Of a DNA stretch of 64,000 bases, positions 1-64,000 are shown piece by piece. Source of the stretch: Ruminococcus sp. (GTDB lineage Bacteria; Bacillota; Clostridia; Oscillospirales; Ruminococcaceae). The stretch covers positions 1 to 64,000 of the forward strand of contig JAFUTU010000040.1 of assembly GCA_017484095.1 (NCBI GenBank). The letters are read 5' to 3'. Numbering within the stretch: position 1 is the stretch's first letter; each line of letters opens with the position of its first letter. The position numbers and the translations under genes are program-made. The notes beneath the pieces were generated by a model. The model was not told the origin of the DNA, did no database searches, and saw only the letters and a program-made list of their open reading frames with translations.

Positions 1-149
1 CAGCCGTTTACCTTGCTTTAATATTATAGCAGACCCTTCCCGAGAATTCAAGAGGGCCGCACCATAATTATAACATTTGACAAATTATTCGCACACAATA
101 TAGTAATATTTCATAATAAAAAAATTAATAAAACGATTACAGTTCTGCC

Positions 150-213
150 GAACGGGCGGTAACCGTGGGTTAGGGGCGACGGTGCAGGTGCACGCACCTG
201 CAGTGCGGCGAGC
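150..213. repeat. GC-rich intergenic repeat remnant
   Basis: GC-rich stretch in otherwise AT-rich intergenic DNA. It contains the palindromic stretch GCAGGTGCACGCACCTGC and ends in GTGCGGCGAGCAC, the same end motif found at 9978-9990, 12080-12092 and 15436-15448. It abuts the ppa stop codon. The rest of bases 1-214 is AT-rich and no gene was seen in it. Confidence 0.5.
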
Positions 214-214
214 A

Positions 215-745
215 CTATTTGCAGAAGCATTCTACATATCTGTCAATGCAGCTGGTGATTATCTTCTTTGCATCTGCACTGCCCTTTACATCGTCTATAA
301 CGGTGTCCTTGTGCTCAAGAGCCTTATACACCGAGAAAAAATGCGACATCTCATCGAAAATATGCTTTGGCAGCTCACTGATGTCTTTATAAACGTTATA
401 TGTAGGGTCTGACTTTGGTATGCAGATGATCTTTTCGTCTGCGGCGCCGTTGTCAAGCATTATGATAACACCTATCGGGTAGCAGTCTACCAGAGACATT
501 GAGGCAAGCTTTTCAGAACACAGCACCAGCACGTCAAGAGGGTCTCCGTCCTCGGCATAGGTGCGCGGGATAAAGCCGTAGCTTGCAGGATAATGTGTCG
601 ATGTGTAAAGTATCCTGTCCATTTTGAGAAGGCCCGTCTCCTTGTCAAGCTCATACTTTACCTTTGAGCCCTGCGGTATCTCTATAACTGCTGTAAAAAG
701 GTCAGCGGTTATCCTCTTTGGTGAAATGTCATGCCAGATGTTCAT
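215..745 (-). CDS. ppa: Inorganic pyrophosphatase (family I, soluble)
   Basis: A 176-residue cytosolic enzyme that hydrolyses pyrophosphate to two phosphates and so pulls biosynthetic reactions forward. The family I core is visible: IPQGSKVKYELDKETG near the N terminus, YPASYGFIPRTYAEDGDPLDVLVL around residues 50-75 holding the metal-binding acidic residues (split here as YGFIPRT and EDGDPLDVLV), and a further acidic/lysine cluster later. Length fits the bacterial family. An in-frame TTG at 760 exists, but GGAGG lies between it and the ATG at 745, so 745 is the start. It has its own promoter (797-825) and is probably monocistronic. The call is very secure. Confidence 0.96.
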   Translation of the reverse strand: MNIWHDISPKRITADLFTAVIEIPQGSKVKYELDKETGLLKMDRILYTSTHYPASYGFIPRTYAEDGDPLDVLVLCSEKLASMSLVDCYPIGVIIMLDNGAADEKIICIPKSDPTYNVYKDISELPKHIFDEMSHFFSVYKALEHKDTVIDDVKGSADAKKIITSCIDRYVECFCK

Positions 746-796
746 AAATACGTCCTCCAATTTTATGCCGAGAGCTCGGCAGATAAATTTACCTAA

Positions 797-825
797 AGTA
801 TATCAGGATATTTGCAAAAAGTCAA
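797..825 (-). promoter_or_regulatory. Promoter of ppa
   Basis: Read on the minus strand: -35 TTGACT (825-820), 17 bp, -10 TATACT (802-797). It lies 50 bp ahead of the ppa start. Confidence 0.7.
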
Positions 826-1394
826 CCACGCTGCTCCTCAAACGGTCTGAGCTCTTTTAGCTTGCAGTTTTCTATCCCTGCGCTCCAGAAATCCTTTCGC
901 GGAATGCCGTTGACCTGACAAATTATGCTGCAGTTCATTGCCCCGTGGCCTACTATAAGCACATCAAGGCATTTTTTAAGCGCAGGATATACGGTATCTT
1001 CCAAAAAGGCTCCTGTTCTTTTGTAAAGGTCGTCAAGACTTTCTGCGCCCTCGGCAGGAACGGTGTAAAGCTCGGGGTGCCGAAACAGGGTATTTATCGG
1101 GCAATCGGGCATCGAAAAAGAGTTCTCCTGCCCCTCATAAATGCCGTAGCACATCTCAACGAGCCTGTAATCTGTGATTATAGGGACATCTCTTCCTGCA
1201 AGAAGTATCTCAGCTGTCTCTCTTGCACGTACCAGCGGCGAACAGTAGCACACATCAAAATGCACACTCTCATACTCATCGTGAGCCCTGCGCGCCATTT
1301 CGCGCCCCTCATCATTGATAGGCACATCTGTTCTGCCCTGGAGCTTATACTTAGCGTTCCAGTCGGTCTTGCCGTGTCTCATTATGTAAAGCAT
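822..1394 (-). CDS. Histidine phosphatase family protein
   Basis: A 190-residue protein of the histidine phosphatase (phosphoglycerate mutase-like) superfamily. The catalytic RHG motif is at residues 7-9 (YIMRHGKTDWN), a conserved arginine follows in SPLVRARETAEILL, and the second catalytic histidine is in VGHGAMN near residue 150. Such proteins dephosphorylate small metabolites such as cobalamin precursors or sugar phosphates; the substrate cannot be told from sequence. The start has AAGGAGAG ahead of the ATG. It lies 18 bp downstream of the unknown gene at 1413-1982 and is probably co-transcribed with it. Confidence 0.85.
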   Translation of the reverse strand: MLYIMRHGKTDWNAKYKLQGRTDVPINDEGREMARRAHDEYESVHFDVCYCSPLVRARETAEILLAGRDVPIITDYRLVEMCYGIYEGQENSFSMPDCPINTLFRHPELYTVPAEGAESLDDLYKRTGAFLEDTVYPALKKCLDVLIVGHGAMNCSIICQVNGIPRKDFWSAGIENCKLKELRPFEEQRG

Positions 1395-1412
1395 TATACT
1401 CTCCTTGAAAGG

Positions 1413-1982
1413 TCATTCGCCTGCGCTGCGGTACATTCCGGCTTCTTCAAGCGCTTCGGGGATATCGAAAACAGTCTCTCCGTTAAGCTCAACTGCGGTA
1501 AGGGTACCCTCGTTCTTTTTTGAGATAAGGTCACCCAGAAAGACGGCTTTTTCTCTGTCGTCAGTCATCACGGCACCGAGCTTTGAAAGCGCAGAGCTGT
1601 AAAAGTCAGGCGTCTGAGAATAGAGCATAAACTCCTGATAATCTTTGAAATAAAACTCATCACCGGTCTTGTTCGAGCCGAAGCCGAACCTTGAAACACC
1701 GTCCTGAACAAGCAGCTCGCCGAAGCGTTTCATCACGGCAAATGCGACCTCACGGGTGCAGTTATCAAGATAGTAAAGGGCATAATCATCAACGTCCTCA
1801 GGGAGCTCTATAAAGAAAAATACAGGCTCGGGAACGCTTTCAAGAAAGGCATTTACCGCCTTTGGTATAAGCTCTGCCGAGAGAGAGCCCGTAAAGCCCT
1901 CCTGCTCACTGACGATATATGAATCTAGCTTCAAGACGCCGTCAACATCAACGCCCTGACAAAGCTGAAATTTGTTTTCCAA
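1413..1982 (-). CDS. Conserved hypothetical protein
   Basis: A 189-residue acidic protein of unknown function; no signal peptide or membrane segment was seen. The most likely start is TTG at 1982, which has GGAGG 8 nt upstream; a GTG at 1991 overlaps that ribosome-binding site and is less likely. An aromatic-rich middle part (FGFGSNKTGDEFYFKDYQ) and a C-terminal stretch ending in EALEEAGMYRS are the visible features. It is first in a two-gene unit with the histidine phosphatase and has a good promoter at 2022-2050. I do not recognise the family. Confidence 0.75.
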   Translation of the reverse strand: MENKFQLCQGVDVDGVLKLDSYIVSEQEGFTGSLSAELIPKAVNAFLESVPEPVFFFIELPEDVDDYALYYLDNCTREVAFAVMKRFGELLVQDGVSRFGFGSNKTGDEFYFKDYQEFMLYSQTPDFYSSALSKLGAVMTDDREKAVFLGDLISKKNEGTLTAVELNGETVFDIPEALEEAGMYRSAGE

Positions 1983-2021
1983 GGATAACACCTCCGAAGA
2001 TGACTTAGCATATTTTCTGAT

Positions 2022-2050
2022 ATTATATCACAAGATATCAAAAAAGTAAA
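2022..2050 (-). promoter_or_regulatory. Promoter of the 1413-1982 operon
   Basis: Minus strand: -35 TTTACT (2050-2045), 17 bp, extended -10 TGATATAAT (hexamer 2027-2022). Confidence 0.65.
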
Positions 2051-2070
2051 GCTATCAAGTCTGTTCTTCG

Positions 2071-2106
2071 CAAAAAAGCTCCTGCCGAAACTAGCGGCAG
2101 GAGCCT
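2071..2106 (-). terminator. spo0A terminator
   Basis: Minus strand: perfect 10-bp stem GCTCCTGCCG / CGGCAGGAGC followed by a T-run. It begins just after the spo0A stop codon. Confidence 0.85.
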
Positions 2107-2109
2107 GTA

Positions 2110-2889
2110 TCACACAGCTACTGTAGTCTTGTATTTCAAGCTTATCTTATCCGCAAGCAGGGCTATGAACTCGCTGTTTGTAGGCTTGCCCTTGCCTGTG
2201 TTCACTGTATAGCCGAAGAAGCTGTTGAGAACATCCACATCTCCTCTGTCCCAGGCTATCTCTATGGCGTGGCGAATGGCTCTCTCTACCCTTGAAGGCG
2301 TTGTTGAGAATTTTTTTGCCACCGCAGGATATAATAGCTTTGTCACGCTCTCAAGCATCTCTTTATCTTCAACGGAAAGCATTATAGCCTCTCTGAGATA
2401 ATGATATCCCTTTATGTGCGCAGGCACGCCTATCCTATGTATCATATCTGTGACTACGAGCTCCATATTGAAGCTTGTACGAGGGCTCATAGGAGCGCTG
2501 CCCGAAGGGTCGGTGTCAATATCGAGCATTGATCTTATCCTGTCGCCGAGTATCTTTATGTCGAAGGGCTTCAGCATAAAATATGACGCCCCCGAATTCA
2601 TCACCTGGTTTTCTATAAATGCGTTCTCATAAGCGCTGGTGACGATGAACCTGGGGTTCTTATAGTTTGACGATCTCATTTTTCTGATGAGCTCTATCGC
2701 ATCTAAGCCCGGCATAACAGCGTCGATTATCACAACATCGGGCTGTTCGTTTTTTATCGCTTCATAGATGACCGTACCGTCCTTCTGCCTTGTGATAACG
2801 AAAAAGCCCAGCGCCCTGAGTGATGCCGCACAGGATACTCCGTACTGGGCTGTGTCATCTCCGATAAGTATTTTGATCTTGTTTGTCAT
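2110..2889 (-). CDS. spo0A: Stage 0 sporulation protein A (master response regulator)
   Basis: A 259-residue transcription factor that starts sporulation when phosphorylated and binds 0A boxes in DNA. The N-terminal receiver (about 1-120) has the acidic pair in [11 protein letters not shown], the phosphoacceptor aspartate in [12 protein letters not shown] and the lysine in FMLKPFD. The C-terminal DNA-binding domain has the family signature [18 protein letters not shown] and ends in KTTVAV. The start is the ATG at 2889 with GGAGG 6 nt upstream, rather than the ATG at 2904 that overlaps that site. It lies downstream of spoIVB, the conserved order in sporulating Firmicutes. A 0A-like box at 3067-3074 suggests autoregulation. 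Confidence 0.97.
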
Positions 2890-3066
2890 TTTCTGTTCCT
2901 CCATATCTATGATGTCTTGTCCGCGCAGAGCACAAGGCTCTGCAAAACGGACAGAATTTGAAAAATCATGCAGGGAGCTTTTTTCGCCCTGCTCATTTCC
3001 TGTGTTTTATCATAACACATCGTTTTTTCAAAATCAATAGATTTTTAGATAAATCGTCATATTTTT

Positions 3067-3074
3067 ATCGACAA
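3067..3074 (-). promoter_or_regulatory. Possible 0A box upstream of spo0A
   Basis: Minus strand reads TTGTCGAT, matching the Spo0A-binding consensus TTGTCGAA at seven of eight positions, about 180 bp upstream of the spo0A start. One short match is weak evidence. Confidence 0.35.
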
Positions 3075-3168
3075 ATACGTCTATATTTCACAAAGAAAAT
3101 GCAATAAATATCTGTTTTACGAATATTTATGCTCTTTTTGACAAACCCTAACAAAAACGCCTGTCAGC

Positions 3169-4368
3169 CTATCCTTTTTGCCGATCAGAGGCGATATCTG
3201 TGACCTGAGAGTACATTGTGTCGGCAAAGATCGCATAACCGCGGGTGGAGTCGTCAACAAACACATGAGTGACTGCGCCGACTATCCTGCCGTTCTGGAT
3301 AAGTGGAGAGCCGCTCATTCCCTGAACGATGCCGCCAGCTTTTTTTATCAGCTTCTTATCGGTAACTCTGATGACCATATCGTGCTCTGAGCTGCCTGAG
3401 ATATCCGCACTCTCTATAATGACGGAATACTCCTTCGCGCCCTTGCCGTCTATATCACAAAGAATTGCGGCTTCACCCGTGCTGACCTCATGGGAGAAGG
3501 CAATGGGAAGTGCCTCCGATGAGGAAGCAGGGTCATAGTCAAGGGTGCCGTAAACGCCGTCGCTGCGGTTTTTAAGGATAGTTCCCACAGAGGCGGAATT
3601 TTTGAACTCCCCTATCAGCTGACCCGGAGAGCCCGATTCCGACTTTGTTATGCCTGTGAGCTTTATCTCACCTACCGACCCCTGAGAGAGCGTTATGGTC
3701 TGTTTGGTGTCACTGTCACAGACAGGGTGTCCAAGCCCTGCAAAGGCGCCAGTATCACGGACATAGAAGGTGAGGGTGCCGATGCCTGCGGAGGAATCTC
3801 TGACCCACATACCTGCCTTATAACTTCCCTTGTCAAGCTCAGGTTCGAGCTCAAGCTCAAGGCGCTCTCCGTCACGCTCCAGTGTTACGCTGCAGGGCTG
3901 ACCTCCGCTTTTGCTTATGATATCGGAGACATCGCTGTTATCTGCCACAGGCTCACCTGCTACCTTAGAGATAACATCTCCAACCTCGATGCCTGCCTCT
4001 TTGGCGGGGCATCTGCCGCCTACCTCCTGAAGCTCTATTACCATAACTCCGTCAGACATGAGCTTTAAGCCTATAGGCTCACCGACGGGTACGGCATATG
4101 CTCTTTTCACTGTATTCATTTTCACATCCTTTATCGGCACTGTGCCGAACAGCATAAGGGTCATATCAGATGAGGATGTACCGCTGCCTGCCTCAACTGC
4201 TGCTGTTTTGCCGCTGACGGCACTTATCGGCAGAGCTGAATGAAGGGTAAAGCTTCCGCTGACATTATAGATGTCGGGCAATGCGGTCTCATAAAAGCCT
4301 GCTGCAGAAACGAGCGCCAGCATACAGGTGCCTATCAGAGCAGCTGCGGTCTTTAGTATTCGCTGCAT
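3169..4368 (-). CDS. spoIVB: SpoIVB sporulation serine peptidase
   Basis: A 399-residue S55 peptidase, normally made in the forespore and exported to the intermembrane space, where it triggers pro-sigma-K processing. Visible parts are an N-terminal hydrophobic anchor (about 5-25), a PDZ domain (GVMVIELQEVGG to about residue 175), then the peptidase domain with the catalytic histidine in AGLGHPVCD and the catalytic serine in VQGMSGSPL, followed by the family signature near AVTHVFV. The ATG at 4368 has AAAGGA 9 nt upstream; an earlier TTG at 4386 is unlikely. It is followed by spo0A, as in other sporulators. Together they indicate a genome with sporulation genes, though not that the strain forms spores. 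Confidence 0.95.
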   Translation of the reverse strand: MQRILKTAAALIGTCMLALVSAAGFYETALPDIYNVSGSFTLHSALPISAVSGKTAAVEAGSGTSSSDMTLMLFGTVPIKDVKMNTVKRAYAVPVGEPIGLKLMSDGVMVIELQEVGGRCPAKEAGIEVGDVISKVAGEPVADNSDVSDIISKSGGQPCSVTLERDGERLELELEPELDKGSYKAGMWVRDSSAGIGTLTFYVRDTGAFAGLGHPVCDSDTKQTITLSQGSVGEIKLTGITKSESGSPGQLIGEFKNSASVGTILKNRSDGVYGTLDYDPASSSEALPIAFSHEVSTGEAAILCDIDGKGAKEYSVIIESADISGSSEHDMVIRVTDKKLIKKAGGIVQGMSGSPLIQNGRIVGAVTHVFVDDSTRGYAIFADTMYSQVTDIASDRQKG

Positions 4369-4518
4369 TTTTATCAGTCCTTTCAATTTTTCTCACAATT
4401 TTATTCTTGACAAAGCAAAAAAATTAATTCAGTGTCTGACACAAGTATTATTTGTCTTGGAAAAGAGCCTGCTCTGAAATTTCCGACTGCGGACTTCAGG
4501 GGTTTCCAAAATAAGGTG

Positions 4519-4547
4519 TTGATATTTGTGATGATCTGTGTTATAAT
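4519..4547 (+). promoter_or_regulatory. Promoter of the 4591-5229 gene
   Basis: -35 TTGATA (4519-4524), 17 bp, extended -10 TGTTATAAT (hexamer 4542-4547). Confidence 0.65.
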
Positions 4548-4590
4548 ATCATTTGTATAATTTTATTATAAAACGAGATCGAGGTATAAT

Positions 4591-5229
4591 ATGTCAAAAA
4601 AGGACAGGCTGAAGGCTCAGAAGCAAAAGCAGGAAAAGCTTAAAAAGCAGGCTGAGTTGGACGAGTTGAAACAAAAAGAAGAATATGAAAGCGGCAGCAA
4701 GGAGAGCAAGGCTGTCAGAAAAATGAAAAAGCAAAGCGGCATCAAGGACGAGCCGTTCTATTATATGATACTGAAGATCATCATGCTGCTGGGATACGGC
4801 TACTCGGTGTTTTTCTACGGGTCTATCACTATAATAGGTATACTTGGCAAGTACATAGAGCCGACACCGCCGAAATGGGTGCTGTGGGTATTTATAGGCT
4901 CTTGGATAACTATAACGGCAGGAATGTTCCTCAGCTTTTTCAAAAGGTATTTCTCAGCGTTCGTTCTGTGCATAGGCGGTATGATCGCTTATCTTCACGG
5001 TGCAAACTATATGATAGAAAAAATACAGATGTATCTGAGAACACACACGGTAAAGCCCGAGCTTATGGATATGGACAAGGAATATATGCTGAGGTATTAT
5101 CCCATCGGCATTGTAGGTTTCATATCGTTCGTGCTGCTGGTGATAACGGTGATAAGGCTCCTACTTATCAGAATGAGGAAGCAGCAGATAAAGGATACGG
5201 CGCCTGTAAGGAGCATCGTGGAGGAATAA
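4591..5229 (+). CDS. Small multi-spanning membrane protein with charged N-terminal tail
   Basis: A 212-residue protein of unknown function. The first 50 residues are almost all Lys/Glu/Gln/Ser (MSKKDRLKAQKQKQEKLKKQ) and probably form a cytosolic helix. About four transmembrane helices follow (around 60-90, 100-120, 125-145 and 170-195), and the C terminus is basic. GAGG precedes the ATG. It has its own promoter and is followed by a strong terminator, so it is monocistronic between spoIVB (divergent) and nrdD. No family was recognised. Confidence 0.8.
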   Translation: MSKKDRLKAQKQKQEKLKKQAELDELKQKEEYESGSKESKAVRKMKKQSGIKDEPFYYMILKIIMLLGYGYSVFFYGSITIIGILGKYIEPTPPKWVLWVFIGSWITITAGMFLSFFKRYFSAFVLCIGGMIAYLHGANYMIEKIQMYLRTHTVKPELMDMDKEYMLRYYPIGIVGFISFVLLVITVIRLLLIRMRKQQIKDTAPVRSIVEE

Positions 5230-5286
5230 GGACAGCAGTAATTTTATTCCAGTTTGATTACTTACTTTAGCGGCATTAACTAATTG

Positions 5287-5330
5287 TGAAAAAGTGCTGA
5301 ATTTGAATTTTCAAATTTGGCACTTTTTTT
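5287..5330 (+). terminator. Terminator after the 4591-5229 gene
   Basis: Long stem: AAAAAGTGCTGAATTTG pairs with CAAATTTGGCACTTTTTTT around a short loop. It separates the membrane gene from nrdD. Confidence 0.8.
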
Positions 5331-5343
5331 GTACACATACCCC

Positions 5344-5371
5344 TTGACTTATTTTAGGGGTGTGGTATAAT
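5344..5371 (+). promoter_or_regulatory. Promoter of nrdDG
   Basis: -35 TTGACT (5344-5349), 16 bp, -10 TATAAT (5366-5371). The predicted start of transcription is near 5378, directly at the first NrdR-like box. Confidence 0.75.
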
Positions 5372-5378
5372 AATAACT

Positions 5379-5426
5379 GTTCGATATAATGTTGTTGAAA
5401 TTGAAGTGAACCACAAGATATAGTGG
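5379..5426 (+). promoter_or_regulatory. Pair of NrdR-box-like operators
   Basis: Box A is GTTCGATATAATGTTG (5379-5394) and box B is CCACAAGATATAGTGG (5411-5426). Both resemble the NrdR consensus acaCwAtATaTwGtgt, B strongly. Their centres are 32 bp apart, about three helical turns, as is usual for NrdR box pairs. Binding here would block transcription of nrdDG when deoxynucleotides are plentiful. nrdR itself is not in the window. Confidence 0.7.
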
Positions 5427-5470
5427 TTCGATAGGAAAATAAGAAAATTATTTAAGGGGAGAAAAATGCT

Positions 5471-7672
5471 GTGAAGATCATCAAAAGAAGCGGTGTCGAG
5501 AACGTATTTGACAGAAAAAAGATCGAGAACGCCGTAAAGAAAGCCAACATAACCGTTGAGGAGGACGAGAGACTCTCCGAAAATGAGGTAAAGGATATAG
5601 CGCTTGATATAGAGGAGCGCTGCGGACAGATGGACCGAGCTATGGACGTCGAGACTATCCAGGACTGGGTAGAGGCGGACATTATGAAGCACGGCAAGTA
5701 TACCGTTGCGAAGCACTACATCACCTACCGTTATGAGCGTTCGATCGTGCGTCAGGCTAACACTACGGACAAGCAGATACTTTCTCTCCTGAATTTCGAG
5801 AATGAAGAGGTAAAGCAGGAGAACTCAAACAAGAACCCTACTGTAAACTCAGTTCAGAGAGACTATATGGCAGGCGAGGTGAGCAAGGACATCACAAAGA
5901 GGTTCCTGTTGCCTGATGATATCGTTGAAGCTCATGAGAAGGGACTTATACACTTCCACGATGCGGATTATTTCGCGCAGCATATGCACAACTGCTGCCT
6001 CGTTAATCTTGAGGATATGCTGCAAAACGGCACGGTCATCAGCGAGGTAATGATAGAGAAGCCTCACAGCTTTTCTACTGCCTGCAACATTGCAACTCAG
6101 GCTATTGCTCAGATAGCGTCGTCACAGTACGGCGGACAGAGCATAACTCTTTCTCATCTGGCACCTTTTGTTCAGATATCGAGAGACAAGTACCGCAAAG
6201 AGGTAAGAAAAGAGTTCGCAGAGCTTGGGCTTGACGTTGACGATGAGACCGTTAACAAGGCTGCCGAAATGAGAGTCAAGGCTGAGATAGTTCAGGGCGT
6301 ACAGATGATACAGTATCAGGTCATCACACTTATGACTACTAACGGTCAGGCGCCGTTCGTAACGATATTCATGTATCTTGATGAGGTGCCCGAGGGTCAG
6401 ACAAGAGATGACCTCGCAGCTATAATAGAGGAGATGCTCAGGCAAAGGATACAGGGCGTAAAGAACGAAAAGGGCGTATTTATAACGCCTGCATTCCCGA
6501 AGCTTATCTATGCGCTTGATGAGGATAACGTAAGAGAAAGCTCAAAGTACTGGTATCTGACGGAGCTGGCTGCTAAGTGTACAGCTAAGAGAATGGTGCC
6601 CGATTACATCAGTGCAAAGGTGATGAGAGAGCTCAAGGGCGGAGATGTTTACACCTGTATGGGCTGCCGTTCGTTCCTCACTCCCGACAGGTTCACCGAT
6701 AAAGGCGTGCCGAATATCGCAAAGGCCAAGAACTATCAGGAGGGAAAGCACAAGTATTACGGAAGGTTCAATCAGGGCGTTGTTACGCTTAATCTGGTGG
6801 ATATCGCGTGCTCCTCAGGCAAGGATATGGAGAAGTTCTGGAAGATATTCGACGAGAGACTTGAGATATGCAGGAGAGCTCTTACGATAAGACATGAGAG
6901 ACTGAAGGGTACAGCTTCTGACGTTGCGCCTATCCTCTGGCAGAACGGTGCGCTTGCAAGGCTTGAAAAGGGCGAGAAGATAGACAAGCTCCTTTATGAC
7001 GGATATTCTACTATATCGCTCGGCTATGCAGGGCTTTGTGAGTGCGTAAGGTATATGACGGGTCACTCTCACACTGACCCGGAGGCTACACCGTTTGCAT
7101 TGGATATAATGAAGTATCTGAACGATGCGTGCGCTAAGTGGAAGGCTGAGACAAATATTGATTTCAGCATCTACGGCACTCCGCTGGAGTCTACCACCTA
7201 CAAGTTCGCAAGGTGCTTGCAGACCCGCTTCGGCGTTATCGAGGGAGTTACTGACAAGAACTACATCACTAACAGCTATCACGTTCATGTTACCGAGGAA
7301 ATAGACGCGTTTGACAAGCTGAAGTTTGAAGCTCAGTTCCAGGCTCTGTCCCCGGGAGGCGCTATCAGCTATGTTGAGGTGCCTAATATGCAGCAGAATA
7401 TCGAGGGCGTGCTCGCTGTTATGCAGTATATCTACGATAACATAATGTACGCAGAACTTAACACAAAGAGCGACTACTGCCAGGTCTGCGGATATGACGG
7501 AGAGATACAGATAGTAAAAGAGGACGGAAAGCTCCTCTGGGAGTGCCCTAACTGCGGCAACCGCGACCAGAGCAAGCTGAACGTTGCAAGACGCACCTGC
7601 GGATATATCGGTACTCAGTTCTGGAATCAGGGCCGTACTCAGGAAATAATGGACCGAGTAATGCATCTGTAA
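5471..7672 (+). CDS. nrdD: Anaerobic ribonucleoside-triphosphate reductase, class III
   Basis: A 733-residue glycyl-radical enzyme that reduces ribonucleoside triphosphates to deoxy forms for DNA synthesis without oxygen. It starts with an ATP-cone (about 1-95, MKIIKRSGVENVFDRKKIE), the allosteric nucleotide-binding module. The C terminus has a four-cysteine zinc site (CQVCG and CPNCG) and the glycyl-radical loop RTCGYIGTQFWNQGR, where the glycine before TQF's isoleucine carries the radical. The start is GTG at 5471, about 9 nt after AAGGGGAG; a nearby ATG at 5466 runs straight into a stop. nrdG follows after 70 bp. No aerobic RNR occurs in the window, in keeping with a strict anaerobe. Confidence 0.98.
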   Translation: MKIIKRSGVENVFDRKKIENAVKKANITVEEDERLSENEVKDIALDIEERCGQMDRAMDVETIQDWVEADIMKHGKYTVAKHYITYRYERSIVRQANTTDKQILSLLNFENEEVKQENSNKNPTVNSVQRDYMAGEVSKDITKRFLLPDDIVEAHEKGLIHFHDADYFAQHMHNCCLVNLEDMLQNGTVISEVMIEKPHSFSTACNIATQAIAQIASSQYGGQSITLSHLAPFVQISRDKYRKEVRKEFAELGLDVDDETVNKAAEMRVKAEIVQGVQMIQYQVITLMTTNGQAPFVTIFMYLDEVPEGQTRDDLAAIIEEMLRQRIQGVKNEKGVFITPAFPKLIYALDEDNVRESSKYWYLTELAAKCTAKRMVPDYISAKVMRELKGGDVYTCMGCRSFLTPDRFTDKGVPNIAKAKNYQEGKHKYYGRFNQGVVTLNLVDIACSSGKDMEKFWKIFDERLEICRRALTIRHERLKGTASDVAPILWQNGALARLEKGEKIDKLLYDGYSTISLGYAGLCECVRYMTGHSHTDPEATPFALDIMKYLNDACAKWKAETNIDFSIYGTPLESTTYKFARCLQTRFGVIEGVTDKNYITNSYHVHVTEEIDAFDKLKFEAQFQALSPGGAISYVEVPNMQQNIEGVLAVMQYIYDNIMYAELNTKSDYCQVCGYDGEIQIVKEDGKLLWECPNCGNRDQSKLNVARRTCGYIGTQFWNQGRTQEIMDRVMHL

Positions 7673-7682
7673 TTAGTAGTTA

Positions 7683-7713
7683 AAATATCCCCCGCCAGCG
7701 GCGGGGGATATTT
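7683..7713 (+). terminator. Hairpin between nrdD and nrdG
   Basis: Perfect GC-rich stem (AAATATCCCCCGCC / GGCGGGGGATATTT, loop AGC), followed only by a short T stretch. It could be a leaky terminator or an mRNA-stabilising hairpin setting the nrdD:nrdG ratio. Confidence 0.6.
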
Positions 7714-7742
7714 AACAAAAATATATTTAACAGGAGTATTAT

Positions 7743-8270
7743 ATGAACTACTGTGCAATAAAAAAGACCGACATCGCTGACGGTCCGGGGGTGAGGGTCA
7801 CTCTGTTCGTTTCGGGGTGCAGACACCACTGCAAGGGCTGTTTTCAGCCTGAGACATGGGATTTCAACTACGGTCAGCCATACACGGATAAGACCCGTGA
7901 TGAGCTCATAGAGGCGCTTTCAAAGCCATACATCAAGGGGCTTACGCTGCTGGGCGGTGAGCCTATGGAGCCTGACAATCAGAGAACTCTGGTAAGGCTT
8001 TTAAAAGAGATTAGAGAAAGGCTGCCTGAGAAGAACGTCTGGTGCTACACGGGGTGTGTGCTGGAGAAAGACCTATTAGCAGGCAGCGAGAGCGACTACC
8101 GCACCGAAGTAACGAACGAGATGCTCTCATACATTGACGTACTGGTTGACGGAGAATTCGTTCTGGAAAAGAGGAACCTTATGCTTAAGTTCAGAGGTTC
8201 TGAGAACCAGAGGCTGATAGATCTGAAAAAGACGCTTGCCGAGGGCAGGATAATAACACTGGAAGAATAA
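7743..8270 (+). CDS. nrdG: Anaerobic ribonucleotide reductase activating enzyme
   Basis: A 175-residue radical SAM enzyme that uses a [4Fe-4S] cluster and S-adenosylmethionine to place the glycyl radical on NrdD. The cluster motif CRHHCKGC (CxxxCxxC) is at about residues 26-33, and the GGEP-like motif LLGGEPMEP is near residue 75. Length is normal for the family. A ribosome-binding site (CAGGAG) precedes the ATG. It is the second gene of nrdDG, and a bidirectional terminator follows. Confidence 0.97.
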   Translation: MNYCAIKKTDIADGPGVRVTLFVSGCRHHCKGCFQPETWDFNYGQPYTDKTRDELIEALSKPYIKGLTLLGGEPMEPDNQRTLVRLLKEIRERLPEKNVWCYTGCVLEKDLLAGSESDYRTEVTNEMLSYIDVLVDGEFVLEKRNLMLKFRGSENQRLIDLKKTLAEGRIITLEE

Positions 8271-8284
8271 AACGCTCTAGTAAC

Positions 8285-8322
8285 AAAAAACGCAGCTTCT
8301 GTAAAAAGGAACTGCGTTTTTT
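8285..8322. terminator. Bidirectional terminator between nrdG and glyQS
   Basis: AAAAAACGCAG pairs with CTGCGTTTTTT. T-runs follow the stem on both strands, serving the convergent nrdG and glyQS genes. Confidence 0.8.
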
Positions 8323-8332
8323 ATACTCAATA

Positions 8333-9718
8333 TCAGAACTCTATCTTCTTTGCGATATACGCTGTGAGCTCGTCTATCTTTACTCTTTCCTGAGCCATTG
8401 TGTCTCTGTCACGGATAGTTACACAGCCGTCTTCGAGGGAATCAAAGTCAAAGGTAACACAGAAAGGTGTGCCTATCTCGTCCTGACGGCGGTATCTCTT
8501 ACCGATAGAGCCTGCCTCATCATAGTCTACATTGAAGTTCTTGGCAAGCATATCATAGACCTCGCCTGCCTGCTCGGAAAGCTTCTTGGAAAGCGGAAGG
8601 ACACAAGCCTTGAACGGTGCCAGTGCAGGGTGGAAACGCATTACTGTCCTTACATCGGGCTTGTCCTCTGTGCCGATGTTCTCTTCGTCATAAGCCTCAG
8701 TAACTACGGTGAGGAAAAGTCTCTCAACGCCGAGAGAAGGCTCGATAACGTAAGGAACATATCTCTCGTTGGTCTCAGGGTCAAAGTAGTCAAGGGTCTT
8801 GCCTGAGGTGTTTATATGCTGAGTAAGGTCATAGTCGGTCCTGTCAGCTATGCCCCAGAGTTCGCCCCAGCCGAACGGGAAGAGATACTCAAAGTCGGTA
8901 GTTGCCTTGGAATAGAAGGAGAGTTCCTCCTTGGAGTGGTCTCTGAGCCTGAGGTTCTCTTCTTTGATGTTAAGGCTGAGAAGGAAGTTCTTGCAGAAGC
9001 TCCTCCAGTAATCGAACCATTCAAGGTCAGTATCGGGCTTGCAGAAGAATTCAAGCTCCATCTGCTCGAACTCACGCACTCTGAATATGAAGTTGCCCGG
9101 GGTTATCTCGTTTCTGAACGACTTGCCCACCTGTGCAACGCCGAATGGTATCTTTTTTCTGGTAGTTCTCTGGATATTCGAGAAGTTTACAAAGATGCCC
9201 TGTGCTGTCTCTGGGCGAAGATAAAGCTCGCTCTTGGTATCCTCGGTAATGCCCTGGAAGGTCTTGAACATAAGGTTGAACTGTCTGATATCGGTGAAGT
9301 TATGCTTGCCGCAATCGGGGCAGGGAATGCTCTTATCCTTGATATAGTCCATCATCTGCTCGTTTGACCAGCCTGCAACGTTGGTGCCGTCAAAGTCCTC
9401 GATGAGGTTATCCGCTCTGTGGCGTGTGTGGCACTCTTTACAGTCCATAAGAGGGTCTGAGAAGCCGCCAATATGGCCTGATGCTACCCATGTCTGAGGG
9501 TTCATAAGGATAGCGGAATCAAGGCCTACGTTATACTTGTTCTCCTGAATGAATTTTTTTCTCCAGGCAGCCTTGATATTGGTTTTGAGCTCCACGCCGA
9601 GGGGGCCGTAATCCCAGGTGTTTGCGAGACCGCCATAGATCTCACTGCCGGGATAAACAAAGCCTCTGCCTTTACAAAGAGCAACGATCTTTTCCATTGT
9701 TTTTTCAGAATTTTTCAT
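8333..9718 (-). CDS. glyQS: Glycyl-tRNA synthetase (dimeric, class II)
   Basis: A 461-residue enzyme that charges tRNA-Gly. It is the single-chain dimeric type, as in Gram-positives and eukaryotes, not the alpha2beta2 type. Visible class II features include [12 protein letters not shown] (motif region), FRNEITP (motif 2) and GVERLFL (motif 3), plus a CxxC pair in CKECHTRH and CPDCGKHNF, probably a zinc-binding insert. AAGGAGA precedes the ATG. No T-box leader is recognisable upstream; the intergenic DNA there is the long repeat described separately. Confidence 0.97.
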
Positions 9719-9746
9719 ATATATTCTCCTTAAAAATATTTTCTCG

Positions 9747-10034
9747 TGTCAGGCGCTCGCCGCGCGGCTATCTCGCTACTCTATGTACGGATTAGTAGCT
9801 ACAAATCTGCCCGAAGGGTAAGACCTGCAACCGACAAGTGCCCGACCTACGGAGTGCAAATGTTCGCGCAGCGTTACTATTTAATAGCTTTAAGCTAAAT
9901 TATCCCCCTACCCTCCGGGGAGGGCAAACAGTTTATTAATAACCAACTACTAAGAGAGGGGTGGGGGCGTCCTCCCCGTGCGGCGAGCACCGTGTCCAGA
10001 TGTCCAGTGTCCAAGAGGTATTATTTTATTTTTA
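9747..10034. repeat. Long intergenic repeat, copy 1 (MITE-like)
   Basis: A non-coding GC-rich block. Bases 9774-9877 are identical over 104 bp to 11875-11978, and the similarity continues, less perfectly, to the end motif GTGCGGCGAGCAC (9978-9990). Bases 9990-10034 are the inverted complement of 11810-11854 with one mismatch over 45 bp. The element is bounded by tandem TGTCCAG-type heptamers. No transposase is present, so it looks like a non-autonomous or extinct mobile repeat. Confidence 0.75.
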
Positions 10035-10035
10035 T

Positions 10036-10064
10036 TTGACAACACCTGTCATTTATGATATACT
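10036..10064 (+). promoter_or_regulatory. Promoter of the small hydrophobic peptide gene
   Basis: -35 TTGACA (10036-10041), 17 bp, -10 TATACT (10059-10064). Transcription should start near 10071, leaving a leader of about 60 nt. Confidence 0.75.
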
Positions 10065-10107
10065 TTCAACAAGGCGTATCGCAGATAACGGTAGGCGGTC
10101 AAATCTT

Positions 10108-10123
10108 CCTCCTGCAAGGGAGG
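10108..10123 (+). promoter_or_regulatory. Hairpin sequestering the peptide's Shine-Dalgarno
   Basis: CCTCC (10108-10112) is separated by six bases from GGAGG (10119-10123), which is the ribosome-binding site of the ORF at 10132. The stem would hide it. A second GGAGG in the 3' part of the transcript (10265-10269) could compete for the same CCTCC. Confidence 0.55.
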
Positions 10124-10131
10124 TGAGCAAA

Positions 10132-10218
10132 ATGGACGTTCTGGACGTAATAACATTACTTATCCTGATAACTGACATTGTTGCCCTCGTGGTAAACATT
10201 TGCAATAAGAAAAGATAA
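10132..10218 (+). CDS. Small hydrophobic peptide, putative holin-like type I toxin
   Basis: A 28-residue peptide, one predicted membrane helix (VITLLILITDIVALVVNIC) followed by a basic NKKR end. The size and pattern resemble the holin-like toxins of Firmicutes type I toxin-antitoxin loci. The ATG at 10132 has GGAGG 8 nt upstream, held in a potential hairpin. It has its own strong promoter. A convergent promoter on the other strand would make an antisense RNA covering its stop codon and 3' region. It sits between repeat elements upstream of proA. The peptide is too short for a sure family call; the architecture is the main evidence. Confidence 0.6.
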   Translation: MDVLDVITLLILITDIVALVVNICNKKR

Positions 10219-10300
10219 CCGCCCAAAAGCCACAGGACGGTTATCGTAAAAGATTAAACGTGTTGGAGGTGACCGCTTACTTGCGATACGCTCCTTTTAT
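10205..10300 (-). ncRNA. Putative antisense antitoxin RNA
   Basis: Inferred from a minus-strand promoter at 10307-10335 (start near 10300) and a minus-strand intrinsic terminator at 10205-10245 (stem GATAACCG / CGGTTATC, tail TTTTCTT). The RNA of about 95 nt would be complementary to the end of the small peptide ORF and its 3' region. Its 5' part repeats motifs of the peptide mRNA leader (GCGTATCGC, then GCGGTCA, then CTCC). Confidence 0.6.
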
Positions 10301-10306
10301 GGCTAT

Positions 10307-10335
10307 ATTATATCACATACTGATTCAATTGTCAA
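10307..10335 (-). promoter_or_regulatory. Promoter of the antisense RNA
   Basis: Minus strand: -35 TTGACA (10335-10330), 17 bp, -10 TATAAT (10312-10307), matching consensus at both hexamers. Confidence 0.75.
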
Positions 10336-10336
10336 G

Positions 10337-10405
10337 TGCTTGCCGTGCGGCAGCACCGTGTCAGGTTGTCAGGTGTCAGGTCATTAAGTTTTTTATTTTT
10401 TTCAA
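10337..10405. repeat. Repeat-element end downstream of the toxin-like cassette
   Basis: Contains GCCGTGCGGCAGCACCGTGT followed by GTCAGG-type heptamer repeats and a T-rich run. This is a diverged copy of the element end at 9978-10034. The toxin-like cassette therefore lies between two related ends in the same orientation. Bases 10406-10494 hold no recognisable feature. Confidence 0.5.
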
Positions 10406-10494
10406 CTCTATTAGAGTAGCTTTGCAGCTATTTGGTGGCTTTGCGGTCGCCCCCAAGCCCCTTCGCAGTGCATATGTCTATAAATAGATATTAA

Positions 10495-11745
10495 CTATAC
10501 TCTTATCTGTCCGTTACCAGTTATCAAAAACTTAGTAGTTGTCATCTCTCTGAGACCCATAGGTCCTCTTGCGTGGAGCTTCTGGGTTGAAATGCCTATC
10601 TCTGCACCGAGACCGAACATTCCTCCGTCTGTAAATCTGGTGGAGCAGTTAACATATACAGCTGCGGAATCTACTCTCTTTTTGAATTCCTCTGCGGCCC
10701 ATACGCTCTCTGTAACTATACACTCAGAGTGCCCCGTTGAGAACCTTGCTATATGGTCCAGAGCTATCGACATATCCTCTACTACTCTGATAGCTATTAT
10801 ATAATCACTGAACTCTGTAGCATAGTCGTCATCATCGGCAAGCTTTATATCAGAGCCTAAGAAATGCCTTGTTATCTCACAGCCTCTTATCTCAACGTTA
10901 TGCTTATCGAGCCTTGCTTTGAGCTTAGGCAGGAACCTGTCTGCAACAGATGAATGAACAAGGCAGGTCTCTACAGCATTGCATACCGAAGGTCGTGAGG
11001 TCTTGCCGTTATCTACTATATCAACAGCCATATTGAGGTCAGCGCTCTGATCTACATAAACGTGGCAGTTGCCCGTACCTGTCTCTATAACAGGCACTGT
11101 AGCGTTCTCTACCACTGCCTTTATCAGCTGAGCCCCTCCCCTTGGGATAAGAACATCAAGAAACTCATTAGACTTCATCATATCCATAACTATAGAACGG
11201 TCTACGTTCTCTACGAGCTGTATTATATCGGGGCTGAAGCCTGAGAGAGACACTGCCTTTCTCATAAGATTTGCAAGCATCTTGTTAGAGCTTATAGCCT
11301 CTTTACCTCCTCTGAGGATAACTGCGCTGCCTGCTTTAAGGCTGAGGACAGCACCGTCTACGGTAACGTTAGGTCTTGCCTCATAGATGATACCTATAAC
11401 ACCCATAGGCACTCTTACCTTCTCTATCTTCATACCGTTCGGTCTGGTAGAGCCCTCCACTATCTCGCCTATAGGGTCAGCAAGCCCTACAAGCTCTTCA
11501 CATGAAGCAGCCATACCCTCTATCCTCGCAGGAGTAAGAGACAGTCTGTCTATAAGGCTCTCTCTCATGCCCATAGCTCTTGCCCTTTCGATATCCTCAG
11601 CATTGGCAGCAAGTATGTCTGCCTGTCTTTTCCTGAGGATATGAGCTATCTCCAGCAAAGCATCGTTCTTCTGCTGAGTAGATGCGAACGCCAGCTCATT
11701 CTTGCAGTTCTTAGCTCTTTCACCGAGTACGTCAAAATAACTCAT
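10495..11745 (-). CDS. proA: Gamma-glutamyl phosphate reductase
   Basis: A 416-residue NADPH-dependent dehydrogenase catalysing the second step of proline synthesis, from glutamyl 5-phosphate to glutamate semialdehyde. Family features are seen in GVIGIIYEARPNVTVDGA, SAVILRGGKEA and the catalytic cysteine region SVCNAVETCLVH. Length is standard. GGGGTGA precedes the ATG. proB lies upstream on the same strand, but a repeat element of about 280 bp separates them, so they may no longer share one message. proC is not in the window. Confidence 0.97.
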   Translation of the reverse strand: MSYFDVLGERAKNCKNELAFASTQQKNDALLEIAHILRKRQADILAANAEDIERARAMGMRESLIDRLSLTPARIEGMAASCEELVGLADPIGEIVEGSTRPNGMKIEKVRVPMGVIGIIYEARPNVTVDGAVLSLKAGSAVILRGGKEAISSNKMLANLMRKAVSLSGFSPDIIQLVENVDRSIVMDMMKSNEFLDVLIPRGGAQLIKAVVENATVPVIETGTGNCHVYVDQSADLNMAVDIVDNGKTSRPSVCNAVETCLVHSSVADRFLPKLKARLDKHNVEIRGCEITRHFLGSDIKLADDDDYATEFSDYIIAIRVVEDMSIALDHIARFSTGHSECIVTESVWAAEEFKKRVDSAAVYVNCSTRFTDGGMFGLGAEIGISTQKLHARGPMGLREMTTTKFLITGNGQIRV

Positions 11746-11809
11746 AATTTCACCCCATATAGTTATTATGTATGATTATCAACACTGCTTTTTGTGCAGT
11801 ATGCTGCTT

Positions 11810-12092
11810 TAAAAATAAAATAATACCTCTTGGACATTGGACATCTGGACACGGTACTGCCGGACGGGCGGACACGCTACTCTATGTACGGATTAGTAGC
11901 TACAAATCTGCCCGAAGGGTAAGACCTGCAACCGACAAGTGCCCGACCTACGGAGTGCAAATGTTCGCGCAGCGTTACAGCGTGATAGCATCAAGCAAAG
12001 CTATCACCCTCCCCTCCGAGGGAGGGCAAACGGTTTAATAGTCTGAAACTACTGAAAGCGGGGTAGGGGCGTCCGCCCCGTGCGGTGAGCAC
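11810..12092. repeat. Long intergenic repeat, copy 2 (MITE-like)
   Basis: Second copy, lying between proB and proA. Bases 11875-11978 are identical to 9774-9877 and the block ends in GTGCGGTGAGCAC (12080-12092). Its left end, 11810-11854, is the inverted complement of the right end of copy 1. The two cores are in direct orientation. No ORF is supported inside. Confidence 0.75.
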
Positions 12093-12098
12093 AAATAA

Positions 12099-12899
12099 TC
12101 AATTAGCTTTGAATAGTGTTCCTACAGGTTTGTTTTCAAATATCTTGTAAAGCCTTCTTGGGTCTCTTCCGTTCATGATGATAAGGTCTATACCGCCGTT
12201 TCTTGCTATCTCCGCAGCATGGATCTTTGTCGCCATACCGCCCGTACCAAGCTTTGAGCCTGCTCCTCCTGCCAGTGCCCTTATCTCATCAGTTATGCTC
12301 TGCACCACAGGTATAAGCTCTGCATCGTCATACTTGTGAGGGTCTTTGTCGAACAGCCCCTCAATGTCTGACATTATTATCAGCAGGTCAGCCTTTGCAA
12401 GCACAGCCACATTTGCCGCCAGCGAATCGTTCTCGCCCATTTCAAGCTCCAGCTCATCTATAGCTACAGTATCGTTCTCGTTAACTATCGGTATAGCTCC
12501 CAGCTCAATTATCCTGTCGAGGGCATTAACTACGTTTTCCTTTCTGTCCTCCAGCAGTATATACTTTGTCAGCAGCATCTGCGCTACATTTATCCCGTAA
12601 TTCGAGAACAGATTATCGTAAAGATACATAAGCTCGCACTGTCCAATAGACGCACACGCCTGCTTTGTAGGCGTATCCTTAGGCTTGTTCATAAGCCCCA
12701 GTTTAGCCATTCCCAGACCTATAGCGCCGCTTGAAACAAGTATCACCTGATACCCTGCGTTCTGCAGATCGGCAAGCGTCTTTACAAGTATCTCAACACG
12801 TCTTATGTTGAGCCTTCCCGTACCGTGAGTAAGCGTAGACGTACCTACCTTTACAACTATTCTCTTCTTATCACTTGCATTTAAGCTCAAACTTTCCAT
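12099..12899 (-). CDS. proB: Glutamate 5-kinase
   Basis: A 266-residue amino acid kinase that phosphorylates glutamate in the first, usually proline-inhibited, step of proline synthesis. Motifs: VVKVGTSTLTHG at the N terminus, VSSGAIGLGMAKLG, NENDTVAIDE, and KLGTGGMATKIHAA near the C terminus. It ends after the kinase domain, so the C-terminal PUA domain of the E. coli enzyme is absent, a common form in Clostridia. AGGGGAG precedes the ATG. It is followed by a repeat and then proA. Confidence 0.97.
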   Translation of the reverse strand: MESLSLNASDKKRIVVKVGTSTLTHGTGRLNIRRVEILVKTLADLQNAGYQVILVSSGAIGLGMAKLGLMNKPKDTPTKQACASIGQCELMYLYDNLFSNYGINVAQMLLTKYILLEDRKENVVNALDRIIELGAIPIVNENDTVAIDELELEMGENDSLAANVAVLAKADLLIIMSDIEGLFDKDPHKYDDAELIPVVQSITDEIRALAGGAGSKLGTGGMATKIHAAEIARNGGIDLIIMNGRDPRRLYKIFENKPVGTLFKAN

Positions 12900-12923
12900 T
12901 TTAACTCCCCTGCCCGAACTTTG

Positions 12924-13883
12924 TCACAGGCTCAGTTTATTTACAACATTTATCGCTTTCCCATTTATCCACGCCGAGAGGTTCTCCTCCACCTTATCAA
13001 GCAGCCTTTCTCTGGTCTCCTTGGGCGCCCACGCCACATGAGGGGTTATCACACAGTTAGGTGCTTTGTAAAGGGCACAGTCAGCCCTCATAGGCTCCAG
13101 CGTCAGAGCATCTATGCAGGCACCTGCTATAGTGCCGTTTCTCAGCGCCTCAGCAAGCGCGGTCTCATCAATGAGACCTCCCCTTGCAGTGTTCACCAGC
13201 AGCGCAGACCTCTTCATAAGAGAAAGCGTATCAGCATTTATCATCTTTCTGTTATCCTCAAACAGAGGGCAGTGCAGGCTCACTATATCAGAGCGTGAAA
13301 GCAGCTCCTCAAAGCTGACACATTCACAGTCAGTCACCTTATCGGGAGAGCGTGTGAACGTCAGCACCTGCATATCAAAGGCTCTCGCTATCTGAGCAAC
13401 CTTTCTGCCGATATTTCCGTACCCTACTATACCTATAGTCTGCCCCGAAAGCTCATGCGTAGGTATCCCGAAGTATGAAAACAGCTTGTAATCTATCCAT
13501 TCACCGTTGTCAACAGCATCGGCATACTCACGTATCCTGTTATAGAAGTTAAGTATCAGCGCAAATGTATGCTGTGCCACTGCCGCTGTAGAATAAGCAG
13601 GCACGTTGCACACTGCCGCCCCGTGACGGCTCGCAGCATCAAGATCAACATTATTGTATCCCGTTGCGAACAGCCCCACATATTTAAGGTTCGGGCAGGC
13701 AGAGAACACATCCTCTGTGATAAGGCATTTGTTGCAGATGACTGCATCGGCATCGCCTATCTTGCGAGCTACCTCATCATTAGGTGTAAAGCCGAACACC
13801 TCGCACTCACCCAGTCTCTTTATCCCGTCAAGCGACACATCATTTCTCGATACGGTCTCGGAATCAAGGATAACTATTTTCAT
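12924..13883 (-). CDS. D-2-hydroxyacid dehydrogenase, glycerate dehydrogenase-like
   Basis: A 319-residue NAD-dependent dehydrogenase. The Rossmann motif GIVGYGNIGRKVA lies near residue 145, and the catalytic Arg, Glu and His are in NTARGGLID, LEPM and TPHVAWAP. Family members reduce hydroxypyruvate, glyoxylate or other 2-oxoacids; overall resemblance is to glycerate/hydroxypyruvate reductases. The start codon overlaps the stop codon of the upstream membrane-protein gene (ATGA), so the two are translationally coupled. proB follows 24 bp downstream and may be in the same operon. Confidence 0.88.
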   Translation of the reverse strand: MKIVILDSETVSRNDVSLDGIKRLGECEVFGFTPNDEVARKIGDADAVICNKCLITEDVFSACPNLKYVGLFATGYNNVDLDAASRHGAAVCNVPAYSTAAVAQHTFALILNFYNRIREYADAVDNGEWIDYKLFSYFGIPTHELSGQTIGIVGYGNIGRKVAQIARAFDMQVLTFTRSPDKVTDCECVSFEELLSRSDIVSLHCPLFEDNRKMINADTLSLMKRSALLVNTARGGLIDETALAEALRNGTIAGACIDALTLEPMRADCALYKAPNCVITPHVAWAPKETRERLLDKVEENLSAWINGKAINVVNKLSL

Positions 13884-14293
13884 AGGATATCATCGTCCTC
13901 AGCATCACTGTCAATCTCTGTGTCCTCAGGCTCCTCAGAAGAAGCTTCTGCCTTCTCTTCGGCAGCTTCTGTCTCTTCATCTTTATTATCGGCAGCAGCC
14001 TTCTGCTCCTTCTTAGCTCTTGAAGCTCTGAACGAATATATCGCAGAGGCAGCAAGCAAGCCCAATTCAACGATGAACAGCGCCGTTATGAACGAATCGT
14101 CCGTAAAGAACTGTGTCAGCAAGGTCAGGTCTACGGCTGCCAACAGGCAGAGATAATTATATCCCCTTCTCCTTGCAAACAGTGCAGCATAAACAGCTGT
14201 CGCTATTATACAGAACCCTATGTGTATACCCAGCGGCAGCGGAGCATAAACATTCTGAAGTGTTGCGCCGTCATCGGCTAATATCTGAAGCAT
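13880..14293 (-). CDS. Small membrane protein with acidic C-terminal tail
   Basis: A 137-residue protein of unknown function. Three hydrophobic helices (about 22-40, 45-62 and 68-85) are followed by a basic stretch and a strongly acidic, Glu/Asp/Ser-rich tail (EEPEDTEIDSDAEDDDIL). The chosen start is the ATG at 14293 with GGAAAGG about 8 nt upstream; an upstream in-frame GTG is possible. It is co-transcribed with the VanY-like gene upstream and coupled to the dehydrogenase downstream. Confidence 0.75.
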   Translation of the reverse strand: MLQILADDGATLQNVYAPLPLGIHIGFCIIATAVYAALFARRRGYNYLCLLAAVDLTLLTQFFTDDSFITALFIVELGLLAASAIYSFRASRAKKEQKAAADNKDEETEAAEEKAEASSEEPEDTEIDSDAEDDDIL

Positions 14294-14321
14294 CTCATTC
14301 ACCTTTCCAAACAGTTTACAT

Positions 14322-15302
14322 TCAGCCCTGCATATCCTCGGCATCGTCATAGCTTGATGTAACACCCAGATATTCCTCAAGAGACAGTCCGCTCTGAGTT
14401 ACCTCTGTAGCTATCTTAGTGCCAAGATATCTTATATGCCACGGCTCATAAGCATAGCCCGTTGATGACTCCTTCCCCTCAGGAAACCTGATTATGAAGC
14501 CGTATTCGGAACAGTGCTGAGCAAGCCATTCAGCCTCGGGCGTGCCTGCAAAGGTATCCTCTGTAGTGTTGACATCGAATGCAAGCCCAGACTGGTGCTC
14601 TGAATGACCGGGGCGCGAGGACACCTCATCAGCAGCCTCGACGCCTCTCTCATTGGCATAACTATTATATAAGTATTCCTGATCTTCATATGAACGGTAG
14701 CTCGAATTCACCCACAGAGATATCCCATCATAAGAAGCTGCCTCTGCCATTTCGTTAAAGGCATTCTGTGCCACCTCACTTACACCGGGTGCATAATCGG
14801 CAGGCAGGGAATAGGTCTTGTTAACTATCAGGATATTATCAACAAACGTCATACCACCGATAGTCTCTATCTTGTGGCCGCTCTGCTCTTCACCCTCAGC
14901 ATCGGGCTCGGTTTCCTCAGCCTTTGAGGAAGAGCTCTTCTTTTTAGTTGTTTTTTTCGTCTTTGTATCGGCAGCCGCCGCAGAGGACGAGCTCGTACTC
15001 TTGTCGTCCTTCTTGTCAGAACCGCTTGTGCACGCCTTGAACAGTATTATCACCAGCAGAACGAGCACACAGACAGCTATTATCCTGTTGCGCATTATAC
15101 GCTTTCTTTCAGCCTCACGTCTTAAAGCTCTTCTGCTCTCTATATCCGCCCTTATGCGCGCTGTATACTCCTCATCATATACGGGAGCATTCTCGCTCTC
15201 GGTCACGGGCTCATCGTTCACCGAGCTTTGTTCTGTATCATCCTTTACGGCATCTGTATCCTTACCATCATCAAGAATACTGCGCCAGGGAAAATCCTCC
15301 AT
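14322..15302 (-). CDS. D-alanyl-D-alanine carboxypeptidase, VanY/LdcB type (M15B)
   Basis: A 326-residue membrane-anchored peptidoglycan carboxypeptidase. An acidic cytosolic segment of about 80 residues is followed by one transmembrane helix (about 85-105, IIAVCVLVLLVIILF), a Lys/Ser-rich linker (KTKKTTKKKSSSSK) and then the M15 domain. Zinc and catalytic residues are in SRPGHSEHQSGLAFDV and EPWHIRYLG. It trims terminal D-alanine from stem peptides outside the cell. The ATG at 15302 has CAGGAGG 7 nt upstream. Promoter at 15355-15383. Confidence 0.93.
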   Translation of the reverse strand: MEDFPWRSILDDGKDTDAVKDDTEQSSVNDEPVTESENAPVYDEEYTARIRADIESRRALRREAERKRIMRNRIIAVCVLVLLVIILFKACTSGSDKKDDKSTSSSSAAAADTKTKKTTKKKSSSSKAEETEPDAEGEEQSGHKIETIGGMTFVDNILIVNKTYSLPADYAPGVSEVAQNAFNEMAEAASYDGISLWVNSSYRSYEDQEYLYNSYANERGVEAADEVSSRPGHSEHQSGLAFDVNTTEDTFAGTPEAEWLAQHCSEYGFIIRFPEGKESSTGYAYEPWHIRYLGTKIATEVTQSGLSLEEYLGVTSSYDDAEDMQG

Positions 15303-15354
15303 TTTATGACCTCCTGTCAGTCCGCAGGGACATTGTTTTTGCAATATTTAAATT

Positions 15355-15383
15355 ATTATAACACATAATCGCAAAAAAGTAAA
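15355..15383 (-). promoter_or_regulatory. Promoter of the VanY-type carboxypeptidase
   Basis: Minus strand: -35 TTTACT (15383-15378), 17 bp, extended -10 TGTTATAAT (hexamer 15360-15355). A near-identical second copy lies 93 bp upstream. Confidence 0.65.
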
Positions 15384-15477
15384 GATGCGCGGACAAAAAA
15401 ACTTGTGCACTCGGTTTTGTGCGCGATGTCCAGCCGTGCGGCGAGCACTTATAACACATAATCATAAAAAAGTAAAG
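15356..15477. repeat. Duplicated promoter segment flanking a 64-bp insert
   Basis: TTATAACACATAATC, two variable bases, then AAAAAAGTAAAG occurs at 15356-15384 and again at 15449-15477 (27 of 29 bases equal). The 64 bases between them end in GCCGTGCGGCGAGCAC, the end motif of the GC-rich repeats in this window. This looks like a small insertion with a long target duplication, giving two minus-strand promoters in tandem. Confidence 0.6.
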
Positions 15478-15515
15478 TATTATTTTTTCACATAAGTCTT
15501 GCTTTATATTTATAC

Positions 15516-15544
15516 TTGACATTCTCCCGAGCTTATAGTATAAT
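15516..15544 (+). promoter_or_regulatory. Promoter of secA
   Basis: -35 TTGACA (15516-15521), 17 bp, -10 TATAAT (15539-15544). The leader of about 95 nt has no recognised riboregulator. Confidence 0.75.
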
Positions 15545-15645
15545 ATAATAGTGTTTTTGTATGCCGAGGCGTGCTGCTTCAGATACATTGCGTGAGAACA
15601 CAGGAAAGTAAATCAGTGACAAATAAACAGTAAAGGTGATAGAAT

Positions 15646-18336
15646 ATGGGTCTTTTTGACAAGGTGTTCGGCAACTATTCAAAGAAGGAGCTCGCCAAGA
15701 TAGAGCCTATCAAGAATAAGGTGCTGGAGCTTGAAAGCAAATACGAGGCAATGTCCGATGAGGAGCTGGGAAATCAGACTGCTGTACTGAAAGCAAAGCT
15801 CGATGAGCTCTCAACTCTCGATGACGTTCTGCCCGATGCTCTCGCTGTATGCCGTGAGGCAGCATGGAGAGTTCTCGGCAAGAAGCCGTTCCCCGTTCAG
15901 ATAATAGGAGCGATAGTGCTTCATCAGGGACGTATTGCCGAGATGAAAACAGGTGAAGGTAAAACTCTCGTTGCGTGCCTTGCAGCTTATGCTAATTCGC
16001 TCAACGGCAAGGGCGTACACGTTGTAACGGTAAACGACTTCCTTGCGAAGTTCCAGTCTGAGGAAATGGGCAAGGTGTTCCACTTCCTGAATACGTCTAT
16101 AGGCGTTGTCCTCACAGGAATGGACAAGGATACCAAGAAGCAAGCTTACAATGCAGATATAACCTACGGTACGAACACAGAGTTCGGCTTTGATTATCTG
16201 CGTGACAACATGGTAACATACAAGAAGGATAAGGTCCAGAGAGAGCACGCATTCGCTATCGTTGATGAGGTGGACTCTATCCTCATAGATGAAGCAAGAA
16301 CTCCTCTTATCATTTCGGGTCAGGGCGATAAGTCGACCACCCTATATTCCGAGGCTGACAGGCTGGCTAAGACCCTGAAGCCCGTTACAGTCGTTGAGAT
16401 GGACGACAAGGCAGACAATGACCTGCTCGACGGCGACTACATCATCGACGAAAAGGCTAAGACAGCTACCCTTACAAAGAGCGGTGTTAAAAAGGCTGAG
16501 AAGTGGTTCCATATAGTAAACCTCATGGATCAGGAGAATATGACTATCTCTCACCATGTAAATCAGGCTATCAAGGCTAACGGCGTTATGAAAAACGGCG
16601 TTGACTACATTGTCAAGGACGGCGAGGTCCTCATAGTTGATGAGTTCACAGGCCGTATAATGCAGGGCCGCAGATTCAATGACGGTCTGCACCAGGCTAT
16701 CGAGGCTAAGGAGAACGTTGAGGTAAAGAGAGAGTCAAAGACTATCGCAACGATCACTTATCAGAACTATTTCCGTCTTTACGGAAAGCTCTCGGGTATG
16801 ACGGGTACAGCTCTTACCGAGGAGGACGAGTTCAGAGAGATCTATAAGCTCGACGTTATCGAGGTGCCTACAAACAAGCCTGTTGTAAGAATAGACCACC
16901 CCGATATAGTATACAAGACCGAGAAGGGCAAGTTCAACGCAGTTATAGATCAGATAATAGAGTGCCACAAGAAGGGTCAGCCCGTACTGGTAGGTACAGT
17001 TTCGATCGAGAAGAGTGAGTACCTTTCAAGGCTGCTGAAGGCTAAGGGCATAAAGCATGAGGTGCTCAACGCAAAGCACCACGACAAAGAGGCATTCATA
17101 GTTGCTCAGGCTGGTAAGTTCGGCTCGGTAACTATAGCTACTAACATGGCAGGCCGTGGTACAGATATCCTGCTCGGCGGTAATGCTGAGTACAGGGCTT
17201 TGCAGGCAGTTCAGAAGCAGGGCTACAGCGAAGAGTGCGCAGTTGAAGCTTCGGGCTTTTCAAATACTGATGACCCCGATGTTCTTGAAGCAAGAAAGAT
17301 ATACAGGTCTGCCTATGAGAAATATACCGAGGAGATCAAAGAGCTCGCTGAGAAGGTAAAAGAGGCAGGCGGCCTTTATATAATCGGTACTGAGAGACAC
17401 GAATCAAGACGTATAGACAACCAGCTCAGAGGACGTTCCGGACGTCAGGGCGACCCCGGAGAGAGCACCTTCTTCCTTTCCCTTGAGGACGACCTTATGA
17501 GAATATTCGGCGGTGAGCGTATAACCGTTATGATGGACAGGCTCAACGTTGATGAGGATACTCCTATCCAGTCAAAGATGCTTTCGGGCGTTATCGAATC
17601 GTCTCAGAAGAAGATAGAGGGCAGAAACTTCAACATCAGAAAGAACGTCCTCAATTACGACGACGTTATGAACACCCAGCGTGAGATCATCTACGGTCAG
17701 AGACAGAGAGTTCTTGACAGCGGCGTTGAGGGAGGCTCCGATCCCGACGGCGACATCTTGCACGAGGACATCATCAATATGATAAAGGGCTTTGTTGAGG
17801 ATTCCGTAAATATGTATCTTGTGGGTGATATCACCGATGACTGGAACCTGCAGGGTCTTAAAGAAAGACTGCTCGGCCTTATAACTGTTGACAGCGACTT
17901 TGAGTACACACCTCAGGAGCTGGACGACCTCAGCCGTGAGAAGATAATCGACCTTCTTACCGACAGAGCTATGAAGATATACGAAAAGCGTGAGGAGGAC
18001 CTTACAAAGCCTCTGCTCAGAGAGATCGAGAGAGTTGTTCTTCTTAAAGTTGTTGATACGAAGTGGATGGATCACATCGATGATATGGAGGAGCTGAAGC
18101 GCGGTATCGGTCTGCGTTCATACGGTCAGAGAAACCCTGTTGTAGAGTACCGTGTTGAAGGTATGGATATGTTCGACGATATGGTAGCATCTATCCGTGA
18201 GGACACTGTCAGAATGCTCTTCACTATACAGGTGAGAAGAAATGCGGCTCCCGAGCGCGAGCAGGTATTAAAGCCTACCGAGCACCACAATATGACAGTC
18301 AGAAAGAACAAGAAGAAAAAGTCAAATAACAAGTAA
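15646..18336 (+). CDS. secA: Preprotein translocase ATPase SecA
   Basis: An 896-residue motor that drives unfolded secretory proteins through SecYEG at the cytoplasmic membrane. It has the Walker A stretch [11 protein letters not shown] (about 100-110), the DEAD-box-like [14 protein letters not shown], helicase motif [10 protein letters not shown] and [20 protein letters not shown] precedes the ATG. The protein ends in [13 protein letters not shown] with no cysteines, so the C-terminal zinc-binding SEC-C domain (which binds SecB or ribosomes in other bacteria) is missing. It is monocistronic with its own promoter and terminator. Confidence 0.98.
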
Positions 18337-18360
18337 ATAGAATTTTTCAAGTCATAACAC

Positions 18361-18397
18361 AAAAGACTGCTGTTTTTGATAACGGCAGTCTTTTTTT
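18361..18397 (+). terminator. secA terminator
   Basis: AAAGACTGCTGTT pairs with AACGGCAGTCTTT, followed by a T-run. Confidence 0.8.
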
Positions 18398-18428
18398 GTT
18401 TAATTGCCACAAATATATCCTTCGGGGC

Positions 18429-18457
18429 TTGATAAAAAGGACGACTTATGCTATACT
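18429..18457 (+). promoter_or_regulatory. Promoter of the sugar-phosphate transferase gene
   Basis: -35 TTGATA (18429-18434), 17 bp, -10 TATACT (18452-18457) with an upstream TG. Transcription starting near 18463 places the TTG start about 35 nt downstream. Confidence 0.65.
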
Positions 18458-18496
18458 ATAGGGGATACTGTACTTTTTATGAAGGAATGTGATCTC

Positions 18497-19885
18497 TTGA
18501 ATAATAATAAAGAGCAATATAAACGTATTCTGAATTATTTCGGAGCTCTGCTCATTATACTTGTGTTTATGAAGTGCTTCAGCGTTGTTTGGTATGATTA
18601 CTACAATGAGAAGATGGACGACTCCTTCTGGTTTTACGGAAATATCCTTATGGTAGGCATATATATGCTTGTTTATATGTTCACGGGAAATATTTTCAGC
18701 GCTTTCAGACTTGGCTACTCAAAGTTCAGCGGCCTGTTCATCTCTCAGGCACTGACGATAATCTGCACCAATGCTGCGGAATTCGTGCTGATATCCCTTA
18801 TCGGACGAGGCAGGCTCGGCATAACGCCTATACTTGTGATGTCTCTTATCGAGGGAGCATTTGCGGCAGTGTGGGCACTGATACTGACGAAGATATACCA
18901 CACCTTGTATCCTCCGAGAAAGATGATAATGATATACGGCAATCAGAACGCGAAGTATCTTGTGCATAAAATGAGCACACGAAACGACAAGTACCGCATA
19001 TGCACGGCTATGAGCGCCGAGGAGAGCTTAGAGGACTTAGAGGCTGCGATCCTGGAGCATGAGGCAGTTATAATATCTGACCTGCAAAGCGACCTCAGAA
19101 ACAAGCTCGTCAAGTTCACGTTCGAGCACTCTATCAGAGTTTATATTAACCCTAAGCTTTCAGATATAATCATCAGGGGCGCAGATGACTTCCACCTGTT
19201 TGACACTCCCCTCCTGCTCGCGAGAAATGACGGTCTCCAGTGGGATCAGAGAGTGATAAAAAGACTGATAGACATTCTCCTCTCAGCGATAGCTATAATT
19301 GTGTTCTCACCTTTTATGCTGATAACTGCAATAGCTATCAAGGCATATGATAAGGGTCCTGTGCTGTATTCTCAGAAAAGGCTTACTATGGGTGGCAGAG
19401 TGTTCAACGTGCTCAAATTCAGGAGCATGGTGGTAAATGCAGAAAACAAAAGCGGTGCGACCCTCGCCAAAAAGGACGACAAGCGCATCACTCCTGTAGG
19501 AAAGGTCATCAGAAAAATAAGGTTTGATGAGCTCCCTCAGCTGTTCAATATCCTAAAGGGAGATATGTCCTTCGTGGGACCCAGACCCGAACGCCCCGAG
19601 ATAGCAAAGAAATACGAGAAAACGATGCCCGAGTTCAAGTACCGCCTTAAAGTAAAGGCTGGGCTTACGGGCTATGCACAGGTAATGGGCAAGTATAACA
19701 CTACCCCTTATGACAAGCTGAAGCTTGACCTGATGTATATCGAGAGACAGTCGCTGAGCCTTGATATGAGCATAATCTTCTCAACGATGAAGATAGTTCT
19801 CACGCCTGAAGCTACCGAAGGCGTAGGCAGCGCCCCCATTGAGACAAAGCGTGACCGCATAGAGCATGACAGCTCAAAAGACTGA
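18497..19885 (+). CDS. Undecaprenyl-phosphate sugar phosphotransferase (exopolysaccharide priming)
   Basis: A 462-residue polyisoprenyl-phosphate hexose-1-phosphate transferase that loads the first sugar phosphate onto the lipid carrier for a surface polysaccharide. An N-terminal part with several membrane helices and a nucleotide-binding-like middle is followed by the catalytic domain: KRLIDILLSAIAIIVFSPFM (membrane hairpin), YSQKRLTMGGR, KFRSMVVNAE, RFDELPQLFNILKGDMS and FVGPRPERPE. The best start is TTG at 18497, 10 nt after GAAGGA; the ATG at 18479 has no ribosome-binding site. It stands alone, with no glycosyltransferases or flippase nearby. Confidence 0.9.
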   Translation: MNNNKEQYKRILNYFGALLIILVFMKCFSVVWYDYYNEKMDDSFWFYGNILMVGIYMLVYMFTGNIFSAFRLGYSKFSGLFISQALTIICTNAAEFVLISLIGRGRLGITPILVMSLIEGAFAAVWALILTKIYHTLYPPRKMIMIYGNQNAKYLVHKMSTRNDKYRICTAMSAEESLEDLEAAILEHEAVIISDLQSDLRNKLVKFTFEHSIRVYINPKLSDIIIRGADDFHLFDTPLLLARNDGLQWDQRVIKRLIDILLSAIAIIVFSPFMLITAIAIKAYDKGPVLYSQKRLTMGGRVFNVLKFRSMVVNAENKSGATLAKKDDKRITPVGKVIRKIRFDELPQLFNILKGDMSFVGPRPERPEIAKKYEKTMPEFKYRLKVKAGLTGYAQVMGKYNTTPYDKLKLDLMYIERQSLSLDMSIIFSTMKIVLTPEATEGVGSAPIETKRDRIEHDSSKD

Positions 19886-19889
19886 AAAC

Positions 19890-19935
19890 AAAATGCCCGT
19901 GAGCACTTTTTGACTGCGCTCACGGGCTGTGTTAT
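19890..19935. terminator. Terminator between convergent genes
   Basis: Perfect stem GCCCGTGAGC / GCTCACGGGC with moderately T-rich tails on both strands. Confidence 0.7.
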
Positions 19936-19940
19936 TCTTT

Positions 19941-20414
19941 TCAGAAAAATTCATCCATCCTGTTTGATCTGATCTCAAAAGAGTCCTCACGGTCAGGGCC
20001 GTTAGCTATGCGGTAAAACTTCTCTCCGCTCCTTCGGCTGATAGAGATAGACTCCTTATTCAGAAAGATCATTCTGTTCACCTCGTTGCAGTCAAGCAGT
20101 GCCAGCTCACTGTCGCCAAGGTCTTCGCTTCCGCAAAGGAGAGCCAGGATAAGGTTCTTGTTTTTCTGCATATGCTCTTTTAAGAGGTCCATATCGTCCT
20201 TGATCGAGAATTTCCAGCTGTTTATCCCGTCAGCCCGCGGAGCCTCCTTATGAGTGCGGAATTTCACAAACAGAGTAAAGCTCGCGGATGAGGTCTTTAT
20301 CTCATAGATGCGCCTGTCGCTGCCGCCTTCGATGAGGACAGGGTCTGCCCCGTGACTGAGGAGCTTCGAAAGCACTGCTCCGTAATAAAAGTCTGCTGTC
20401 CGTATTCTCGACAT
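19941..20414 (-). CDS. Conserved hypothetical protein
   Basis: A 157-residue soluble protein of unknown function. It begins MSRIRTADFYYGAVLSKLLS and has a segment SDRRIYEIKTSSASFTLFVKF that looks like a beta-sheet nucleus, followed by a charged helical part. The start is the ATG at 20414 with GAGGAGGG upstream; an earlier in-frame ATG at 20462 would put the start inside the promoter region. Promoter at 20451-20479. It is monocistronic and no family was recognised. Confidence 0.75.
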   Translation of the reverse strand: MSRIRTADFYYGAVLSKLLSHGADPVLIEGGSDRRIYEIKTSSASFTLFVKFRTHKEAPRADGINSWKFSIKDDMDLLKEHMQKNKNLILALLCGSEDLGDSELALLDCNEVNRMIFLNKESISISRRSGEKFYRIANGPDREDSFEIRSNRMDEFF

Positions 20415-20450
20415 GATCGTCCCTCCTCTGAAAGCTATAGTATTTTTAAC

Positions 20451-20479
20451 AGTATAACACATTTTTTCCGATTTTGCAA
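20451..20479 (-). promoter_or_regulatory. Promoter of the 19941-20414 gene
   Basis: Minus strand: -35 TTGCAA (20479-20474), 17 bp, extended -10 TGTTATACT (hexamer 20456-20451). Confidence 0.55.
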
Positions 20480-20504
20480 ATTAATTATCAGTCAGGTTTT
20501 TGTA

Positions 20505-20533
20505 TTGACTTTTTTGTTCGGATTTGGTATAAT
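20505..20533 (+). promoter_or_regulatory. Promoter of pyrG
   Basis: -35 TTGACT (20505-20510), 17 bp, -10 TATAAT (20528-20533). No intrinsic terminator is seen in the leader. Confidence 0.7.
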
Positions 20534-20535
20534 GA

Positions 20536-22224
<1,689 letters not shown>

Positions 22225-22225
22225 A

Positions 22226-22266
22226 AGAAGCACCCGTGAACTTTTACTTTCACGGGTGCTTTTTTA
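22226..22266 (+). terminator. pyrG terminator
   Basis: AAGCACCCGTGAA pairs with TTTCACGGGTGCTT, followed by a T-run. It may serve the convergent nitroreductase gene too. Confidence 0.85.
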
Positions 22267-22268
22267 TC

Positions 22269-22793
22269 TCACTTTTTAAAAACTCTTCCTTCTTTTCTGG
22301 GAGCTGCCTCCTTGGGCTCGCTGTCACTGTAGCCAATGGCGCAGTGCCCGATGCCTACATATCCCTCAGGCACGCCGTATCCGTCAAGGATCGCTCTGCC
22401 CTCTTCACACTCGCTCTCCTCTTTAGCTCGGTGTATCCAAATGCTCGATACTCCCAGTGAGTGTGCCGCCAGCATAAGGTTGCCCATAACAAGGCTTCCG
22501 TCATAAATGTAAGTCGGGTTATCCTTCGGGGCAAGCACCCACAGATAGCACGCCGCATTGTAAAACGGATCAAAGCCCTCCTGCCAGCCGCCGATGCGCC
22601 TGTTCAGGTCACTGAGCTTTGCCTTGGTCTCATCATCTTTGACCACTACCACCACAGGGCACTGTGTACCTCTGCCGTTAGCAGCATAAAGACCTGCCTC
22701 GATTATCTCATCTACCAGTGCCTCGGGCACCTCTTTACCGTTGAAAGCTCTCTCGCTTCTTCTTTCGAGCATTGCCCTGATAACTTCATTCAT
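22269..22793 (-). CDS. Nitroreductase family protein
   Basis: A 174-residue flavin-dependent oxidoreductase of the nitroreductase fold. It begins with the family pattern IRAMLERRSERAFNGKEVPE (FMN phosphate-binding arginines). The FMN-contacting ANGRGTQCPVVVVV follows, with GVSSIWIHRA and YGVPEGYVGIGHCAIGY near the C terminus. The physiological substrate is unknown; such enzymes reduce quinones, nitro compounds or flavins with NAD(P)H. AAAGGAG precedes the ATG. It is the second gene of a unit with the FakA-like domain, 19 bp apart. Confidence 0.9.
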   Translation of the reverse strand: MNEVIRAMLERRSERAFNGKEVPEALVDEIIEAGLYAANGRGTQCPVVVVVKDDETKAKLSDLNRRIGGWQEGFDPFYNAACYLWVLAPKDNPTYIYDGSLVMGNLMLAAHSLGVSSIWIHRAKEESECEEGRAILDGYGVPEGYVGIGHCAIGYSDSEPKEAAPRKEGRVFKK

Positions 22794-22812
22794 AGTAAAA
22801 CTCCTTTCGGCA

Positions 22813-23070
22813 TCAGCCCTTCAGACCTCTTGACTGTCTGTCCATATCCTCAACTACGATGTCATATATCTCGCCGAGAGTAGCACAGTATTCAAGCAGC
22901 TTCCATGGCTCGTTAGTGTGGAAGTGTATCTTCACTGTCTCATCATCACCGATAACGAGCAGGCTGTCTCCCACAAAATGCTCTGTTATGTAATCGTCAA
23001 GCTCGTCCTCATCAAGCCCCTCGGCATCTATAAGGAGCTGAGTATCATATCTGAATTCTATCTCGTCCAT
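22813..23070 (-). CDS. Stand-alone FakA/DAK-type middle domain protein
   Basis: An 85-residue protein matching, by eye, the central domain of fatty-acid kinase FakA (YloV): EFRYDTQLLIDAEG, then GDSLLVIGDDETVKIHFHTNEP, then TLGEIYDIVVEDMDRQ, which parallels FakA's HVHTN...GEL...IENMREQH. The kinase (DhaL) domain and the C-terminal domain are absent, so it is probably not a kinase. In FakA a cysteine and two histidines here bind metal; the histidines are present (HFHTN) but the cysteine position appears to be Asp (YDTQ). The start is the ATG at 23070 with CAGGAGG upstream. It is co-transcribed with the nitroreductase. Confidence 0.65.
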   Translation of the reverse strand: MDEIEFRYDTQLLIDAEGLDEDELDDYITEHFVGDSLLVIGDDETVKIHFHTNEPWKLLEYCATLGEIYDIVVEDMDRQSRGLKG

Positions 23071-23118
23071 AAGTATTACCTCCTGAAAAATACTAAGGCA
23101 TTGTAAGCCTTCGCTAAC

Positions 23119-23147
23119 AGTATAGCACATATCTTCAAAAAAGTAAA
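23119..23147 (-). promoter_or_regulatory. Promoter of the FakA-like domain/nitroreductase unit
   Basis: Minus strand: -35 TTTACT (23147-23142), 17 bp, extended -10 TGCTATACT (hexamer 23124-23119). Confidence 0.65.
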
Positions 23148-23156
23148 GACATACAC

Positions 23157-23185
23157 TTGAAAAAACATACGAACTGTGCTATACT
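23157..23185 (+). promoter_or_regulatory. Promoter of nadA
   Basis: -35 TTGAAA (23157-23162), 17 bp, extended -10 TGCTATACT (hexamer 23180-23185). It is divergent from the previous promoter. Confidence 0.65.
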
Positions 23186-23220
23186 TTATAGTGATAAATT
23201 GTCCGAAAGGGTTGTTTTTT

Positions 23221-24144
23221 ATGATAAAGGATATCCAGCAGAAAATACTTGAACTGAAAAAAGAGAAGGACATCTGTATCCTCGCTCACAGCTATCAGGC
23301 AAAGGAGATAATAGAGATCGCCGATATTACGGGAGATTCGTACAAGCTCTCTGTTGAGGCGGCTAAGGTTAAAAATGAAAACATTCTTTTATGCGGCGTT
23401 CACTTTATGGCAGAGACCGCAAAGATGCTATCGCCCGAAAAGAGAGTTTACCTCTCTCACCCCGATGCAGGCTGCCCTATGGCAGAGCAGATGGAGCCCG
23501 AAATGATCGAAGAGATCAAAAAGCGCGAGCCTGACAGGAAGGTAGTTTGCTATGTGAACACCACTGCTGCACTGAAGGCTGTTTGTGATGTGTGCGTTAC
23601 AAGCTCCTCAGCGGTAAAGATAGTTAAGGCTATGGAAGCAGATAAGATACTCTTTATCCCTGACTGCAATCTGGGCGCCTTTGTTCAGAGAGCCTGCCCC
23701 GATAAGGATATAATGCTCCTGCAGGGCGGCTGCCCCGTTCATGCGGCAATAACTGCCGATGAGCTCAGAGAGGCGAAGGCTAAGCACCCCGATGCAGTTG
23801 TTCTCGTACACCCCGAATGCCGACCCGAAGTGACAGAGCTTGCGGACTATGCAGGCTCGACCTCGGATATAATGAACTATGCGGCTAAGAACGATGCGAA
23901 GGAATTCATAATAGGAACAGAAAACTCTATCGCAGAGCATTTGCAGTACCGCTTCCCCGAGAAGGAGTTTTATGTTATGTCAAAGAGGCTTATCTGCCCT
24001 AATATGAAGCTGACGACCCTTATGGACGTTTACAAGAGCTGTCTCGAAGTGGGGACCGAGACTGAACGCGAGATAAAAATGTCAGATGAGCTGATAGAGA
24101 AAGCTAAGGTTTGCATCAATGAAATGATACGCTTAGGCGGCTAG
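23221..24144 (+). CDS. nadA: Quinolinate synthase
   Basis: A 307-residue [4Fe-4S] enzyme that condenses iminoaspartate with dihydroxyacetone phosphate to quinolinate, the precursor of NAD. Typical motifs are CILAHSYQAKEI, ITGDSYKLS, CGVHFMAETAK and SHPDAGCPMA. The three cluster cysteines are expected in CGVHF, in PDCNLG or QGGCPVH, and in CPNMK. The start is the ATG at 23221; an in-frame ATG at 23176 overlaps the -10 box. nadB and nadC are not adjacent. It may continue into ppk. Confidence 0.96.
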   Translation: MIKDIQQKILELKKEKDICILAHSYQAKEIIEIADITGDSYKLSVEAAKVKNENILLCGVHFMAETAKMLSPEKRVYLSHPDAGCPMAEQMEPEMIEEIKKREPDRKVVCYVNTTAALKAVCDVCVTSSSAVKIVKAMEADKILFIPDCNLGAFVQRACPDKDIMLLQGGCPVHAAITADELREAKAKHPDAVVLVHPECRPEVTELADYAGSTSDIMNYAAKNDAKEFIIGTENSIAEHLQYRFPEKEFYVMSKRLICPNMKLTTLMDVYKSCLEVGTETEREIKMSDELIEKAKVCINEMIRLGG

Positions 24145-24191
24145 TCGGTCATCATTGTATTCGGTATAAAGATAAAACGAGGAGAATATAC

Positions 24192-26324
24192 GTGGCTAAA
24201 CAGGTTTACGACAACAGAGAGCTTTCGTGGCTCAAATTCAATGAAAGAGTGCTTGAGGAGGCACAGGACAACAACACTCCCCTGCTTGAAAGGCTGCTGT
24301 TCCAGTCTATTTTCGGCAGCAACCTTGATGAGTTTTTCAGGGTGCGTGTGGGTTCTATATACGATCAGTCTCTGGTAAACGATGAGGACAAGGACAACAA
24401 GTCAAAGATGAGACCGTCGGAGCAGCTATCTGCAATATTTGCAAGGGTCAGGGAGCTTATGCCCCTGAAGGATAAGTCATACTCCGTTATACTTAAAGAG
24501 CTTGAGCTCAACGGCATATTCCACAGGTCGATGAAGAGCCTTAACAAAGCAGAGCTTGAATTCCTTGACGCTTATTTTTCATATGAGATAAAGCCGTTTT
24601 TAAATGCGTTCATAATCGACAAGCGCCACCCGTTTCCGTTTCTTGTGAACCAGAGCATCTATGCGGTAACAAAGCTAAGCTCAAAATCAGGGCTGCTGAT
24701 AGGGATAATCGGGTGCAGCGAAAAGTTTCAGCGCGTGATCTTTCTGCCAAGCGCAGAGGGCGTTATCAATTTTGTTCTGGTAGAGGACGTTATCCTGCAT
24801 TTTGCAGACAAGGCATTTACAGGCTATAAGATAGAGGAAAAAGCGCTGATAAGAGTTACCAGAAATGCCGATATAGACGTTGACGAAAGCTTTGACAGAG
24901 AGCTTGATTTCAGAGAGAATATGTCAGAGCTTATAAAGAAAAGAAAAAGGCTCTGCCCTGTAAGGTTACAGCTTTCAAGGCAGCTTTCCGAAGCTGTGCT
25001 GAATGAGCTTTTATCAAGGCTGGAGCTCTCTCACAAGCAGGTCTTCACTGAAAAGGCGCCTCTTGATTTCTCGTTCGTGTCATCGGTGCTGGATAAAGCC
25101 AAGGATAAAAAAGAGCTCTTCTTTGTAAAGCTGGAGCCGCAGGCTTCTCCGATGATAAAAGAGAATGTACCTATGATAGATCAGATAGATGAGAAAGACC
25201 TGTTCCTCTCCTATCCGTATGAGTCGATAAAGCCGTTCATAAGGCTTCTCAATGAGGCAGCGGCTGATGACAGCGTAGTGTCGATCAAGATGACGCTTTA
25301 CAGGGTAGCAAAAAATTCAAAGATAATAAAGGCTCTCTGTCAGGCGGCAGAAAACGGCAAGGACGTTCTTGTGCTGGTAGAGCTCAGGGCGCGTTTTGAT
25401 GAAGAGAACAACATCGGCTGGTCAAAGCTTCTGGAAGAGTCGGGCTGCCGTGTTATCTACGGACCTCAGCGGCTGAAGGTACATTCAAAGCTCTGTCTCA
25501 TAACAAGAAAGATAGACCGCGATGTTAAATACACCGTTCAGGTCGGCACGGGAAACTATAATGAAAAAACTGCCGAGCTTTACACCGACCTCTGCCTTAT
25601 GACCTCTAACAAGGAAATTGCCGAAGACGCCTGCGAGGTGTTCAGAACGCTCCAGATCGGAGAGCTTGTTGAGGACACAAAGAATCTGCTGGTAGCACCG
25701 AGATGTCTGCAAAACAAAGTGCTTGAAATGATGGATAATGAGATAAGCATTGCCAAAGCAGGAGGAGAAGGATATGTCGGAGCAAAGCTCAACTCTCTGA
25801 CAGATAAGGCTATAATAGATAAGATAATAGAGTGCTCTCAGGCAGGCGTAAAGGTTGAGCTTGTCATCAGAGGTATATCGTGTCTGGTGGCAGGGGTTAA
25901 GAACGTTACCGAGAACGTGACCATACGCTCTATCGTTGGAAGATATCTTGAGCACGCAAGGATATATATTTTCGGAACCGGCGTAAGAAAAAAGGTATAT
26001 ATCTCCAGTGCCGACTATATGACCCGAAACACAACAAGGCGAGTCGAGGTCGCGGCACCTGTACTTGATGAGGACATAAAGGCGCGTGTACTTTATATAT
26101 TCGACACACAGATGAAGGATAATGTCAAGGCAAGAGTGATGCAGTCAGACGGCAGATACAAGCGCGCAGAGCGTGGTGATATCGCGATCGATGCACAGAC
26201 AAGATTCTTTGCGGAGAGCTACGCCAATGCCCCGAAGCCTGAGCCTGAAAAAGCTCCCGAGCCCGAACAGAAAAAAGGGTTATTTGCAAGGATAAAGGCA
26301 TTCTTTACTAGGAAGAAGCAGTAA
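24192..26324 (+). CDS. ppk1: Polyphosphate kinase 1
   Basis: A 710-residue enzyme that reversibly polymerises the gamma-phosphate of ATP into polyphosphate. The N-terminal start NRELSWLKFNERVLEEA is a hallmark. The catalytic histidine is in RLKVHSKLCL, the second conserved histidine region is near LEHARIYIFG, and VQVGTGNYNEKTA and SSADYMTRN are also present. The start is GTG at 24192 with GAGGAG upstream. The last 30 residues form a Pro/Glu spacer and a basic helix (GLFARIKAFFTRKKQ) that is not usual for PPK1 and may bind membrane or nucleic acid. Confidence 0.97.
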   Translation: MAKQVYDNRELSWLKFNERVLEEAQDNNTPLLERLLFQSIFGSNLDEFFRVRVGSIYDQSLVNDEDKDNKSKMRPSEQLSAIFARVRELMPLKDKSYSVILKELELNGIFHRSMKSLNKAELEFLDAYFSYEIKPFLNAFIIDKRHPFPFLVNQSIYAVTKLSSKSGLLIGIIGCSEKFQRVIFLPSAEGVINFVLVEDVILHFADKAFTGYKIEEKALIRVTRNADIDVDESFDRELDFRENMSELIKKRKRLCPVRLQLSRQLSEAVLNELLSRLELSHKQVFTEKAPLDFSFVSSVLDKAKDKKELFFVKLEPQASPMIKENVPMIDQIDEKDLFLSYPYESIKPFIRLLNEAAADDSVVSIKMTLYRVAKNSKIIKALCQAAENGKDVLVLVELRARFDEENNIGWSKLLEESGCRVIYGPQRLKVHSKLCLITRKIDRDVKYTVQVGTGNYNEKTAELYTDLCLMTSNKEIAEDACEVFRTLQIGELVEDTKNLLVAPRCLQNKVLEMMDNEISIAKAGGEGYVGAKLNSLTDKAIIDKIIECSQAGVKVELVIRGISCLVAGVKNVTENVTIRSIVGRYLEHARIYIFGTGVRKKVYISSADYMTRNTTRRVEVAAPVLDEDIKARVLYIFDTQMKDNVKARVMQSDGRYKRAERGDIAIDAQTRFFAESYANAPKPEPEKAPEPEQKKGLFARIKAFFTRKKQ

Positions 26325-26339
26325 TAAGGATCACGTAGA

Positions 26340-26441
26340 CCTTGAGATAAAGAAGTGTGCTGCTGACTGTTTTCTCCCAAAGCCCGACATGCTCAGGGGA
26401 GAGTTCTCCGAGGAAGATCTGATCGAGGAAATGAATATCAT
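26340..26441 (+). pseudogene. Possible decayed coding remnant
   Basis: An open stretch with no start codon of its own encodes about 35 residues including KPDMLRGEFSEEDLIEEMN and stops at about 26443. It looks like the tail of a lost gene. It overlaps the short ORF at 26442. The family was not identified. Confidence 0.3.
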
Positions 26442-26576
26442 ATGATAGGGTTTTACAGAAACGGAGAGACACAGTTCTCGTTTGATCCGACCCGGACAGA
26501 TGCAGACGACGTGATAGTAGTTATGAAGGCTGACGGCAGCAAAGATGTATCGTTAAACGGCAATAAAAAACTGTGA
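26442..26576 (+). CDS. Small ORF, possible gene remnant or small protein
   Basis: A 44-residue ORF beginning MIGFYRNGETQFSFDPTRTD and ending SLNGNKKL. It has GAGGAA 12 nt upstream and an ATGA-type overlap with the preceding open stretch. Composition looks protein-like, with alternating polar/hydrophobic residues at DDVIVVMKADGS. It could be a real small protein or, with the stretch before it, a frameshifted remnant. No family was recognised. Confidence 0.35.
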   Translation: MIGFYRNGETQFSFDPTRTDADDVIVVMKADGSKDVSLNGNKKL

Positions 26577-26586
26577 AGAGTATAAC

Positions 26587-26628
26587 AAAAACGCTTACGG
26601 ATATCACCGTAAGCGTTTAGTTTTTGTT
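26587..26628. terminator. Bidirectional terminator between ppk1 region and thrH
   Basis: AAAAACGCTTACGG pairs with CCGTAAGCGTTT; T-rich tails follow on both strands. Confidence 0.85.
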
Positions 26629-27237
26629 TTAGTCCAAAGCTCCCTTTATAGCCTCAAGGAACTCATCGTACTCCTCAAATGCAGGAAGATCAGGGTTCTC
26701 TGCCTTGATAGCGTCAGTGCTCCTGAACAGGAAGCCTGCCTTTGATGCCCTTATCATTCCGAGATCGTTGTGGCTGTCTCCTGCCGCGATAGTCTCAAAT
26801 CCTACCGACTGCAAAGCCTTTACCGTCGTGAGCTTTGACTGCGGGCACCTCATCTGATAGTCTGTGATCTCGCCGTTCTCACCAACTACAAGGTTGTTGC
26901 AGAAAAGTGTAGGATAACCCAGCTTTTTCATAAGCGGTCCTGCGAACTGATAGAATGTATCACTGAGGATAAGCACCTGAGAAACGCTTCTCAGCTCGTC
27001 AAGAAACTCCTTAGCACCTGGCATAGGGTCTATCTTTGCAATAGTCTCCTGTATCTCTTTCAGTCCAAGGCCATGCTCCTTCAGTATCGAAAGTCTGTAC
27101 TGCATAAGCTTGTCATAATTGGGCTCGTCTCTTGTCGTCCTACTGAGCTCAGGCACTCCGCTTGCCTCAGAAAATGCTATCCATATCTCAGGCACAAGTA
27201 CTCCCTCAAGATCAAGACACGTAATATTCATACCCAT
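26629..27237 (-). CDS. thrH: HAD phosphatase, ThrH-like phosphoserine phosphatase/homoserine phosphotransferase
   Basis: A 202-residue HAD-superfamily enzyme. It begins with the nucleophile motif CLDLEGVLVPEIWIAFSE, the typical ThrH N terminus, and has LILSDTFYQFAGPLMKKLG (motif II) and AAGDSHNDLGMI (motifs III/IV). ThrH dephosphorylates phosphoserine and can pass the phosphate to homoserine, linking serine and threonine synthesis. GGGAGGAAT precedes the ATG at 27237. It is monocistronic. Confidence 0.92.
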   Translation of the reverse strand: MGMNITCLDLEGVLVPEIWIAFSEASGVPELSRTTRDEPNYDKLMQYRLSILKEHGLGLKEIQETIAKIDPMPGAKEFLDELRSVSQVLILSDTFYQFAGPLMKKLGYPTLFCNNLVVGENGEITDYQMRCPQSKLTTVKALQSVGFETIAAGDSHNDLGMIRASKAGFLFRSTDAIKAENPDLPAFEEYDEFLEAIKGALD

Positions 27238-27341
27238 AATTCATTCCTCCCATTGTGTTTTATCGTTCACATTATACCACACATATATGCTAATTTCAAG
27301 AGCGAGATGTTAATTTTTTGTCAATCACCGATGTTTAACGC

Positions 27342-27377
27342 AAAAAAACTCCCATAGCGGGGTGAGCTATGGGAGCC
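27342..27377 (-). terminator. Strong minus-strand terminator with no upstream ORF
   Basis: Minus strand: CTCCCATAGC pairs with GCTATGGGAG and seven T follow. No coding sequence lies upstream on this strand before 27.6 kb, so it probably ends a non-coding RNA. Confidence 0.8.
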
Positions 27378-27560
27378 AAAAATAAAATTATAGGGGAGAA
27401 GCCGACAGGTATTACCCTGCCGATTTATATGAAGGCTTGGGGTAAAAGCCAACATATCACTAATTAAGGGAGCTTTACAGCTCGTCCTGTGATGTGTACA
27501 TGATAACGCTCCAATGTGTAATGTGTGTGAAAAATTATTGTATTGTTTCTGAAAAGTGAT
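27342..27560 (-). ncRNA. Candidate structured small RNA (unidentified)
   Basis: Inferred from the minus-strand terminator at its end and a series of hairpins before it: GAGCTGTAAAGCTC, GGCTT..AAGCC and CGGCAGG..CCTGTCG. There is no plausible protein. The 5' end and promoter are not clear, so the upper limit is a guess. A 6S-type or regulatory RNA is possible but no known family could be matched. Confidence 0.4.
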
Positions 27561-27604
27561 CGCCCAATAAAGATATGCTTTCTGCATAACTTTAACGGTA
27601 ATAA

Positions 27605-27633
27605 TTGACGAATGGTCTTAAAAGTGCTATAAT
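27605..27633 (+). promoter_or_regulatory. Promoter of the tyrosine-phosphatase-like gene
   Basis: -35 TTGACG (27605-27610), 17 bp, extended -10 TGCTATAAT (hexamer 27628-27633). The leader is about 80 nt. Confidence 0.7.
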
Positions 27634-27722
27634 AAATAAAGGATCTCAGCCTCTTGACATAACATATGGCTGCTCTCTCGACCGTGGAGACCCTTTAACT
27701 ACTTGAAAGGAACAGCAACAGA

Positions 27723-28403
27723 ATGAAAAGCCTGCTCATATCCACACTTAACACGCGTGAGCTTGGCGGTTACCGCTGCAGATACGGTGTTACTCAGAAA
27801 AACAGGATAATTCGCAGCGACCGTATATGCGAACCGACAGAGCAAGATATCTCCTATCTCAAGGTCAACGGCATAACTACCGTTATAGACCTTCGCACCG
27901 ATGCTGATGTTTCTTCAAGTCCCTGCGGTCTGACAAAAGATAAAGGATTTTTATATCATCACATCCCCATCGAGGAGGGCGGATACGTACCTTCTTCGTT
28001 TGATGATGTGATACCCAGCTACCTTGGTATAGCAAGAGAGCCAAATATGGCCCGTGTAATGCGCACTATTGCCAAAGCGCCCATGGGAGTGATCTTCAAC
28101 TGCTGGGCAGGCAAGGACCGAACAGGTGTTACAGCTGCGATACTGCTCATGCTCTGCGGAGTGTCTGACAGCGATATAATTGAAAACTATATGCTTACCA
28201 GGCCCTACAGTGAAGAGCTCTGGAATATGCTGAGAGAGTTTCGCTCGGAAGAGGAAATGAAAATTATAATCCCGAACGAGCATTTCATCAATGGCTTTAT
28301 AAACGGCTTTCGCGAGCAGTTCTCAACGCCTGAGAGATACCTTTCAGACTTGGGGCTCAGCGCCGAAGAAATAAGAACAGTTATTGAAAAGCTGTGCAAC
28401 TGA
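27723..28403 (+). CDS. Tyrosine/serine phosphatase family protein
   Basis: A 226-residue protein of the bacterial protein-tyrosine phosphatase type (Y_phosphatase3). Its N terminus, NTRELGGYRCRYG, and TTVIDLRTDADV are typical, and the catalytic CX5R loop is CWAGKDRTG near residue 125. Substrates may be phosphoproteins or phosphoinositide-like molecules; none can be named. AAAGGA lies 12 nt before the ATG. It has its own promoter, and the flavoprotein gene follows 63 bp downstream. Confidence 0.88.
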   Translation: MKSLLISTLNTRELGGYRCRYGVTQKNRIIRSDRICEPTEQDISYLKVNGITTVIDLRTDADVSSSPCGLTKDKGFLYHHIPIEEGGYVPSSFDDVIPSYLGIAREPNMARVMRTIAKAPMGVIFNCWAGKDRTGVTAAILLMLCGVSDSDIIENYMLTRPYSEELWNMLREFRSEEEMKIIIPNEHFINGFINGFREQFSTPERYLSDLGLSAEEIRTVIEKLCN

Positions 28404-28466
28404 CAAATATCTGCTGAGTAATACTGTTTGATAGCTTAAGATATATTTTTAATGAGGTGATAAACA

Positions 28467-29081
28467 ATGAAGGTACTTATTATCAACGGAAGTCCAAGGC
28501 TGAACGGCAACACCACTATCGCTGTGAATGAGCTGGTAAAGGTTTTTGAGGCCGAGAGCATAGAAGCTGAGGTCTGTCGTGTAGGCAACAAGGATATAAG
28601 AGGCTGCATTGCCTGCGGCAAGTGTGCCGAGCTTGGCAAGTGTGTTTTCAATGATGCAGTCAACGAGCTTGCTCCCAAATTTGAGGAGGCTGACGGTCTT
28701 ATCATAGCGTCTCCCGTTTACTACGCATCGGCAAATGCAACGCTGATCGCCTGTCTCGACCGACTGTTTTACAGCACTCACTTTGACAAGACTATGAAGG
28801 TCGGAGCAAGCGTTGTGGTCGCAAGGCGTGGAGGCTGTTCGGCAACGTTTGACGAGCTCAACAAGTACTTCACCATATGCAATATGCCTGTAGCATCGAG
28901 CCAGTACTGGAACAGCGTTCACGGCAGGCTGCCGGGCGAAGCTCAGATGGATACCGAAGGCTTGCAGACGATGAGAGGGCTTGCAAGAAATATGAGCTTT
29001 CTGATGAAGAGTATCGCTCTTGGCAAAGAGAAATACGGTCTCCCCGAAAAGGAGCCGTGGCAGCCCACGCACTTTATTTAA
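28467..29081 (+). CDS. Iron-sulfur flavoprotein / NADPH-dependent FMN reductase family
   Basis: A 204-residue flavodoxin-fold protein. IINGSPRLNGNT at the start is the FMN phosphate loop. GCIACGKCAELGKC gives the compact CX2CX2CX5C pattern of archaeal and clostridial iron-sulfur flavoproteins that hold a [4Fe-4S] cluster. SPVYYASANATL contacts flavin. It probably works as an electron carrier or reductase, for example in oxidative-stress defence. GAGGTG precedes the ATG. A terminator follows. Confidence 0.88.
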   Translation: MKVLIINGSPRLNGNTTIAVNELVKVFEAESIEAEVCRVGNKDIRGCIACGKCAELGKCVFNDAVNELAPKFEEADGLIIASPVYYASANATLIACLDRLFYSTHFDKTMKVGASVVVARRGGCSATFDELNKYFTICNMPVASSQYWNSVHGRLPGEAQMDTEGLQTMRGLARNMSFLMKSIALGKEKYGLPEKEPWQPTHFI

Positions 29082-29089
29082 AAAACATA

Positions 29090-29130
29090 ATATCCTGCTT
29101 TTCTGTAAAAGATCAGCAGGATATTTTTTT
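29090..29130 (+). terminator. Terminator after the flavoprotein gene
   Basis: ATATCCTGCT pairs with AGCAGGATAT, then a T-run. Confidence 0.85.
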
Positions 29131-29141
29131 GCGTTTTTACT

Positions 29142-29822
29142 CTATTTATAGTTTACCGTACCGGTAGCTGTGCTTCCCGTATGGCTGATATCTCCGAAGC
29201 CGTGAAGCCTGAAATTAACATCATCACCAAAACGGTCATCGGTGCAGAAGGTAGCTATAGCTGTAGGCTCTGCGCTGAAGCCCTGAAGTGTCACCATCGG
29301 TGATATGCCGAGCAGATGAGCCGCGATCACACAGGTCGCACCGAAATGGCAAAACAGCACTATAGTCTTATCGTGCTCGGAAACGGCATGGTATATCTCC
29401 CCTCTTCTCTCTAACCCGTGCTTCAAAAGCAAGCTGTCAATGCCGCTGCAAACAGCCTCATAACGCCGCTTTACTTCACTCTCTGCCACCGCACCGACAT
29501 CTGCGAACCTGTCCTTATCATAATACTGGGTCGTCTGTGTCCAGCTGTTCGGAGGTATGTCCCATATCTCTATAGGCTTGCCCTCATATGCTACCTTCAC
29601 ATCAAATTCGTGCAGCCAGGCACATTCGGTAACAGGTATGCTTCTGCCTGCCATAGCTATCTGAGCGGTCTGCCTTGCCCTGCCCATAGGCGAAGTATAA
29701 GCCGCAGAAATATCAGTGCTCTTCAACCTTTCCGCAAGTCTTTCAGCCTGCCATATACCGTTTTGTGTAAGGCAGTCTTTAGCATAGTCGGGCTCACCGT
29801 GTCTTATCACCAATAGTTTCAT
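29142..29822 (-). CDS. Histidine phosphatase family protein
   Basis: A 226-residue member of the phosphoglycerate-mutase-like phosphatases. The catalytic RHG is at residues 7-9 (VIRHGEPDY), SPMGRARQTAQIAM holds the phosphate-binding arginine, and VLFCHFGAT holds the second histidine. The substrate is unknown. AGGGGAG precedes the ATG. It lies 22 bp downstream of the XRE regulator and is probably co-transcribed with it. It is not closely similar to the one at 822-1394. Confidence 0.87.
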   Translation of the reverse strand: MKLLVIRHGEPDYAKDCLTQNGIWQAERLAERLKSTDISAAYTSPMGRARQTAQIAMAGRSIPVTECAWLHEFDVKVAYEGKPIEIWDIPPNSWTQTTQYYDKDRFADVGAVAESEVKRRYEAVCSGIDSLLLKHGLERRGEIYHAVSEHDKTIVLFCHFGATCVIAAHLLGISPMVTLQGFSAEPTAIATFCTDDRFGDDVNFRLHGFGDISHTGSTATGTVNYK

Positions 29823-29844
29823 AATATCTCCCCTGATCTGATAT

Positions 29845-30429
29845 TTATTTCAGCGTATAGCCTGCCTTTGTGAAGATGTTATCTACAACACCGAATTTTT
29901 TGTCGGTGACAGGCTTTGAAAGCTCACTGTATTCGATAAACTCATCTGTGATGCTGGCAAAGTACTGCTTGTTATCAGCCTCAATAAGGTAATATGAGCT
30001 TTTTCTGTCATTAAGCTGATCCACAGCCTCAAAAACACCGAATGCAGGCATTATCGTCCATTCAAGCACATGTTCAAGAGCCGAGAGCTTTTTCTTTCTT
30101 ATAAGAGGGTATATCTGCGCCGCCTTCGGGAACTTTGCAAAAGCCGCAGCGTCATGCTTTGAACGGCACTTTCCGCCCTTCTCATAATCATTGATATTAA
30201 TGCTTTCCTTGATTGTGCTGAATGAAATGCCGCTGCCCTCGTCCAGAAGATAGTCTATAGATACTCCCAGCAGCTGAGACGCTGCCTTAAGGTTCTCGAT
30301 ATCGGGCATACCCTTGTCGGTCTCCCACTTTGCGACCGCACTTCTCGAAACGTGCAGTTTTTCAGATAACTGCTCCTGCGACAGACCTGCCTTCTGTCTT
30401 GCTTCTTTTAATTTTTCACCAAATGTCAT
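29845..30429 (-). CDS. XRE-family transcriptional regulator
   Basis: A 194-residue DNA-binding protein. The N-terminal helix-turn-helix (about 1-62) is a clear Cro/CI type: FGEKLKEARQKAGLSQEQLS, then VSRSAVAKWETDKGMPD. The C-terminal 130 residues have no recognised fold and end in KFGVVDNIFTKAGYTLK. GGAGG precedes the ATG. Its target is unknown; the histidine phosphatase downstream or its own promoter is the simplest guess. Confidence 0.85.
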   Translation of the reverse strand: MTFGEKLKEARQKAGLSQEQLSEKLHVSRSAVAKWETDKGMPDIENLKAASQLLGVSIDYLLDEGSGISFSTIKESININDYEKGGKCRSKHDAAAFAKFPKAAQIYPLIRKKKLSALEHVLEWTIMPAFGVFEAVDQLNDRKSSYYLIEADNKQYFASITDEFIEYSELSKPVTDKKFGVVDNIFTKAGYTLK

Positions 30430-30572
30430 AGTTTTGTACCTCCATGATTTATTCAGCGGTTTTCTTGCTGTGCTTTCAATATAGCACGCTGTGCCGCCAT
30501 TGGCAAGGGAGCATTGCGAACAATGATGTTACGCTTCGTAACACAGCGTAAATACGCGGTTTGCGGGCGCAT

Positions 30573-31142
30573 TTATCCGTCTATCAGCTTATCCAGTGTA
30601 ACTGCAAACAGCTCCTGATACTCCTTCTCCTCCAATGCGAGCGCAGCCTTGTATCTCTCTATCTCGCTGCTCTCAAGCACCTCCGCCGAGATAAATCTCA
30701 GCTGCCTTTTAGCTTTTTCACTTTTTATAACTATCTGTAAATACTCCCGTCCCAGCATCAAAAGCTTCAATGCCTGCTCACGCTCCAGAAGTCCGCTTGT
30801 GATTATCCCTAATGTATCATATAAAGTGTCATTAGCTATCGGCCCTATGATAACATCATACTCGCAGAGCTTATCCTCGCGCAGCGCTCTGTTATCAAAT
30901 ATGTAACCGAACCATTCATCGCCCCTTGAAAATGTCTTAACTTCGAGACCTTCAAGGTCAAGCTCATACCTGTTGATGATGCTTTCCGCGTCTTTGCGCT
31001 CTCTTGCCCAACGCTTCGAGAACTCCTCATCATCAGACAGATAAAACCCCTGACCGAAATCGGCATTCTTTCTTCCGTATTTCAGGTCGGGCGAGGGTAT
31101 CCTCACAAACCCTGTGTGAAACAGCTGCATTTTAGTGCTCAT
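30573..31142 (-). CDS. DUF3990 domain protein
   Basis: A 189-residue protein of the DUF3990 family. The typical opening is present: LFHTGFVRIPSPDLKYGR followed by NADFGQGFYLSDD, a HTG..DFG.GFY pattern reminiscent of ADP-ribosyltransferase folds. The function is not established. The start is the ATG at 31142, one base after the stop codon of larE (TGATATG), so it is translationally coupled to larE and is the last gene of the lar unit. Confidence 0.75.
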   Translation of the reverse strand: MSTKMQLFHTGFVRIPSPDLKYGRKNADFGQGFYLSDDEEFSKRWARERKDAESIINRYELDLEGLEVKTFSRGDEWFGYIFDNRALREDKLCEYDVIIGPIANDTLYDTLGIITSGLLEREQALKLLMLGREYLQIVIKSEKAKRQLRFISAEVLESSEIERYKAALALEEKEYQELFAVTLDKLIDG

Positions 31143-31143
31143 A

Positions 31144-31974
31144 TCATTTATCCTCAGAAACACCTGTCTTTATCTTTTTATTCATATTGCCCATTTTGTA
31201 TCCGCCGAGATCAAGCGCCGTATAGCTGAAACCTATCTCGGAAAAATAACCGTTCACAAGCCTTGCGGTATCGCCATCCAACATAAGGGGGAATTGCTCA
31301 GGTATTATCTCTATTCGCGCCATATCTCCGTGGATACGGACCCTCACCTGTGTAAAGCCAAGATCAAAAAGTTTCTGCTCTGCCTTTTCTATCATTGAGA
31401 GCTTTTTCTCGCTTATCTCCTCGCCATAGGGCACCCTTGATGCCAGACACGCAAACGATGGCTTATCCCACATCGGCAGACCCATTGAGTGTGCAAGCTC
31501 CCTTATCTCAGCCTTTGTAAAGCCAAGCTCTCTCAGAGGGCTTTTTATCCCAAGCTCAGCCACTGCCTGAAGCCCCGGGCGGTAATCGCCCTCATCGTCC
31601 TTGTTCGAGCCCTCGCACACACAGGCGATCCCGTTTTCAAGGGCAACACCCTTGATCTTTTCAAACAAAGCGTTCTTGCAGTAATAGCACCTGTTTTTCG
31701 GGTTATTCTTAAAGCCCTCGATCTGCATCTCATCGTGCTCTATTATTATCTGCCTTATGCCGTTTTTTTCGCAGAATTCTTTTGCCTCTGAAAGCTCTCT
31801 TTCCGGAAAAGAAGCCGAGGACGCAGTTACTGCCAGAGCCTTATCTCCAAGCGCCTCATGTGCCGTCATCAGCAGAAAAGCAGAATCGACTCCCGATGAA
31901 AACGCCACCGCAGTACTGCCAAGGGCTCTGAAATATTCTTCCAGTGTCTGTTTTTTCTTGCCAAGCTCATCCAT
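31144..31974 (-). CDS. larE: ATP-dependent sulfur transferase LarE
   Basis: A 276-residue PP-loop enzyme that activates the pyridinium dicarboxylate carboxyls with ATP and adds sulfur to make the nickel-pincer (NPN) cofactor. The PP-loop is AFSSGVDSAFLL near residue 25. Cysteines in NRCYYCKNALF and PSFACLASRVPYG give three conserved positions, the pattern of the cluster-type LarE that binds [4Fe-4S] and recycles sulfur, rather than the single-cysteine sacrificial form. The start is the ATG at 31974 with AGAGGTGAG upstream, overlapping the larC end by 8 bp. Confidence 0.93.
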   Translation of the reverse strand: MDELGKKKQTLEEYFRALGSTAVAFSSGVDSAFLLMTAHEALGDKALAVTASSASFPERELSEAKEFCEKNGIRQIIIEHDEMQIEGFKNNPKNRCYYCKNALFEKIKGVALENGIACVCEGSNKDDEGDYRPGLQAVAELGIKSPLRELGFTKAEIRELAHSMGLPMWDKPSFACLASRVPYGEEISEKKLSMIEKAEQKLFDLGFTQVRVRIHGDMARIEIIPEQFPLMLDGDTARLVNGYFSEIGFSYTALDLGGYKMGNMNKKIKTGVSEDK

Positions 31975-33190
31975 TTTTCTCACCTCTGCAAAGCTCACAG
32001 CGCAGCTCGCCAATGCTTTCGCCGTTTTCACGTGCTATCCTTTCAAGGTCGTCATGCTCAAATTTTATCCTCCTGACGCCGTACCCCTCAGACACCTTTG
32101 TGCGGATATCTCCGTACTGCGTCTGAACGGTCTCTATCTTTCTGTCAAGGATATGCCTTGTGAACTTACTCTCACGTATGCCGAGAGTTGATGTGTGCTT
32201 GAACATCACCCTTATGAGCTGTTCACGTTTCTGTCCAGTGCAGATAACATTTATCACTATGCCGCTGCGCGATTTTTTCATTCCTGCCGGCACGGTATAC
32301 ACCTCATTTGCGCCGCACCTGAAAAGCTCCTCGCAGGCAAAGGCTATATCCTCAGCTGTCATATCATCAACATTGCAGGCAAGCTCATACATCTGCTCGC
32401 TTTCGTCATCGCTCTCGCCGAGCATTGCCCTTACACAGTTCGCCCTTTCAAGATCTTTCTTTCCCATTCCGTAGCCTATACCGCTGACTCTCATCACCGG
32501 CATATCGCCGAAGGTGTTCACAAAATGCTTCAGAAGCGCTGCCCCCGTAGGCGTGCAGAGCTCACCGTCGATACTGCCGCCGTATACAGGAACATCTCTG
32601 AGAATATATGCTGTAGCAGGCGCAGGCACAGGCAGTATACCGTGGGCGCAGTGAACGCTGCCGCTGCCCACATGAACAGCTGACGCCGTTATCCTCTGCG
32701 GTGAAAGCTCCTCTATCAGCAAACATACAGCAGTAACATCGGCAACTGCATCCATAGTGCCGACCTCATGAAAATGTATCTGGTCGATAGGCTTTCCATG
32801 AGCATGGCTCTCGGCCTCTGCGATAAGGCTGTATACCGCAAGCACGTCCTGCTTCACCTTTTCGGAAATGTCAAGGTGAGAAACGATGTGCTCTATATCA
32901 TGCAAAGATGTATGATGATGCCCGTGGTGGTGCTCATACTCATGGTGATGCTCATGATGCTCACGATGATGAGTATGCTCATGCTCCTCCTCACCGTCGA
33001 CCGTAACTTTCATATGCGTGCCTGTTATACCGCATTTCTGAGCTGACTCTCTGATATATCTCACCTTTGGTATGCCAAGAGAGTTCAACCTCTCAACAAA
33101 TTTATCGGGCTCGGGCAAAAGCTCCAGCAAAGCCGCAGTCAGCATATCCCCTGCTGCACCCATAGAGCAGTCAAAATAAAGCGTCCTCAT
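31967..33190 (-). CDS. larC: Nickel-pincer cofactor nickel insertase LarC
   Basis: A 407-residue CTP-dependent cyclometallase that inserts nickel into the NPN cofactor. The start LYFDCSMGAAGDMLTAALLE is a family hallmark. A histidine-rich loop around residues 72-98 (HTHHREHHEHHHEYEHHHG) is likely nickel-binding. IHFHEVGTMDAVADV and a C-terminal part VNVICTGQKREQLI follow. In Lactobacillus plantarum LarC needs a programmed frameshift; here it is one uninterrupted frame. The start overlaps the larB stop (ATGA). Confidence 0.95.
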   Translation of the reverse strand: MRTLYFDCSMGAAGDMLTAALLELLPEPDKFVERLNSLGIPKVRYIRESAQKCGITGTHMKVTVDGEEEHEHTHHREHHEHHHEYEHHHGHHHTSLHDIEHIVSHLDISEKVKQDVLAVYSLIAEAESHAHGKPIDQIHFHEVGTMDAVADVTAVCLLIEELSPQRITASAVHVGSGSVHCAHGILPVPAPATAYILRDVPVYGGSIDGELCTPTGAALLKHFVNTFGDMPVMRVSGIGYGMGKKDLERANCVRAMLGESDDESEQMYELACNVDDMTAEDIAFACEELFRCGANEVYTVPAGMKKSRSGIVINVICTGQKREQLIRVMFKHTSTLGIRESKFTRHILDRKIETVQTQYGDIRTKVSEGYGVRRIKFEHDDLERIARENGESIGELRCELCRGEKNG

Positions 33191-33942
33191 TTTTTTACCT
33201 CCATATGGTTTATCATTCCTGCAAGATAGCCTGCTCCGAAGCCGTTATCTATATTCACTGTACAAACTCCGCTCGCACAGGAATTGAGCATTGCAAGCAG
33301 CGCCGATATTCCCCCGAATGATGCTCCGTAGCCGACACTTGTCGGCACTGCTATCACGGGGCAGTCGGCAAGGCCGCCAATAACGCTTGCCAGAGCGCCC
33401 TCCATGCCTGCTGCGGCTATTATCACCGAGGCTGACATTATATCCTCCTTGTGTGAGAGCAAACGGTGCAGACCCGAAACTCCGACATCATAAAGGCGTA
33501 TCACCTCATTGCCGAAAAACTCGGCAGTCTGTGCTGCCTCCTCCGCCACAGGGATATCGCTCGTTCCTCCCGTTGCGACGACTACTCTGCCTATGCCGTC
33601 AGGCTTTGGCATCTCACCTGTATATGCAAGTCGGGAAGCTTTGTCATAATGAACAGGTATCTCATGCGAGACAAGCTCTGCACTTTGCTCACAAAGCCTT
33701 GTGATAAGTATTCTTTCCTGCCCTTTTTCCTGCATAGCTTTGATTATCCCGATGATCTGCTCAGTGCTTTTTCCCTCACCGTAGATCACCTCGGCAGCCC
33801 CCTGCCTGAGAGCCCTGTGGTGATCCGGCTTTGCATAGCCGAGGTCATCAAACGGTTCTGTCTTCAGCCGCAGAAGTGCTTCATCAACACTCAGACTGCC
33901 GTTTTTGACATCTTCCAATATTCTTCTGGCTTGTGTATTCAT
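33187..33942 (-). CDS. larB: Pyridinium-3,5-biscarboxylate synthase LarB
   Basis: A 251-residue carboxylase/hydrolase that converts nicotinic acid adenine dinucleotide to pyridinium-3,5-dicarboxylate mononucleotide, the first step of NPN cofactor synthesis. The C-terminal half is related to PurE-type AIR carboxylase: VVVATGGTSDIPVAEEAA, AAAGMEGALASVIGGL and VGYGASFGG. The start is the ATG at 33942 with GAGGTGG upstream; a longer reading from 34011 would cross a terminator hairpin. The lactate racemase gene larA is not in the window. Confidence 0.94.
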   Translation of the reverse strand: MNTQARRILEDVKNGSLSVDEALLRLKTEPFDDLGYAKPDHHRALRQGAAEVIYGEGKSTEQIIGIIKAMQEKGQERILITRLCEQSAELVSHEIPVHYDKASRLAYTGEMPKPDGIGRVVVATGGTSDIPVAEEAAQTAEFFGNEVIRLYDVGVSGLHRLLSHKEDIMSASVIIAAAGMEGALASVIGGLADCPVIAVPTSVGYGASFGGISALLAMLNSCASGVCTVNIDNGFGAGYLAGMINHMEVKK

Positions 33943-33971
33943 CAAGCACCACCTCGCCATTCTGATCTTTG

Positions 33972-34002
33972 AAAAAACGGTTCCGCACAAACGAAACCGT
34001 TT
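33972..34002 (-). terminator. Intrinsic terminator just upstream of larB
   Basis: Minus strand: AAACGGTT pairs with AACCGTTT around a 12-nt loop, then six T. It lies between the 103-aa membrane gene and larB, with only 30 bp left before the larB start, too little for a separate promoter. Confidence 0.75.
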
Positions 34003-34007
34003 ATCTG

Positions 34008-34319
34008 TCATTTCTTGACCAAGATCCCTCTTATCACATTTTTAGGATCTTTTATCAACACTATCCCTATCCACACAACGAGCCCCAGCGCAACAGCCGA
34101 AAGCCCAAGGAACGCATCATTGAGCATATCGGCAGGTGCAGGCTCAAAGAACTCGGACTTGAGCTCTACGAATTCAAACACTGCATCGACCAGCCACATA
34201 AGAGAAGCTCCCCAGTACATAAGGCTGAGGGTACCGAGTCTCATCTTGCTGTCGGGAGCTTTAACATACCACAATGCAGTGCTTATAACAGCTGCAAATA
34301 CGGTTATCAGCAGAGTCAT
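34008..34319 (-). CDS. Small membrane protein, unknown
   Basis: A 103-residue protein with three or four predicted helices (about 1-18, 28-45, 65-90) and the conserved-looking loop WYVKAPDSKMRLGTLSLMYW. Its start overlaps the stop of the upstream 141-residue membrane gene by 4 bp (ATGA), so the two proteins are probably made together, perhaps as a complex. No family was recognised. Confidence 0.75.
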   Translation of the reverse strand: MTLLITVFAAVISTALWYVKAPDSKMRLGTLSLMYWGASLMWLVDAVFEFVELKSEFFEPAPADMLNDAFLGLSAVALGLVVWIGIVLIKDPKNVIRGILVKK

Positions 34320-34741
34320 ACGGCATACTCCTTATCGTCCTGCTCTGCAGGCTCTGCCTGACGCTTTACTATAGCATTCGCAGCGAACACCATACCTGCC
34401 CACACTGCCGTTACCAGCAGCGCCATACAGACACCGACTGTCGCCATTTCATGCAGCATAGCTGAGGTCTCCTCCGCAGAGGACGCAGCCGTCAGGAACG
34501 GGAACCACGGAACTACCTCTCCGTGCCAGATATGCTCGAGCATCAGCAGGAGAGAACCGCCCCAGAGCATGATATTGAGCCAGTTGAGCTTCTCTGAAAG
34601 CTTTATACGGGGAGCCTCGGCAGACTTTACCTCCGTGCCCTCGGAAAGCTTTGCTTCAAGCTCTTTTTCCTTTTTCTTTACTGTTCTGGTAACTATCGTG
34701 GTAACAACTGCCTCAGCGGCAGGAACAAGAAAACAAGCCAT
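34316..34741 (-). CDS. Membrane protein, unknown, partner of the 103-aa protein
   Basis: A 141-residue protein with an N-terminal hydrophobic segment (MACFLVPAAEAVVTTIVT), a Lys/Glu-rich cytosolic linker and two further helices (about 52-68 and 95-120). AGGAGG precedes the ATG. It lies 18 bp downstream of the ferredoxin-type aldo/keto reductase and is coupled to the next gene. Function is unknown; the partnership with the second membrane protein is inferred from the overlap. Confidence 0.75.
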   Translation of the reverse strand: MACFLVPAAEAVVTTIVTRTVKKKEKELEAKLSEGTEVKSAEAPRIKLSEKLNWLNIMLWGGSLLLMLEHIWHGEVVPWFPFLTAASSAEETSAMLHEMATVGVCMALLVTAVWAGMVFAANAIVKRQAEPAEQDDKEYAV

Positions 34742-34759
34742 GATCTATCCTCCTAGTAT

Positions 34760-35878
34760 TCAGTCAAGCTGAGACGATGCGTCCTTCAAAAGCTCTATTA
34801 TGGGCAGGTGCTGGGGACAGACTCCCTCGCACTGACCGCAGCCTATACAGTCTGACGCTCTCGCTGTGCCTGCTATGTTGCTGTTATAATAATTCTTTGC
34901 TCTCCAGCCCTCATTATATATACGTATCGTATTGATAATGCTGAAAATGTCGGGTATCGGTATACCCATAGGGCAGCCGTCACAGCAGTATCTGCATGAG
35001 GTACAGCCTATGGTCGGCTTGCCGTGCATTATCTGCTTAACTTCTTCTATCGTCTGCTTTTCACCATCTGAAAGCGGCTCAAACTCTGTAAAGGTGGAAA
35101 TGTTGTCCTTCACCTGCTCTTCGTTAGACATTCCCGAAAGGATAGTCATAACTCCCGGCAGAGACGCGACGAACCTCAGTGCCCAAGAAGCCGCAGAGGC
35201 GCCGGGTCTTGACGCATTGAACAGCTTCAAAGCCTCAGGCGGGGGCGATGCGAGCGTTCCTCCCTTAACGGGCTCCATTATTATCATCGGGATATTTCTC
35301 TCACTGAGTATCTCATAAAGCCTTCCTGATGCTATCACAGGGTTATCCCAATCGATATAATTGAGCTGTATCTGTACGAACTCGACCTCGGGGTGGTCAT
35401 CAAGAAGCTTTTCCAGCAGATCAGGTGTTCCGTGGAACGAAAAGCCGAAATGCTTTATCTTACCCTCTTTTTTCTTCTCAACGCCCCATTTAAAGCAGTC
35501 AAACTTCTCATATGTATCGTAGTTTCCGCCCTCCTCGATAGAATGAAGGAGATAGAAGTCAAAATAATCAACTCCCGCACGCTCACACTGCTCGTTGAAT
35601 ATCCTGTCTCTGTCCTCAGAGCTCTTTATGCACCACGCAGGCAGCTTTGTAGCAAGATAAAAGCTGTCTCTCGGATATCTCTCCACAACTGCCTTTTTAG
35701 CAGCCTCCTCAGATTTTCCTCCGTGATAAACATATGCAGTATCGAAATAATTCAGTCCTGCCTCCATATATTTATCGACCATTTTGCAGACGCTGTCAAG
35801 GTCTATATTACCGTCTGCTTCTGGCAGTCTCATCAAACCGAAGCCGAGCCTTGGCATTTTTGAAGTGTCTACAGACAT
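34760..35878 (-). CDS. Aldo/keto reductase with C-terminal 4Fe-4S ferredoxin domain
   Basis: A 372-residue oxidoreductase. The N-terminal AKR barrel begins MPRLGFGLMRLPEADG, with the catalytic Asp/Tyr in NYFDTAYVYHGG, the lysine in ATKLP and the histidine in LLHS. The C terminus carries cysteine motifs CTSCRYCCDGCPMG and CIGCGQCEGVCPQHLP for [4Fe-4S] clusters, so electrons may come from ferredoxin-like carriers rather than NADPH alone. The substrate is unknown. The start is the ATG at 35878; a GTG at 35887 overlaps the ribosome-binding site. It is first in the unit with the two membrane genes. Confidence 0.92.
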   Translation of the reverse strand: MSVDTSKMPRLGFGLMRLPEADGNIDLDSVCKMVDKYMEAGLNYFDTAYVYHGGKSEEAAKKAVVERYPRDSFYLATKLPAWCIKSSEDRDRIFNEQCERAGVDYFDFYLLHSIEEGGNYDTYEKFDCFKWGVEKKKEGKIKHFGFSFHGTPDLLEKLLDDHPEVEFVQIQLNYIDWDNPVIASGRLYEILSERNIPMIIMEPVKGGTLASPPPEALKLFNASRPGASAASWALRFVASLPGVMTILSGMSNEEQVKDNISTFTEFEPLSDGEKQTIEEVKQIMHGKPTIGCTSCRYCCDGCPMGIPIPDIFSIINTIRIYNEGWRAKNYYNSNIAGTARASDCIGCGQCEGVCPQHLPIIELLKDASSQLD

Positions 35879-35928
35879 ATCTCCCACTCCTTTCGATCAT
35901 CATAACGGTACGGGTCTGGTATAAATGC

Positions 35929-35957
35929 ATTATAGCACAATACACATAAAAAGTAAA
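35929..35957 (-). promoter_or_regulatory. Promoter of the aldo/keto reductase operon
   Basis: Minus strand: -35 TTTACT (35957-35952), 17 bp, extended -10 TGCTATAAT (hexamer 35934-35929). Confidence 0.7.
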
Positions 35958-36055
35958 GGGCTTTCCCTATAAATTATACAAAAAGCTAAAAGCAAGTTGG
36001 GATATGTGTATTCATTCAAAAAAAGAGAGCGTTCAGCGCATATCAGACAGGGCAG

Positions 36056-36106
36056 AAAAAAAGACAGCATCCGCACACGATAGTGTAAGGATGCCGTCTT
36101 TTTATT
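36056..36106. terminator. Bidirectional terminator-like hairpin
   Basis: GACAGCATCC pairs (one mismatch) with GGATGCCGTC, with A/T-runs on both sides. It lies 50 bp beyond the gdhA1 terminator. No obvious plus-strand transcript ends here. Confidence 0.65.
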
Positions 36107-36158
36107 CGTCATCAAAAATGAATACCTCTTCGACCGTACAGCCGAAAACTCTGTTTCA

Positions 36159-36204
36159 ACGCAAAAAAGACTCCGCAAAAGCTATTGCCTTTGCGGAGCT
36201 TTGT
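36159..36204 (-). terminator. gdhA1 transcript terminator
   Basis: Minus strand: CTCCGCAAAGG pairs with CTTTTGCGGAG, followed by a T-run. Confidence 0.8.
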
Positions 36205-36207
36205 TAT

Positions 36208-36276
36208 TTATGAGGTATGAGCCGCATGTACCAGCTCATGCACCAGCACAATAAGTCCGACTGTAAGGTCGGTCAT
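36208..36276 (-). CDS. Possible microORF after gdhA1
   Basis: A 22-residue hydrophobic peptide reading VGLIVLVHELVHAAHTS at its C terminus. It has GAGG 10 nt upstream and a terminator just after the stop. The gdhA1 3' region before it folds into a stem (GCTCCCGC / GCGGGAG extended by GCGCA / TGCGC at 36302-36340). It could be a small membrane peptide or chance. Confidence 0.25.
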   Translation of the reverse strand: MTDLTVGLIVLVHELVHAAHTS

Positions 36277-36360
36277 ATGCGAGAAACCTCAAAGTGTGAT
36301 TCTGCGCAGGAGTCTCCCGCTGATCGCGGGAGCTTGCGCGAAAGGATCGGTATAACGTTA

Positions 36361-37704
36361 TTAGCAAACGCCCTGCCAGAGCATACCCTCAGCAACCTTC
36401 AGGAAGCCTGCAATGTTAGCGCCAGCGATAAGATCATCGCCCTTGCCATACTTGTTAGCAGCCTCAACAGAAGACTTGAAGATGTTCTTCATAATATCCT
36501 TGAGCTTGTTGTCTACCTCTTCAGCAGTCCAGTTGTATCTCATGGAGTTCTGGCTCATCTCAAGACCTGAAACAGCAACACCGCCTGCATTAACTGCCTT
36601 GGAAGGAGCAACGATAGCACCGTTTGCTCTCAGATACTCAACAGCCTCAAGAGTTGTAGGCATATTGGAGACCTCAACGTAGTACTTACCGCCGTTAGCG
36701 ATAATGTTCTTAGCGTCGTCAATCTCGACCTCGTTCTGGGTTGCGCAAGGCATATAAATATCAGCCTTAACTTCCCAAGGTCTCTTGCCCGCAAAGAAAG
36801 GAACACCGAACTTGTCAGCATAATCCTGAACTCTGTTTCTGCAGCTGTCTCTCATCTCGAGGAGGTAATCTACCTTCTCATCAGTGCTGATACCGTCTTC
36901 ATCATAGATGTAACCGTCAGGACCGGAGATAGTTACTACCTTTCCGCCGAGCTCGTTTACCTTCTTGATAGTACCCCAAGCAACATTACCGAAGCCTGAA
37001 ACTGCAACGGTCTTGCCCTCGATGCTGTCACCGAAGTGCTTAAGCATCTCTACTGCGTAGTAAACTGCACCATAGCCTGTAGCCTCAGGTCTGATGAGCG
37101 AACCGCCGCACTGCATGCTCTTACCTGTAAGTACGCCTGTGAATTCATTTCTGATCCTCTTATACTGGCCATAGAGATAGCCTATCTCTCTTCCGCCAAC
37201 ACCGATATCACCGGCAGGAACGTCAGTATTAGGACCGATGTGCTTGCAAAGCTCTGTCATAAAGCTCTGGCAGAATGCCATTACCTCACGGTCAGACTTG
37301 CCCTTCGGATCGAAGTCAGAACCGCCCTTGCCGCCGCCCATAGGCAGACCTGTAAGGCTGTTCTTGAAGATCTGCTCAAAGCCGAGGAACTTAACGATGC
37401 TGAGGTTTACTGTCGGGTGGAATCTGAGACCGCCCTTGTAAGGACCGATAGCAGAGTTGAACTGTACTCTGTAACCAGTGTTTACCTGTACCTGTCCGTT
37501 GTCGTCTACCCACGGAACTCTGAACTTGATCTGTCTCTCAGGGTTTACGAGTCTCTCGAGAAGAGCTGCCTTTCTGTACTTCTCCTCATCTGCCTCGATC
37601 ACAACTCTGATGGTCTCGAGGACCTCCTTGACTGCCTGATGGAACTCAGGCTCGGCAGGGTTCTTTTCAACTACCTGCGCGATGACTTCATCAACATACG
37701 ACAT
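36361..37704 (-). CDS. gdhA: NADP-type glutamate dehydrogenase, copy 1
   Basis: A 447-residue enzyme that aminates 2-oxoglutarate to glutamate with NADPH. It is the hexameric, about 450-residue anabolic type: [16 protein letters not shown], the glutamate-binding [31 protein letters not shown] with the catalytic lysine, then VPAGDIGVGGREIGYLYGQY. The nucleotide-binding loop is AVSGFGNVAWGT. It is closely similar to the copy at 58145-59479 through the first 200 residues. GGAGG precedes the ATG. The leader contains an intrinsic terminator (37731-37783). Confidence 0.97.
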   Translation of the reverse strand: MSYVDEVIAQVVEKNPAEPEFHQAVKEVLETIRVVIEADEEKYRKAALLERLVNPERQIKFRVPWVDDNGQVQVNTGYRVQFNSAIGPYKGGLRFHPTVNLSIVKFLGFEQIFKNSLTGLPMGGGKGGSDFDPKGKSDREVMAFCQSFMTELCKHIGPNTDVPAGDIGVGGREIGYLYGQYKRIRNEFTGVLTGKSMQCGGSLIRPEATGYGAVYYAVEMLKHFGDSIEGKTVAVSGFGNVAWGTIKKVNELGGKVVTISGPDGYIYDEDGISTDEKVDYLLEMRDSCRNRVQDYADKFGVPFFAGKRPWEVKADIYMPCATQNEVEIDDAKNIIANGGKYYVEVSNMPTTLEAVEYLRANGAIVAPSKAVNAGGVAVSGLEMSQNSMRYNWTAEEVDNKLKDIMKNIFKSSVEAANKYGKGDDLIAGANIAGFLKVAEGMLWQGVC

Positions 37705-37730
37705 TTGTCATACCTCCTAAAAAATAACAT

Positions 37731-37783
37731 AAAAAAAGACAATGGGCGCACTTCGAGCGGGAACATCGTCAGGCGCCATTGCC
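37731..37783 (-). terminator. Leader terminator of gdhA1
   Basis: Minus strand: GGCAATGGCGC pairs with GCGCCCATTGTC (one bulge) around a long loop, then seven T. It begins about 5 nt after the predicted transcription start (near 37788) and ends ahead of the ribosome-binding site, so it would stop transcription before gdhA unless overridden. Confidence 0.7.
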
Positions 37784-37794
37784 TTTACATATTT

Positions 37795-37823
37795 AGTTTA
37801 CTACATTGCATTACCAAAGTCAA
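37795..37823 (-). promoter_or_regulatory. Promoter of gdhA1
   Basis: Minus strand: -35 TTGACT (37823-37818), 17 bp, -10 TAAACT (37800-37795). Confidence 0.6.
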
Positions 37824-38034
37824 TTGGCATTTTGTCCAAATATTGACTTTTTGAAACGATTTTATCATATATTATTACAACATTTTTGCAAGATGATTTG
37901 CCTTTCGTTTCATTTTTCAGATATTATCCAACTGCAGAAGTCTGAAAATTGCAAGTTTTGAAGTTATAAATTGCAAAGCGTTTTCCAAGAAGAGGCTCAG
38001 ATGACAATAAAGCTGTAAATATTTCAAATACCTA

Positions 38035-38063
38035 TTGACACAGTAGGAATTATGTGTTATAAT
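38035..38063 (+). promoter_or_regulatory. Promoter of the suf operon
   Basis: -35 TTGACA (38035-38040), 17 bp, extended -10 TGTTATAAT (hexamer 38058-38063). The AT-rich stretch 37824-38034 shows nothing else. Confidence 0.8.
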
Positions 38064-38077
38064 ACACATAATTCCTA
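38044..38077. promoter_or_regulatory. Perfect palindromic operator around the suf -10 box
   Basis: TAGGAATTATGTGT (38044-38057) is the exact inverted complement of ACACATAATTCCTA (38064-38077), and the six bases between are the -10 hexamer itself. A dimeric repressor bound here would cover the promoter. The Rrf2-type regulator at the end of the operon is the natural candidate. Confidence 0.75.
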
Positions 38078-38114
38078 TTTGTCATATAGGATAAAAATGC
38101 AAAGGAATGATACG

Positions 38115-38861
38115 ATGTCAGAATTACTAAAAATAGAGGATCTAACGGCAGGAGCGCCCGACAAGGAGCTGCTGCACGGAGTAACACTTACGATCGGCAC
38201 AGGAGAGACTCACGTGCTTATGGGACCTAACGGCGCAGGCAAATCAACTCTCGGCTGCACTATAATGGGCAGCCCCGAATACAGGATCACAGGCGGAAAG
38301 ATCATATTTGACGGTGAGGACATAACCGATGAGCCTGCTGATAAAAGAGCAAGAAAGGGCATTTTCCTCTCTTTCCAGAACCCTATCGAGATCGCAGGGA
38401 TAACCTTATCGGAATTTCTGAGAAACGCTCTTGAGCAGATAACAGGAAAGAGAATGAAGCTCTGGGACTTCAAGAAAAAGCTCAAGGCAGCAATGGAGCT
38501 GCTTGAGATGGACACTGCCTATGCTGACCGTGATCTCAACGTTGGGTTTTCGGGCGGAGAAAAGAAAAAGGCAGAGATATTACAGCTGCTGGTGCTCGAG
38601 CCTAAGCTTGCGATCCTTGACGAGACCGATTCAGGACTTGATGTTGATGCGGTAAAGACCGTGTCAAAGGGAATAGATGAATATAAAAACAGAACGGGCG
38701 GTTCTCTGCTGGTAATAACGCACAACACAAAGATACTGGAGGCGCTGAGCGTTGACAAAACGCATATCCTTTCAGCAGGCAAGATAGCCGCAGAGGGCGG
38801 AGCTGAGCTCGTTGATGAGGTCATCAGCGGAGGTTTTGAAAAATATATAGTTGGGAAGTGA
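38115..38861 (+). CDS. sufC: Fe-S cluster assembly ATPase SufC
   Basis: A 248-residue ABC-type ATPase that powers the SufBC2D scaffold on which Fe-S clusters are built. Walker A is MGPNGAGKSTLGC near residue 40, the signature is VGFSGGEKKKAEI, and Walker B is LAILDETDSGLDVDA. The start is the ATG at 38115, 8 nt after AAAGGA. It is the first gene of sufCBDSU-rrf2, and the next start lies 4 bp beyond its stop. Confidence 0.97.
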   Translation: MSELLKIEDLTAGAPDKELLHGVTLTIGTGETHVLMGPNGAGKSTLGCTIMGSPEYRITGGKIIFDGEDITDEPADKRARKGIFLSFQNPIEIAGITLSEFLRNALEQITGKRMKLWDFKKKLKAAMELLEMDTAYADRDLNVGFSGGEKKKAEILQLLVLEPKLAILDETDSGLDVDAVKTVSKGIDEYKNRTGGSLLVITHNTKILEALSVDKTHILSAGKIAAEGGAELVDEVISGGFEKYIVGK

Positions 38862-38865
38862 AACA

Positions 38866-40275
38866 ATGAAGGAGAAAACACAGGTCTCCGATATTGACCG
38901 TTCTCTCTATGACTTCCGCTATGAGGAGGACGAGAGGGATTACCTCGGCAGCGGTATAACGCCTGAGATAATCAAGGAGATATCGGAAGAGAAAAACGAT
39001 CCTGAATGGATGAGAGAGTTCAGACTGAGATCTCTTGAAATATATAACAAGACTCCAATGGTGGATTGGGGTCCCTCTATCGAGGAACTCGATGTTGACA
39101 ATATTGTTACTTATATCCGCCAGAAGTCAAGAATGAATACTGATTGGGACGATGTTCCCGATGACATAAAAAACACTTTTGAGCGTCTTGGCATACCGCA
39201 GGCAGAGAGAGAATCTCTTGCAGGTGTGGGTGCGCAGTACGACTCGGAGCTTGTATACCATAACGTAAGAAAAGAGGTCGCTGAATCAGGAGTAGTATAC
39301 ACCGACCTTGAAAGCGCTATGCACGATGAAAAGTACGCCGACATCATAAAGGAGCACTTTATGAAGCTGGTGCCGCCGACCGACCACAAATTTGCAGCGC
39401 TTCACGGGGCTGTATGGTCAGGCGGAAGCTTTGTATATGTGCCTGCAGGGGTGCATCTTGATATACCGCTGCAATCTTATTTCAGACTGAATGCAAAGGG
39501 TGCAGGTCAGTTTGAGCACACTCTCATAATCCTTGAAGAGAACAGCTATCTGCATTTTATCGAGGGCTGCTCCGCCCCGAAGTATTATGAAGCAGGTCTT
39601 CACGCAGGCTGTGTTGAGCTTTTTGTCGGAAAGGGCGCCTCTCTCAGATATTCCACTATCGAGAACTGGTCTAAGAATATGTTCAATCTTAACACCAAGA
39701 GAGCGATAGTATCCGAAGGCGGAAAAATAGAATGGGTATCCGGAAGCTTCGGCTCTCATGTATCTTATCTATACCCGATGAGCATACTAAACGGCAAGGG
39801 CGCCCGCGCTGAATTTACAGGAATAACCTTTGCAGGCGAGGGACAGAACCTTGACACGGGAGCGAAGATAGTTCACAACGCACCAGACACTTCATCTTAC
39901 ATGAACACGAAGTCTATCTCAAAAAGCGGAGGCATCAGCACGTTCAGAAGCTCGGTCACCGTTAATGAAAAGGCTGTTGGCAGTAAGTCATCAGTAAGCT
40001 GTGAATCTCTGATGCTTGACGGTATCTCACGCTCTGATACTATCCCTGCTATGGATATAAGAACAGACAAGTGCGATATCGGTCACGAAGCAAAGATCGG
40101 CAGGATAAGCGATGAGGCTGTGTTCTACCTGATGTCGAGAGGACTCAGCGAGGAAGAAGCCAAGGCTATGATAGTTAGAGGCTTTGCAGATAACGTATCA
40201 AAGGAGCTGCCGCTTGAATACGCTGTGGAGATGAACAATCTCATAGGACTTGAAATGAAAGGCAGCATAGGCTGA
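38866..40275 (+). CDS. sufB: Fe-S cluster scaffold SufB
   Basis: A 469-residue beta-helical scaffold that receives sulfur and iron and assembles clusters with SufC and SufD. Recognisable stretches are VYVPAGVHLDIPLQSYFR, FIEGCSAPKYYEAGLHAG, TIENWSKNMFNL and, near the C terminus, CDIGHEAKIGRISDEAVFYL, which ends in MSRGLSEEEA. It begins 4 bp after sufC. Length is standard. Confidence 0.97.
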   Translation: MKEKTQVSDIDRSLYDFRYEEDERDYLGSGITPEIIKEISEEKNDPEWMREFRLRSLEIYNKTPMVDWGPSIEELDVDNIVTYIRQKSRMNTDWDDVPDDIKNTFERLGIPQAERESLAGVGAQYDSELVYHNVRKEVAESGVVYTDLESAMHDEKYADIIKEHFMKLVPPTDHKFAALHGAVWSGGSFVYVPAGVHLDIPLQSYFRLNAKGAGQFEHTLIILEENSYLHFIEGCSAPKYYEAGLHAGCVELFVGKGASLRYSTIENWSKNMFNLNTKRAIVSEGGKIEWVSGSFGSHVSYLYPMSILNGKGARAEFTGITFAGEGQNLDTGAKIVHNAPDTSSYMNTKSISKSGGISTFRSSVTVNEKAVGSKSSVSCESLMLDGISRSDTIPAMDIRTDKCDIGHEAKIGRISDEAVFYLMSRGLSEEEAKAMIVRGFADNVSKELPLEYAVEMNNLIGLEMKGSIG

Positions 40276-40288
40276 GGGAGGAATAATC

Positions 40289-41164
40289 ATGACAAAACTT
40301 AATAAGCTCCCTGCGCCTACTTATGGGTGGCTCGGTGTGAATTATGCCGAAAGAGAGCTTTCTGACAACAAAGCTGAGCTCGTATCAGTCTCGGAAGGCT
40401 CACTCGTAAAGGCAGATATAACAAGTGATGCGCGCTATGAGCTCTCAGCTCAGGAGAACAAAGAGCTCACCGTGATAATGTATATTTCAGACGAAGATAA
40501 AAGAGTTGACGTATCTGCAAAAGCTGAAAGCGGCTCAAAGCTGACTGTAGTGCAGGTGTTCGACAAGGGCGCACGCACAGCAGCTCAGCTCACTGCTGAC
40601 ATTGCAGACAGTGCAGAACTCAGGCTTATACAGCTCTATATCGGCGGCGCCGACACAGTAAGCGAGATAAACCCCGTTCTCTCGGGATACAGCTCGTCGT
40701 TCAAGGCAGATATAGGCTATCTGCTTGAAGGTGAGGATAAGCTCGATATAAACCTTATCGCTGACCACAAAGGCAGGAAAAGCATCTCTGAGATAAACGT
40801 CAGCGGAGTTCTTGCAGATACCTCGGACAAGACCTTTAAAGGCACGATAGATTTCAAAAACGGAGCCTCGGGAGCAAAGGGCGCCGAAAAGGAGGACGTT
40901 CTTCTTCTCAGCGAAAAGGTAAGGAACAAGACCGTTCCCCTTATCCTCTGTGCAGAGGAGGACGTTGAGGGCTCGCACGGAGCATCTATCGGACGGATAA
41001 ACGAGGAGCATATTTTCTATATGCAGTCGCGAGGAATACCCGAAGATAAGATATATGAGCTCACGGCACGCTCAAAAACCGACAGGATAATAAAGCTCAT
41101 CGGTGATGAGGAAACTGTCAGCAGGATAAACAAAACGCTCGGACGGAGTGATGATGATGAATAG
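40289..41164 (+). CDS. sufD: Fe-S cluster assembly protein SufD
   Basis: A 291-residue paralogue of SufB that completes the SufBCD complex. The C-terminal signature GSHGASIGRINEEHIFYMQS is the SufB/SufD family motif. It is shorter than the 400-440 residues of E. coli SufD because the N-terminal region is reduced, a common clostridial form. GGGAGGAAT precedes the ATG. The end overlaps the sufS start by 8 bp. Confidence 0.93.
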   Translation: MTKLNKLPAPTYGWLGVNYAERELSDNKAELVSVSEGSLVKADITSDARYELSAQENKELTVIMYISDEDKRVDVSAKAESGSKLTVVQVFDKGARTAAQLTADIADSAELRLIQLYIGGADTVSEINPVLSGYSSSFKADIGYLLEGEDKLDINLIADHKGRKSISEINVSGVLADTSDKTFKGTIDFKNGASGAKGAEKEDVLLLSEKVRNKTVPLILCAEEDVEGSHGASIGRINEEHIFYMQSRGIPEDKIYELTARSKTDRIIKLIGDEETVSRINKTLGRSDDDE

Positions 41165-42380
41165 AGACCTTATATCGAAGAAGAACTTTCCTGTCTTTGA
41201 CGCATATCCCGGTCTTACGTACCTTGATAACAGTGCCACTCAGCAAAAGCCGAGACAGGTGCTTGAAGCTGTAGAAAAGTACTACCGCGAGGAAAACGCT
41301 AACCCTCTGAGGGGTCTGTATGATCTGAGCGTGAAAGCTACTGAGGCATATGAGGGCGCCAGAACGGCAGTAAAAAAGTTCATCGGTGCCAAAAGCGAAA
41401 GGGAGATCATTTTTACACGCAACGCCTCAGAGAGCCTTAACCTTATCGCCTACAGCTGGGGCAGAGAGAACATCAAGGCAGATGATGAGATACTTGTTGC
41501 TGTCTCAGAGCACCACAGCGATCTGCTCCCCTGGCAGATACTTGCAAAAGAGAAAGGCGCTAAGATAAAATATCTTGAATGCTCTGAAAGCGGTGAATAT
41601 GCGGCTGAAGCGCTTAAAAAAGCACTTACCCCTGAGACTAGGCTTTTTGCCATTGCTCAGATATCAAACGTTTTCGGCAGACTTAACCCGATAAAGAAAT
41701 TTGCTGAGATCTGCCATGAAAACGGAACTCTTATCGTATGTGACGGAGCACAGAGCGTTCCTCACATACCTGTTGATGTTCGTGCGCTTGACGTTGACTT
41801 TCTTGCCTTCTCCGCACACAAAATGCTCGGCCCTATGGGTATAGGAGTGCTCTTCGGAAAGGAAGAGCTGCTTGAAAAAATGCCGCCGTTCTTATCGGGC
41901 GGAGAGATGATAGAATATGTTACCCTTGACGGCGCAACATATGCAGAGCTGCCCCACAAATTCGAGGCAGGCACAGTGAATGCAGGCGGAGCTGTTGGGC
42001 TGAGAGCTGCAATAGACTATATAAACGAGTTGACCTTTGAAGCTTTAGAGCAGCGAGAGGACGAGCTGACAGCGCTAGCATTCAATGAAATGAAAAAAAT
42101 ACCGTATGTGAATGTCATAGGCGCAGATGACCCCCACGATCACCATGGAATACTTACCTTCACGGTCGAAGGCGTACACCCACACGATATAGCTGCGATA
42201 TTTGACAGTGAAAACATCGCAATAAGGGCAGGTCACCACTGTGCTCAACCTCTTCATCAGTTTTTGGGAGTACAGTCTACCGCACGGATGAGCCTTGCAT
42301 TCTATAATGATGAGAATGATATCGAGAGGTTCGTCTCGGTGCTTGGCAGTATAAGGAGGAAAATGGGATATGGCGGATAA
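41157..42380 (+). CDS. sufS: Cysteine desulfurase SufS
   Basis: A 407-residue PLP-dependent desulfurase that takes sulfur from cysteine for Fe-S clusters. TYLDNSATQQKPRQVL is the N-terminal signature, VCDGAQSVPH and LAFSAHKMLGPMGIGVL hold the PLP-aspartate and Schiff-base lysine, and RAGHHCAQPLH holds the active-site cysteine. Three consecutive ATG codons follow a GTG; the ATG at 41157, 8 nt after GGAG, is the best start. It is translationally coupled to sufD. Confidence 0.97.
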   Translation: MNRDLISKKNFPVFDAYPGLTYLDNSATQQKPRQVLEAVEKYYREENANPLRGLYDLSVKATEAYEGARTAVKKFIGAKSEREIIFTRNASESLNLIAYSWGRENIKADDEILVAVSEHHSDLLPWQILAKEKGAKIKYLECSESGEYAAEALKKALTPETRLFAIAQISNVFGRLNPIKKFAEICHENGTLIVCDGAQSVPHIPVDVRALDVDFLAFSAHKMLGPMGIGVLFGKEELLEKMPPFLSGGEMIEYVTLDGATYAELPHKFEAGTVNAGGAVGLRAAIDYINELTFEALEQREDELTALAFNEMKKIPYVNVIGADDPHDHHGILTFTVEGVHPHDIAAIFDSENIAIRAGHHCAQPLHQFLGVQSTARMSLAFYNDENDIERFVSVLGSIRRKMGYGG

Positions 42381-42822
42381 TTTCTACGGTGAGGTGCTTA
42401 CCGACCACAATCTGCACCCTCTCCACAAGCACGAGCTCGACTGTGCAACGTGCTCTCAGCACGGCGTGAACCCCAGCTGCGGAGATGATATCGTGCTTAA
42501 TCTTCAGCTGCATAACGGCATAATAGAGAATGGCTCGTTCACAGGCAGCGGCTGTGCGATATCTCAGGCATCAGCAGATATAATGCTCGATCTTATAATC
42601 GGCAAAACGCCCGAGGAAGCTGATCATTACAGAGAGCTGTTTATGAGAATGATAACGGGCGAGATAACAGATGATGAGCTGGAAGAGCTCGAAGAGGCAG
42701 GAGCACTGCAAAGCATATCAAAAATGCCTGCGAGAGTTAAATGCGCAGCCCTTGGTTGGAGAACTCTCGAGGCGCTTCTCAAAGCAAAGGAGGAACAAAA
42801 TGAGGATATCGACAAGAGTTGA
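42370..42822 (+). CDS. sufU: Zinc-dependent sulfurtransferase SufU
   Basis: A 150-residue IscU-fold protein that accepts persulfide sulfur from SufS and passes it to SufBCD. Zinc and acceptor residues are in NPSCGDDIVL, FTGSGCAISQASADIM and VKCAALGWRTLEALL. The SufU-type insertion between the second and third cysteines is present. It overlaps sufS by 11 bp and the Rrf2 gene by 23 bp. Confidence 0.95.
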   Translation: MADNFYGEVLTDHNLHPLHKHELDCATCSQHGVNPSCGDDIVLNLQLHNGIIENGSFTGSGCAISQASADIMLDLIIGKTPEEADHYRELFMRMITGEITDDELEELEEAGALQSISKMPARVKCAALGWRTLEALLKAKEEQNEDIDKS

Positions 42823-43252
42823 ATTCGGAATAATTGCGTTGGCAGACATAGCGATATATTCCGAAAACGGCAGCACGGTCTCGTCAGCCGACATCTCTCA
42901 AAGACAGAACATCTCACAAAAATATCTGGAGCAGATACTCGTTATCCTCAGGCAGGCAGGCTTTATCCGCGGGCAGAAGGGCTCACGTGGGGGATACACG
43001 CTTACACGCCCTGCAAATAAGATATCCTTTCATGATATTCTCAATGCGCTTGACAACACTATCCTTGCGGACACATATGTCAGTGAAGACGACAAGGCTG
43101 AAAACGATCTGCGCTGCTCTGTGAACAGCTGTGTCTGGGAAAAGCTGAACTGTTATATGCGGGAGTTCACCTCAAATATGACCCTTGCAGATTTTATCGA
43201 CCACCACAGAAGCAGCTCCGAAAGTGACGAAGCTCTTATGTACTATATCTGA
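42800..43252 (+). CDS. Rrf2-family regulator (IscR-like), last gene of the suf operon
   Basis: A 150-residue winged-helix regulator. It begins MRISTRVEFGIIALADIA, with the recognition part RQNISQKYLEQILVILRQAG and GSRGGYTLTRP. Three cysteines in RCSVNSCVWEKLNCY (spacings 4 and 6) resemble the cluster-binding loop of IscR, so it may sense Fe-S status. The ATG at 42800 has GGAGG upstream and lies inside the end of sufU. It probably binds the palindrome at 38044-38077 and represses its own operon. Confidence 0.92.
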   Translation: MRISTRVEFGIIALADIAIYSENGSTVSSADISQRQNISQKYLEQILVILRQAGFIRGQKGSRGGYTLTRPANKISFHDILNALDNTILADTYVSEDDKAENDLRCSVNSCVWEKLNCYMREFTSNMTLADFIDHHRSSSESDEALMYYI

Positions 43253-43264
43253 TACAGCAGCACA

Positions 43265-43304
43265 AAGCCGCTCTCCGTTTGCTTCGGAAAGCGGCTGTTT
43301 TTTG
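43265..43304 (+). terminator. suf operon terminator
   Basis: AGCCGCT..CCG pairs with CGG..AGCGGCT, followed by a T-run. Confidence 0.8.
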
Positions 43305-43314
43305 TTTTAATATA

Positions 43315-44976
43315 TCACAAATGCCATTGACCGTTCAGGAACTCAACTCTGGCGGTGAGCCACTCTGCAAGATACTCGGCAGCCTCAAGCTGGGTCTTGC
43401 AGTTTTTTGCTTTTCTGCAAAGCTCATCTGCCGCGCCGTTATGCCTGATATTGTCCCACCTGTCATAATTTCTGTCAAATGCAGGTGTTATGCTTTCGGA
43501 TTCCTCCGTTATCATTTGTATGGCATTATCAAAAACGCCCCCATCGTACACTTCCGTCCAGCGCTCCTTTATCATATCCTGATACCAGTCCTCATACATT
43601 AGCACTGCCAGCCAAGGGTTTATCGTTTTGTACTGATCATTAACATCTTTAAGAATATTTGATGCATAAAAGCCTTGCGCATCGGCGCAGCGGTTCTTGT
43701 TGCCGAGAGCAGAATCAAAGTCCCACGGGGCTTCAAATGTGAGCTTTTTATTTCCGCCCTCACCGAAGTCAACGTCCATAAAAAAGCTTGACCAATAGAT
43801 ATCGGCATCACAAGCTATCTCGCAAAGGATATACGAATCTACCAGAGACTGTACATCTATCACGTTCTCAACTGCCTCACGAGGAGTTATTGAAGAGCTT
43901 TCCTCTATATCACTGTAATCTGAATTGAAAACATATGCCTTGTCATTATAGGCAGCCTCATACATTATTTTATAAACATTATTCGTATACGATGCTATAA
44001 AGTCATGCTGCTCCTGAGAATAGATATCGCTCTTTATCGTTATGCCTACATCATTGTTTCCTCCGCGCAGACACTGTATCGTTTTTCCGCTGCCGCCCTC
44101 ACCGTCATAGGGTATGAGCTCAGCATTTTTATTATAGGTAACATAAAACTGGTTGAGATCGTCCTCATTGACATAGTAGCCGTCAAACTCCATGAAATAT
44201 CCTATGTCAGTTCCCTGATAGTCTTTCTCCGCCTCGGTTATGTCTATCCTGTTAGGATTTATCTGCTGCTGTTCTGTCAGAAGATAAACTCCCCAGTACT
44301 CCCCGTTTATAGTTACCTCAACGAACCTTGAATCCGCACTGTAGTAACCGTCCCCGCCAAGCAGGGTCTTTGCTATCTCAAACGCTGCCTTGTTTCTCAT
44401 CATTGAGAAGTCTTTGTACTCTGCAAGCAGCAGCCAGTTTTTCATCTCAGCCCCGTCATTCAGCCCGAGCATACTTTGCTTCTCACTGAACTTTATTCTC
44501 AGCGGCTTCTTATCGTAATTAGTTGTCCAGTTGCCGCGCACCTTAACATCTGCCTGTGCCGAGCTTATAAGCTGACTGCCGTCAGTATCTGTCACTGTTA
44601 CGGTACATTCCTCATAATAAGGCTCAGGCGGCATTCTGTACCCCGGTGACCACGAAGCTATCGACTTTGCAACGTGCTTTGCCACGGGCTTTGTAACAAA
44701 GTCCATAACATCGTCAGATCTGTCGACCGTTTCTATAGCTATCACGGGTATGCCGTCAGGCTCTAAGGTGCTCTCATATGTCTGCTCCTCTTCCTTCTGT
44801 GAAGAAGAGTCTGCTTTTATCTCATTCTTTTCGGCAGCGCTCTCTGCCCTGCTCTCCGCCGCAGAAGAAGCCTTCACTGCACTGCTTTCACCCTCAGAGG
44901 AGGAGCTCCCCTCAGAGCACGAAGCCGCAGAGATACACATAACAAACGCCGCTGCCATACATAATAGTCTTTTCAT
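43315..44976 (-). CDS. CotH-family kinase lipoprotein
   Basis: A 553-residue exported lipoprotein. A signal peptide ends in the lipobox ISAASC near residue 20, then a Ser/Glu-rich linker of about 60 residues leads to a CotH protein-kinase-like domain (VKVRGNWTTNYDKKPLRIKF, RNKAAFEIAKTLLGG, and the catalytic-type PWDFDSALGN). CotH proteins are atypical secreted kinases found in spore coats and in many Ruminococcus surface proteins. No dockerin is attached here. The start is the ATG at 44976 with AAAGGA upstream. Promoter at 45024-45052, divergent from the mannanase gene. Confidence 0.88.
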   Translation of the reverse strand: MKRLLCMAAAFVMCISAASCSEGSSSSEGESSAVKASSAAESRAESAAEKNEIKADSSSQKEEEQTYESTLEPDGIPVIAIETVDRSDDVMDFVTKPVAKHVAKSIASWSPGYRMPPEPYYEECTVTVTDTDGSQLISSAQADVKVRGNWTTNYDKKPLRIKFSEKQSMLGLNDGAEMKNWLLLAEYKDFSMMRNKAAFEIAKTLLGGDGYYSADSRFVEVTINGEYWGVYLLTEQQQINPNRIDITEAEKDYQGTDIGYFMEFDGYYVNEDDLNQFYVTYNKNAELIPYDGEGGSGKTIQCLRGGNNDVGITIKSDIYSQEQHDFIASYTNNVYKIMYEAAYNDKAYVFNSDYSDIEESSSITPREAVENVIDVQSLVDSYILCEIACDADIYWSSFFMDVDFGEGGNKKLTFEAPWDFDSALGNKNRCADAQGFYASNILKDVNDQYKTINPWLAVLMYEDWYQDMIKERWTEVYDGGVFDNAIQMITEESESITPAFDRNYDRWDNIRHNGAADELCRKAKNCKTQLEAAEYLAEWLTARVEFLNGQWHL

Positions 44977-45023
44977 AAGAATCATTCCTTTTGCCGCAAA
45001 GTTTTCCGATCCCGGCTGAGAAC

Positions 45024-45052
45024 AGTATAACATATGTTTATAAAAAAGTAAA
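45024..45052 (-). promoter_or_regulatory. Promoter of the CotH lipoprotein gene
   Basis: Minus strand: -35 TTTACT (45052-45047), 17 bp, extended -10 TGTTATACT (hexamer 45029-45024). Confidence 0.65.
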
Positions 45053-45062
45053 GCATGACCTG

Positions 45063-45091
45063 TTGACCTTCGGCGCTCTCCGTGCTATAAT
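45063..45091 (+). promoter_or_regulatory. Promoter of the dockerin mannanase gene
   Basis: -35 TTGACC (45063-45068), 17 bp, extended -10 TGCTATAAT (hexamer 45086-45091). Confidence 0.7.
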
Positions 45092-45121
45092 AAGGAAACA
45101 GCTATATCAGGAGGTAGAAAA

Positions 45122-46561
45122 ATGATAATTAAAAAAGCAGCAACTATCGTCTGTGCCGCAGTGATGATGACCTGCGTGCAGAGCTTCTCGGCAGATGTCT
45201 CATATGCTGAAAGCACAGAGACACAGAGCTCTTCCTATGCAGGGCGCTATCAGCTTTCCGATCCGGATGCAAACGACAGCACTAAAAAAACATACGACTT
45301 TATCTGCGATAATTTTGAAAGATATATCATTACCTGTCAGCAGGAATCCACATGGATGGGCTCTCCCGACTATGAGATGAACTATATTGAAAAGACTACG
45401 GGCAAGCTGCCTGCTATGCGCGGCCTTGACTTTATGAACGGTGATTTCAGCGGAGTCGTCAGCAGAGCGAAGGCCTGGCATGAAAAGGGCGGCCTTGTAA
45501 CTATTTGCTGGCACACGGGAATAAACGGAAATGGCTACACCGAGAGCCTTAACGATTCGCCGAACTTTTCAAAGCTTCTCACAAAGGGCACAACAGAATA
45601 CAAAAACATGGTTGCCAACTGGGATAAGGCTGCCGATGCTCTGAGTCAGCTTCAGGACGCAGGCGTTACAGTATTCTGGAGACCGTTCCACGAGTTTGAC
45701 GGACAATGGTTCTGGTGGGGCAAGGGCGGAAGCCAGAATTTTATTAAGCTCTGGAGAATGATGTACGATTACTTTACTAACGAGAAGGGGCTGCACAATC
45801 TTATCTGGGTGCTTGGCTATTCGGGCGATGTCAAAAGCGGCTGGTACCCCGGGGACAGCTACTGCGATATAATAGGCTCGGATACATATGACAACACTAC
45901 TAACCTTAAAGGCTGGAACAAGCTGAAAGCGCTGGACACTGACAAGCCGATGACCTTCCATGAATGCGGCAATGTTCCCTCTGTATCGGATTTTGAAGCT
46001 GACGGCGATATCTGGTCATGGTTCATGATCTGGCATACGGACTATATAACAGGAAACGATAAATCAAATCTTAAAGCCGTATATAACAGCGATAAGGTTC
46101 TCACACTTGATGAGATATCTGTTGACAATTATGTTTATGTTACCCTGAACACAAATAAAGACAGCCTTATGCAGCAGCCGATAACGGTGACCTTTGACGA
46201 CACCGATAATACTGAATTCACGTCTGAATCTAGCGCCTTTACCCTACCCGAGCTCAAAGACGGCACCTACAAAATGACACTCAGTGCTGAGAGCTTTGCG
46301 CCGAGGACCTATGAGATAGAGTTAAGCGGCGGCAAGCTTGCAAGCGATCCCAATGCGGTCCTGAATCTTAAAGGAGATGTCAACGGTGATAAGAATATCT
46401 CGGCATCAGACCTTCTTCTTGTGAAGAGCCACATAAAGCAGGTAAAGCTCTTGGAGGGCTATGCCCTGTCATGTGCAGATGTTGCAAAAGACTCAAAGAT
46501 AAATGCTTCAGATCTGCTTAAAATGAAATCACACCTGAAAGGCGTATCGCTGCTCTGGTAA
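45122..46561 (+). CDS. Secreted GH26 beta-mannanase with C-terminal type I dockerin
   Basis: A 479-residue enzyme. A signal peptide (about 1-30, ends near DVSYAES) precedes the GH26 domain, in which the acid/base glutamate is in FWRPFHEFDGQWFWW and the nucleophile glutamate in TFHECGN. A beta-rich spacer (about 340-415) follows. The end has two calcium-binding dockerin repeats, GDVNGDKNISASDLLLVK and ADVAKDSKINASDLLKMK. The dockerin implies attachment to a cohesin scaffold, so the organism has a cellulosome-like complex. Likely substrates are mannans. CAGGAGG precedes the ATG. Confidence 0.94.
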   Translation: MIIKKAATIVCAAVMMTCVQSFSADVSYAESTETQSSSYAGRYQLSDPDANDSTKKTYDFICDNFERYIITCQQESTWMGSPDYEMNYIEKTTGKLPAMRGLDFMNGDFSGVVSRAKAWHEKGGLVTICWHTGINGNGYTESLNDSPNFSKLLTKGTTEYKNMVANWDKAADALSQLQDAGVTVFWRPFHEFDGQWFWWGKGGSQNFIKLWRMMYDYFTNEKGLHNLIWVLGYSGDVKSGWYPGDSYCDIIGSDTYDNTTNLKGWNKLKALDTDKPMTFHECGNVPSVSDFEADGDIWSWFMIWHTDYITGNDKSNLKAVYNSDKVLTLDEISVDNYVYVTLNTNKDSLMQQPITVTFDDTDNTEFTSESSAFTLPELKDGTYKMTLSAESFAPRTYEIELSGGKLASDPNAVLNLKGDVNGDKNISASDLLLVKSHIKQVKLLEGYALSCADVAKDSKINASDLLKMKSHLKGVSLLW

Positions 46562-46562
46562 A

Positions 46563-46590
46563 AAGATCCCCCGCAAGGGGGATTTTTATT
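46563..46590 (+). terminator. Terminator after the dockerin mannanase
   Basis: GATCCCCC pairs with GGGGGATTTTT around GCAA. Confidence 0.75.
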
Positions 46591-46666
46591 GTAACGTTTT
46601 TATGGTCTCAGCAGTCTAATATACAGAACAAAACAAAGGAGATGACAGCGTATCAAAAAGAAAGAC

Positions 46667-47167
46667 TTGCAGTTTCTCGAAGCGGAGTATGAGGCACTGT
46701 ATCACTATGCGCTGTCTCTCTGCCAGAACGAGCACAACGCCCAGGACATCACTCAGGAGACCTTTTTAAAAGCGATGAGAGCCAAAGACAAATTCAATAA
46801 TGAAAGCAGCCTCTATACGTGGCTGTGTGCAATAGCAAGAAATCTCTGGTTTGACCGCTGCAAAAAGATTAAAAAAGAAATAAGCTCAGATGCTATGGAG
46901 CCTAATGCACTTGAAAGCCTGCTCAGAACCTCCTCAGATTCTATAGAGCAGGAGCTCTCCGACAAAGACAGTGCATATGAGATACACCTTATCCTCCATT
47001 CCATTTCAGAGCCTTATAAAGAGGTGTTTTCGCTCAGGGTGTTCGGTCAGCTGCCGTTTAAAGACATTGCTTCTATCTTCGGCAAGACCGAAAGCTGGGC
47101 AAGAGTGACATATCACAGGGCGCGCAGAATGATAACAGAGAAAATGAGAAAGGATGACAACGAATGA
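46667..47167 (+). CDS. ECF-type RNA polymerase sigma factor (start uncertain)
   Basis: A sigma-70 family factor of 166 residues from the TTG at 46667. Region 2 is seen in YHYALSLCQNEHNAQDITQE and TWLCAIARNLWFDRCKK, and region 4 in VFGQLPFKDIASIFGK and ARVTYHRARRMI. The ribosome-binding site AAAGGAG (46635-46641) is 25 nt before that TTG but 10 nt before an in-frame ATC at 46652, which would give a start of MIKKKDLQFLE type. No in-frame ATG or GTG is present. It overlaps the anti-sigma gene by 4 bp and follows the mannanase by about 100 bp. Confidence 0.9.
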   Translation: MQFLEAEYEALYHYALSLCQNEHNAQDITQETFLKAMRAKDKFNNESSLYTWLCAIARNLWFDRCKKIKKEISSDAMEPNALESLLRTSSDSIEQELSDKDSAYEIHLILHSISEPYKEVFSLRVFGQLPFKDIASIFGKTESWARVTYHRARRMITEKMRKDDNE

Positions 47168-47970
47168 AAGAAAAAACCACTGTAAAATGTGAGGTAGTGC
47201 AGGATCTTCTTCCCCTCTATCACGATGACGTGGTGAATGAGGTGACAAAAAAAGAGATCGAAGAGCATCTGTCTTCCTGCGAAAGCTGCACAGCAATGTT
47301 CAGGTCGCTGTGCGAGGATATCCCGAAGCAGAATGTTGGTCAGGAACGAACAACAAAAAAGTTCTTTAAGCTCATAATGAAAGAGGAGCGCAGAAAAAGG
47401 ATCATTTTAACAACTCTGGTATGCCTTTGCGCTGCCGCAGTGCTCATAGGTGTTTACAAACTGCTTTTCGGAGTGAACTTAAAGCCGCTGACGAGCGATG
47501 ATATAAATATCATCAAGGTGTACGAATATGATCTCAGCGATAATTTCTATGCTAACGACAGTAACGGCAAAAACAGTAAAGGCATATTTGTTTACTACTC
47601 TATAGATGCGGATAAAATTCAAAACGGCAGTGAAGGCAAACTCAGCTGGGATAACGGCGTTGCTGATTATGATTTTAAGGTACCGCTTTTAGGCTCAGGC
47701 AAAAAGAGCGATGAAAAATACACCGATATAATCACTATCCCTATAGATGATGACGCTAAAGAGGTAAGGTTTGCGGGCAAAACTATCTGGAAAAAAGGTG
47801 ATGCCTATGAAGAGCCTCCTGCTTATGTTGAGGGTTATCACAGGTTCGAGTACTCATACGAAAGCTCAGGATTCTCAGTAATAGATGACCATTTTATCCT
47901 TGAAATGCCTGATGGCACAGAGACAGTCTGGGATATCGACGGCAACGTTCTTTACGAAGGAAAACAATAG
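47164..47970 (+). CDS. Anti-sigma factor with N-terminal zinc finger
   Basis: A 268-residue membrane protein. The cytosolic N terminus has the zinc anti-sigma pattern (KCEVVQDLLPLYHDD, then HLSSCESC), one transmembrane helix lies near residues 80-100 (ILTTLVCLCAAAVLIGVY), and a C-terminal domain of about 170 residues lies outside the cell. It is predicted to hold the ECF factor inactive until an external signal is sensed. The start overlaps the sigma gene stop (ATGA), the normal arrangement for such pairs. Confidence 0.88.
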   Translation: MKEKTTVKCEVVQDLLPLYHDDVVNEVTKKEIEEHLSSCESCTAMFRSLCEDIPKQNVGQERTTKKFFKLIMKEERRKRIILTTLVCLCAAAVLIGVYKLLFGVNLKPLTSDDINIIKVYEYDLSDNFYANDSNGKNSKGIFVYYSIDADKIQNGSEGKLSWDNGVADYDFKVPLLGSGKKSDEKYTDIITIPIDDDAKEVRFAGKTIWKKGDAYEEPPAYVEGYHRFEYSYESSGFSVIDDHFILEMPDGTETVWDIDGNVLYEGKQ

Positions 47971-48005
47971 CAGTGATTTTTGGCAAAGAGATAACATATT
48001 TTATT

Positions 48006-48044
48006 AAAAAAGGAGAAAGATCAGTTCGGTCTTTCTCCTTATAT
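48006..48044. terminator. Hairpin terminator after the anti-sigma gene
   Basis: Perfect 11-bp stem AAGGAGAAAGA / TCTTTCTCCTT with A/T-rich flanks on both strands. Confidence 0.65.
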
Positions 48045-48155
48045 TTATCCCTTTGCAAAAAAATATTAGAAGTTTTAGGAAGGGAGTTTGAGGGATAACC
48101 CTTTTTCAAAAGGGGTTTCCCTCAATAACACCCGCAGGCAGTTGAAACAATGCAG

Positions 48156-50027
48156 TTATTTCATATTTGCCTTTTTAATTTTTTTGGTCTCATACATATT
48201 TCTATCGGCTCGTTTTACGGCGTAGCCTAGCTCAAACTTATCTGTAAGCGGTTCAACAAATGCACCCGAGCTTGTAGACACCTTAAACATCAGTCCTGAA
48301 TCAGAATTGAACCTATCAAGGTATTCATCGATATCTCTGATTATCTTATCGGGATCAACGTCCTCGGAGATTATTGCCACCATTTCATCTCCGCCGTATC
48401 TTACGCACACGGAGCTGTCGGGGCAGCTTTCTCTGAGAGCTCTGGCAACCGCTCTTATTGCTATATCGCCCGCACTGTGTCCGTAGGTATCGTTAATGGT
48501 CTTAAGCCCGTTCATATCAGACATTATAACCGTTATATTTCCACCCTTGTCGATATTCTCGGCTACCATATCTTCAAAATATCTCATGAAGCCCGTTCTG
48601 GTATACAGTCCTGTCAGCTGATCGTTTTTGTATATCTTCTCGACCTGCTTAGCAAGATACTCCTGATACTGCATATTGATATATCCGCCAAGCCCCATGC
48701 TGACAGTATTATTTATCTGTGCAGTTTTGGTATAGTCGGTGATATCATAGTTTTTGAACGAATAACAGATAAAGCCGAGGCTCTTGTTCATAAAGTCAAG
48801 ACCATTGAAAATAAGCGGAGCATGACATTCAAGCTTCTCTTCAAGATCGGGCGCTATCTCATCAAGATCAAAATTCGTGATAGGTCTGTCATAATGATAT
48901 GAATCATATATAAGCTTCAATCCTGCAGGAGGAAGGTCTTCCTTTAGGAAATTATGACCGGGCTCAAATATCTCCGAGCGCACCATGCAGCACATATCAT
49001 GCAGCAGATATTCCTGCATACATTTTACAGCATCTTCGGGAGAGGCGCTCATCTGCATTTTCATACTGATTACATACAAGCCTCTGATGTCGTCCTGATA
49101 CTCATAAAAGCTGTCATTTATCTTACTGATATATCTGTCCTTGTTATCATCAGCAGCTGCGCAGCCGCATGATTCGTTAGGTATCAGCTCAGGCATAACT
49201 TCAACGATATCTTCAGCCTTCACCGAACCCGCGCTGTAGTCAAACACCACCTTGCTCACAGCATCAGCAAGTATTACCCAGTCAACACTAACGGTAGCTA
49301 TCTTGGGCACACAGTACTGTACCTCATCAATACCGTCAAAGCCTGTGATGATAACGTCCTCGGGCACTCTTACGCCGTATTCATGGAAAACGTCATTAAC
49401 ATTTATCGCCATAACATCATTGGCACAGATAACAGCCTCGGGCAGCTCATCGCGCGCGCAGAGCTCCTCTGCTGCTACCCTGGAGGGCTTTGCCCAGAAC
49501 TCACCGTAGCTGAGCATCGTCTTCTCATCAAATTCTATATTGTTTTCCTCAAGCACCTTTTTGAAAATCTTCAGTCTTGTTTCCGAGAACATATTCCCTT
49601 TTATGCCCGCCATAAAATGAGGTCTTCTGACATTGTGCTCCTCGATAACGTGGCGCACTATCTTTTCAAACCCCTTCTCATAGTCGAACCATACCGAAAC
49701 AGCACCGTCGATCTTTCCGTCAACAGCTATCATCGGCACGCCTGCTTCTCTGGCTTTCTGTGCGATCTGACCTGTCAGCTTTGCGCTTTTTATCTTTTCG
49801 CACATGATGATAACGCCTTCTATCTTGTCATAGGGTATGAGGTCATACACCTTTGTCTCAGCGCAGAAGGCTTCATCGTTCCAGTAAAGGTCGGTGTTGA
49901 GCGTATAGATAAACAGCCTGTAACCGAACTTGCTTATATTATCGTTAAGCACCCTGATGAACCTGTGATGTCCGGCATCATAAACTCTTGATGTACATAA
50001 CGCGATTATCTTTTTTCCGTAAAGCAT
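48156..50027 (-). CDS. Sugar-binding-domain (LacI-type) diguanylate cyclase
   Basis: A 623-residue cytosolic protein. The first 290 residues are a periplasmic-binding-type fold as in LacI/GalR regulators (GKKIIALCTSRVYDAGHHRF, FMAGIKGN, VICANDVMAINV, VIITGFDGIDEVQYC) but without a DNA-binding helix-turn-helix. A middle region of about 160 residues resembles a GAF-like linker. The C-terminal GGDEF domain starts YKNDQLTGLYTRTGFMRYF, and its signature is RYGGDEMVAI, with Met in the last position. There is no signal peptide or membrane helix. It probably makes cyclic di-GMP in response to a sugar or other ligand inside the cell. Confidence 0.88.
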   Translation of the reverse strand: MLYGKKIIALCTSRVYDAGHHRFIRVLNDNISKFGYRLFIYTLNTDLYWNDEAFCAETKVYDLIPYDKIEGVIIMCEKIKSAKLTGQIAQKAREAGVPMIAVDGKIDGAVSVWFDYEKGFEKIVRHVIEEHNVRRPHFMAGIKGNMFSETRLKIFKKVLEENNIEFDEKTMLSYGEFWAKPSRVAAEELCARDELPEAVICANDVMAINVNDVFHEYGVRVPEDVIITGFDGIDEVQYCVPKIATVSVDWVILADAVSKVVFDYSAGSVKAEDIVEVMPELIPNESCGCAAADDNKDRYISKINDSFYEYQDDIRGLYVISMKMQMSASPEDAVKCMQEYLLHDMCCMVRSEIFEPGHNFLKEDLPPAGLKLIYDSYHYDRPITNFDLDEIAPDLEEKLECHAPLIFNGLDFMNKSLGFICYSFKNYDITDYTKTAQINNTVSMGLGGYINMQYQEYLAKQVEKIYKNDQLTGLYTRTGFMRYFEDMVAENIDKGGNITVIMSDMNGLKTINDTYGHSAGDIAIRAVARALRESCPDSSVCVRYGGDEMVAIISEDVDPDKIIRDIDEYLDRFNSDSGLMFKVSTSSGAFVEPLTDKFELGYAVKRADRNMYETKKIKKANMK

Positions 50028-50065
50028 ATTTTTATCGCCTCAGAATAATTGATTATACATAATGT

Positions 50066-50094
50066 ATTATATCACGTTTTTAATTATTTTTCAA
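50066..50094 (-). promoter_or_regulatory. Promoter of the sugar-binding GGDEF gene
   Basis: Minus strand: -35 TTGAAA (50094-50089), 17 bp, extended -10 TGATATAAT (hexamer 50071-50066). Confidence 0.65.
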
Positions 50095-50180
50095 GCGTTT
50101 TTGCAAAAAAACTGTGCATATTCACTTACTTTCTGAGGTAGTCTGATGCCAGAGCCTGCATTTTGTTTCTTATTTCGATA

Positions 50181-50209
50181 TTTACAAAACGGACCATTTA
50201 TGATATACT
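50181..50209 (+). promoter_or_regulatory. Promoter of the cytosolic GH26 gene
   Basis: -35 TTTACA (50181-50186), 17 bp, extended -10 TGATATACT (hexamer 50204-50209). Confidence 0.6.
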
Positions 50210-50284
50210 GACAGCATAACTATATCTGTCGGCAACAAAAGCAGCAAGCCCTTGTGCCTGACAAAATGTTACGGGAGTGAGTAT

Positions 50285-51253
50285 ATGAGCGATAATAATA
50301 TAAAATGTGCTAACAAAAATTCACAGGACTGTGTCAAAAATGTTATGAGATATCTTGACGAGGTGACTTACAACAGAGTTATAACAGGTCAGCATACCCA
50401 GACTATGGCAATGGAGGAGCTTCACCTGATAAAACAAAAAACAGGAAAAGAGCCTGCTCTTCTCGGGTTTGAGCTTTTATCCTACTCGCCGAACATCAAT
50501 TATTCTGATACAGATGAAGAGTGTATGACCGAAGTCGAGCAGAACTACGGCACTCTGAAAAGAGCTTGGGAATGGGCTGAAAAGAAAGGACTTATAACCT
50601 TTACTTGGCACTGGTTCTCACCGCTGGGAGGACGCTCAAAATCATTTTTCACCTGCAATACTGACTTTGATGCTGAGAAAGCAGGAACAAGCGGCACCGC
50701 TGAAAACACAGCATTTTTATCGGATCTTGATACGATGGCAGGTATACTGCGACCGTTTTGCGATAAGCATATACCAATACTCTGGAGACCGTTTCACGAA
50801 AGTGAGGGAACATGGTTCTGGTGGTCTGCAAAGGGCGGTGAGGCTGTAATAAGGCTCTGGAAGATAATGTTTGAGCGCTTTACCGAGGTTCATCACCTGG
50901 ATAATCTTATCTGGGTATGGAACGGAACCAAAAAGGAATGTTATCCGGGAGACGAGTATGTTGATGTGATCTCAAGAGATATGTATCCCGAAAAGCACGA
51001 CCACTCCTCACGAGCGGAAGAATATGAGGGTATGCTTCACATCGCTGATGAGAAAAAGCCTGTCATCATCGGTGAGATAGGCACCCTGCCTGATGTTGAT
51101 GCAGCAGTTGACGAGCATATCGGCTGGGCTTCTTTTATGACTTGGTCAAAGGTGTTCTGCCTTACCGAAGAATTCACGACGTTTGATCATCTTAAAAGGC
51201 TGTATAACAGCCCTCGTGCCGTTACAAAAGATGATCTGCCCGAGCTTTACTGA
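50285..51253 (+). CDS. GH26 beta-mannanase without signal peptide
   Basis: A 322-residue glycoside hydrolase family 26 enzyme. The acid/base glutamate is in LWRPFHESEGTWFWW and the nucleophile in VIIGEIGTLP. Compared with the dockerin enzyme at 45122 it lacks a signal peptide, spacer and dockerin, so it should act inside the cell on imported mannooligosaccharides. The ATG at 50285 has GGGAGTG upstream; an in-frame ATG at 50252 lacks one. Its stop lies 9 bp from that of the convergent purF with no clear terminator between. Confidence 0.9.
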   Translation: MSDNNIKCANKNSQDCVKNVMRYLDEVTYNRVITGQHTQTMAMEELHLIKQKTGKEPALLGFELLSYSPNINYSDTDEECMTEVEQNYGTLKRAWEWAEKKGLITFTWHWFSPLGGRSKSFFTCNTDFDAEKAGTSGTAENTAFLSDLDTMAGILRPFCDKHIPILWRPFHESEGTWFWWSAKGGEAVIRLWKIMFERFTEVHHLDNLIWVWNGTKKECYPGDEYVDVISRDMYPEKHDHSSRAEEYEGMLHIADEKKPVIIGEIGTLPDVDAAVDEHIGWASFMTWSKVFCLTEEFTTFDHLKRLYNSPRAVTKDDLPELY

Positions 51254-51262
51254 TCCCGGCAC

Positions 51263-52690
51263 TTATCCCTCCTGAGTGTCTGCAAGCTTCATCTCGAACT
51301 TATCCTTCGGTGCAGCATTCGGTATCGCTGTGGGATACTGTCCCGAGAAGCAGGCGCTGCAATAGTTTTCATGTCCGACAAGCTCGCTGAGCCTGTCAAG
51401 CGGAAGGTACCCGAGACTGTCAACATTCATCTTTTCCGCTATCTGTTCGGGCGTTAGGTGATTTGCGATGAGCCCCTCCTCTGAGTCGATATCAGTTCCA
51501 TAATAGCACGGATGCAAAAATGCAGGCGCACATACACGGAAGTGTATCTCCTTCGCTCCTGCATTGCGGAGCAGTGACACTATCCTGGCACCCGTTGTTC
51601 CCCTTACGATCGAGTCATCGACCAGCACTACCCTGTTGCCCCTGACAACAGGCTCTATCGCCGAGAGCTTTATTCTGACCTTGTCCGTCCTCACAGACTG
51701 TGCAGGCGCTATGAAGGTCCTTGCTATGTACTTGTTCTTGATAAGTCCTATCTCATATGTGAGACCTGAAGCCTGTGCATAGCCCAGTGCTGCATCTAAG
51801 CCTGAATCGGGAACGCCTATCACGATATCCGCATCAGCAGGGCAGCTTTCGGCAAGTATGCGCCCTGCTCTCACCCTCGCTTCGTGAACGCTTACCCCGT
51901 CGATCACAGAATCAGGACGGGCAAAATATATATACTCAAATATACAGGTACGGCGCGGCTTTGTTTCACAGTGCTGCCTGAGAGATCTTACGCCCTCTTT
52001 TGAAAACAGCATTATCTCTCCTGGCTCGATGTCACGCTCAAACTCTGCACCGACAGCAGTGAGCGCACAGCTCTCCGAAGCTACCACATAGCCTCCGTCG
52101 GGAAGCTTTCCGAAGCAAAGAGGTCTCATACCGAGCGGATCACGGGCAGCGATAAGCTTTGCCGGCGACATTACCACCAGCGAATAGGCACCCTCTATTA
52201 TACCCATAGTGTTCATCACGGCCTGTTCTATCGAGGGCGTTACAAGGCGCTGTTTTGTGATGATATAGGCTATGGTCTCGGTGTCGGAGGTGGTGTGGAA
52301 TATCGCCCCTGACATTTCCAGAGTGCGCCTGAGCTCGGCCGCATTGGTAAGGTTACCGTTATGCGCAAGTGCCATTCTGCCTTTCATATGATTTACAACT
52401 ATCGGCTGACAGTTTCTTCTCTCGCTGCCTCCTGTCGTTGAATAGCGCACATGACCCACCGCCATATTGCCGGACGGCATTGAAGACAGCGTCTGAGGGT
52501 CAAACACATCACCGACAAGACCCAAGTCTTTATGTGCAGAGATGACACCGTCCTCACAGACAGCTATACCACAGCTTTCCTGTCCTCTGTGCTGCAGAGC
52601 ATAAAGCCCATAGTATACGCTCTCTGCAAGCGCCTCTTTTTTCTCCGACCAGATACCTAAAACTCCGCACTCCTCATGCAGACTGCTCAT
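51263..52690 (-). CDS. purF: Amidophosphoribosyltransferase
   Basis: A 475-residue enzyme for the first committed step of purine synthesis, transferring glutamine nitrogen to PRPP. The N-terminal glutaminase begins MSSLHEECGVLGIW, with a short propeptide before the catalytic cysteine, and has VGHVRYSTTGGSERRNCQP. The PRPP motif is RVVLVDDSIVRGTTG. Cysteines near the C terminus may bind a [4Fe-4S] cluster as in B. subtilis PurF. The ATG at 52690 has AAGAGGGAT upstream. The leader carries a terminator; no purine riboswitch was found. Confidence 0.97.
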   Translation of the reverse strand: MSSLHEECGVLGIWSEKKEALAESVYYGLYALQHRGQESCGIAVCEDGVISAHKDLGLVGDVFDPQTLSSMPSGNMAVGHVRYSTTGGSERRNCQPIVVNHMKGRMALAHNGNLTNAAELRRTLEMSGAIFHTTSDTETIAYIITKQRLVTPSIEQAVMNTMGIIEGAYSLVVMSPAKLIAARDPLGMRPLCFGKLPDGGYVVASESCALTAVGAEFERDIEPGEIMLFSKEGVRSLRQHCETKPRRTCIFEYIYFARPDSVIDGVSVHEARVRAGRILAESCPADADIVIGVPDSGLDAALGYAQASGLTYEIGLIKNKYIARTFIAPAQSVRTDKVRIKLSAIEPVVRGNRVVLVDDSIVRGTTGARIVSLLRNAGAKEIHFRVCAPAFLHPCYYGTDIDSEEGLIANHLTPEQIAEKMNVDSLGYLPLDRLSELVGHENYCSACFSGQYPTAIPNAAPKDKFEMKLADTQEG

Positions 52691-52710
52691 AATGATCCCT
52701 CTTTCCGCAT

Positions 52711-52747
52711 AAAAAGGCAATGATGCCCCATTCAGGACATCATTGCC
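52711..52747 (-). terminator. Leader terminator of purF
   Basis: Minus strand: perfect stem GGCAATGATG / CATCATTGCC, 12-nt loop, then five T. It begins about 4 nt after the predicted start of transcription (near 52750) and lies ahead of the ribosome-binding site. Confidence 0.75.
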
Positions 52748-52756
52748 GCTAAGACC

Positions 52757-52785
52757 ATTATACAACTATTGCGGCAGATTGTCAA
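52757..52785 (-). promoter_or_regulatory. Promoter of purF
   Basis: Minus strand: -35 TTGACA (52785-52780), 17 bp, extended -10 TGTATAAT (hexamer 52762-52757). It is divergent from the glnA promoter, with 12 bp between the two -35 boxes. Confidence 0.75.
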
Positions 52786-52797
52786 CATTTTCCGTAC

Positions 52798-52826
52798 TTG
52801 ACAAATGAACATATTAGTTGTATAAT
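52798..52826 (+). promoter_or_regulatory. Promoter of glnA
   Basis: -35 TTGACA (52798-52803), 17 bp, -10 TATAAT (52821-52826). TAGTTGTATAAT at the -10 is the exact inverted copy of the purF -10 region (52757-52768), so the two promoters are symmetric. Confidence 0.75.
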
Positions 52827-52846
52827 CAAAATATAGTAATGAGCAA

Positions 52847-52887
52847 GGGCGTTCATTCAGCTTAAGGCTGAATGCGCTCTTTTTTTG
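52847..52887 (+). terminator. Leader terminator of glnA
   Basis: GGGCG..CATTCAGC pairs with GCTGAATG..CGCTC (loop TTAAG, 2-nt bulge), then seven T. It lies between the predicted start (near 52833) and the glnA ribosome-binding site. Confidence 0.8.
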
Positions 52888-52900
52888 TGGAGGTCATATT

Positions 52901-54109
52901 ATGAGCTATACAGCACAGGAAATAATGCAGTATTGCAGAGAGGAAGAGGTACAGTTTATCCGCCTTGCTTTTTGTGATGCTTACGGAACACAAAAAAACA
53001 TATCGATCAGACCTGCTGAGCTGCACCGTGCTTTTGAACAGGGCATAGGCTTTGATGCCTCTGCTGTACGCGGCTTTGCTAACGAATCACGCTCTGACCT
53101 TCTTCTGTTCCCTGATCCTGCGACTCTTTCTGTTCTTCCATGGAGAGCTGAGAACGGCAGCGTTGTAAGAATGTTCTGCTCTATCGGCAAGCCAAACGGT
53201 CAGACCTTTGAATGTGATACGAGAAGCCTTCTAAAAAAGGCTGTTGAGGATGCAAAGGCCGAGGAACTTGAATTCTCCTTCGGCTCTGAGCTTGAATTCT
53301 ATCTCTTCAAGCGCGACATGAACGATGAACCCACCACCGAGCCCTATGACAAGGCAGGTTATATGGATATCGCCCCTGACGACAAAGGCGAGAACATCAG
53401 GCGGCAGATTTGTCTGATACTGGAACGAATGGGTATTTCAACCGAGAGCTCTCACCATGAAGAAGGACCGGGGCAGAACGAAATAGACTTTCACTATGCC
53501 GATGCGCTTCGTGCGGCAGATGAAGCTATGGCATTTCGCAACGTTGTTAAGACAGTGGCTCACGAAAACGGGCTCTTCGCTGATTTTTCACCCAAGCCCC
53601 TTGCTGACAAGCCTGGAAACGGCTATCATATAAATCTCTCGGTAAAAAACGACGAGCATCATACAAAGCTGCCTTCCGTTATGGCAGGGATACTTGAGCA
53701 TATCAGAGCTATGACCGTCTTTCTTGACCCGACAGAGGACAGCTATAAGAGATTCGGAAGCAACAAGGCGCCGAAATTCATATCCTGGTCAAGTGAGAAC
53801 CGTTCCCAGCTTATAAGGATACCCGCAGCTGCGGGTGAATACAGAAGGGCGGAGCTGCGTTCTCCCGACCCGACAGCAAATCCGTATCTTGCATTTGCAC
53901 TGATAATCTATGCAGGAATTTACGGCTATAAGAACGGACTGTTTCTTCCGCCAGTATCTGACATTGATCTGCTCTCCGCCGACAAGAGCGTGAGCGCAAA
54001 CTATGAGCATCTCCCACAGAGCCTTAACGAAGCAAAGCTTGCAGCAAAGGAGAGCAGCTTTATCAAGCAACATCTGCCGCAGCGCATAATTGATATCTAC
54101 TGTGGCTAA
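52901..54109 (+). CDS. glnA: Glutamine synthetase, type I
   Basis: A 402-residue enzyme that makes glutamine from glutamate, ammonia and ATP. Metal- and substrate-binding stretches are FSFGSELEFYLF, HHEEGPGQNEIDF, GNGYHINLS and the arginine-rich YRRAELRSPDPTANPYLA. It is about 40 residues shorter than B. subtilis GlnA, the loss being near the C terminus. No GlnR gene is next to it. GGAGG precedes the ATG. An ANTAR regulator follows 12 bp downstream. Confidence 0.96.
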   Translation: MSYTAQEIMQYCREEEVQFIRLAFCDAYGTQKNISIRPAELHRAFEQGIGFDASAVRGFANESRSDLLLFPDPATLSVLPWRAENGSVVRMFCSIGKPNGQTFECDTRSLLKKAVEDAKAEELEFSFGSELEFYLFKRDMNDEPTTEPYDKAGYMDIAPDDKGENIRRQICLILERMGISTESSHHEEGPGQNEIDFHYADALRAADEAMAFRNVVKTVAHENGLFADFSPKPLADKPGNGYHINLSVKNDEHHTKLPSVMAGILEHIRAMTVFLDPTEDSYKRFGSNKAPKFISWSSENRSQLIRIPAAAGEYRRAELRSPDPTANPYLAFALIIYAGIYGYKNGLFLPPVSDIDLLSADKSVSANYEHLPQSLNEAKLAAKESSFIKQHLPQRIIDIYCG

Positions 54110-54121
54110 AGGAGGACCGTT

Positions 54122-54709
54122 ATGGAGCTAAAACAGCGACACTACAGCGTTCTGATAGTGTCTGCACAGCCAAGATTCAACGAGTCCCTCTCTGCCCTGA
54201 TAGCTGAGCGGCGGCGCTACGATCAGGAGCTTGAGACAAGCGTCAGCGGAGCAAAAAGGCGGCTTCTTGAACGCGAATTCGACTTTATCATAATCAACGC
54301 TCCCCTGCCCGACAACGACGGCGTAAAGCTTGCTACCGACCGTTCATCAGACAGCGGCTGCGCGGTGCTTCTTCTTGTAGGGAGCGACTACTATGCGCGT
54401 ATCTTCGACAAGGTCTGTCCATATGGGGTATATACTCTCGCAAAGCCGTCTCCGCGCCAGCTCGTTACACAGGCTTTCGACTGGCTTGAAAGCACCAGAG
54501 AAAGGCTTCTTCGGGTGGAGAAAAAGTCTGCTACCTTAGAGGACAAGATGCAGGAGATAAGGCTCGTCAATCGGGCAAAGTGGCTCATCATCGAGAAAAA
54601 CAGCAAGACCGAAGAGGAAGCACACCACATGATCGAGAAGCTGGCAATGGACAAATGCGTGCCAAAGCGCACGATCGCCGAACAGATAATCAGAAACGGC
54701 GGACTTTGA
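54122..54709 (+). CDS. ANTAR-domain antiterminator with degenerate receiver
   Basis: A 195-residue RNA-binding regulator. The N-terminal 120 residues fold like a receiver but the acidic pocket and phosphoacceptor are altered (VLIVSAQPR; IIINAPLPDNDG with Asn in place of Asp), while the lysine survives (LAKPSP). A short coiled coil leads to the ANTAR domain (about 135-195): NRAKWLIIEKNSKTEEEAHH and PKRTIAEQII. ANTAR proteins such as AmiR, NasR and EutV prevent termination at leader hairpins. It is co-transcribed with glnA. Likely targets are the leader terminators in this region. Confidence 0.9.
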   Translation: MELKQRHYSVLIVSAQPRFNESLSALIAERRRYDQELETSVSGAKRRLLEREFDFIIINAPLPDNDGVKLATDRSSDSGCAVLLLVGSDYYARIFDKVCPYGVYTLAKPSPRQLVTQAFDWLESTRERLLRVEKKSATLEDKMQEIRLVNRAKWLIIEKNSKTEEEAHHMIEKLAMDKCVPKRTIAEQIIRNGGL

Positions 54710-54757
54710 TACTAATAAGTAAGTATTCTTACATTTTACTGTTTCACATTATCCTTA

Positions 54758-54808
54758 TACAATAACGCCCGCAGGAATGATACCTGCGGGCGTTATACTG
54801 TTTTATTT
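54758..54808 (+). terminator. Terminator of the glnA-ANTAR operon
   Basis: AATAACGCCCGCAGG pairs with CCTGCGGGCGTTAT, followed by a T-rich tail. The convergent amtB ends here too. Confidence 0.8.
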
Positions 54809-56540
54809 ATTCCTCTGAATCCTGAAGTGCATCAATGCCTTCTTCACCTGTTCTAACCTTTATTACGTTTTCAACATCATAAATAAAGATCTTTCCGTCT
54901 CCGTAATGGCCTGTATAAAGAGCCTTCTTTGCTGTTTCAACTACGCTTCTGACAGGTATCTTGCTGACTACGATATCGACCTGTACCTTTGGCATCAGGT
55001 TGATCTCAACAGGTACACCACGGTAATATTCGGGCTTGCCCTTCTGGTTTCCGAAGCCCATAACGTGCGATACAGTCATACCTGTTATGCCGAGCTTTGT
55101 CATTGAGTTTTTCAGCCTGTCAAGCTTAGCCTCCTTGCAGACGATCTCGACCTTAGTGAGCTTAGGAGCGCCGTCAGATACAAGGCTGTCAAGCTTCTTG
55201 ACGGGAACTGCCTCTGCCTCGGGGATCTCTCCGTTGACAACTGTAACGTCACTGTATTCTTCATAAGTGGTGTACTTATGTACAGCAGGCATAAAGTCGG
55301 GATATGCGCTGGGAAGACCGTGCTCGGAGATATCAAGGCCGAGAATCTCGTCCTCTGCTGAGGTACGCAAACCGTTAGTATGCTTAATTATAAAGAACGT
55401 TATTATCATCATAACAGCTGCATAAGCTGCTACAGTGCCGAAGCCTGCGAGCTGCAGACCGAGCTGCTTGAAGCTGCCTGTATAGAAAAGACCCTTAAGA
55501 CCTGCAGGAGCATCGGGATTTGCGAGCAGACCAACTGCTATAGTTCCCCAGATACCGTTTGCCATATGTACGCCTACCGCACCGACAGGATCGTCGATAT
55601 GGAGCTTGAGGTCGATGAATTCAACTACCCATACTACCAACAGACCGGATACGAGACCTACTACAGCAGCACCGATACCGTCAAAAGCATCTGTTCCTGC
55701 GGTAACGCCTACCAGTCCTGCCAGTGATGCGTTAAGACACATTGAAACATCAGGCTTGCCGTTTCTTACCCATGTATAGATCATTGTGGTAACTGTTGCA
55801 ACCGACGGTGCGATAGTAGTTGTAAGGAAGATAGATGCAAGCTCTGACGGGCTCGTAGCAGCGGCACCGTTGAAGCCGTACCACCCGAGCCACAGAATGA
55901 ACACACCGAGAGCACCCAGAGTGATCGAATGACCGGGGATAGCGTTAACCTTGATGACCTTGCCGTCCTTGTCACGCTCATACTTACCAAGACGCGGACC
56001 AACAAAGATAGCACCTATCAGCGCAGCGACACCACCAACCATGTGGATCGCGCAGGAGCCTGCATAGTCATGGAAGCCGATCTGTGAAAGCCATCCGCCG
56101 CCCCAGATCCAGTGCGCCTCTATCGGATAAACGATAAGGGAGATCACGCCTGAGTAAATACAGTAGCTCGAAAACTTGGTTCTGCCTGCCATAGAGCCGG
56201 ACACGATAGTAGCTGTAGTCGCACAGAACACAAGATTGAACACAAATGTAGATGCGGCTGTAAAGCTTCCGTCCGAAGGGCTTGCTATGAACTGTTTAAA
56301 ATGAGTGAACATATCCATGTTCGGTATACCTATCAGACCGAAGAGAGTGTCCTCTCCCATCATAAGAGTATATCCCAGCAGTGAGAACACCACTGTTCCG
56401 ATACAAAAGTCCATAAGGTTTTTCATGATGATGTTTCCGGCATTCTTTGCACGGGTGAAGCCTGTCTCCACCATCGCAAAGCCTGCCTGCATCCAGAAAA
56501 CAAGCGCAGCTCCTATCAGGAACCAAAATTCAACTGTCAT
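54807..56540 (-). CDS. amtB: Ammonium transporter fused to a PII (GlnB/GlnK) signalling domain
   Basis: A 577-residue fusion. Residues 1 to about 400 are an Amt channel with 11 helices (FWMQAGFAMVETGFTRAKN, HWIWGGGWLSQIGFHDYAGS, GAVGVHMANGIWG). A linker of about 60 residues leads to a complete PII domain (about 460-570): KVEIVCKEAKLDRLKNSM, the T-loop GNQKGKPEYYRGVPVEIN, then GDGKIFIYDVENVIKVRTGE. PII proteins sense 2-oxoglutarate, ATP and ADP and plug Amt channels; here the plug is attached. Two leader terminators lie upstream of its start. Confidence 0.95.
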   Translation of the reverse strand: MTVEFWFLIGAALVFWMQAGFAMVETGFTRAKNAGNIIMKNLMDFCIGTVVFSLLGYTLMMGEDTLFGLIGIPNMDMFTHFKQFIASPSDGSFTAASTFVFNLVFCATTATIVSGSMAGRTKFSSYCIYSGVISLIVYPIEAHWIWGGGWLSQIGFHDYAGSCAIHMVGGVAALIGAIFVGPRLGKYERDKDGKVIKVNAIPGHSITLGALGVFILWLGWYGFNGAAATSPSELASIFLTTTIAPSVATVTTMIYTWVRNGKPDVSMCLNASLAGLVGVTAGTDAFDGIGAAVVGLVSGLLVVWVVEFIDLKLHIDDPVGAVGVHMANGIWGTIAVGLLANPDAPAGLKGLFYTGSFKQLGLQLAGFGTVAAYAAVMMIITFFIIKHTNGLRTSAEDEILGLDISEHGLPSAYPDFMPAVHKYTTYEEYSDVTVVNGEIPEAEAVPVKKLDSLVSDGAPKLTKVEIVCKEAKLDRLKNSMTKLGITGMTVSHVMGFGNQKGKPEYYRGVPVEINLMPKVQVDIVVSKIPVRSVVETAKKALYTGHYGDGKIFIYDVENVIKVRTGEEGIDALQDSEE

Positions 56541-56561
56541 AAATATCCCATCCTTTCAATG

Positions 56562-56593
56562 AAAAAAGCCCGCGGGGTATATCCCGGGGGCTT
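56562..56593 (-). terminator. amtB leader terminator 2
   Basis: Minus strand: AAGCCCCCGGG pairs (one mismatch) with CCCGCGGGCTT around ATATAC, then a T-run. It lies directly before the amtB ribosome-binding site. Confidence 0.8.
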
Positions 56594-56614
56594 CATTGCT
56601 CAAAAAGTATTAAA

Positions 56615-56652
56615 ATAAAAAACAGGCAGGAGCGTTGGCCTCCTTGCCTGTT
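56615..56652 (-). terminator. amtB leader terminator 1
   Basis: Minus strand: ACAGGCAAGGAG pairs (one bulged A) with CTCCTGCCTGT, then a T-rich tail. It starts at the predicted first transcribed base (near 56652). Confidence 0.8.
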
Positions 56653-56658
56653 ACCTGC

Positions 56659-56687
56659 ATTATACATCGGAGAAATCGGATTGTCAA
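56659..56687 (-). promoter_or_regulatory. Promoter of amtB
   Basis: Minus strand: -35 TTGACA (56687-56682), 17 bp, extended -10 TGTATAAT (hexamer 56664-56659). The AT-rich stretch 56690-56920 shows only a small hairpin, CTTCCGCCGCACGGAAG. Confidence 0.75.
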
Positions 56688-56924
56688 GTGATTTTGTGAA
56701 ATTTTGCAGTTTTATATCAGTGAGCTTGCAATATTTGATAAAATTTTAGTGATTTCAGACTAATTATGAATTTTCAATGATTTTATCCTGCAAAATAATT
56801 CTTAGGGCAATGACCTTCCGCTGCCACAGGAAAACTTCCGCCGCACGGAAGAAATTTAGCCTATAAATTTCCGACATTTGCCGTTAATGTGGCGTATATA
56901 GGCGGTTTGTTAATATTTTATTCA

Positions 56925-56953
56925 TTGACTTTCGTCTGCTAATGTGCTAGATT
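56925..56953 (+). promoter_or_regulatory. Promoter of the AraC-type regulator gene
   Basis: -35 TTGACT (56925-56930), 17 bp, extended -10 TGCTAGATT (hexamer 56948-56953). Confidence 0.65.
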
Positions 56954-56967
56954 TTAATCAGGCGATG

Positions 56968-57009
56968 GGGCTGTTCTACTAAAGGGTGGAACAGCTCTAT
57001 TTTTATTTT
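56968..57009 (+). terminator. Leader terminator of the AraC-type regulator gene
   Basis: GGGCTGTTCTAC pairs with GTGGAACAGCTC around the six-base loop TAAAGG, then TATTTTTATTTT. It begins about 8 nt after the predicted start and ends just before the ribosome-binding site. Confidence 0.8.
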
Positions 57010-57022
57010 CGGAGGTGAGAGC

Positions 57023-57781
57023 GTGCAATACAGAGTGATGGTAGTTGATAATTCCAACTATGATCTGCGGCATTACAGCAGTATGCCCGTATTTACGGAA
57101 TGCGGTTTCGAGATGTGCGCTCATACTTCGGAACCCGCGAAGGCAGTCAGCGCCGCTGCCGATGATGAATGTGATATGCTTCTGTGTATCAACCGCCCGA
57201 CAGCTGTAATTGCTGCCGACCTTTTAAAACGTTCTGTAAAGGCAGGGCTCAATATTCCGACTATCGTTATCAGCCGTGTGAATGCGGCGAACGATATGCG
57301 CGAATGCTTTCTGCTCGGGGCTGTGGATTATCTTATCGAGCCGGTAATGGACGAGGATATCCGCTCGGCGCTCAACAGAGCACAGAAGGTCATCGGCAAA
57401 AGGATAATCAGCGCCGAGTATGATAAAGCTATGGAAAAGGCACTTTCTGCCATACCAGTTCAGCAGGCAGGTCAGTCTTTTCTCGACAAGCTTCGGGAGC
57501 TGCTTATCAAAACTCAGGGCACGGCGATCACCGTTGAAGTTGCGGCAGACCATTTCGGATTCAATCCCGATTACTTCGGAAGGTATTTCAAGCAGCGCAC
57601 AGGCGTCTCGTTCAGCGAATTCTATAAAAAGCTCGCAATGGACTACGGCGGAATGATACTCGCTTCGGGACATTATAAGGTCCATGAGGTAAGTGATCTG
57701 CTGGGCTTCGCTTCGCCTGATTATTTTACAAGGGTATTCAAGAAGGTGACGGGAGAACTTCCCTCAAGCTTCAAGAAATGA
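57023..57781 (+). CDS. AraC-type regulator with degenerate receiver domain
   Basis: A 252-residue transcription factor. The N-terminal receiver-like domain keeps one pocket aspartate (VMVVDNSNYD), but the phosphoacceptor position is Cys (MLLCINRP) and the conserved lysine is Glu (YLIEPVMD), so it is unlikely to be phosphorylated. The C-terminal AraC domain (about 155-252) has both helix-turn-helix motifs: VAADHFGFNPDYFGRYFKQ and VSDLLGFASPDYFTRVFKK. The start is GTG at 57023, with GGAGGTG upstream. No histidine kinase is nearby. The 3' end overlaps the convergent ANTAR gene by 18 bp. Confidence 0.88.
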   Translation: MQYRVMVVDNSNYDLRHYSSMPVFTECGFEMCAHTSEPAKAVSAAADDECDMLLCINRPTAVIAADLLKRSVKAGLNIPTIVISRVNAANDMRECFLLGAVDYLIEPVMDEDIRSALNRAQKVIGKRIISAEYDKAMEKALSAIPVQQAGQSFLDKLRELLIKTQGTAITVEVAADHFGFNPDYFGRYFKQRTGVSFSEFYKKLAMDYGGMILASGHYKVHEVSDLLGFASPDYFTRVFKKVTGELPSSFKK

Positions 57782-57955
57782 CTGCCCTCGAATACGCCGA
57801 ATGACCTGTCTTGCGGCAGCTGATTTCGGTATGCACTTGTCCATAGACAGCTTCTGAAGATATTTATGAGCCTGCTCTTCTGTCATATCACAATGACGGA
57901 TAAGGAGCGCCTTGGCCTCTTCTATCAGCTCGCTGTCAGTAATCTTTACGGACAT
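57764..57955 (-). CDS. Stand-alone ANTAR domain protein
   Basis: A 63-residue protein consisting of an ANTAR domain only: EEAKALLIRHCDMTEEQAHK, then QKLSMDKCIPKSAAARQVI. It resembles the ANTAR part of the 54122-54709 regulator (both have LxMDKCxPK). Without a receiver it would bind RNA constitutively, or act by dimerising with the larger ANTAR protein. It has its own promoter (57981-58009). A palindrome (57962-57978) overlaps the transcription start and the ribosome-binding site AGGGAG. Confidence 0.85.
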   Translation of the reverse strand: MSVKITDSELIEEAKALLIRHCDMTEEQAHKYLQKLSMDKCIPKSAAARQVIRRIRGQSFLEA

Positions 57956-57961
57956 TAACGA

Positions 57962-57978
57962 TCACTCTCCCTGAGTGA
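57962..57978. promoter_or_regulatory. Palindrome over the ANTAR gene's start of transcription
   Basis: TCACTC and GAGTGA flank five bases containing the ribosome-binding site. It could be a DNA operator or an RNA element controlling translation. Confidence 0.4.
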
Positions 57979-57980
57979 CA

Positions 57981-58009
57981 ATTATAAAAATGCGCTCGCT
58001 TCTTGTCAA
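57981..58009 (-). promoter_or_regulatory. Promoter of the stand-alone ANTAR gene
   Basis: Minus strand: -35 TTGACA (58009-58004), 17 bp, -10 TATAAT (57986-57981). Confidence 0.7.
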
Positions 58010-58074
58010 TCGGGAGATACGGCAGATGTCTGAAATTTAACGGAAAAACTAGGAAAATAAACGCAGCGCCGACA

Positions 58075-58104
58075 TTGACCTTTCATACATTTTTGCAGTA
58101 TGAT
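58075..58104 (+). promoter_or_regulatory. Promoter of gdhA2
   Basis: -35 TTGACC (58075-58080), 18 bp, -10 TATGAT (58099-58104). Unlike gdhA1, no terminator is seen in the short leader. Confidence 0.5.
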
Positions 58105-58114
58105 TTTAATGTGA

Positions 58115-59478
<1,364 letters not shown>

Positions 59479-59479
<1 letters not shown>

Positions 59480-59640
59480 TGGTGAGAAAAATGGATAAGG
59501 ATATAAACAATGGCTTTATTCCCATTTGTCCGATCGAGGTAAAGCGTCCCGAGATGCTCCTGAACCTCCCCGAGAGGGACAAGAGACTCGATACGCCGAC
59601 CTCCTGTGAATACTGCGAGAATACTGAAGCCTTCGACTAA
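59479..59640 (+). CDS. Small cysteine-containing protein coupled to gdhA2
   Basis: A 53-residue protein whose ATG overlaps the gdhA2 stop codon (TAATG). A second in-frame ATG at 59491, after GGTGAG, would give 49 residues. It reads NNGFIPICPIEVKRPEM and ends in TSCEYCENTEAFD, so it has a CxxC pair near the C terminus and another cysteine earlier. It is acidic and soluble. Function is unknown; the overlap suggests a subunit, chaperone or redox/zinc regulator of the dehydrogenase. A terminator follows. Confidence 0.6.
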
Positions 59641-59651
59641 AAAATAACATA

Positions 59652-59710
59652 AAACATCGCAGTACCGTACCTGTCAACCCGGGGCGGTACTGTGGTGTTT
59701 ATGATTGTTT
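59652..59710 (+). terminator. Terminator of the gdhA2 unit
   Basis: CGCAGTACCG pairs with CGGTACTGTG (extended by ACA/TGT-type pairs) and a T-rich tail follows. Confidence 0.65.
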
Positions 59711-59780
59711 ATCGATCGTTAGTGTTTATGCATAAAAAAGAGTGAAAAATATACAGATGAACGTAAAAACTGCGTAAAAA

Positions 59781-59810
59781 TTACCGGGAACAAGCTCGGA
59801 GCTTACCGGG
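59781..59810. promoter_or_regulatory. Palindrome and direct repeats upstream of pntAA
   Basis: TTACCGGG occurs at 59781-59788 and 59803-59810, flanking the palindrome AAGCTCGGAGCTT (59792-59804). A weak promoter (TTACCG, 18 bp, TAAAAT) would overlap the second repeat. It is a candidate operator for the transhydrogenase operon. Confidence 0.4.
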
Positions 59811-59852
59811 TGTTACGGTCGTCTGATAAAATAATAAGTAAGGAGTAATGTG

Positions 59853-60974
59853 ATGAAAAAAATACTGGTATGCAGAGAGACCGACCCTCGTGAAACAAGG
59901 GTCGCGCTTGTACCCGATGACGTGAAGCGCCTTACAGCTATGGGCTATGAGATCAGCGTAGTCAGCTCTGCGGGTATAAAAAGCGGCTTCTCTGACGGTT
60001 CCTATGAAAAGGCAGGAGCAAAGCTCGTATCCTCCAACGAAGAGGGCTATAAAGGCAGCGAGATAGTGCTGCGTATAATGAAGCCCGAAAACATCGATGG
60101 GATCGAAAGCGGCACTCTTCACCTGAGCTATCTCGATCCGTTCAACGAGAAGGAGCTTCTGAACAATATGGCTAAGGCAGGTATCCAGTCGGTCTCTCTG
60201 GAAATGATACCGAGAACCACCCTTGCTCAGAAGATGGACGTTCAGTCCTCGCAGACATCTCTGGCAGGCTATGTGGCAGTTGTAAATGCCGCAGCCAAGC
60301 TGCCGAAAATACTTCCGATGATGGTAACTCCTTCGGGAACGATAAACCCTGCAAGAGTGTTTATCATAGGTGTCGGCGTTGCAGGTCTTCAGGCTATAGC
60401 AACTGCAAAGAGACTCGGCGCAAGAGTAGATGCCTTCGATACAAGACCTGTTGTTGAAGAGCAGGTAAAGTCTCTGGGCGCAAGCTTTGTCAAGATAGAC
60501 CTCGGTGAAATGGGACAGACGGATCAGGGCTATGCCAAGGAGCTCACTCCCGAGCAGATAGCAAAACAGCAGGAGGCACAGGCAAAGGTCTGTGAAAGAT
60601 CGAACATCGTTATCACTACAGCTAAGGTGTTCGGAAGAAAAGCCCCTGTGCTTATAAAGAAGGACGTCCTTGACCGTATGCAGCCCGGCTCTATCGTGGT
60701 GGATATGGCAGTGTCTACGGGAGGAAACGTAGAAGGCTCAAAGCTTTTTGAGAATGTTGTTACCGACAACGGCGTTACCATAATGTCAGGCGACCTGCTT
60801 GAAAGACAGGTACCGTTTGATGCTTCAAAGATGCTGTCGGGCAACTTTACAGCGTTCCTGTCACACTTCTATGACAAGGAGAAAAAAGAGCTTGAGGTAA
60901 ACCTCGAGGACGAAATAATGAAGGGCTGCCTGCTCACTCAGGGCGGAGCTATAATACATGAGAGATTTAAGTAA
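59853..60974 (+). CDS. pntAA: NAD(P) transhydrogenase subunit alpha, part 1 (NAD-binding)
   Basis: A 373-residue soluble NAD(H)-binding component (dI) of the proton-translocating transhydrogenase, which uses the proton gradient to move hydride from NADH to NADP. It begins KILVCRETDPRETRVALVP, and the Rossmann motif VFIIGVGVAGLQAIATAKRLG lies near residue 170 (shown here as GVGVAGLQAIA). VEEQVKSLGASF and VVDMAVSTGGNVE are also typical. The ATG at 59853 has AAGGAG 7 nt upstream. It is the first gene of pntAA-AB-B. Confidence 0.95.
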   Translation: MKKILVCRETDPRETRVALVPDDVKRLTAMGYEISVVSSAGIKSGFSDGSYEKAGAKLVSSNEEGYKGSEIVLRIMKPENIDGIESGTLHLSYLDPFNEKELLNNMAKAGIQSVSLEMIPRTTLAQKMDVQSSQTSLAGYVAVVNAAAKLPKILPMMVTPSGTINPARVFIIGVGVAGLQAIATAKRLGARVDAFDTRPVVEEQVKSLGASFVKIDLGEMGQTDQGYAKELTPEQIAKQQEAQAKVCERSNIVITTAKVFGRKAPVLIKKDVLDRMQPGSIVVDMAVSTGGNVEGSKLFENVVTDNGVTIMSGDLLERQVPFDASKMLSGNFTAFLSHFYDKEKKELEVNLEDEIMKGCLLTQGGAIIHERFK

Positions 60975-60991
60975 TATCGGAGGAAAGTAAT

Positions 60992-61297
60992 ATGGCAATC
61001 GGAGAAATACTTCTGCTGGTTTTTGTATTCGTTATAGCAGGCTTCCTAGGGGTGGAGCTCATATCCAAGGTCCCCTCGCAGCTGCATACACCGCTTATGT
61101 CGGGTACGAATGCGATCTCAGGCATAACAATAGTAGGCGCTATATCGGCAACGGCTGTCGCTCTCCATACTGAGGGCATGGTCAGCAATATCTGCGGATT
61201 CGCAGCTATAGTTCTGGCAACTATAAACGTTATCGGCGGATATCTCGTTACCGACAGAATGCTCGGAATGTTCAAGAAAAAGGGGGATAAAAAGTGA
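60992..61297 (+). CDS. pntAB: NAD(P) transhydrogenase subunit alpha, part 2 (membrane)
   Basis: A 101-residue membrane component with three helices. The conserved stretch is KVPSQLHTPLMSGTNAISG, part of the proton pathway. Encoding the alpha subunit in two pieces is usual in Firmicutes and in Rhodospirillum. GGAGG precedes the ATG. The end overlaps pntB by 4 bp (GTGA). Confidence 0.95.
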   Translation: MAIGEILLLVFVFVIAGFLGVELISKVPSQLHTPLMSGTNAISGITIVGAISATAVALHTEGMVSNICGFAAIVLATINVIGGYLVTDRMLGMFKKKGDKK

Positions 61298-62730
61298 GCT
61301 GGGAAAATCTAAGCGCCGTCCTGACGACGATCCTTTACATGGTCTCGGCGGTGCTCTTTATCCGAGGGATCAAGCTTCTCGGCAAGGCTGACACGGCAAG
61401 AAAGGGCAACCTTATGTCCTCCGTCGGTATGCTTATCGCGGTAGTTACCGTGCTTCTTGAGAAGAATGTTACCGATACCCTTACTGAGGGTCCTATGAAG
61501 AACGCCTACATCTGGGCGATAGCTGCTATAGCGCTCGGCGGAGTTATCGGTGCTGTATGGGCTAAGAAGGTAGAAATGACGGGAATGCCTCAGCTCGTTG
61601 CTCTGTTCAACGGCTTCGGAGGTCTGTCATCACTGCTTGTTGCACTTACTCAGTACATGACCGACAAGAAGATAAATGTGTTCTCGTCGGTGGCTCTGGG
61701 TCTTACGATAGCGATAGGTGCTATCGCGTTCACAGGCTCGGTAGTTGCATGGGGCAAGCTTTCGGGCAAAATGTTCAAGAAGAATATCAGTATCCCCGGA
61801 AAGAACGTCATCAATGCGATACTTGCTGTGATAGGTCTCGGAGGAGTATGCCTGTATGCGCTTTCGATAGCTGATATCGTTTCTGTAAGCGTTGGAGACA
61901 TCGGTATAGTAATAGTTACCGCAGCTTATCTGATACTAGGTCTTACAATGGTCATCGCTATCGGCGGCGGAGATATGCCTGTTATCATTTCACTTCTCAA
62001 TGCGTTTTCAGGTCTTGCGGCAGCGTTCGCAGGTCTGTCGATATCGAACTCTGTTCTCGTTGTATCGGGCTGTCTGGTAGGAACTTCGGGTCTTATCCTT
62101 ACGCTGATCATGTGTAAGGCAATGAACAGAAAGCTCACGGCTCTGCTGTTCTCATCGTTCGGCGGCAGCTCCAAGAAGGGCGCTGCAGGCGAGCAGAAGG
62201 AGCCTAAGTCGATGACAGTTGAAGATGCATATCTTATCCTTGAGGCTGCAAGCTCTGTAGTGTTCATACCGGGTTACGGAATGGCAGTTGCACAGGCTCA
62301 GCACGCTGTTAAAGAGCTCTGCGACAAGCTGGAGGAGAACGGCGCTGAGGTAAGCTTCGCTATCCACCCTGTTGCAGGAAGAATGCCCGGTCATATGAAC
62401 GTGCTTCTTGCTGAGGCAAACGTGCCTTATGAGCAGCTGAAAACAGCAGATGAGATGAACCCGCAGATGTCAAACACTGATGTTGCCATCGTTATCGGTG
62501 CAAACGACGTTGTTAACCCCTCTGCGATAGATGATGAGACTTCTCCTCTTTACGGTATGCCTATAATCAACGCATTTGAGGCAAGAACTGTATTCGTGCT
62601 CAAAAGAGGTAAAGGAACGGGCTTCTCGGGTGTTGAGAATCCCCTATTTACAAACGATAACACCGTAATGATCTACGGTGACGCAAAGCAGACAGTTTCC
62701 TCTCTCGTAAGTGAGTTTGACGAGGGCTGA
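61294..62730 (+). CDS. pntB: NAD(P) transhydrogenase subunit beta
   Basis: A 478-residue protein. About nine membrane helices (1-280) are followed by the soluble NADP(H)-binding domain (dIII, about 310-478) with FIPGYGMAVAQAQHAV, HPVAGRMPGHMNVLLAEA, IGANDVVNPSA and FVLKRGKGTGFSGVEN. The start is GTG at 61294, overlapping pntAB. Together the three genes make NADPH, which suits the adjacent NADP-dependent glutamate dehydrogenase. A strong terminator follows. Confidence 0.96.
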   Translation: MSWENLSAVLTTILYMVSAVLFIRGIKLLGKADTARKGNLMSSVGMLIAVVTVLLEKNVTDTLTEGPMKNAYIWAIAAIALGGVIGAVWAKKVEMTGMPQLVALFNGFGGLSSLLVALTQYMTDKKINVFSSVALGLTIAIGAIAFTGSVVAWGKLSGKMFKKNISIPGKNVINAILAVIGLGGVCLYALSIADIVSVSVGDIGIVIVTAAYLILGLTMVIAIGGGDMPVIISLLNAFSGLAAAFAGLSISNSVLVVSGCLVGTSGLILTLIMCKAMNRKLTALLFSSFGGSSKKGAAGEQKEPKSMTVEDAYLILEAASSVVFIPGYGMAVAQAQHAVKELCDKLEENGAEVSFAIHPVAGRMPGHMNVLLAEANVPYEQLKTADEMNPQMSNTDVAIVIGANDVVNPSAIDDETSPLYGMPIINAFEARTVFVLKRGKGTGFSGVENPLFTNDNTVMIYGDAKQTVSSLVSEFDEG

Positions 62731-62750
62731 GCTTATCCATAAACAACCAA

Positions 62751-62788
62751 AGAGAGCGTTCTTTTTGCGAACGCTCTCTTTTTTTACA
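62751..62788 (+). terminator. pnt operon terminator
   Basis: Perfect 11-bp stem AGAGAGCGTTC / GAACGCTCTCT, then a T-run. Confidence 0.88.
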
Positions 62789-62833
62789 AAAAAACACAGC
62801 CCCCGGCATATGCCGAAGACTGTGTCATAAACG

Positions 62834-62907
62834 TGCGCCGGAAGGGACTCGAACCCCCGACCTACTGGTTCGTAGCCAGTCACTCTATCCAGCTGAGCTA
62901 CCGGCGC
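62834..62907 (-). tRNA. tRNA-Arg (anticodon ACG)
   Basis: A 74-nt cloverleaf on the minus strand: acceptor GCGCCGG / CCGGCGC with discriminator A, D arm GCTCAGCTGGATAGAG, anticodon stem ACTGG / CCAGT with loop CTACGAA (anticodon ACG), and T arm GGGGGTTCGAGTCCC-type. CCA is not encoded. The ACG anticodon is normally edited to ICG and reads CGU, CGC and CGA. Confidence 0.96.
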
Positions 62908-63006
62908 ATCATCAACTATGATATTATATCACAGCATACCGATAAAGTCAAGAAGCTTATTTTTTATGCCGTTCCTTTTTACAATTTATTAACAATTATT
63001 TTATCC

Positions 63007-63035
63007 TTGACGTTAGAGATAATATATGCTATATT
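63007..63035 (+). promoter_or_regulatory. Promoter of the FIST-domain gene
   Basis: -35 TTGACG (63007-63012), 17 bp, extended -10 TGCTATATT (hexamer 63030-63035). Confidence 0.6.
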
Positions 63036-63070
63036 ATTAGTAATAATTTGGATAGAAGGGCGGGTGCTAT

Positions 63071-64000
63071 ATGAAACAGTTTCAGTTTGAATATATCAAT
63101 GATGAACAGCTCAGCAAGGAGCTTGACAGGATCGCTATGTGGGTGAGCCGCACCATGACCTCTGGAGTCTGCTTTCAAATATTTGCGGAAACTATGGACC
63201 TTAACAGGATAGAGGCCGTTGTCGGAGCAGTGACGGCATCTATGCCTGATGCAAGCTACATAGGCTGCTCTACCAACGGAAACATAATTAACGGAGCCAA
63301 GTCAAAGTCAGACATCATCATCGTATGCACTGTTTACGAGTATCCGACCACGAAGATCGAGGTCTTCCAGTATGAGCTTACAAACGAGAATTATCGCGAG
63401 GTCACCGCCGATCTCATAAATAAGGTCAATGAAAAAGACTGGGTAAAGGCTGTTGAGATGCTGCTGACTATCAGAGGTATGTCGATGACGGGCTTTTGCA
63501 ATGAGCTCTCTAAAGTTAAGGCAGGGGTCCAGGTCTTCGGCGGAGGTGCGTTCTCTGATGATCTGAATGAAGAGGAAGCGTATGTTTTCTCTAGCAGCGG
63601 CAGCATAAGCAATCACAGTGCGGCGTTTCTGCTGATCGGAGGAGAAGACCTGAACATAACCACAAATTATATTACAGGCTGGAAGCCCTTGGGCAGAGAA
63701 CTGCACATTACCAAAGCTGAGGGCAGCCGACTTATTGAGATCGACAATCAGCCTGCTTTTCGTGCTTATGAGAAATATCTGAAGATCGGAAACGATGAAT
63801 ACTTTTTCAAGAACACACTTGAATTTCCGCTGTTTTATTACTATAACGGCATAAACATACTCAGAGCTCCGACAGCTTGTCTGCCTGATGAATCTCTTAT
63901 AATGACGGCAGACATAAACGAGGACGTAAAGGCACGTCTTGCTTACGGTGACCCTGAAACGATAATCTCCAGCATAAAAGAAGAGAGAAACAAGCTGGTC
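63071..64000 (+). CDS. FIST-domain sensory protein (partial, runs off the window)
   Basis: The reading frame is open from the ATG at 63071 to the end of the window, giving 310 residues without a stop. The FIST N-terminal part is seen in SYIGCSTNGNIINGAKSKS and in VFGGGAFSDD, and the FIST C-terminal part after GWKPLGRELHITKAEG and LEFPLFYYYNGINILRAP. FIST domains sense small ligands such as amino acids and are usually joined to an output such as GGDEF, a kinase or a methyl-accepting domain; the output here lies beyond the window. AGAAGGGCGGG precedes the ATG. Confidence 0.8.
   Translation, partial: MKQFQFEYINDEQLSKELDRIAMWVSRTMTSGVCFQIFAETMDLNRIEAVVGAVTASMPDASYIGCSTNGNIINGAKSKSDIIIVCTVYEYPTTKIEVFQYELTNENYREVTADLINKVNEKDWVKAVEMLLTIRGMSMTGFCNELSKVKAGVQVFGGGAFSDDLNEEEAYVFSSSGSISNHSAAFLLIGGEDLNITTNYITGWKPLGRELHITKAEGSRLIEIDNQPAFRAYEKYLKIGNDEYFFKNTLEFPLFYYYNGINILRAPTACLPDESLIMTADINEDVKARLAYGDPETIISSIKEERNKLV

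What the first reader, a model, noticed from the sequence alone, without database searches (positions are those of the whole stretch)
10073..10291. Mirror-image motif blocks suggest a Shine-Dalgarno switch
The peptide mRNA leader has GGCGTATCGC (10073-10082), GCGGTCA (10095-10101) and CCTCC (10108-10112). Their exact complements occur in reverse order downstream of the ORF: GGAGG (10265-10269), TGACCGC (10270-10276) and GCGATACGC (10283-10291). CCTCC can pair with the true Shine-Dalgarno (10119-10123) or with the downstream GGAGG. If the mRNA extends that far, 5'-3' pairing could free the ribosome site, and the antisense RNA, covering the downstream blocks, would restore the closed form. This differs from Fst-type loci, where the repeats are direct.
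Basis: partly seen in the sequence, partly recalled or inferred. Interest (0 to 1): 0.65.

Follow-up and report, generated by a model that had tools for sequence, protein, structure and literature searches.

The report
Toxin mRNA that ties its ends
A tiny gut-bacterial gene, probably a membrane-peptide toxin kept silent by an overlapping antisense RNA, makes an mRNA whose first bases pair with its last bases; this pairing has been kept by matched mutations in dozens of related copies, so it is a real RNA element and not a chance repeat.

Summary
The blocks are real. They belong to a type I toxin-antitoxin-like cassette in a Ruminococcus-type genome: sense promoter, 61-nt leader, 28-aa membrane peptide, and a convergent antisense promoter whose ~95-nt RNA covers the mRNA 3' part. 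About 85 homologues were found. In 20 non-redundant loci each leader fits its own tail (-45 kcal/mol on average; -31 for swapped partners; no permutation of 20,000 reached it). Inside the aligned blocks of 66 loci, mismatches are 69 G.U-type and 0 A.C-type, so selection acts on pairing within the mRNA, not on a DNA inverted repeat. Helix A starts 0-3 nt from the predicted mRNA start in 60 of 65 loci and ends 0-2 nt before a conserved T-run in 58. Same-genome copies keep leader, toxin and tail blocks (93-98%) but diverge in the antisense loop and linker (73%), probably the specificity region. 5'-3' panhandles are known in Gram-negative type I toxins; I found none reported for this arrangement. 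Nothing was tested experimentally.

The parts
10036..10064 (+). sense promoter TTGACA-17-TATACT with TG before the -10; predicted start about 10071
   Evidence: 11 of 12 matches; same position in nearly all homologues
10071..10300 (+). predicted peptide mRNA, about 230 nt; ends are inferred
   Evidence: promoter and T-run after the last block
10073..10082 (+). helix A, 5' arm (pairs with 10283-10292)
10090..10101 (+). helix B, 5' arm GGTAGGCGGTCA (pairs with 10270-10281)
10108..10112 (+). anti-SD CCTCC: pairs either with the SD (local hairpin) or with the tail GGAGG (helix C)
10119..10126 (+). Shine-Dalgarno GGAGGTGA
   Evidence: spacing to ATG at 10132
10132..10218 (+). 28-aa membrane peptide MDVLDVITLLILITDIVALVVNICNKKR, stop included; pooled dN/dS of the family 0.17
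10214..10245 (-). central hairpin: terminator of the antisense RNA, followed on the - strand by TTTTCTTATT (10213-10204); lacks a T-run on the + strand
10246..10264 (+). linker; 10246-10260 predicted single-stranded in both RNAs; with the hairpin loop (10225-10234) it is the stretch that diverges between same-genome copies
10265..10269 (+). helix C, 3' arm GGAGG; also 5' arm of the local 3' hairpin with CTCC 10291-10294
10270..10281 (+). helix B, 3' arm TGACCGCTTACT
10283..10292 (+). helix A, 3' arm
10295..10298 (+). T-run, probable mRNA 3' end
10307..10335 (-). antisense promoter TTGACA-17-TATAAT with TG (12 of 12 matches), predicted start about 10300
10205..10300 (-). predicted antisense RNA, about 95 nt: 5' hairpin (10294-10265), linker, terminator hairpin

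Best explanation
The locus is a type I toxin-antitoxin-like cassette whose complete mRNA forms a three-helix 5'-3' panhandle. While the RNA is being made, the leader CCTCC holds the SD in a local hairpin, so the nascent mRNA is closed. Once the tail is made, helix A (first bases with last bases) and helix B tie the two ends together, which should shield both from exonucleases. Helix C lets the tail compete with the SD for CCTCC, so the complete, unbound mRNA is poised: mostly closed, part of the time open, giving slow toxin synthesis. The antisense RNA recognises its own mRNA through the hairpin loop and the single-stranded linker, zips through the tail, strips the panhandle, lets the leader close on the SD and makes a long duplex for RNase III. 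Shown here computationally: conserved anatomy, peptide under purifying selection, pairing of leader and tail in the mRNA sense. Inferred: transcript ends, end protection, poised opening, antisense action, toxicity.
For: Promoter pair and spacing conserved; co-evolution of leader and tail; G.U-type 69 against A.C-type 0 mismatches, 21 against 0 in 20 non-redundant loci; 48 distinct helix A pairs among 65 loci, starting 0-3 nt from the predicted start in 60; unguided RNAalifold on 40 mRNAs recovers helix B, the SD hairpin and the central hairpin with changes on both sides; panhandle adds 14.0 kcal/mol on average over the best fold without it; SD accessibility full / truncated / tail-masked 0.15 / 0.08 / 0.08, with 18 of 66 loci lower by more than 0.1 when masked and 1 higher; tail tracks the anti-SD; linker free in both RNAs and divergent between paralogues; dN/dS 0.17. 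Precedents: SR4 binding extends the SD-sequestering helix of bsrG (PMC6562991), the Fst mRNA's upstream helix stabilises it (PMC7472228), timP mRNA has mutually exclusive forms with the antitoxin disrupting the active one (PMC11228461).
Against: Predicted SD opening is small and depends on energy parameters; the 95%-identical paralogue on contig C9 is predicted mostly closed (SD hairpin 0.77). In helix-C-dominated loci the SD is partly re-caught by the coding sequence (0.30). The tail G-rich arm also pairs with the CCTC before the T-run, so its co-variation with the anti-SD is not wholly independent. No transcript, toxicity or antitoxin activity has been shown.
Confidence: 0.5

Rival explanations
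1. Panhandle as lock: as in hok and AapA, the complete mRNA is an inert, long-lived store; end pairing keeps it stable and closed, and an unknown 3' trimming step or loss of the antisense RNA is needed for translation.
For: 5'-3' long-distance interactions make full-length aapA mRNA translationally inert (PMC6733600); in 43 of 66 loci the SD hairpin exceeds 0.5 in the full-length ensemble.
Against: Removing the tail does not open the SD in prediction (0.08 against 0.15), so trimming would not activate by this route; helix C would then have no purpose although an anti-SD:tail match was found in all 65 loci examined.
Confidence: 0.3
2. Panhandle as terminator: helix A, made from the mRNA's own 5' end, is the stem that abuts the U-tract, so the transcript terminates through its own first bases.
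For: Helix A ends 0-2 nt before the T-run in 58 of 65 loci; in 23 of 66 loci the local 3' hairpin is weaker than -5 kcal/mol, while helix A averages -16 kcal/mol over all loci.
Against: In most loci, the window included (-10 kcal/mol), a local hairpin abuts the T-run; a stem spanning ~170 nt would have to form within the pause; some local values suffer from uncertain T-run placement.
Confidence: 0.2
3. Fst-like action: the antisense RNA's CACCTCC pairs in trans with the SD through the direct repeat GGAGGTGA.
For: The repeat exists in the window and the antisense RNA could pair there.
Against: Direct repeats of 8 nt or more in only 11 of 66 loci, mean 5.5 nt against 5.2 in swapped pairs; the repeat lies within the antisense RNA's own 5' stem.
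Confidence: 0.07
4. The blocks are a DNA-level inverted repeat (protein site, insertion relic) or serve only to give both RNAs the same 5' end.
For: Both RNAs do start with the same sequence.
Against: Mismatches are one-sided (G.U 69, A.C 0), which symmetrical DNA explanations do not give; 48 different helix A sequences exclude a fixed protein site.
Confidence: 0.03

Closest known systems
bsrG/SR4 and txpA/RatA of Bacillus subtilis (type I, 3'-overlapping antitoxin)
   Same: Convergent antisense RNA over the 3' part; SD held in a short G-C hairpin; in bsrG antitoxin binding at the 3' end tightens SD closure (PMC6562991).
   Different: No co-varying panhandle of the extreme 5' and 3' ends appears in the passages I read; the peptide here is below the Hol_Tox cut-off.
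hok/Sok and aapA/IsoA (5'-3' long-distance interaction)
   Same: 5' end of the toxin mRNA pairs with its 3' end, shown by co-variation; local SD hairpin while nascent (PMC6733600).
   Different: There the full-length form is inert and 3' trimming activates; here the tail competes with the SD for the anti-SD, so the predicted effect has the opposite sign; Firmicute peptide and 3' antisense RNA.
par/Fst family
   Different: No co-evolving direct repeats, no shared bidirectional terminator, no PXXXG motif.
timP/TimR
   Same: Full-length mRNA with mutually exclusive forms, antitoxin pushing it to the closed one (PMC11228461).
   Different: timP uses a pseudoknot; unrelated peptide and host.

Membership tests
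type I toxin-antitoxin system | small hydrophobic peptide, under 60 aa, conserved as a protein | tested here: met
   28 aa, dN/dS 0.17
type I toxin-antitoxin system | antisense RNA gene overlapping the toxin mRNA | tested here: met
   sequence evidence only: conserved consensus promoter and terminator
type I toxin-antitoxin system | peptide toxic and antisense RNA repressing it | not testable with these tools
   needs expression experiments
Hol_Tox (Pfam PF16935, TxpA/BsrG-like) | score at or above the Pfam cut-off (23.3 bits) | tested here: not met
   window peptide no hit; relatives checked 12.5-19 bits; best of 19 E 8.9e-4; own genome none over cut-off. Distant relationship possible.
Fst/Ldr (par) | direct repeats DRa/DRb shared by the two RNAs | tested here: not met
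Fst/Ldr (par) | bidirectional terminator shared by both RNAs | tested here: not met
   central hairpin has a T-run on the - strand only
Fst/Ldr (par) | PXXXG motif in the toxin | tested here: not met
   no proline in the window peptide or in the relatives aligned
hok/AapA-type 5'-3' long-distance interaction | 5' end pairs with 3' end with compensatory changes | tested here: met
hok/AapA-type 5'-3' long-distance interaction | full-length mRNA inert, 3' trimming activates | tested here: inconclusive
   predicted SD accessibility does not rise on trimming; not an experiment
hok/AapA-type 5'-3' long-distance interaction | antitoxin pairs with the 5' part of the mRNA | tested here: not met
   antisense RNA covers the 3' part

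The most novel reading that the evidence does not exclude
The mRNA's own 5' end is the 5' strand of its transcription terminator: helix A forms against the nascent tail directly before the U-tract, so only transcripts that carry the authentic 5' end are properly terminated and immediately closed into a panhandle, and the antitoxin works by undoing this structure.
Probability: 0.18. Interest if true: 0.82.

Novelty: new variant of a known kind. Interest (0 to 1): 0.6.

Why it matters
It supplies a large, co-varying family in gut Firmicutes in which three strands (anti-SD, SD, tail) compete, so the long-standing question of how type I toxin mRNAs stay silent while being made, yet can be translated later without processing, becomes directly testable. 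The conserved panhandle joined to a hypervariable antisense recognition region in same-genome copies also offers a natural experiment on how many antisense antitoxins avoid cross-talk.

Tried and rejected
A leader pattern run over 396 genomes was mis-written (one base too many) and gave background-like hits; its results were not used. The first 'no panhandle' energy used a constraint that removed too many pairs (-29 kcal/mol, worse than a truncated RNA); it was replaced by a split-fold estimate, and the T-run positions were likewise redone. First alignment had two loci in the wrong orientation. No matches in phage and plasmid collections by peptide. Rfam has no family here. The literature search was limited to open-licence papers, so an earlier description cannot be excluded. 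DNA inverted-repeat and Fst-like readings were tested and rejected.

Full report
What is there. Between a glycyl-tRNA synthetase-like gene (8333-9718, - strand) and a glutamate-5-semialdehyde dehydrogenase-like gene (10495-11745, - strand; both identified by me from the translations) lies a small cassette. A sense promoter TTGACA-17-TATACT (10036-10064) and a perfect antisense promoter TTGACA-17-TATAAT (10335-10307) face each other. Between them are a 61-nt leader, an ORF of 28 codons (10132-10218) and a tail. Chance is excluded: 0 of 2000 shuffled tails pair as well with the leader.

Homologues. The genome holds five copies. Peptide-profile searches gave 14 of 29 genus genomes at E up to 0.1 and 27 of 398 family genomes at E up to 0.001. 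The set was trimmed to 87 places, of which 66 have both consensus promoters at typical distances: leaders of 57 to 88 nt and antisense start 64 to 97 nt after the stop codon. The peptide is under purifying selection (pooled dN/dS 0.17).

The pairing is real and is an RNA pairing in the mRNA. In 20 non-redundant loci each leader pairs with its own tail at -45.0 kcal/mol on average, with foreign tails at -31.0; 20,000 permutations reach at best -37.3. Mismatches inside the aligned blocks were then classed by what they would be in the mRNA: 69 G.U-type and 0 A.C-type when flanked by two matches (66 loci), 21 and 0 in the non-redundant set. A DNA inverted repeat, or a need for both RNAs to share a 5' end, would give both types equally. 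Related loci are not independent events, so the binomial values overstate significance, but the one-sidedness stands in the non-redundant set. Unguided RNAalifold on 40 mRNAs recovers helix B, the SD hairpin and the central hairpin with two-sided changes; helix A is not recovered because its sequence is too variable to align in columns. Measured locus by locus, helix A has 48 distinct sequence pairs in 65 loci, begins 0-3 nt from the predicted start in 60, and ends 0-2 nt before a T-run in 58. Panhandle formation is worth 14.0 kcal/mol on average and never less than 4.4.

What it does to the Shine-Dalgarno. The leader CCTCC can pair with the SD or with the tail GGAGG. The tail is not a copy of the SD: at 43 positions where the SD hairpin has a G.U wobble, the tail offers a Watson-Crick partner at 31, and it is GAGGG or GGAGG according to the leader while the SD is GGGGG in both. 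The caveat is that the same tail arm also pairs with the CCTC before the T-run. Predicted SD accessibility is 0.15 full-length, 0.08 without the tail and 0.08 with the tail masked as by antisense RNA; 18 of 66 loci fall by more than 0.1 on masking and 1 rises. The SD hairpin remains the commoner state (0.55 against 0.27 for anti-SD with tail). In 13 loci where the tail wins, the SD is unpaired 0.27 of the time against 0.13 elsewhere, part of it re-caught by the coding sequence.

The antisense RNA. It has a 5' hairpin, a linker and a terminator hairpin. Its terminator U-tract is read from the DNA of the peptide's Lys/Arg-rich C-terminus. The longest stretch unpaired in both RNAs lies before helix C in all 65 loci measured; in the window it is 15 nt of the linker, GTAAAAGATTAAACG, 10246-10260. 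In 15 same-genome pairs with at least 85% CDS identity the leader is 96%, the CDS 98% and the tail blocks 93% identical, but loop plus right arm plus linker only 73%, against 64% for random cross-genome pairs. The promoter spacers (77-79%) diverge too, so relaxed constraint contributes; yet in pairs with 89% or more in both flanks (window and contig C9; the two G398 copies) the middle is still the most divergent part. I read it as the recognition region, kept different between copies.

Alternatives. Helix A against the U-tract has the geometry of an intrinsic terminator, and in 23 of 66 loci the local 3' hairpin is weaker than -5 kcal/mol; this supports the terminator reading but the window copy has an adequate local hairpin. 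The lock reading (hok/AapA) is the main rival for the sign of translational control. The Fst-like reading fails: direct repeats are no longer than in swapped pairs.

Relation to known systems. SD hairpins in txpA, bsrE and bsrG, 3'-overlapping antitoxins and SR4-induced closing of bsrG are described in PMC6562991; the RNase III route for txpA in PMC3531473; the 5' helix that stabilises the Fst mRNA in PMC7472228; the inert long-distance fold of aapA in PMC6733600; mutually exclusive forms in timP in PMC11228461. The combination here, a co-varying panhandle of the extreme ends, a tail competing for the anti-SD and a 3' antisense RNA, was not found in the open-licence library. Membership in Hol_Tox or Fst is not claimed. 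All mechanism beyond sequence and predicted structure is inference.

Noticed in passing
10202-10218: The codons of the peptide's basic C-terminus and stop are the reverse complement of the antisense RNA's terminator U-tract, so toxin tail and antitoxin terminator share the same DNA.
   Followed up: partly
9740-9990 and 11875-12092: An intergenic repeat with about 45 matches in this genome lies next to the cassette; similar-looking sequence flanks some homologues.
   Followed up: partly
L151/L152 (G526:C125), L118/L140 (G535:C46), L033/L041 (G001:C54), L142 (G398:C101): Tandem copies of the cassette, some with identical peptides, leaders and tail blocks but different antisense loops and linkers.
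   Followed up: partly
L168:1-1413: A viral contig carries the cassette directly upstream of a portal-protein gene (PHROG 12), so some copies travel in prophages.
   Followed up: partly
L034, L025: Apparently decayed copies: L034 lacks the leader and start codon, L025 has a frameshifted peptide; both keep the tail and antisense promoter, as expected if a toxin is lost before its antitoxin.
   Followed up: no
L028, L038, L043: Loci with the same GTAGGCGGT leader motif but different small hydrophobic peptides, suggesting that the RNA scaffold is combined with several peptides.
   Followed up: no

Follow-up and report, generated by a model that had tools for sequence, protein, structure and literature searches.

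A candidate tandem of single-hexaloop, ANTAR-controlled attenuators in the amtB leader of a Ruminococcus species

Introduction

The closest described relatives of the leader reported here are the dual-hexaloop RNAs of E. faecalis eutP (with EutV), P. aeruginosa amiE (AmiR) and K. oxytoca nasF (NasR), which, as here, have six-base loops with A at position 1 and G at position 4 (A1/G4) closed by a C-G pair, overlap an intrinsic terminator, belong to nitrogen genes and are accompanied by a genome-encoded ANTAR protein. The A1 and G4 bases are given as the mark of an ANTAR target in passages of PMC3369931, where the published motif consists of two hexaloops, P1 and P2, joined by a short linker, of 5-12 nt in eut; an actinobacterial survey of the dual-hexaloop motif has linkers of 2-25 nt. 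The same passages state that cutting the eut linker to 3 nt or extending it to 14 nt harms induction, that deletion of P1 impairs induction in E. faecalis and that a lone stem-loop is bound less well (PMC3369931). The P1-deletion and binding results argue against single-hexaloop function by that protein.

ANTAR regulons of nitrogen genes, ammonium transporters and glutamine synthesis genes among them, are already described by Ramesh et al. 2012 (PMC3369931); these concern the same kinds of target gene as here, but were found with a dual-hairpin covariance model that a single hexaloop does not satisfy. A glutamine synthetase-linked clostridial antiterminator has likewise been proposed for nitR/glnA of C. 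acetobutylicum (Fierro-Monti 1992, as cited in PMC4676874), which differs from the present case by an antisense RNA, and the citing passage describes no hexaloops.

We analysed a window of 64,000 nt (the whole stretch of DNA under study, from a Ruminococcus sp. contig), for which the original prediction placed two complete minus-strand terminators between the promoter and the start of amtB, the first beginning at about +1, and supposed that ammonium transport is shut off very tightly and that ANTAR antitermination is needed at both. Whereas the eut, ami and nas RNAs have two hexaloops, the leaders described below have one per terminator, usually at +5 to +14 and without a recruitment hairpin, and amtB differs from eut-type leaders in having two such single-hexaloop modules in series, with 48 nt between the A1 positions of hexaloops 1 and 2.

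Results

Both minus-strand terminators were found in the predicted place (Table 1), and each folds better than shuffled sequence. Hairpin 1 (56652-56621, minus strand, with its T-rich tract running to 56612) folded at -18.0 kcal/mol (z -4.5; 0 of 200 shuffles equal), hairpin 2 (56594-56565, minus strand, T tract ending at 56562) at -24.5 kcal/mol when the segment 56541-56608 was folded (z -3.2; 1 of 200 shuffles equal), and the whole amtB leader gave a z of -5.0 against shuffles. Both fit the form of an intrinsic terminator, in which a U tract comes after a stable hairpin rich in GC, and base 56652, the seventh past the -10 box and hence the predicted +1, bears out the claim that the first begins at about the predicted transcript start. 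A simple terminator scan listed hairpin 1 merely as a 5-pair stem and did not list hairpin 2, which was probably missed owing to its C-C mismatch. A Shine-Dalgarno-like GGAUGGG lies between terminator 2 and the amtB ATG at 56540. The two-terminator layout is kept in the closest relatives, L218 and L219 (AmtB 96 and 93% identical), and also in further members of the genus. The P-II domain is C-terminal in AmtB, so one message yields both transporter and nitrogen sensor. An Rfam Spot 42 match over the leader (E 1.7) was rejected as a chance match at loose E-values, and the Rfam search at gathering scores matched a tRNA alone.

Good terminators in this position might be ordinary insulators that block upstream transcription into amtB, with the hexaloop there by chance. 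As they lie downstream of the sole strong amtB promoter, however, they would silence amtB too, and the loop-class enrichment and terminator overlap given below far exceed those of other classes; we regard this explanation as highly improbable.

Table 1. Features of the window that bear on the amtB leader and on related leaders. CM, covariance model.
Feature	Coordinates	Strand	Basis and details
amtB promoter TTGACA-17-TATAAT	56687-56659	-	12/12 consensus matches
Terminator 1	56652-56612	-	bulged stem of 12 pairs and T-rich tract; 5' arm common to hexaloop 1
Hexaloop 1 GGC[AAGGAG]GCC	56637-56648	-	sequence, loop script, CM 35.9 bits (in training set)
Hexaloop 2 GAGC[AAUGAA]GCCC	56588-56601	-	two closing pairs, then A.C mismatch; spans terminator 2 foot
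Terminator 2	56594-56562	-	5' arm common to 3' strand of hexaloop 2
amtB with fused P-II domain, 577 aa	54807-56540	-	Pfam PF00909 + PF00543
glnA promoter	52798-52826	+	12/12 consensus matches
glnA leader module AAUGAGC[AAGGGC]GUUCAUU, overlapping terminator	52838-52886	+	folding; CM 51.3 bits (training set)
glnA, glutamine synthetase, 402 aa	52901-54109	+	Pfam PF00120, PF03951
ANTAR protein, 195 aa, receiver-like N-terminus	54122-54709	+	PF03861 54.8 bits (cut-off 27.3)
purF leader	52711-52785	-	promoter 52785-52757; GGC[AAUGAU]GUC inside terminator 52747-52716
purF-type amidophosphoribosyltransferase	51263-52690	-	Pfam GATase_7 + Pribosyltran; start re-set to ATG at 52690
gdhA second-copy leader	37731-37823	-	TTGACT-17-TAAACT, AGGC[AAUGGC]GCCU, terminator
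Glutamate dehydrogenase second copy, 447 aa	36361-37704	-	ORF; by-eye likeness to gdhA1
AraC-type regulator leader	56925-57006	+	possible divergent module GGC[GAUGGG]GCU, terminator 56964-57001
63-aa stand-alone ANTAR protein	57764-57955	-	ORF, PF03861

Each of the two terminators shares strands with a six-base loop that has A1, G4 and a C-G closing pair, so that hexaloop and terminator are mutually exclusive forms. Stems of the dual-hexaloop motif have at least 3 pairs; hexaloop 1 has three, hexaloop 2 two. The A1 of hexaloop 1 lies at about +8, and the 5' arm of terminator 1 contains this hexaloop. The terminator was much more stable than the hexaloop in each of the six modules that were folded (6/6) (-17.1 against -4.2 kcal/mol in module 1, -18.9 against -0.5 in module 2 and -20.0 against -5.7 at glnA), which would make a stop the default state.

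At -0.5 kcal/mol and with two closing pairs, hexaloop 2 is such that gate 2 in this genome may be weakly or not at all ANTAR-responsive. Gate 2 might thus have decayed in this species, leaving terminator 1 alone under ANTAR control and terminator 2 as a leaky constitutive damper or opened by other means; besides the A.C mismatch beyond the two pairs, nascent folding, which yields no hexaloop, speaks for this. Yet the loop and its closing pair are retained in L218 (AAUGAA) and L219 (AAUGAU), the second pair changing from G-C to G-U in L219, and the same loop occurs in the P2 hairpin GAGC[AATGAA]GCTT of a classical eut dual (L114), and we consider decay of gate 2 rather doubtful. Two-pair second hexaloops were seen in L064, L070, L217 (the window), L218 and L219.

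The module, which consists of a promoter, a single hexaloop roughly at +5 to +14 and an overlapping terminator, was also found in this genome before glnA-ANTAR, purF, a gdhA and glnN. When a covariance model of promoter plus hexaloop (CM R1) was run on the genome itself, glnA-ANTAR, glnN (GSIII), purF, amtB and the second gdhA copy (31.0 bits) were among the six best matches; glnA-ANTAR, purF (36.4 bits) and amtB are in the training set of the model, while glnN and the second gdhA copy are outside it. All five own-genome modules that could be parsed (5/5) lie at nitrogen genes. The remaining one of the six (C50, 31.1 bits) and ten of the next twelve matches lack a hexaloop after the promoter: among these 13 matches outside the module genes (31.1, 29.9, then at most 26.6 bits), the 11 that were inspected (L132, L134-L141, L143 and L144) have no C[A..G..]G loop there, the off-centre L142 and L145 being left out. 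The possible module before the AraC-type gene has G at loop position 1; in an L004 leader, found at a start related to AraC_RR, the loop is intact (AGC[AAAGGU]GCU).

The sample for wider counts comprised 80 loci of AmtB relatives plus the window, in which all 16 classes of loop position 1/4 were counted; the loci take in related species, whose kinship the counts ignore. Of 756 modules with a hexaloop and a terminator, 161 were A1/G4, where base composition would predict 49.5; the next class had 85. Within 350 nt upstream of amtB, A1/G4 modules were present in 33 of 79 loci (L031, whose contig lacks the gene start, being left out), against 2 for the next class. When a promoter with at least 11/12 matches was required 8-20 nt upstream and the terminator was optional, 73 of the 112 six-base-loop hairpins in the 80 relatives' loci and the window were A1/G4, the next class having 9. 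A relaxed scan of 80 amtB leaders (the 79 plus the window) gave at least one A1/G4 module in 46 and at least two in 10, whereas each other loop class appeared in at most 5 of the 80 and none had two. Of the 34 amtB leaders without an A1/G4 module, 22 were flagged by the script as having a GSIII gene immediately before them, and many of these GSIII-preceded loci have a module about 2.2-2.4 kb upstream, the position of the GSIII leader. The module is a recurrent one across Clostridia. G1/G4 was the second commonest loop class in several counts, and L239 and L242 have, upstream of amtB, ACAC[GAGGAA]GUGU hairpins with terminators that are G1 hexaloop variants.

From 87 A1/G4 cases with a promoter of 10/12 matches, 81 distinct promoter-linked AANG modules remained once other loops and duplicates were dropped. 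A C-G pair closes the loop in 79 of these 81, and the commonest loop, AAAGGC, occurs in 31; A1 lies 10-19 nt past the -10 box (mode 15), which corresponds to about +5 to +14 when the transcript position is taken as that distance minus 5. When 54 of the 81, chosen by hand, were aligned, pairing held in 94.4% of stem cells, with changes on both sides at the fourth pair in 23 sequences and at the fifth in 11; because stems of at least 3 pairs were a selection rule, the outer pairs alone count as independent evidence. A1A2G4 hexaloops overlap the 5' arm of a terminator in 58 of 67 cases (5 are separate from it and 4 are without a terminator), compared with 17 of 83 for other loops.

Tandem modules were counted in 37 promoter-linked amtB leaders drawn from L004-L083 and the genus loci. 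A second hexaloop-terminator module was present in 23 and absent from 14, and the same search with the other 15 loop classes gave at most one each; the tandem leaders are not independent of one another, since many come from related species. In 21 of the 23 the distance to the second module is 47-96 nt; it is 145 nt in L078 and 301 nt in L054. The layout is not special to amtB, as 24 of 49 promoter-linked GSIII leaders have it too. Several GSIII-amtB operons have a single intergenic hexaloop-terminator (e.g. L226, L236, L238 and L241), so a hexaloop can also sit far from the transcript start.

Two A1/G4 hexaloops in order in 23 of the 37 leaders could also be read as one split dual motif with a long linker, hexaloop 1 acting as P1 and hexaloop 2 as P2 in a single antitermination event, with the protein handed from the first to the second; a P1-to-P2 hand-over is the published model (PMC8934654). 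However, hexaloop 1 overlaps a terminator of its own, the spacing is mostly 47-96 nt compared with the eut linker of 5-12 nt, and 20 extra linker nucleotides abolished EutV antitermination in vitro (PMC8934654). A single module, moreover, is all that is present in the other 14 amtB leaders and in all promoter-linked glnA and purF leaders found (4/4). We judge a split motif improbable.

A partner at classical spacing was not enriched either, which led us to reject the classical dual hexaloop as the identity of these leaders. A1/G4 hexaloop pairs numbered 39 in the amtB loci, within the 19-54 of the other classes, and with closing-pair and T-tract rules there were 7, against up to 9 in other classes. 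Around the 81 modules an A1/G4 partner was found once upstream within the transcript and eight times within 25 nt downstream, mid-rank among the 16 classes. As a positive control, the same script recovered 5 A1/G4 pairs in 4 of 14 eut regions, with linkers of 3-10 nt and at most one pair in any other class; these 14 regions were longer ones, an earlier set with 1.5 kb flanks having given no convincing dual. In L052 (185-290, plus strand) a second hexaloop, AGUUC[AAUGAG]GAACU, lies in the terminator loop region and is possibly a true dual.

The 195-aa ANTAR protein encoded after glnA has a predicted model of pLDDT 92.6, whose best PDB match is the EutV-RNA structure 6ww6 (TM 0.76). Its receiver has Asn where EutV and Rv1626 have the phospho-acceptor Asp, as do most aligned relatives, so that phosphorylation is a less likely means of control than a ligand or a partner protein; AmiR likewise has a pseudo-receiver (PMC8934654). 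In the alignment (numbering mapped with an offset of 2) EutV Met172 is kept and Tyr164 is replaced by His; as AmiR also has His there, this residue was rejected as a mark of single-hexaloop ANTAR proteins. We consider the glnA-linked protein the likely antiterminator at these leaders; the gene order glnA-ANTAR pointing to glutamine synthetase as its controlling partner is speculation. Two further ANTAR genes are present in the genome, one of them the 63-aa stand-alone domain, which has its own 12/12 promoter (58009-57981), lies between the AraC-type gene and gdhA1, and is possibly an antagonist or second reader.

Modules and ANTAR genes co-occur in the order: of 117 genomes, 60 have both and 33 have neither, with 13 having ANTAR genes only and 11 modules only (Fisher p 1e-9, kinship ignored). 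At the threshold used, the exceptions are thus 13 of 73 ANTAR genomes without a module and 11 of 71 module genomes without an ANTAR match (G301, G304, G309, G330, G357, G359, G360, G363, G372, G385 and G390), for which missed genes, incomplete assemblies or chance are possible explanations. The same search yielded 29 new loci. Of these, 27 could be parsed as modules, and in 26 a terminator overlaps the hexaloop; the best match was GSIII in 25 (L214 only internally) and gdhA in 1, with no reference gene for 3.

Discussion

The amtB leader is probably a pair of ANTAR-controlled attenuators in series, with one hexaloop per gate. On sequence grounds the leader class to which it belongs is real, conserved and coherent, and ANTAR control is the best reading of that class; that an ANTAR protein binds and antiterminates, that both gates need it to do so, and what the signal is, are what we infer. 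The supposition of ANTAR antitermination is well supported by the C[AANGNN]G loop in both arms, by the nearby ANTAR protein with its EutV-like predicted fold and by the co-occurrence of leaders and ANTAR genes. The original prediction mentioned neither the single hexaloop of each module nor the sharing of the module by glnA, purF, gdhA and glnN, and the very tight shut-off that it proposed is a prediction. For its second part, that both gates require antitermination, conservation of the hexaloop in second modules is favourable, but the two closing pairs of hexaloop 2 make it less sure in this genome.

We envisage that the consensus amtB promoter probably fires steadily and that RNA polymerase would complete the first hexaloop by about nucleotide 16. 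If no active ANTAR protein is present, terminator 1 would absorb the strands of the hexaloop and transcription would stop after about 40 nt; polymerase that passed gate 1 would meet the second hexaloop and terminator about 48 nt further on. An active ANTAR dimer, most likely of the glnA-linked 195-aa protein, would grip each hexaloop, the terminators would be blocked and AmtB-PII made. The effects of two gates would multiply, so that the response to nitrogen need would be steep. Speculatively, binding to hexaloop 1 at the 5' end may be helped by polymerase leaving the promoter slowly, which would allow the protein more time. The signal is perhaps the state of glutamine synthetase or PII, given a receiver without the phospho-acceptor Asp.

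Tandem attenuators are familiar from tandem riboswitches and tandem T-boxes, which also place two gates before one gene; the gates here would be protein-controlled, with one hexaloop each. ANTAR control of nitrogen genes is already known, and the single-hexaloop, tandem layout is what is new; in the open-access PMC literature we found no single-hexaloop antiterminators in Clostridia beyond a proposal in PMC8934654. We lean slightly towards a general reading in which widespread clostridial nitrogen-gene attenuators use a single ANTAR hexaloop at the 5' end without a recruitment hairpin, two of them being stacked in the leaders of amtB and of roughly half the GSIII genes so that the response is multiplied.

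If this is true, P1 would serve as a kinetic aid, and closeness to the promoter could take its place. The 2022 EutV-RNA structure paper asks why two hexaloops are required although the protein grips a single one, and calls for work on single-hexaloop sites (PMC8934654). The present leaders resemble a naturally occurring collection of single-hexaloop antiterminators in which related species have the same gene behind either one gate or two, which makes the question of hexaloop number directly testable. Such leaders, which a dual-hairpin search would miss, would explain how ammonium uptake and assimilation are switched in many rumen and gut Clostridia.
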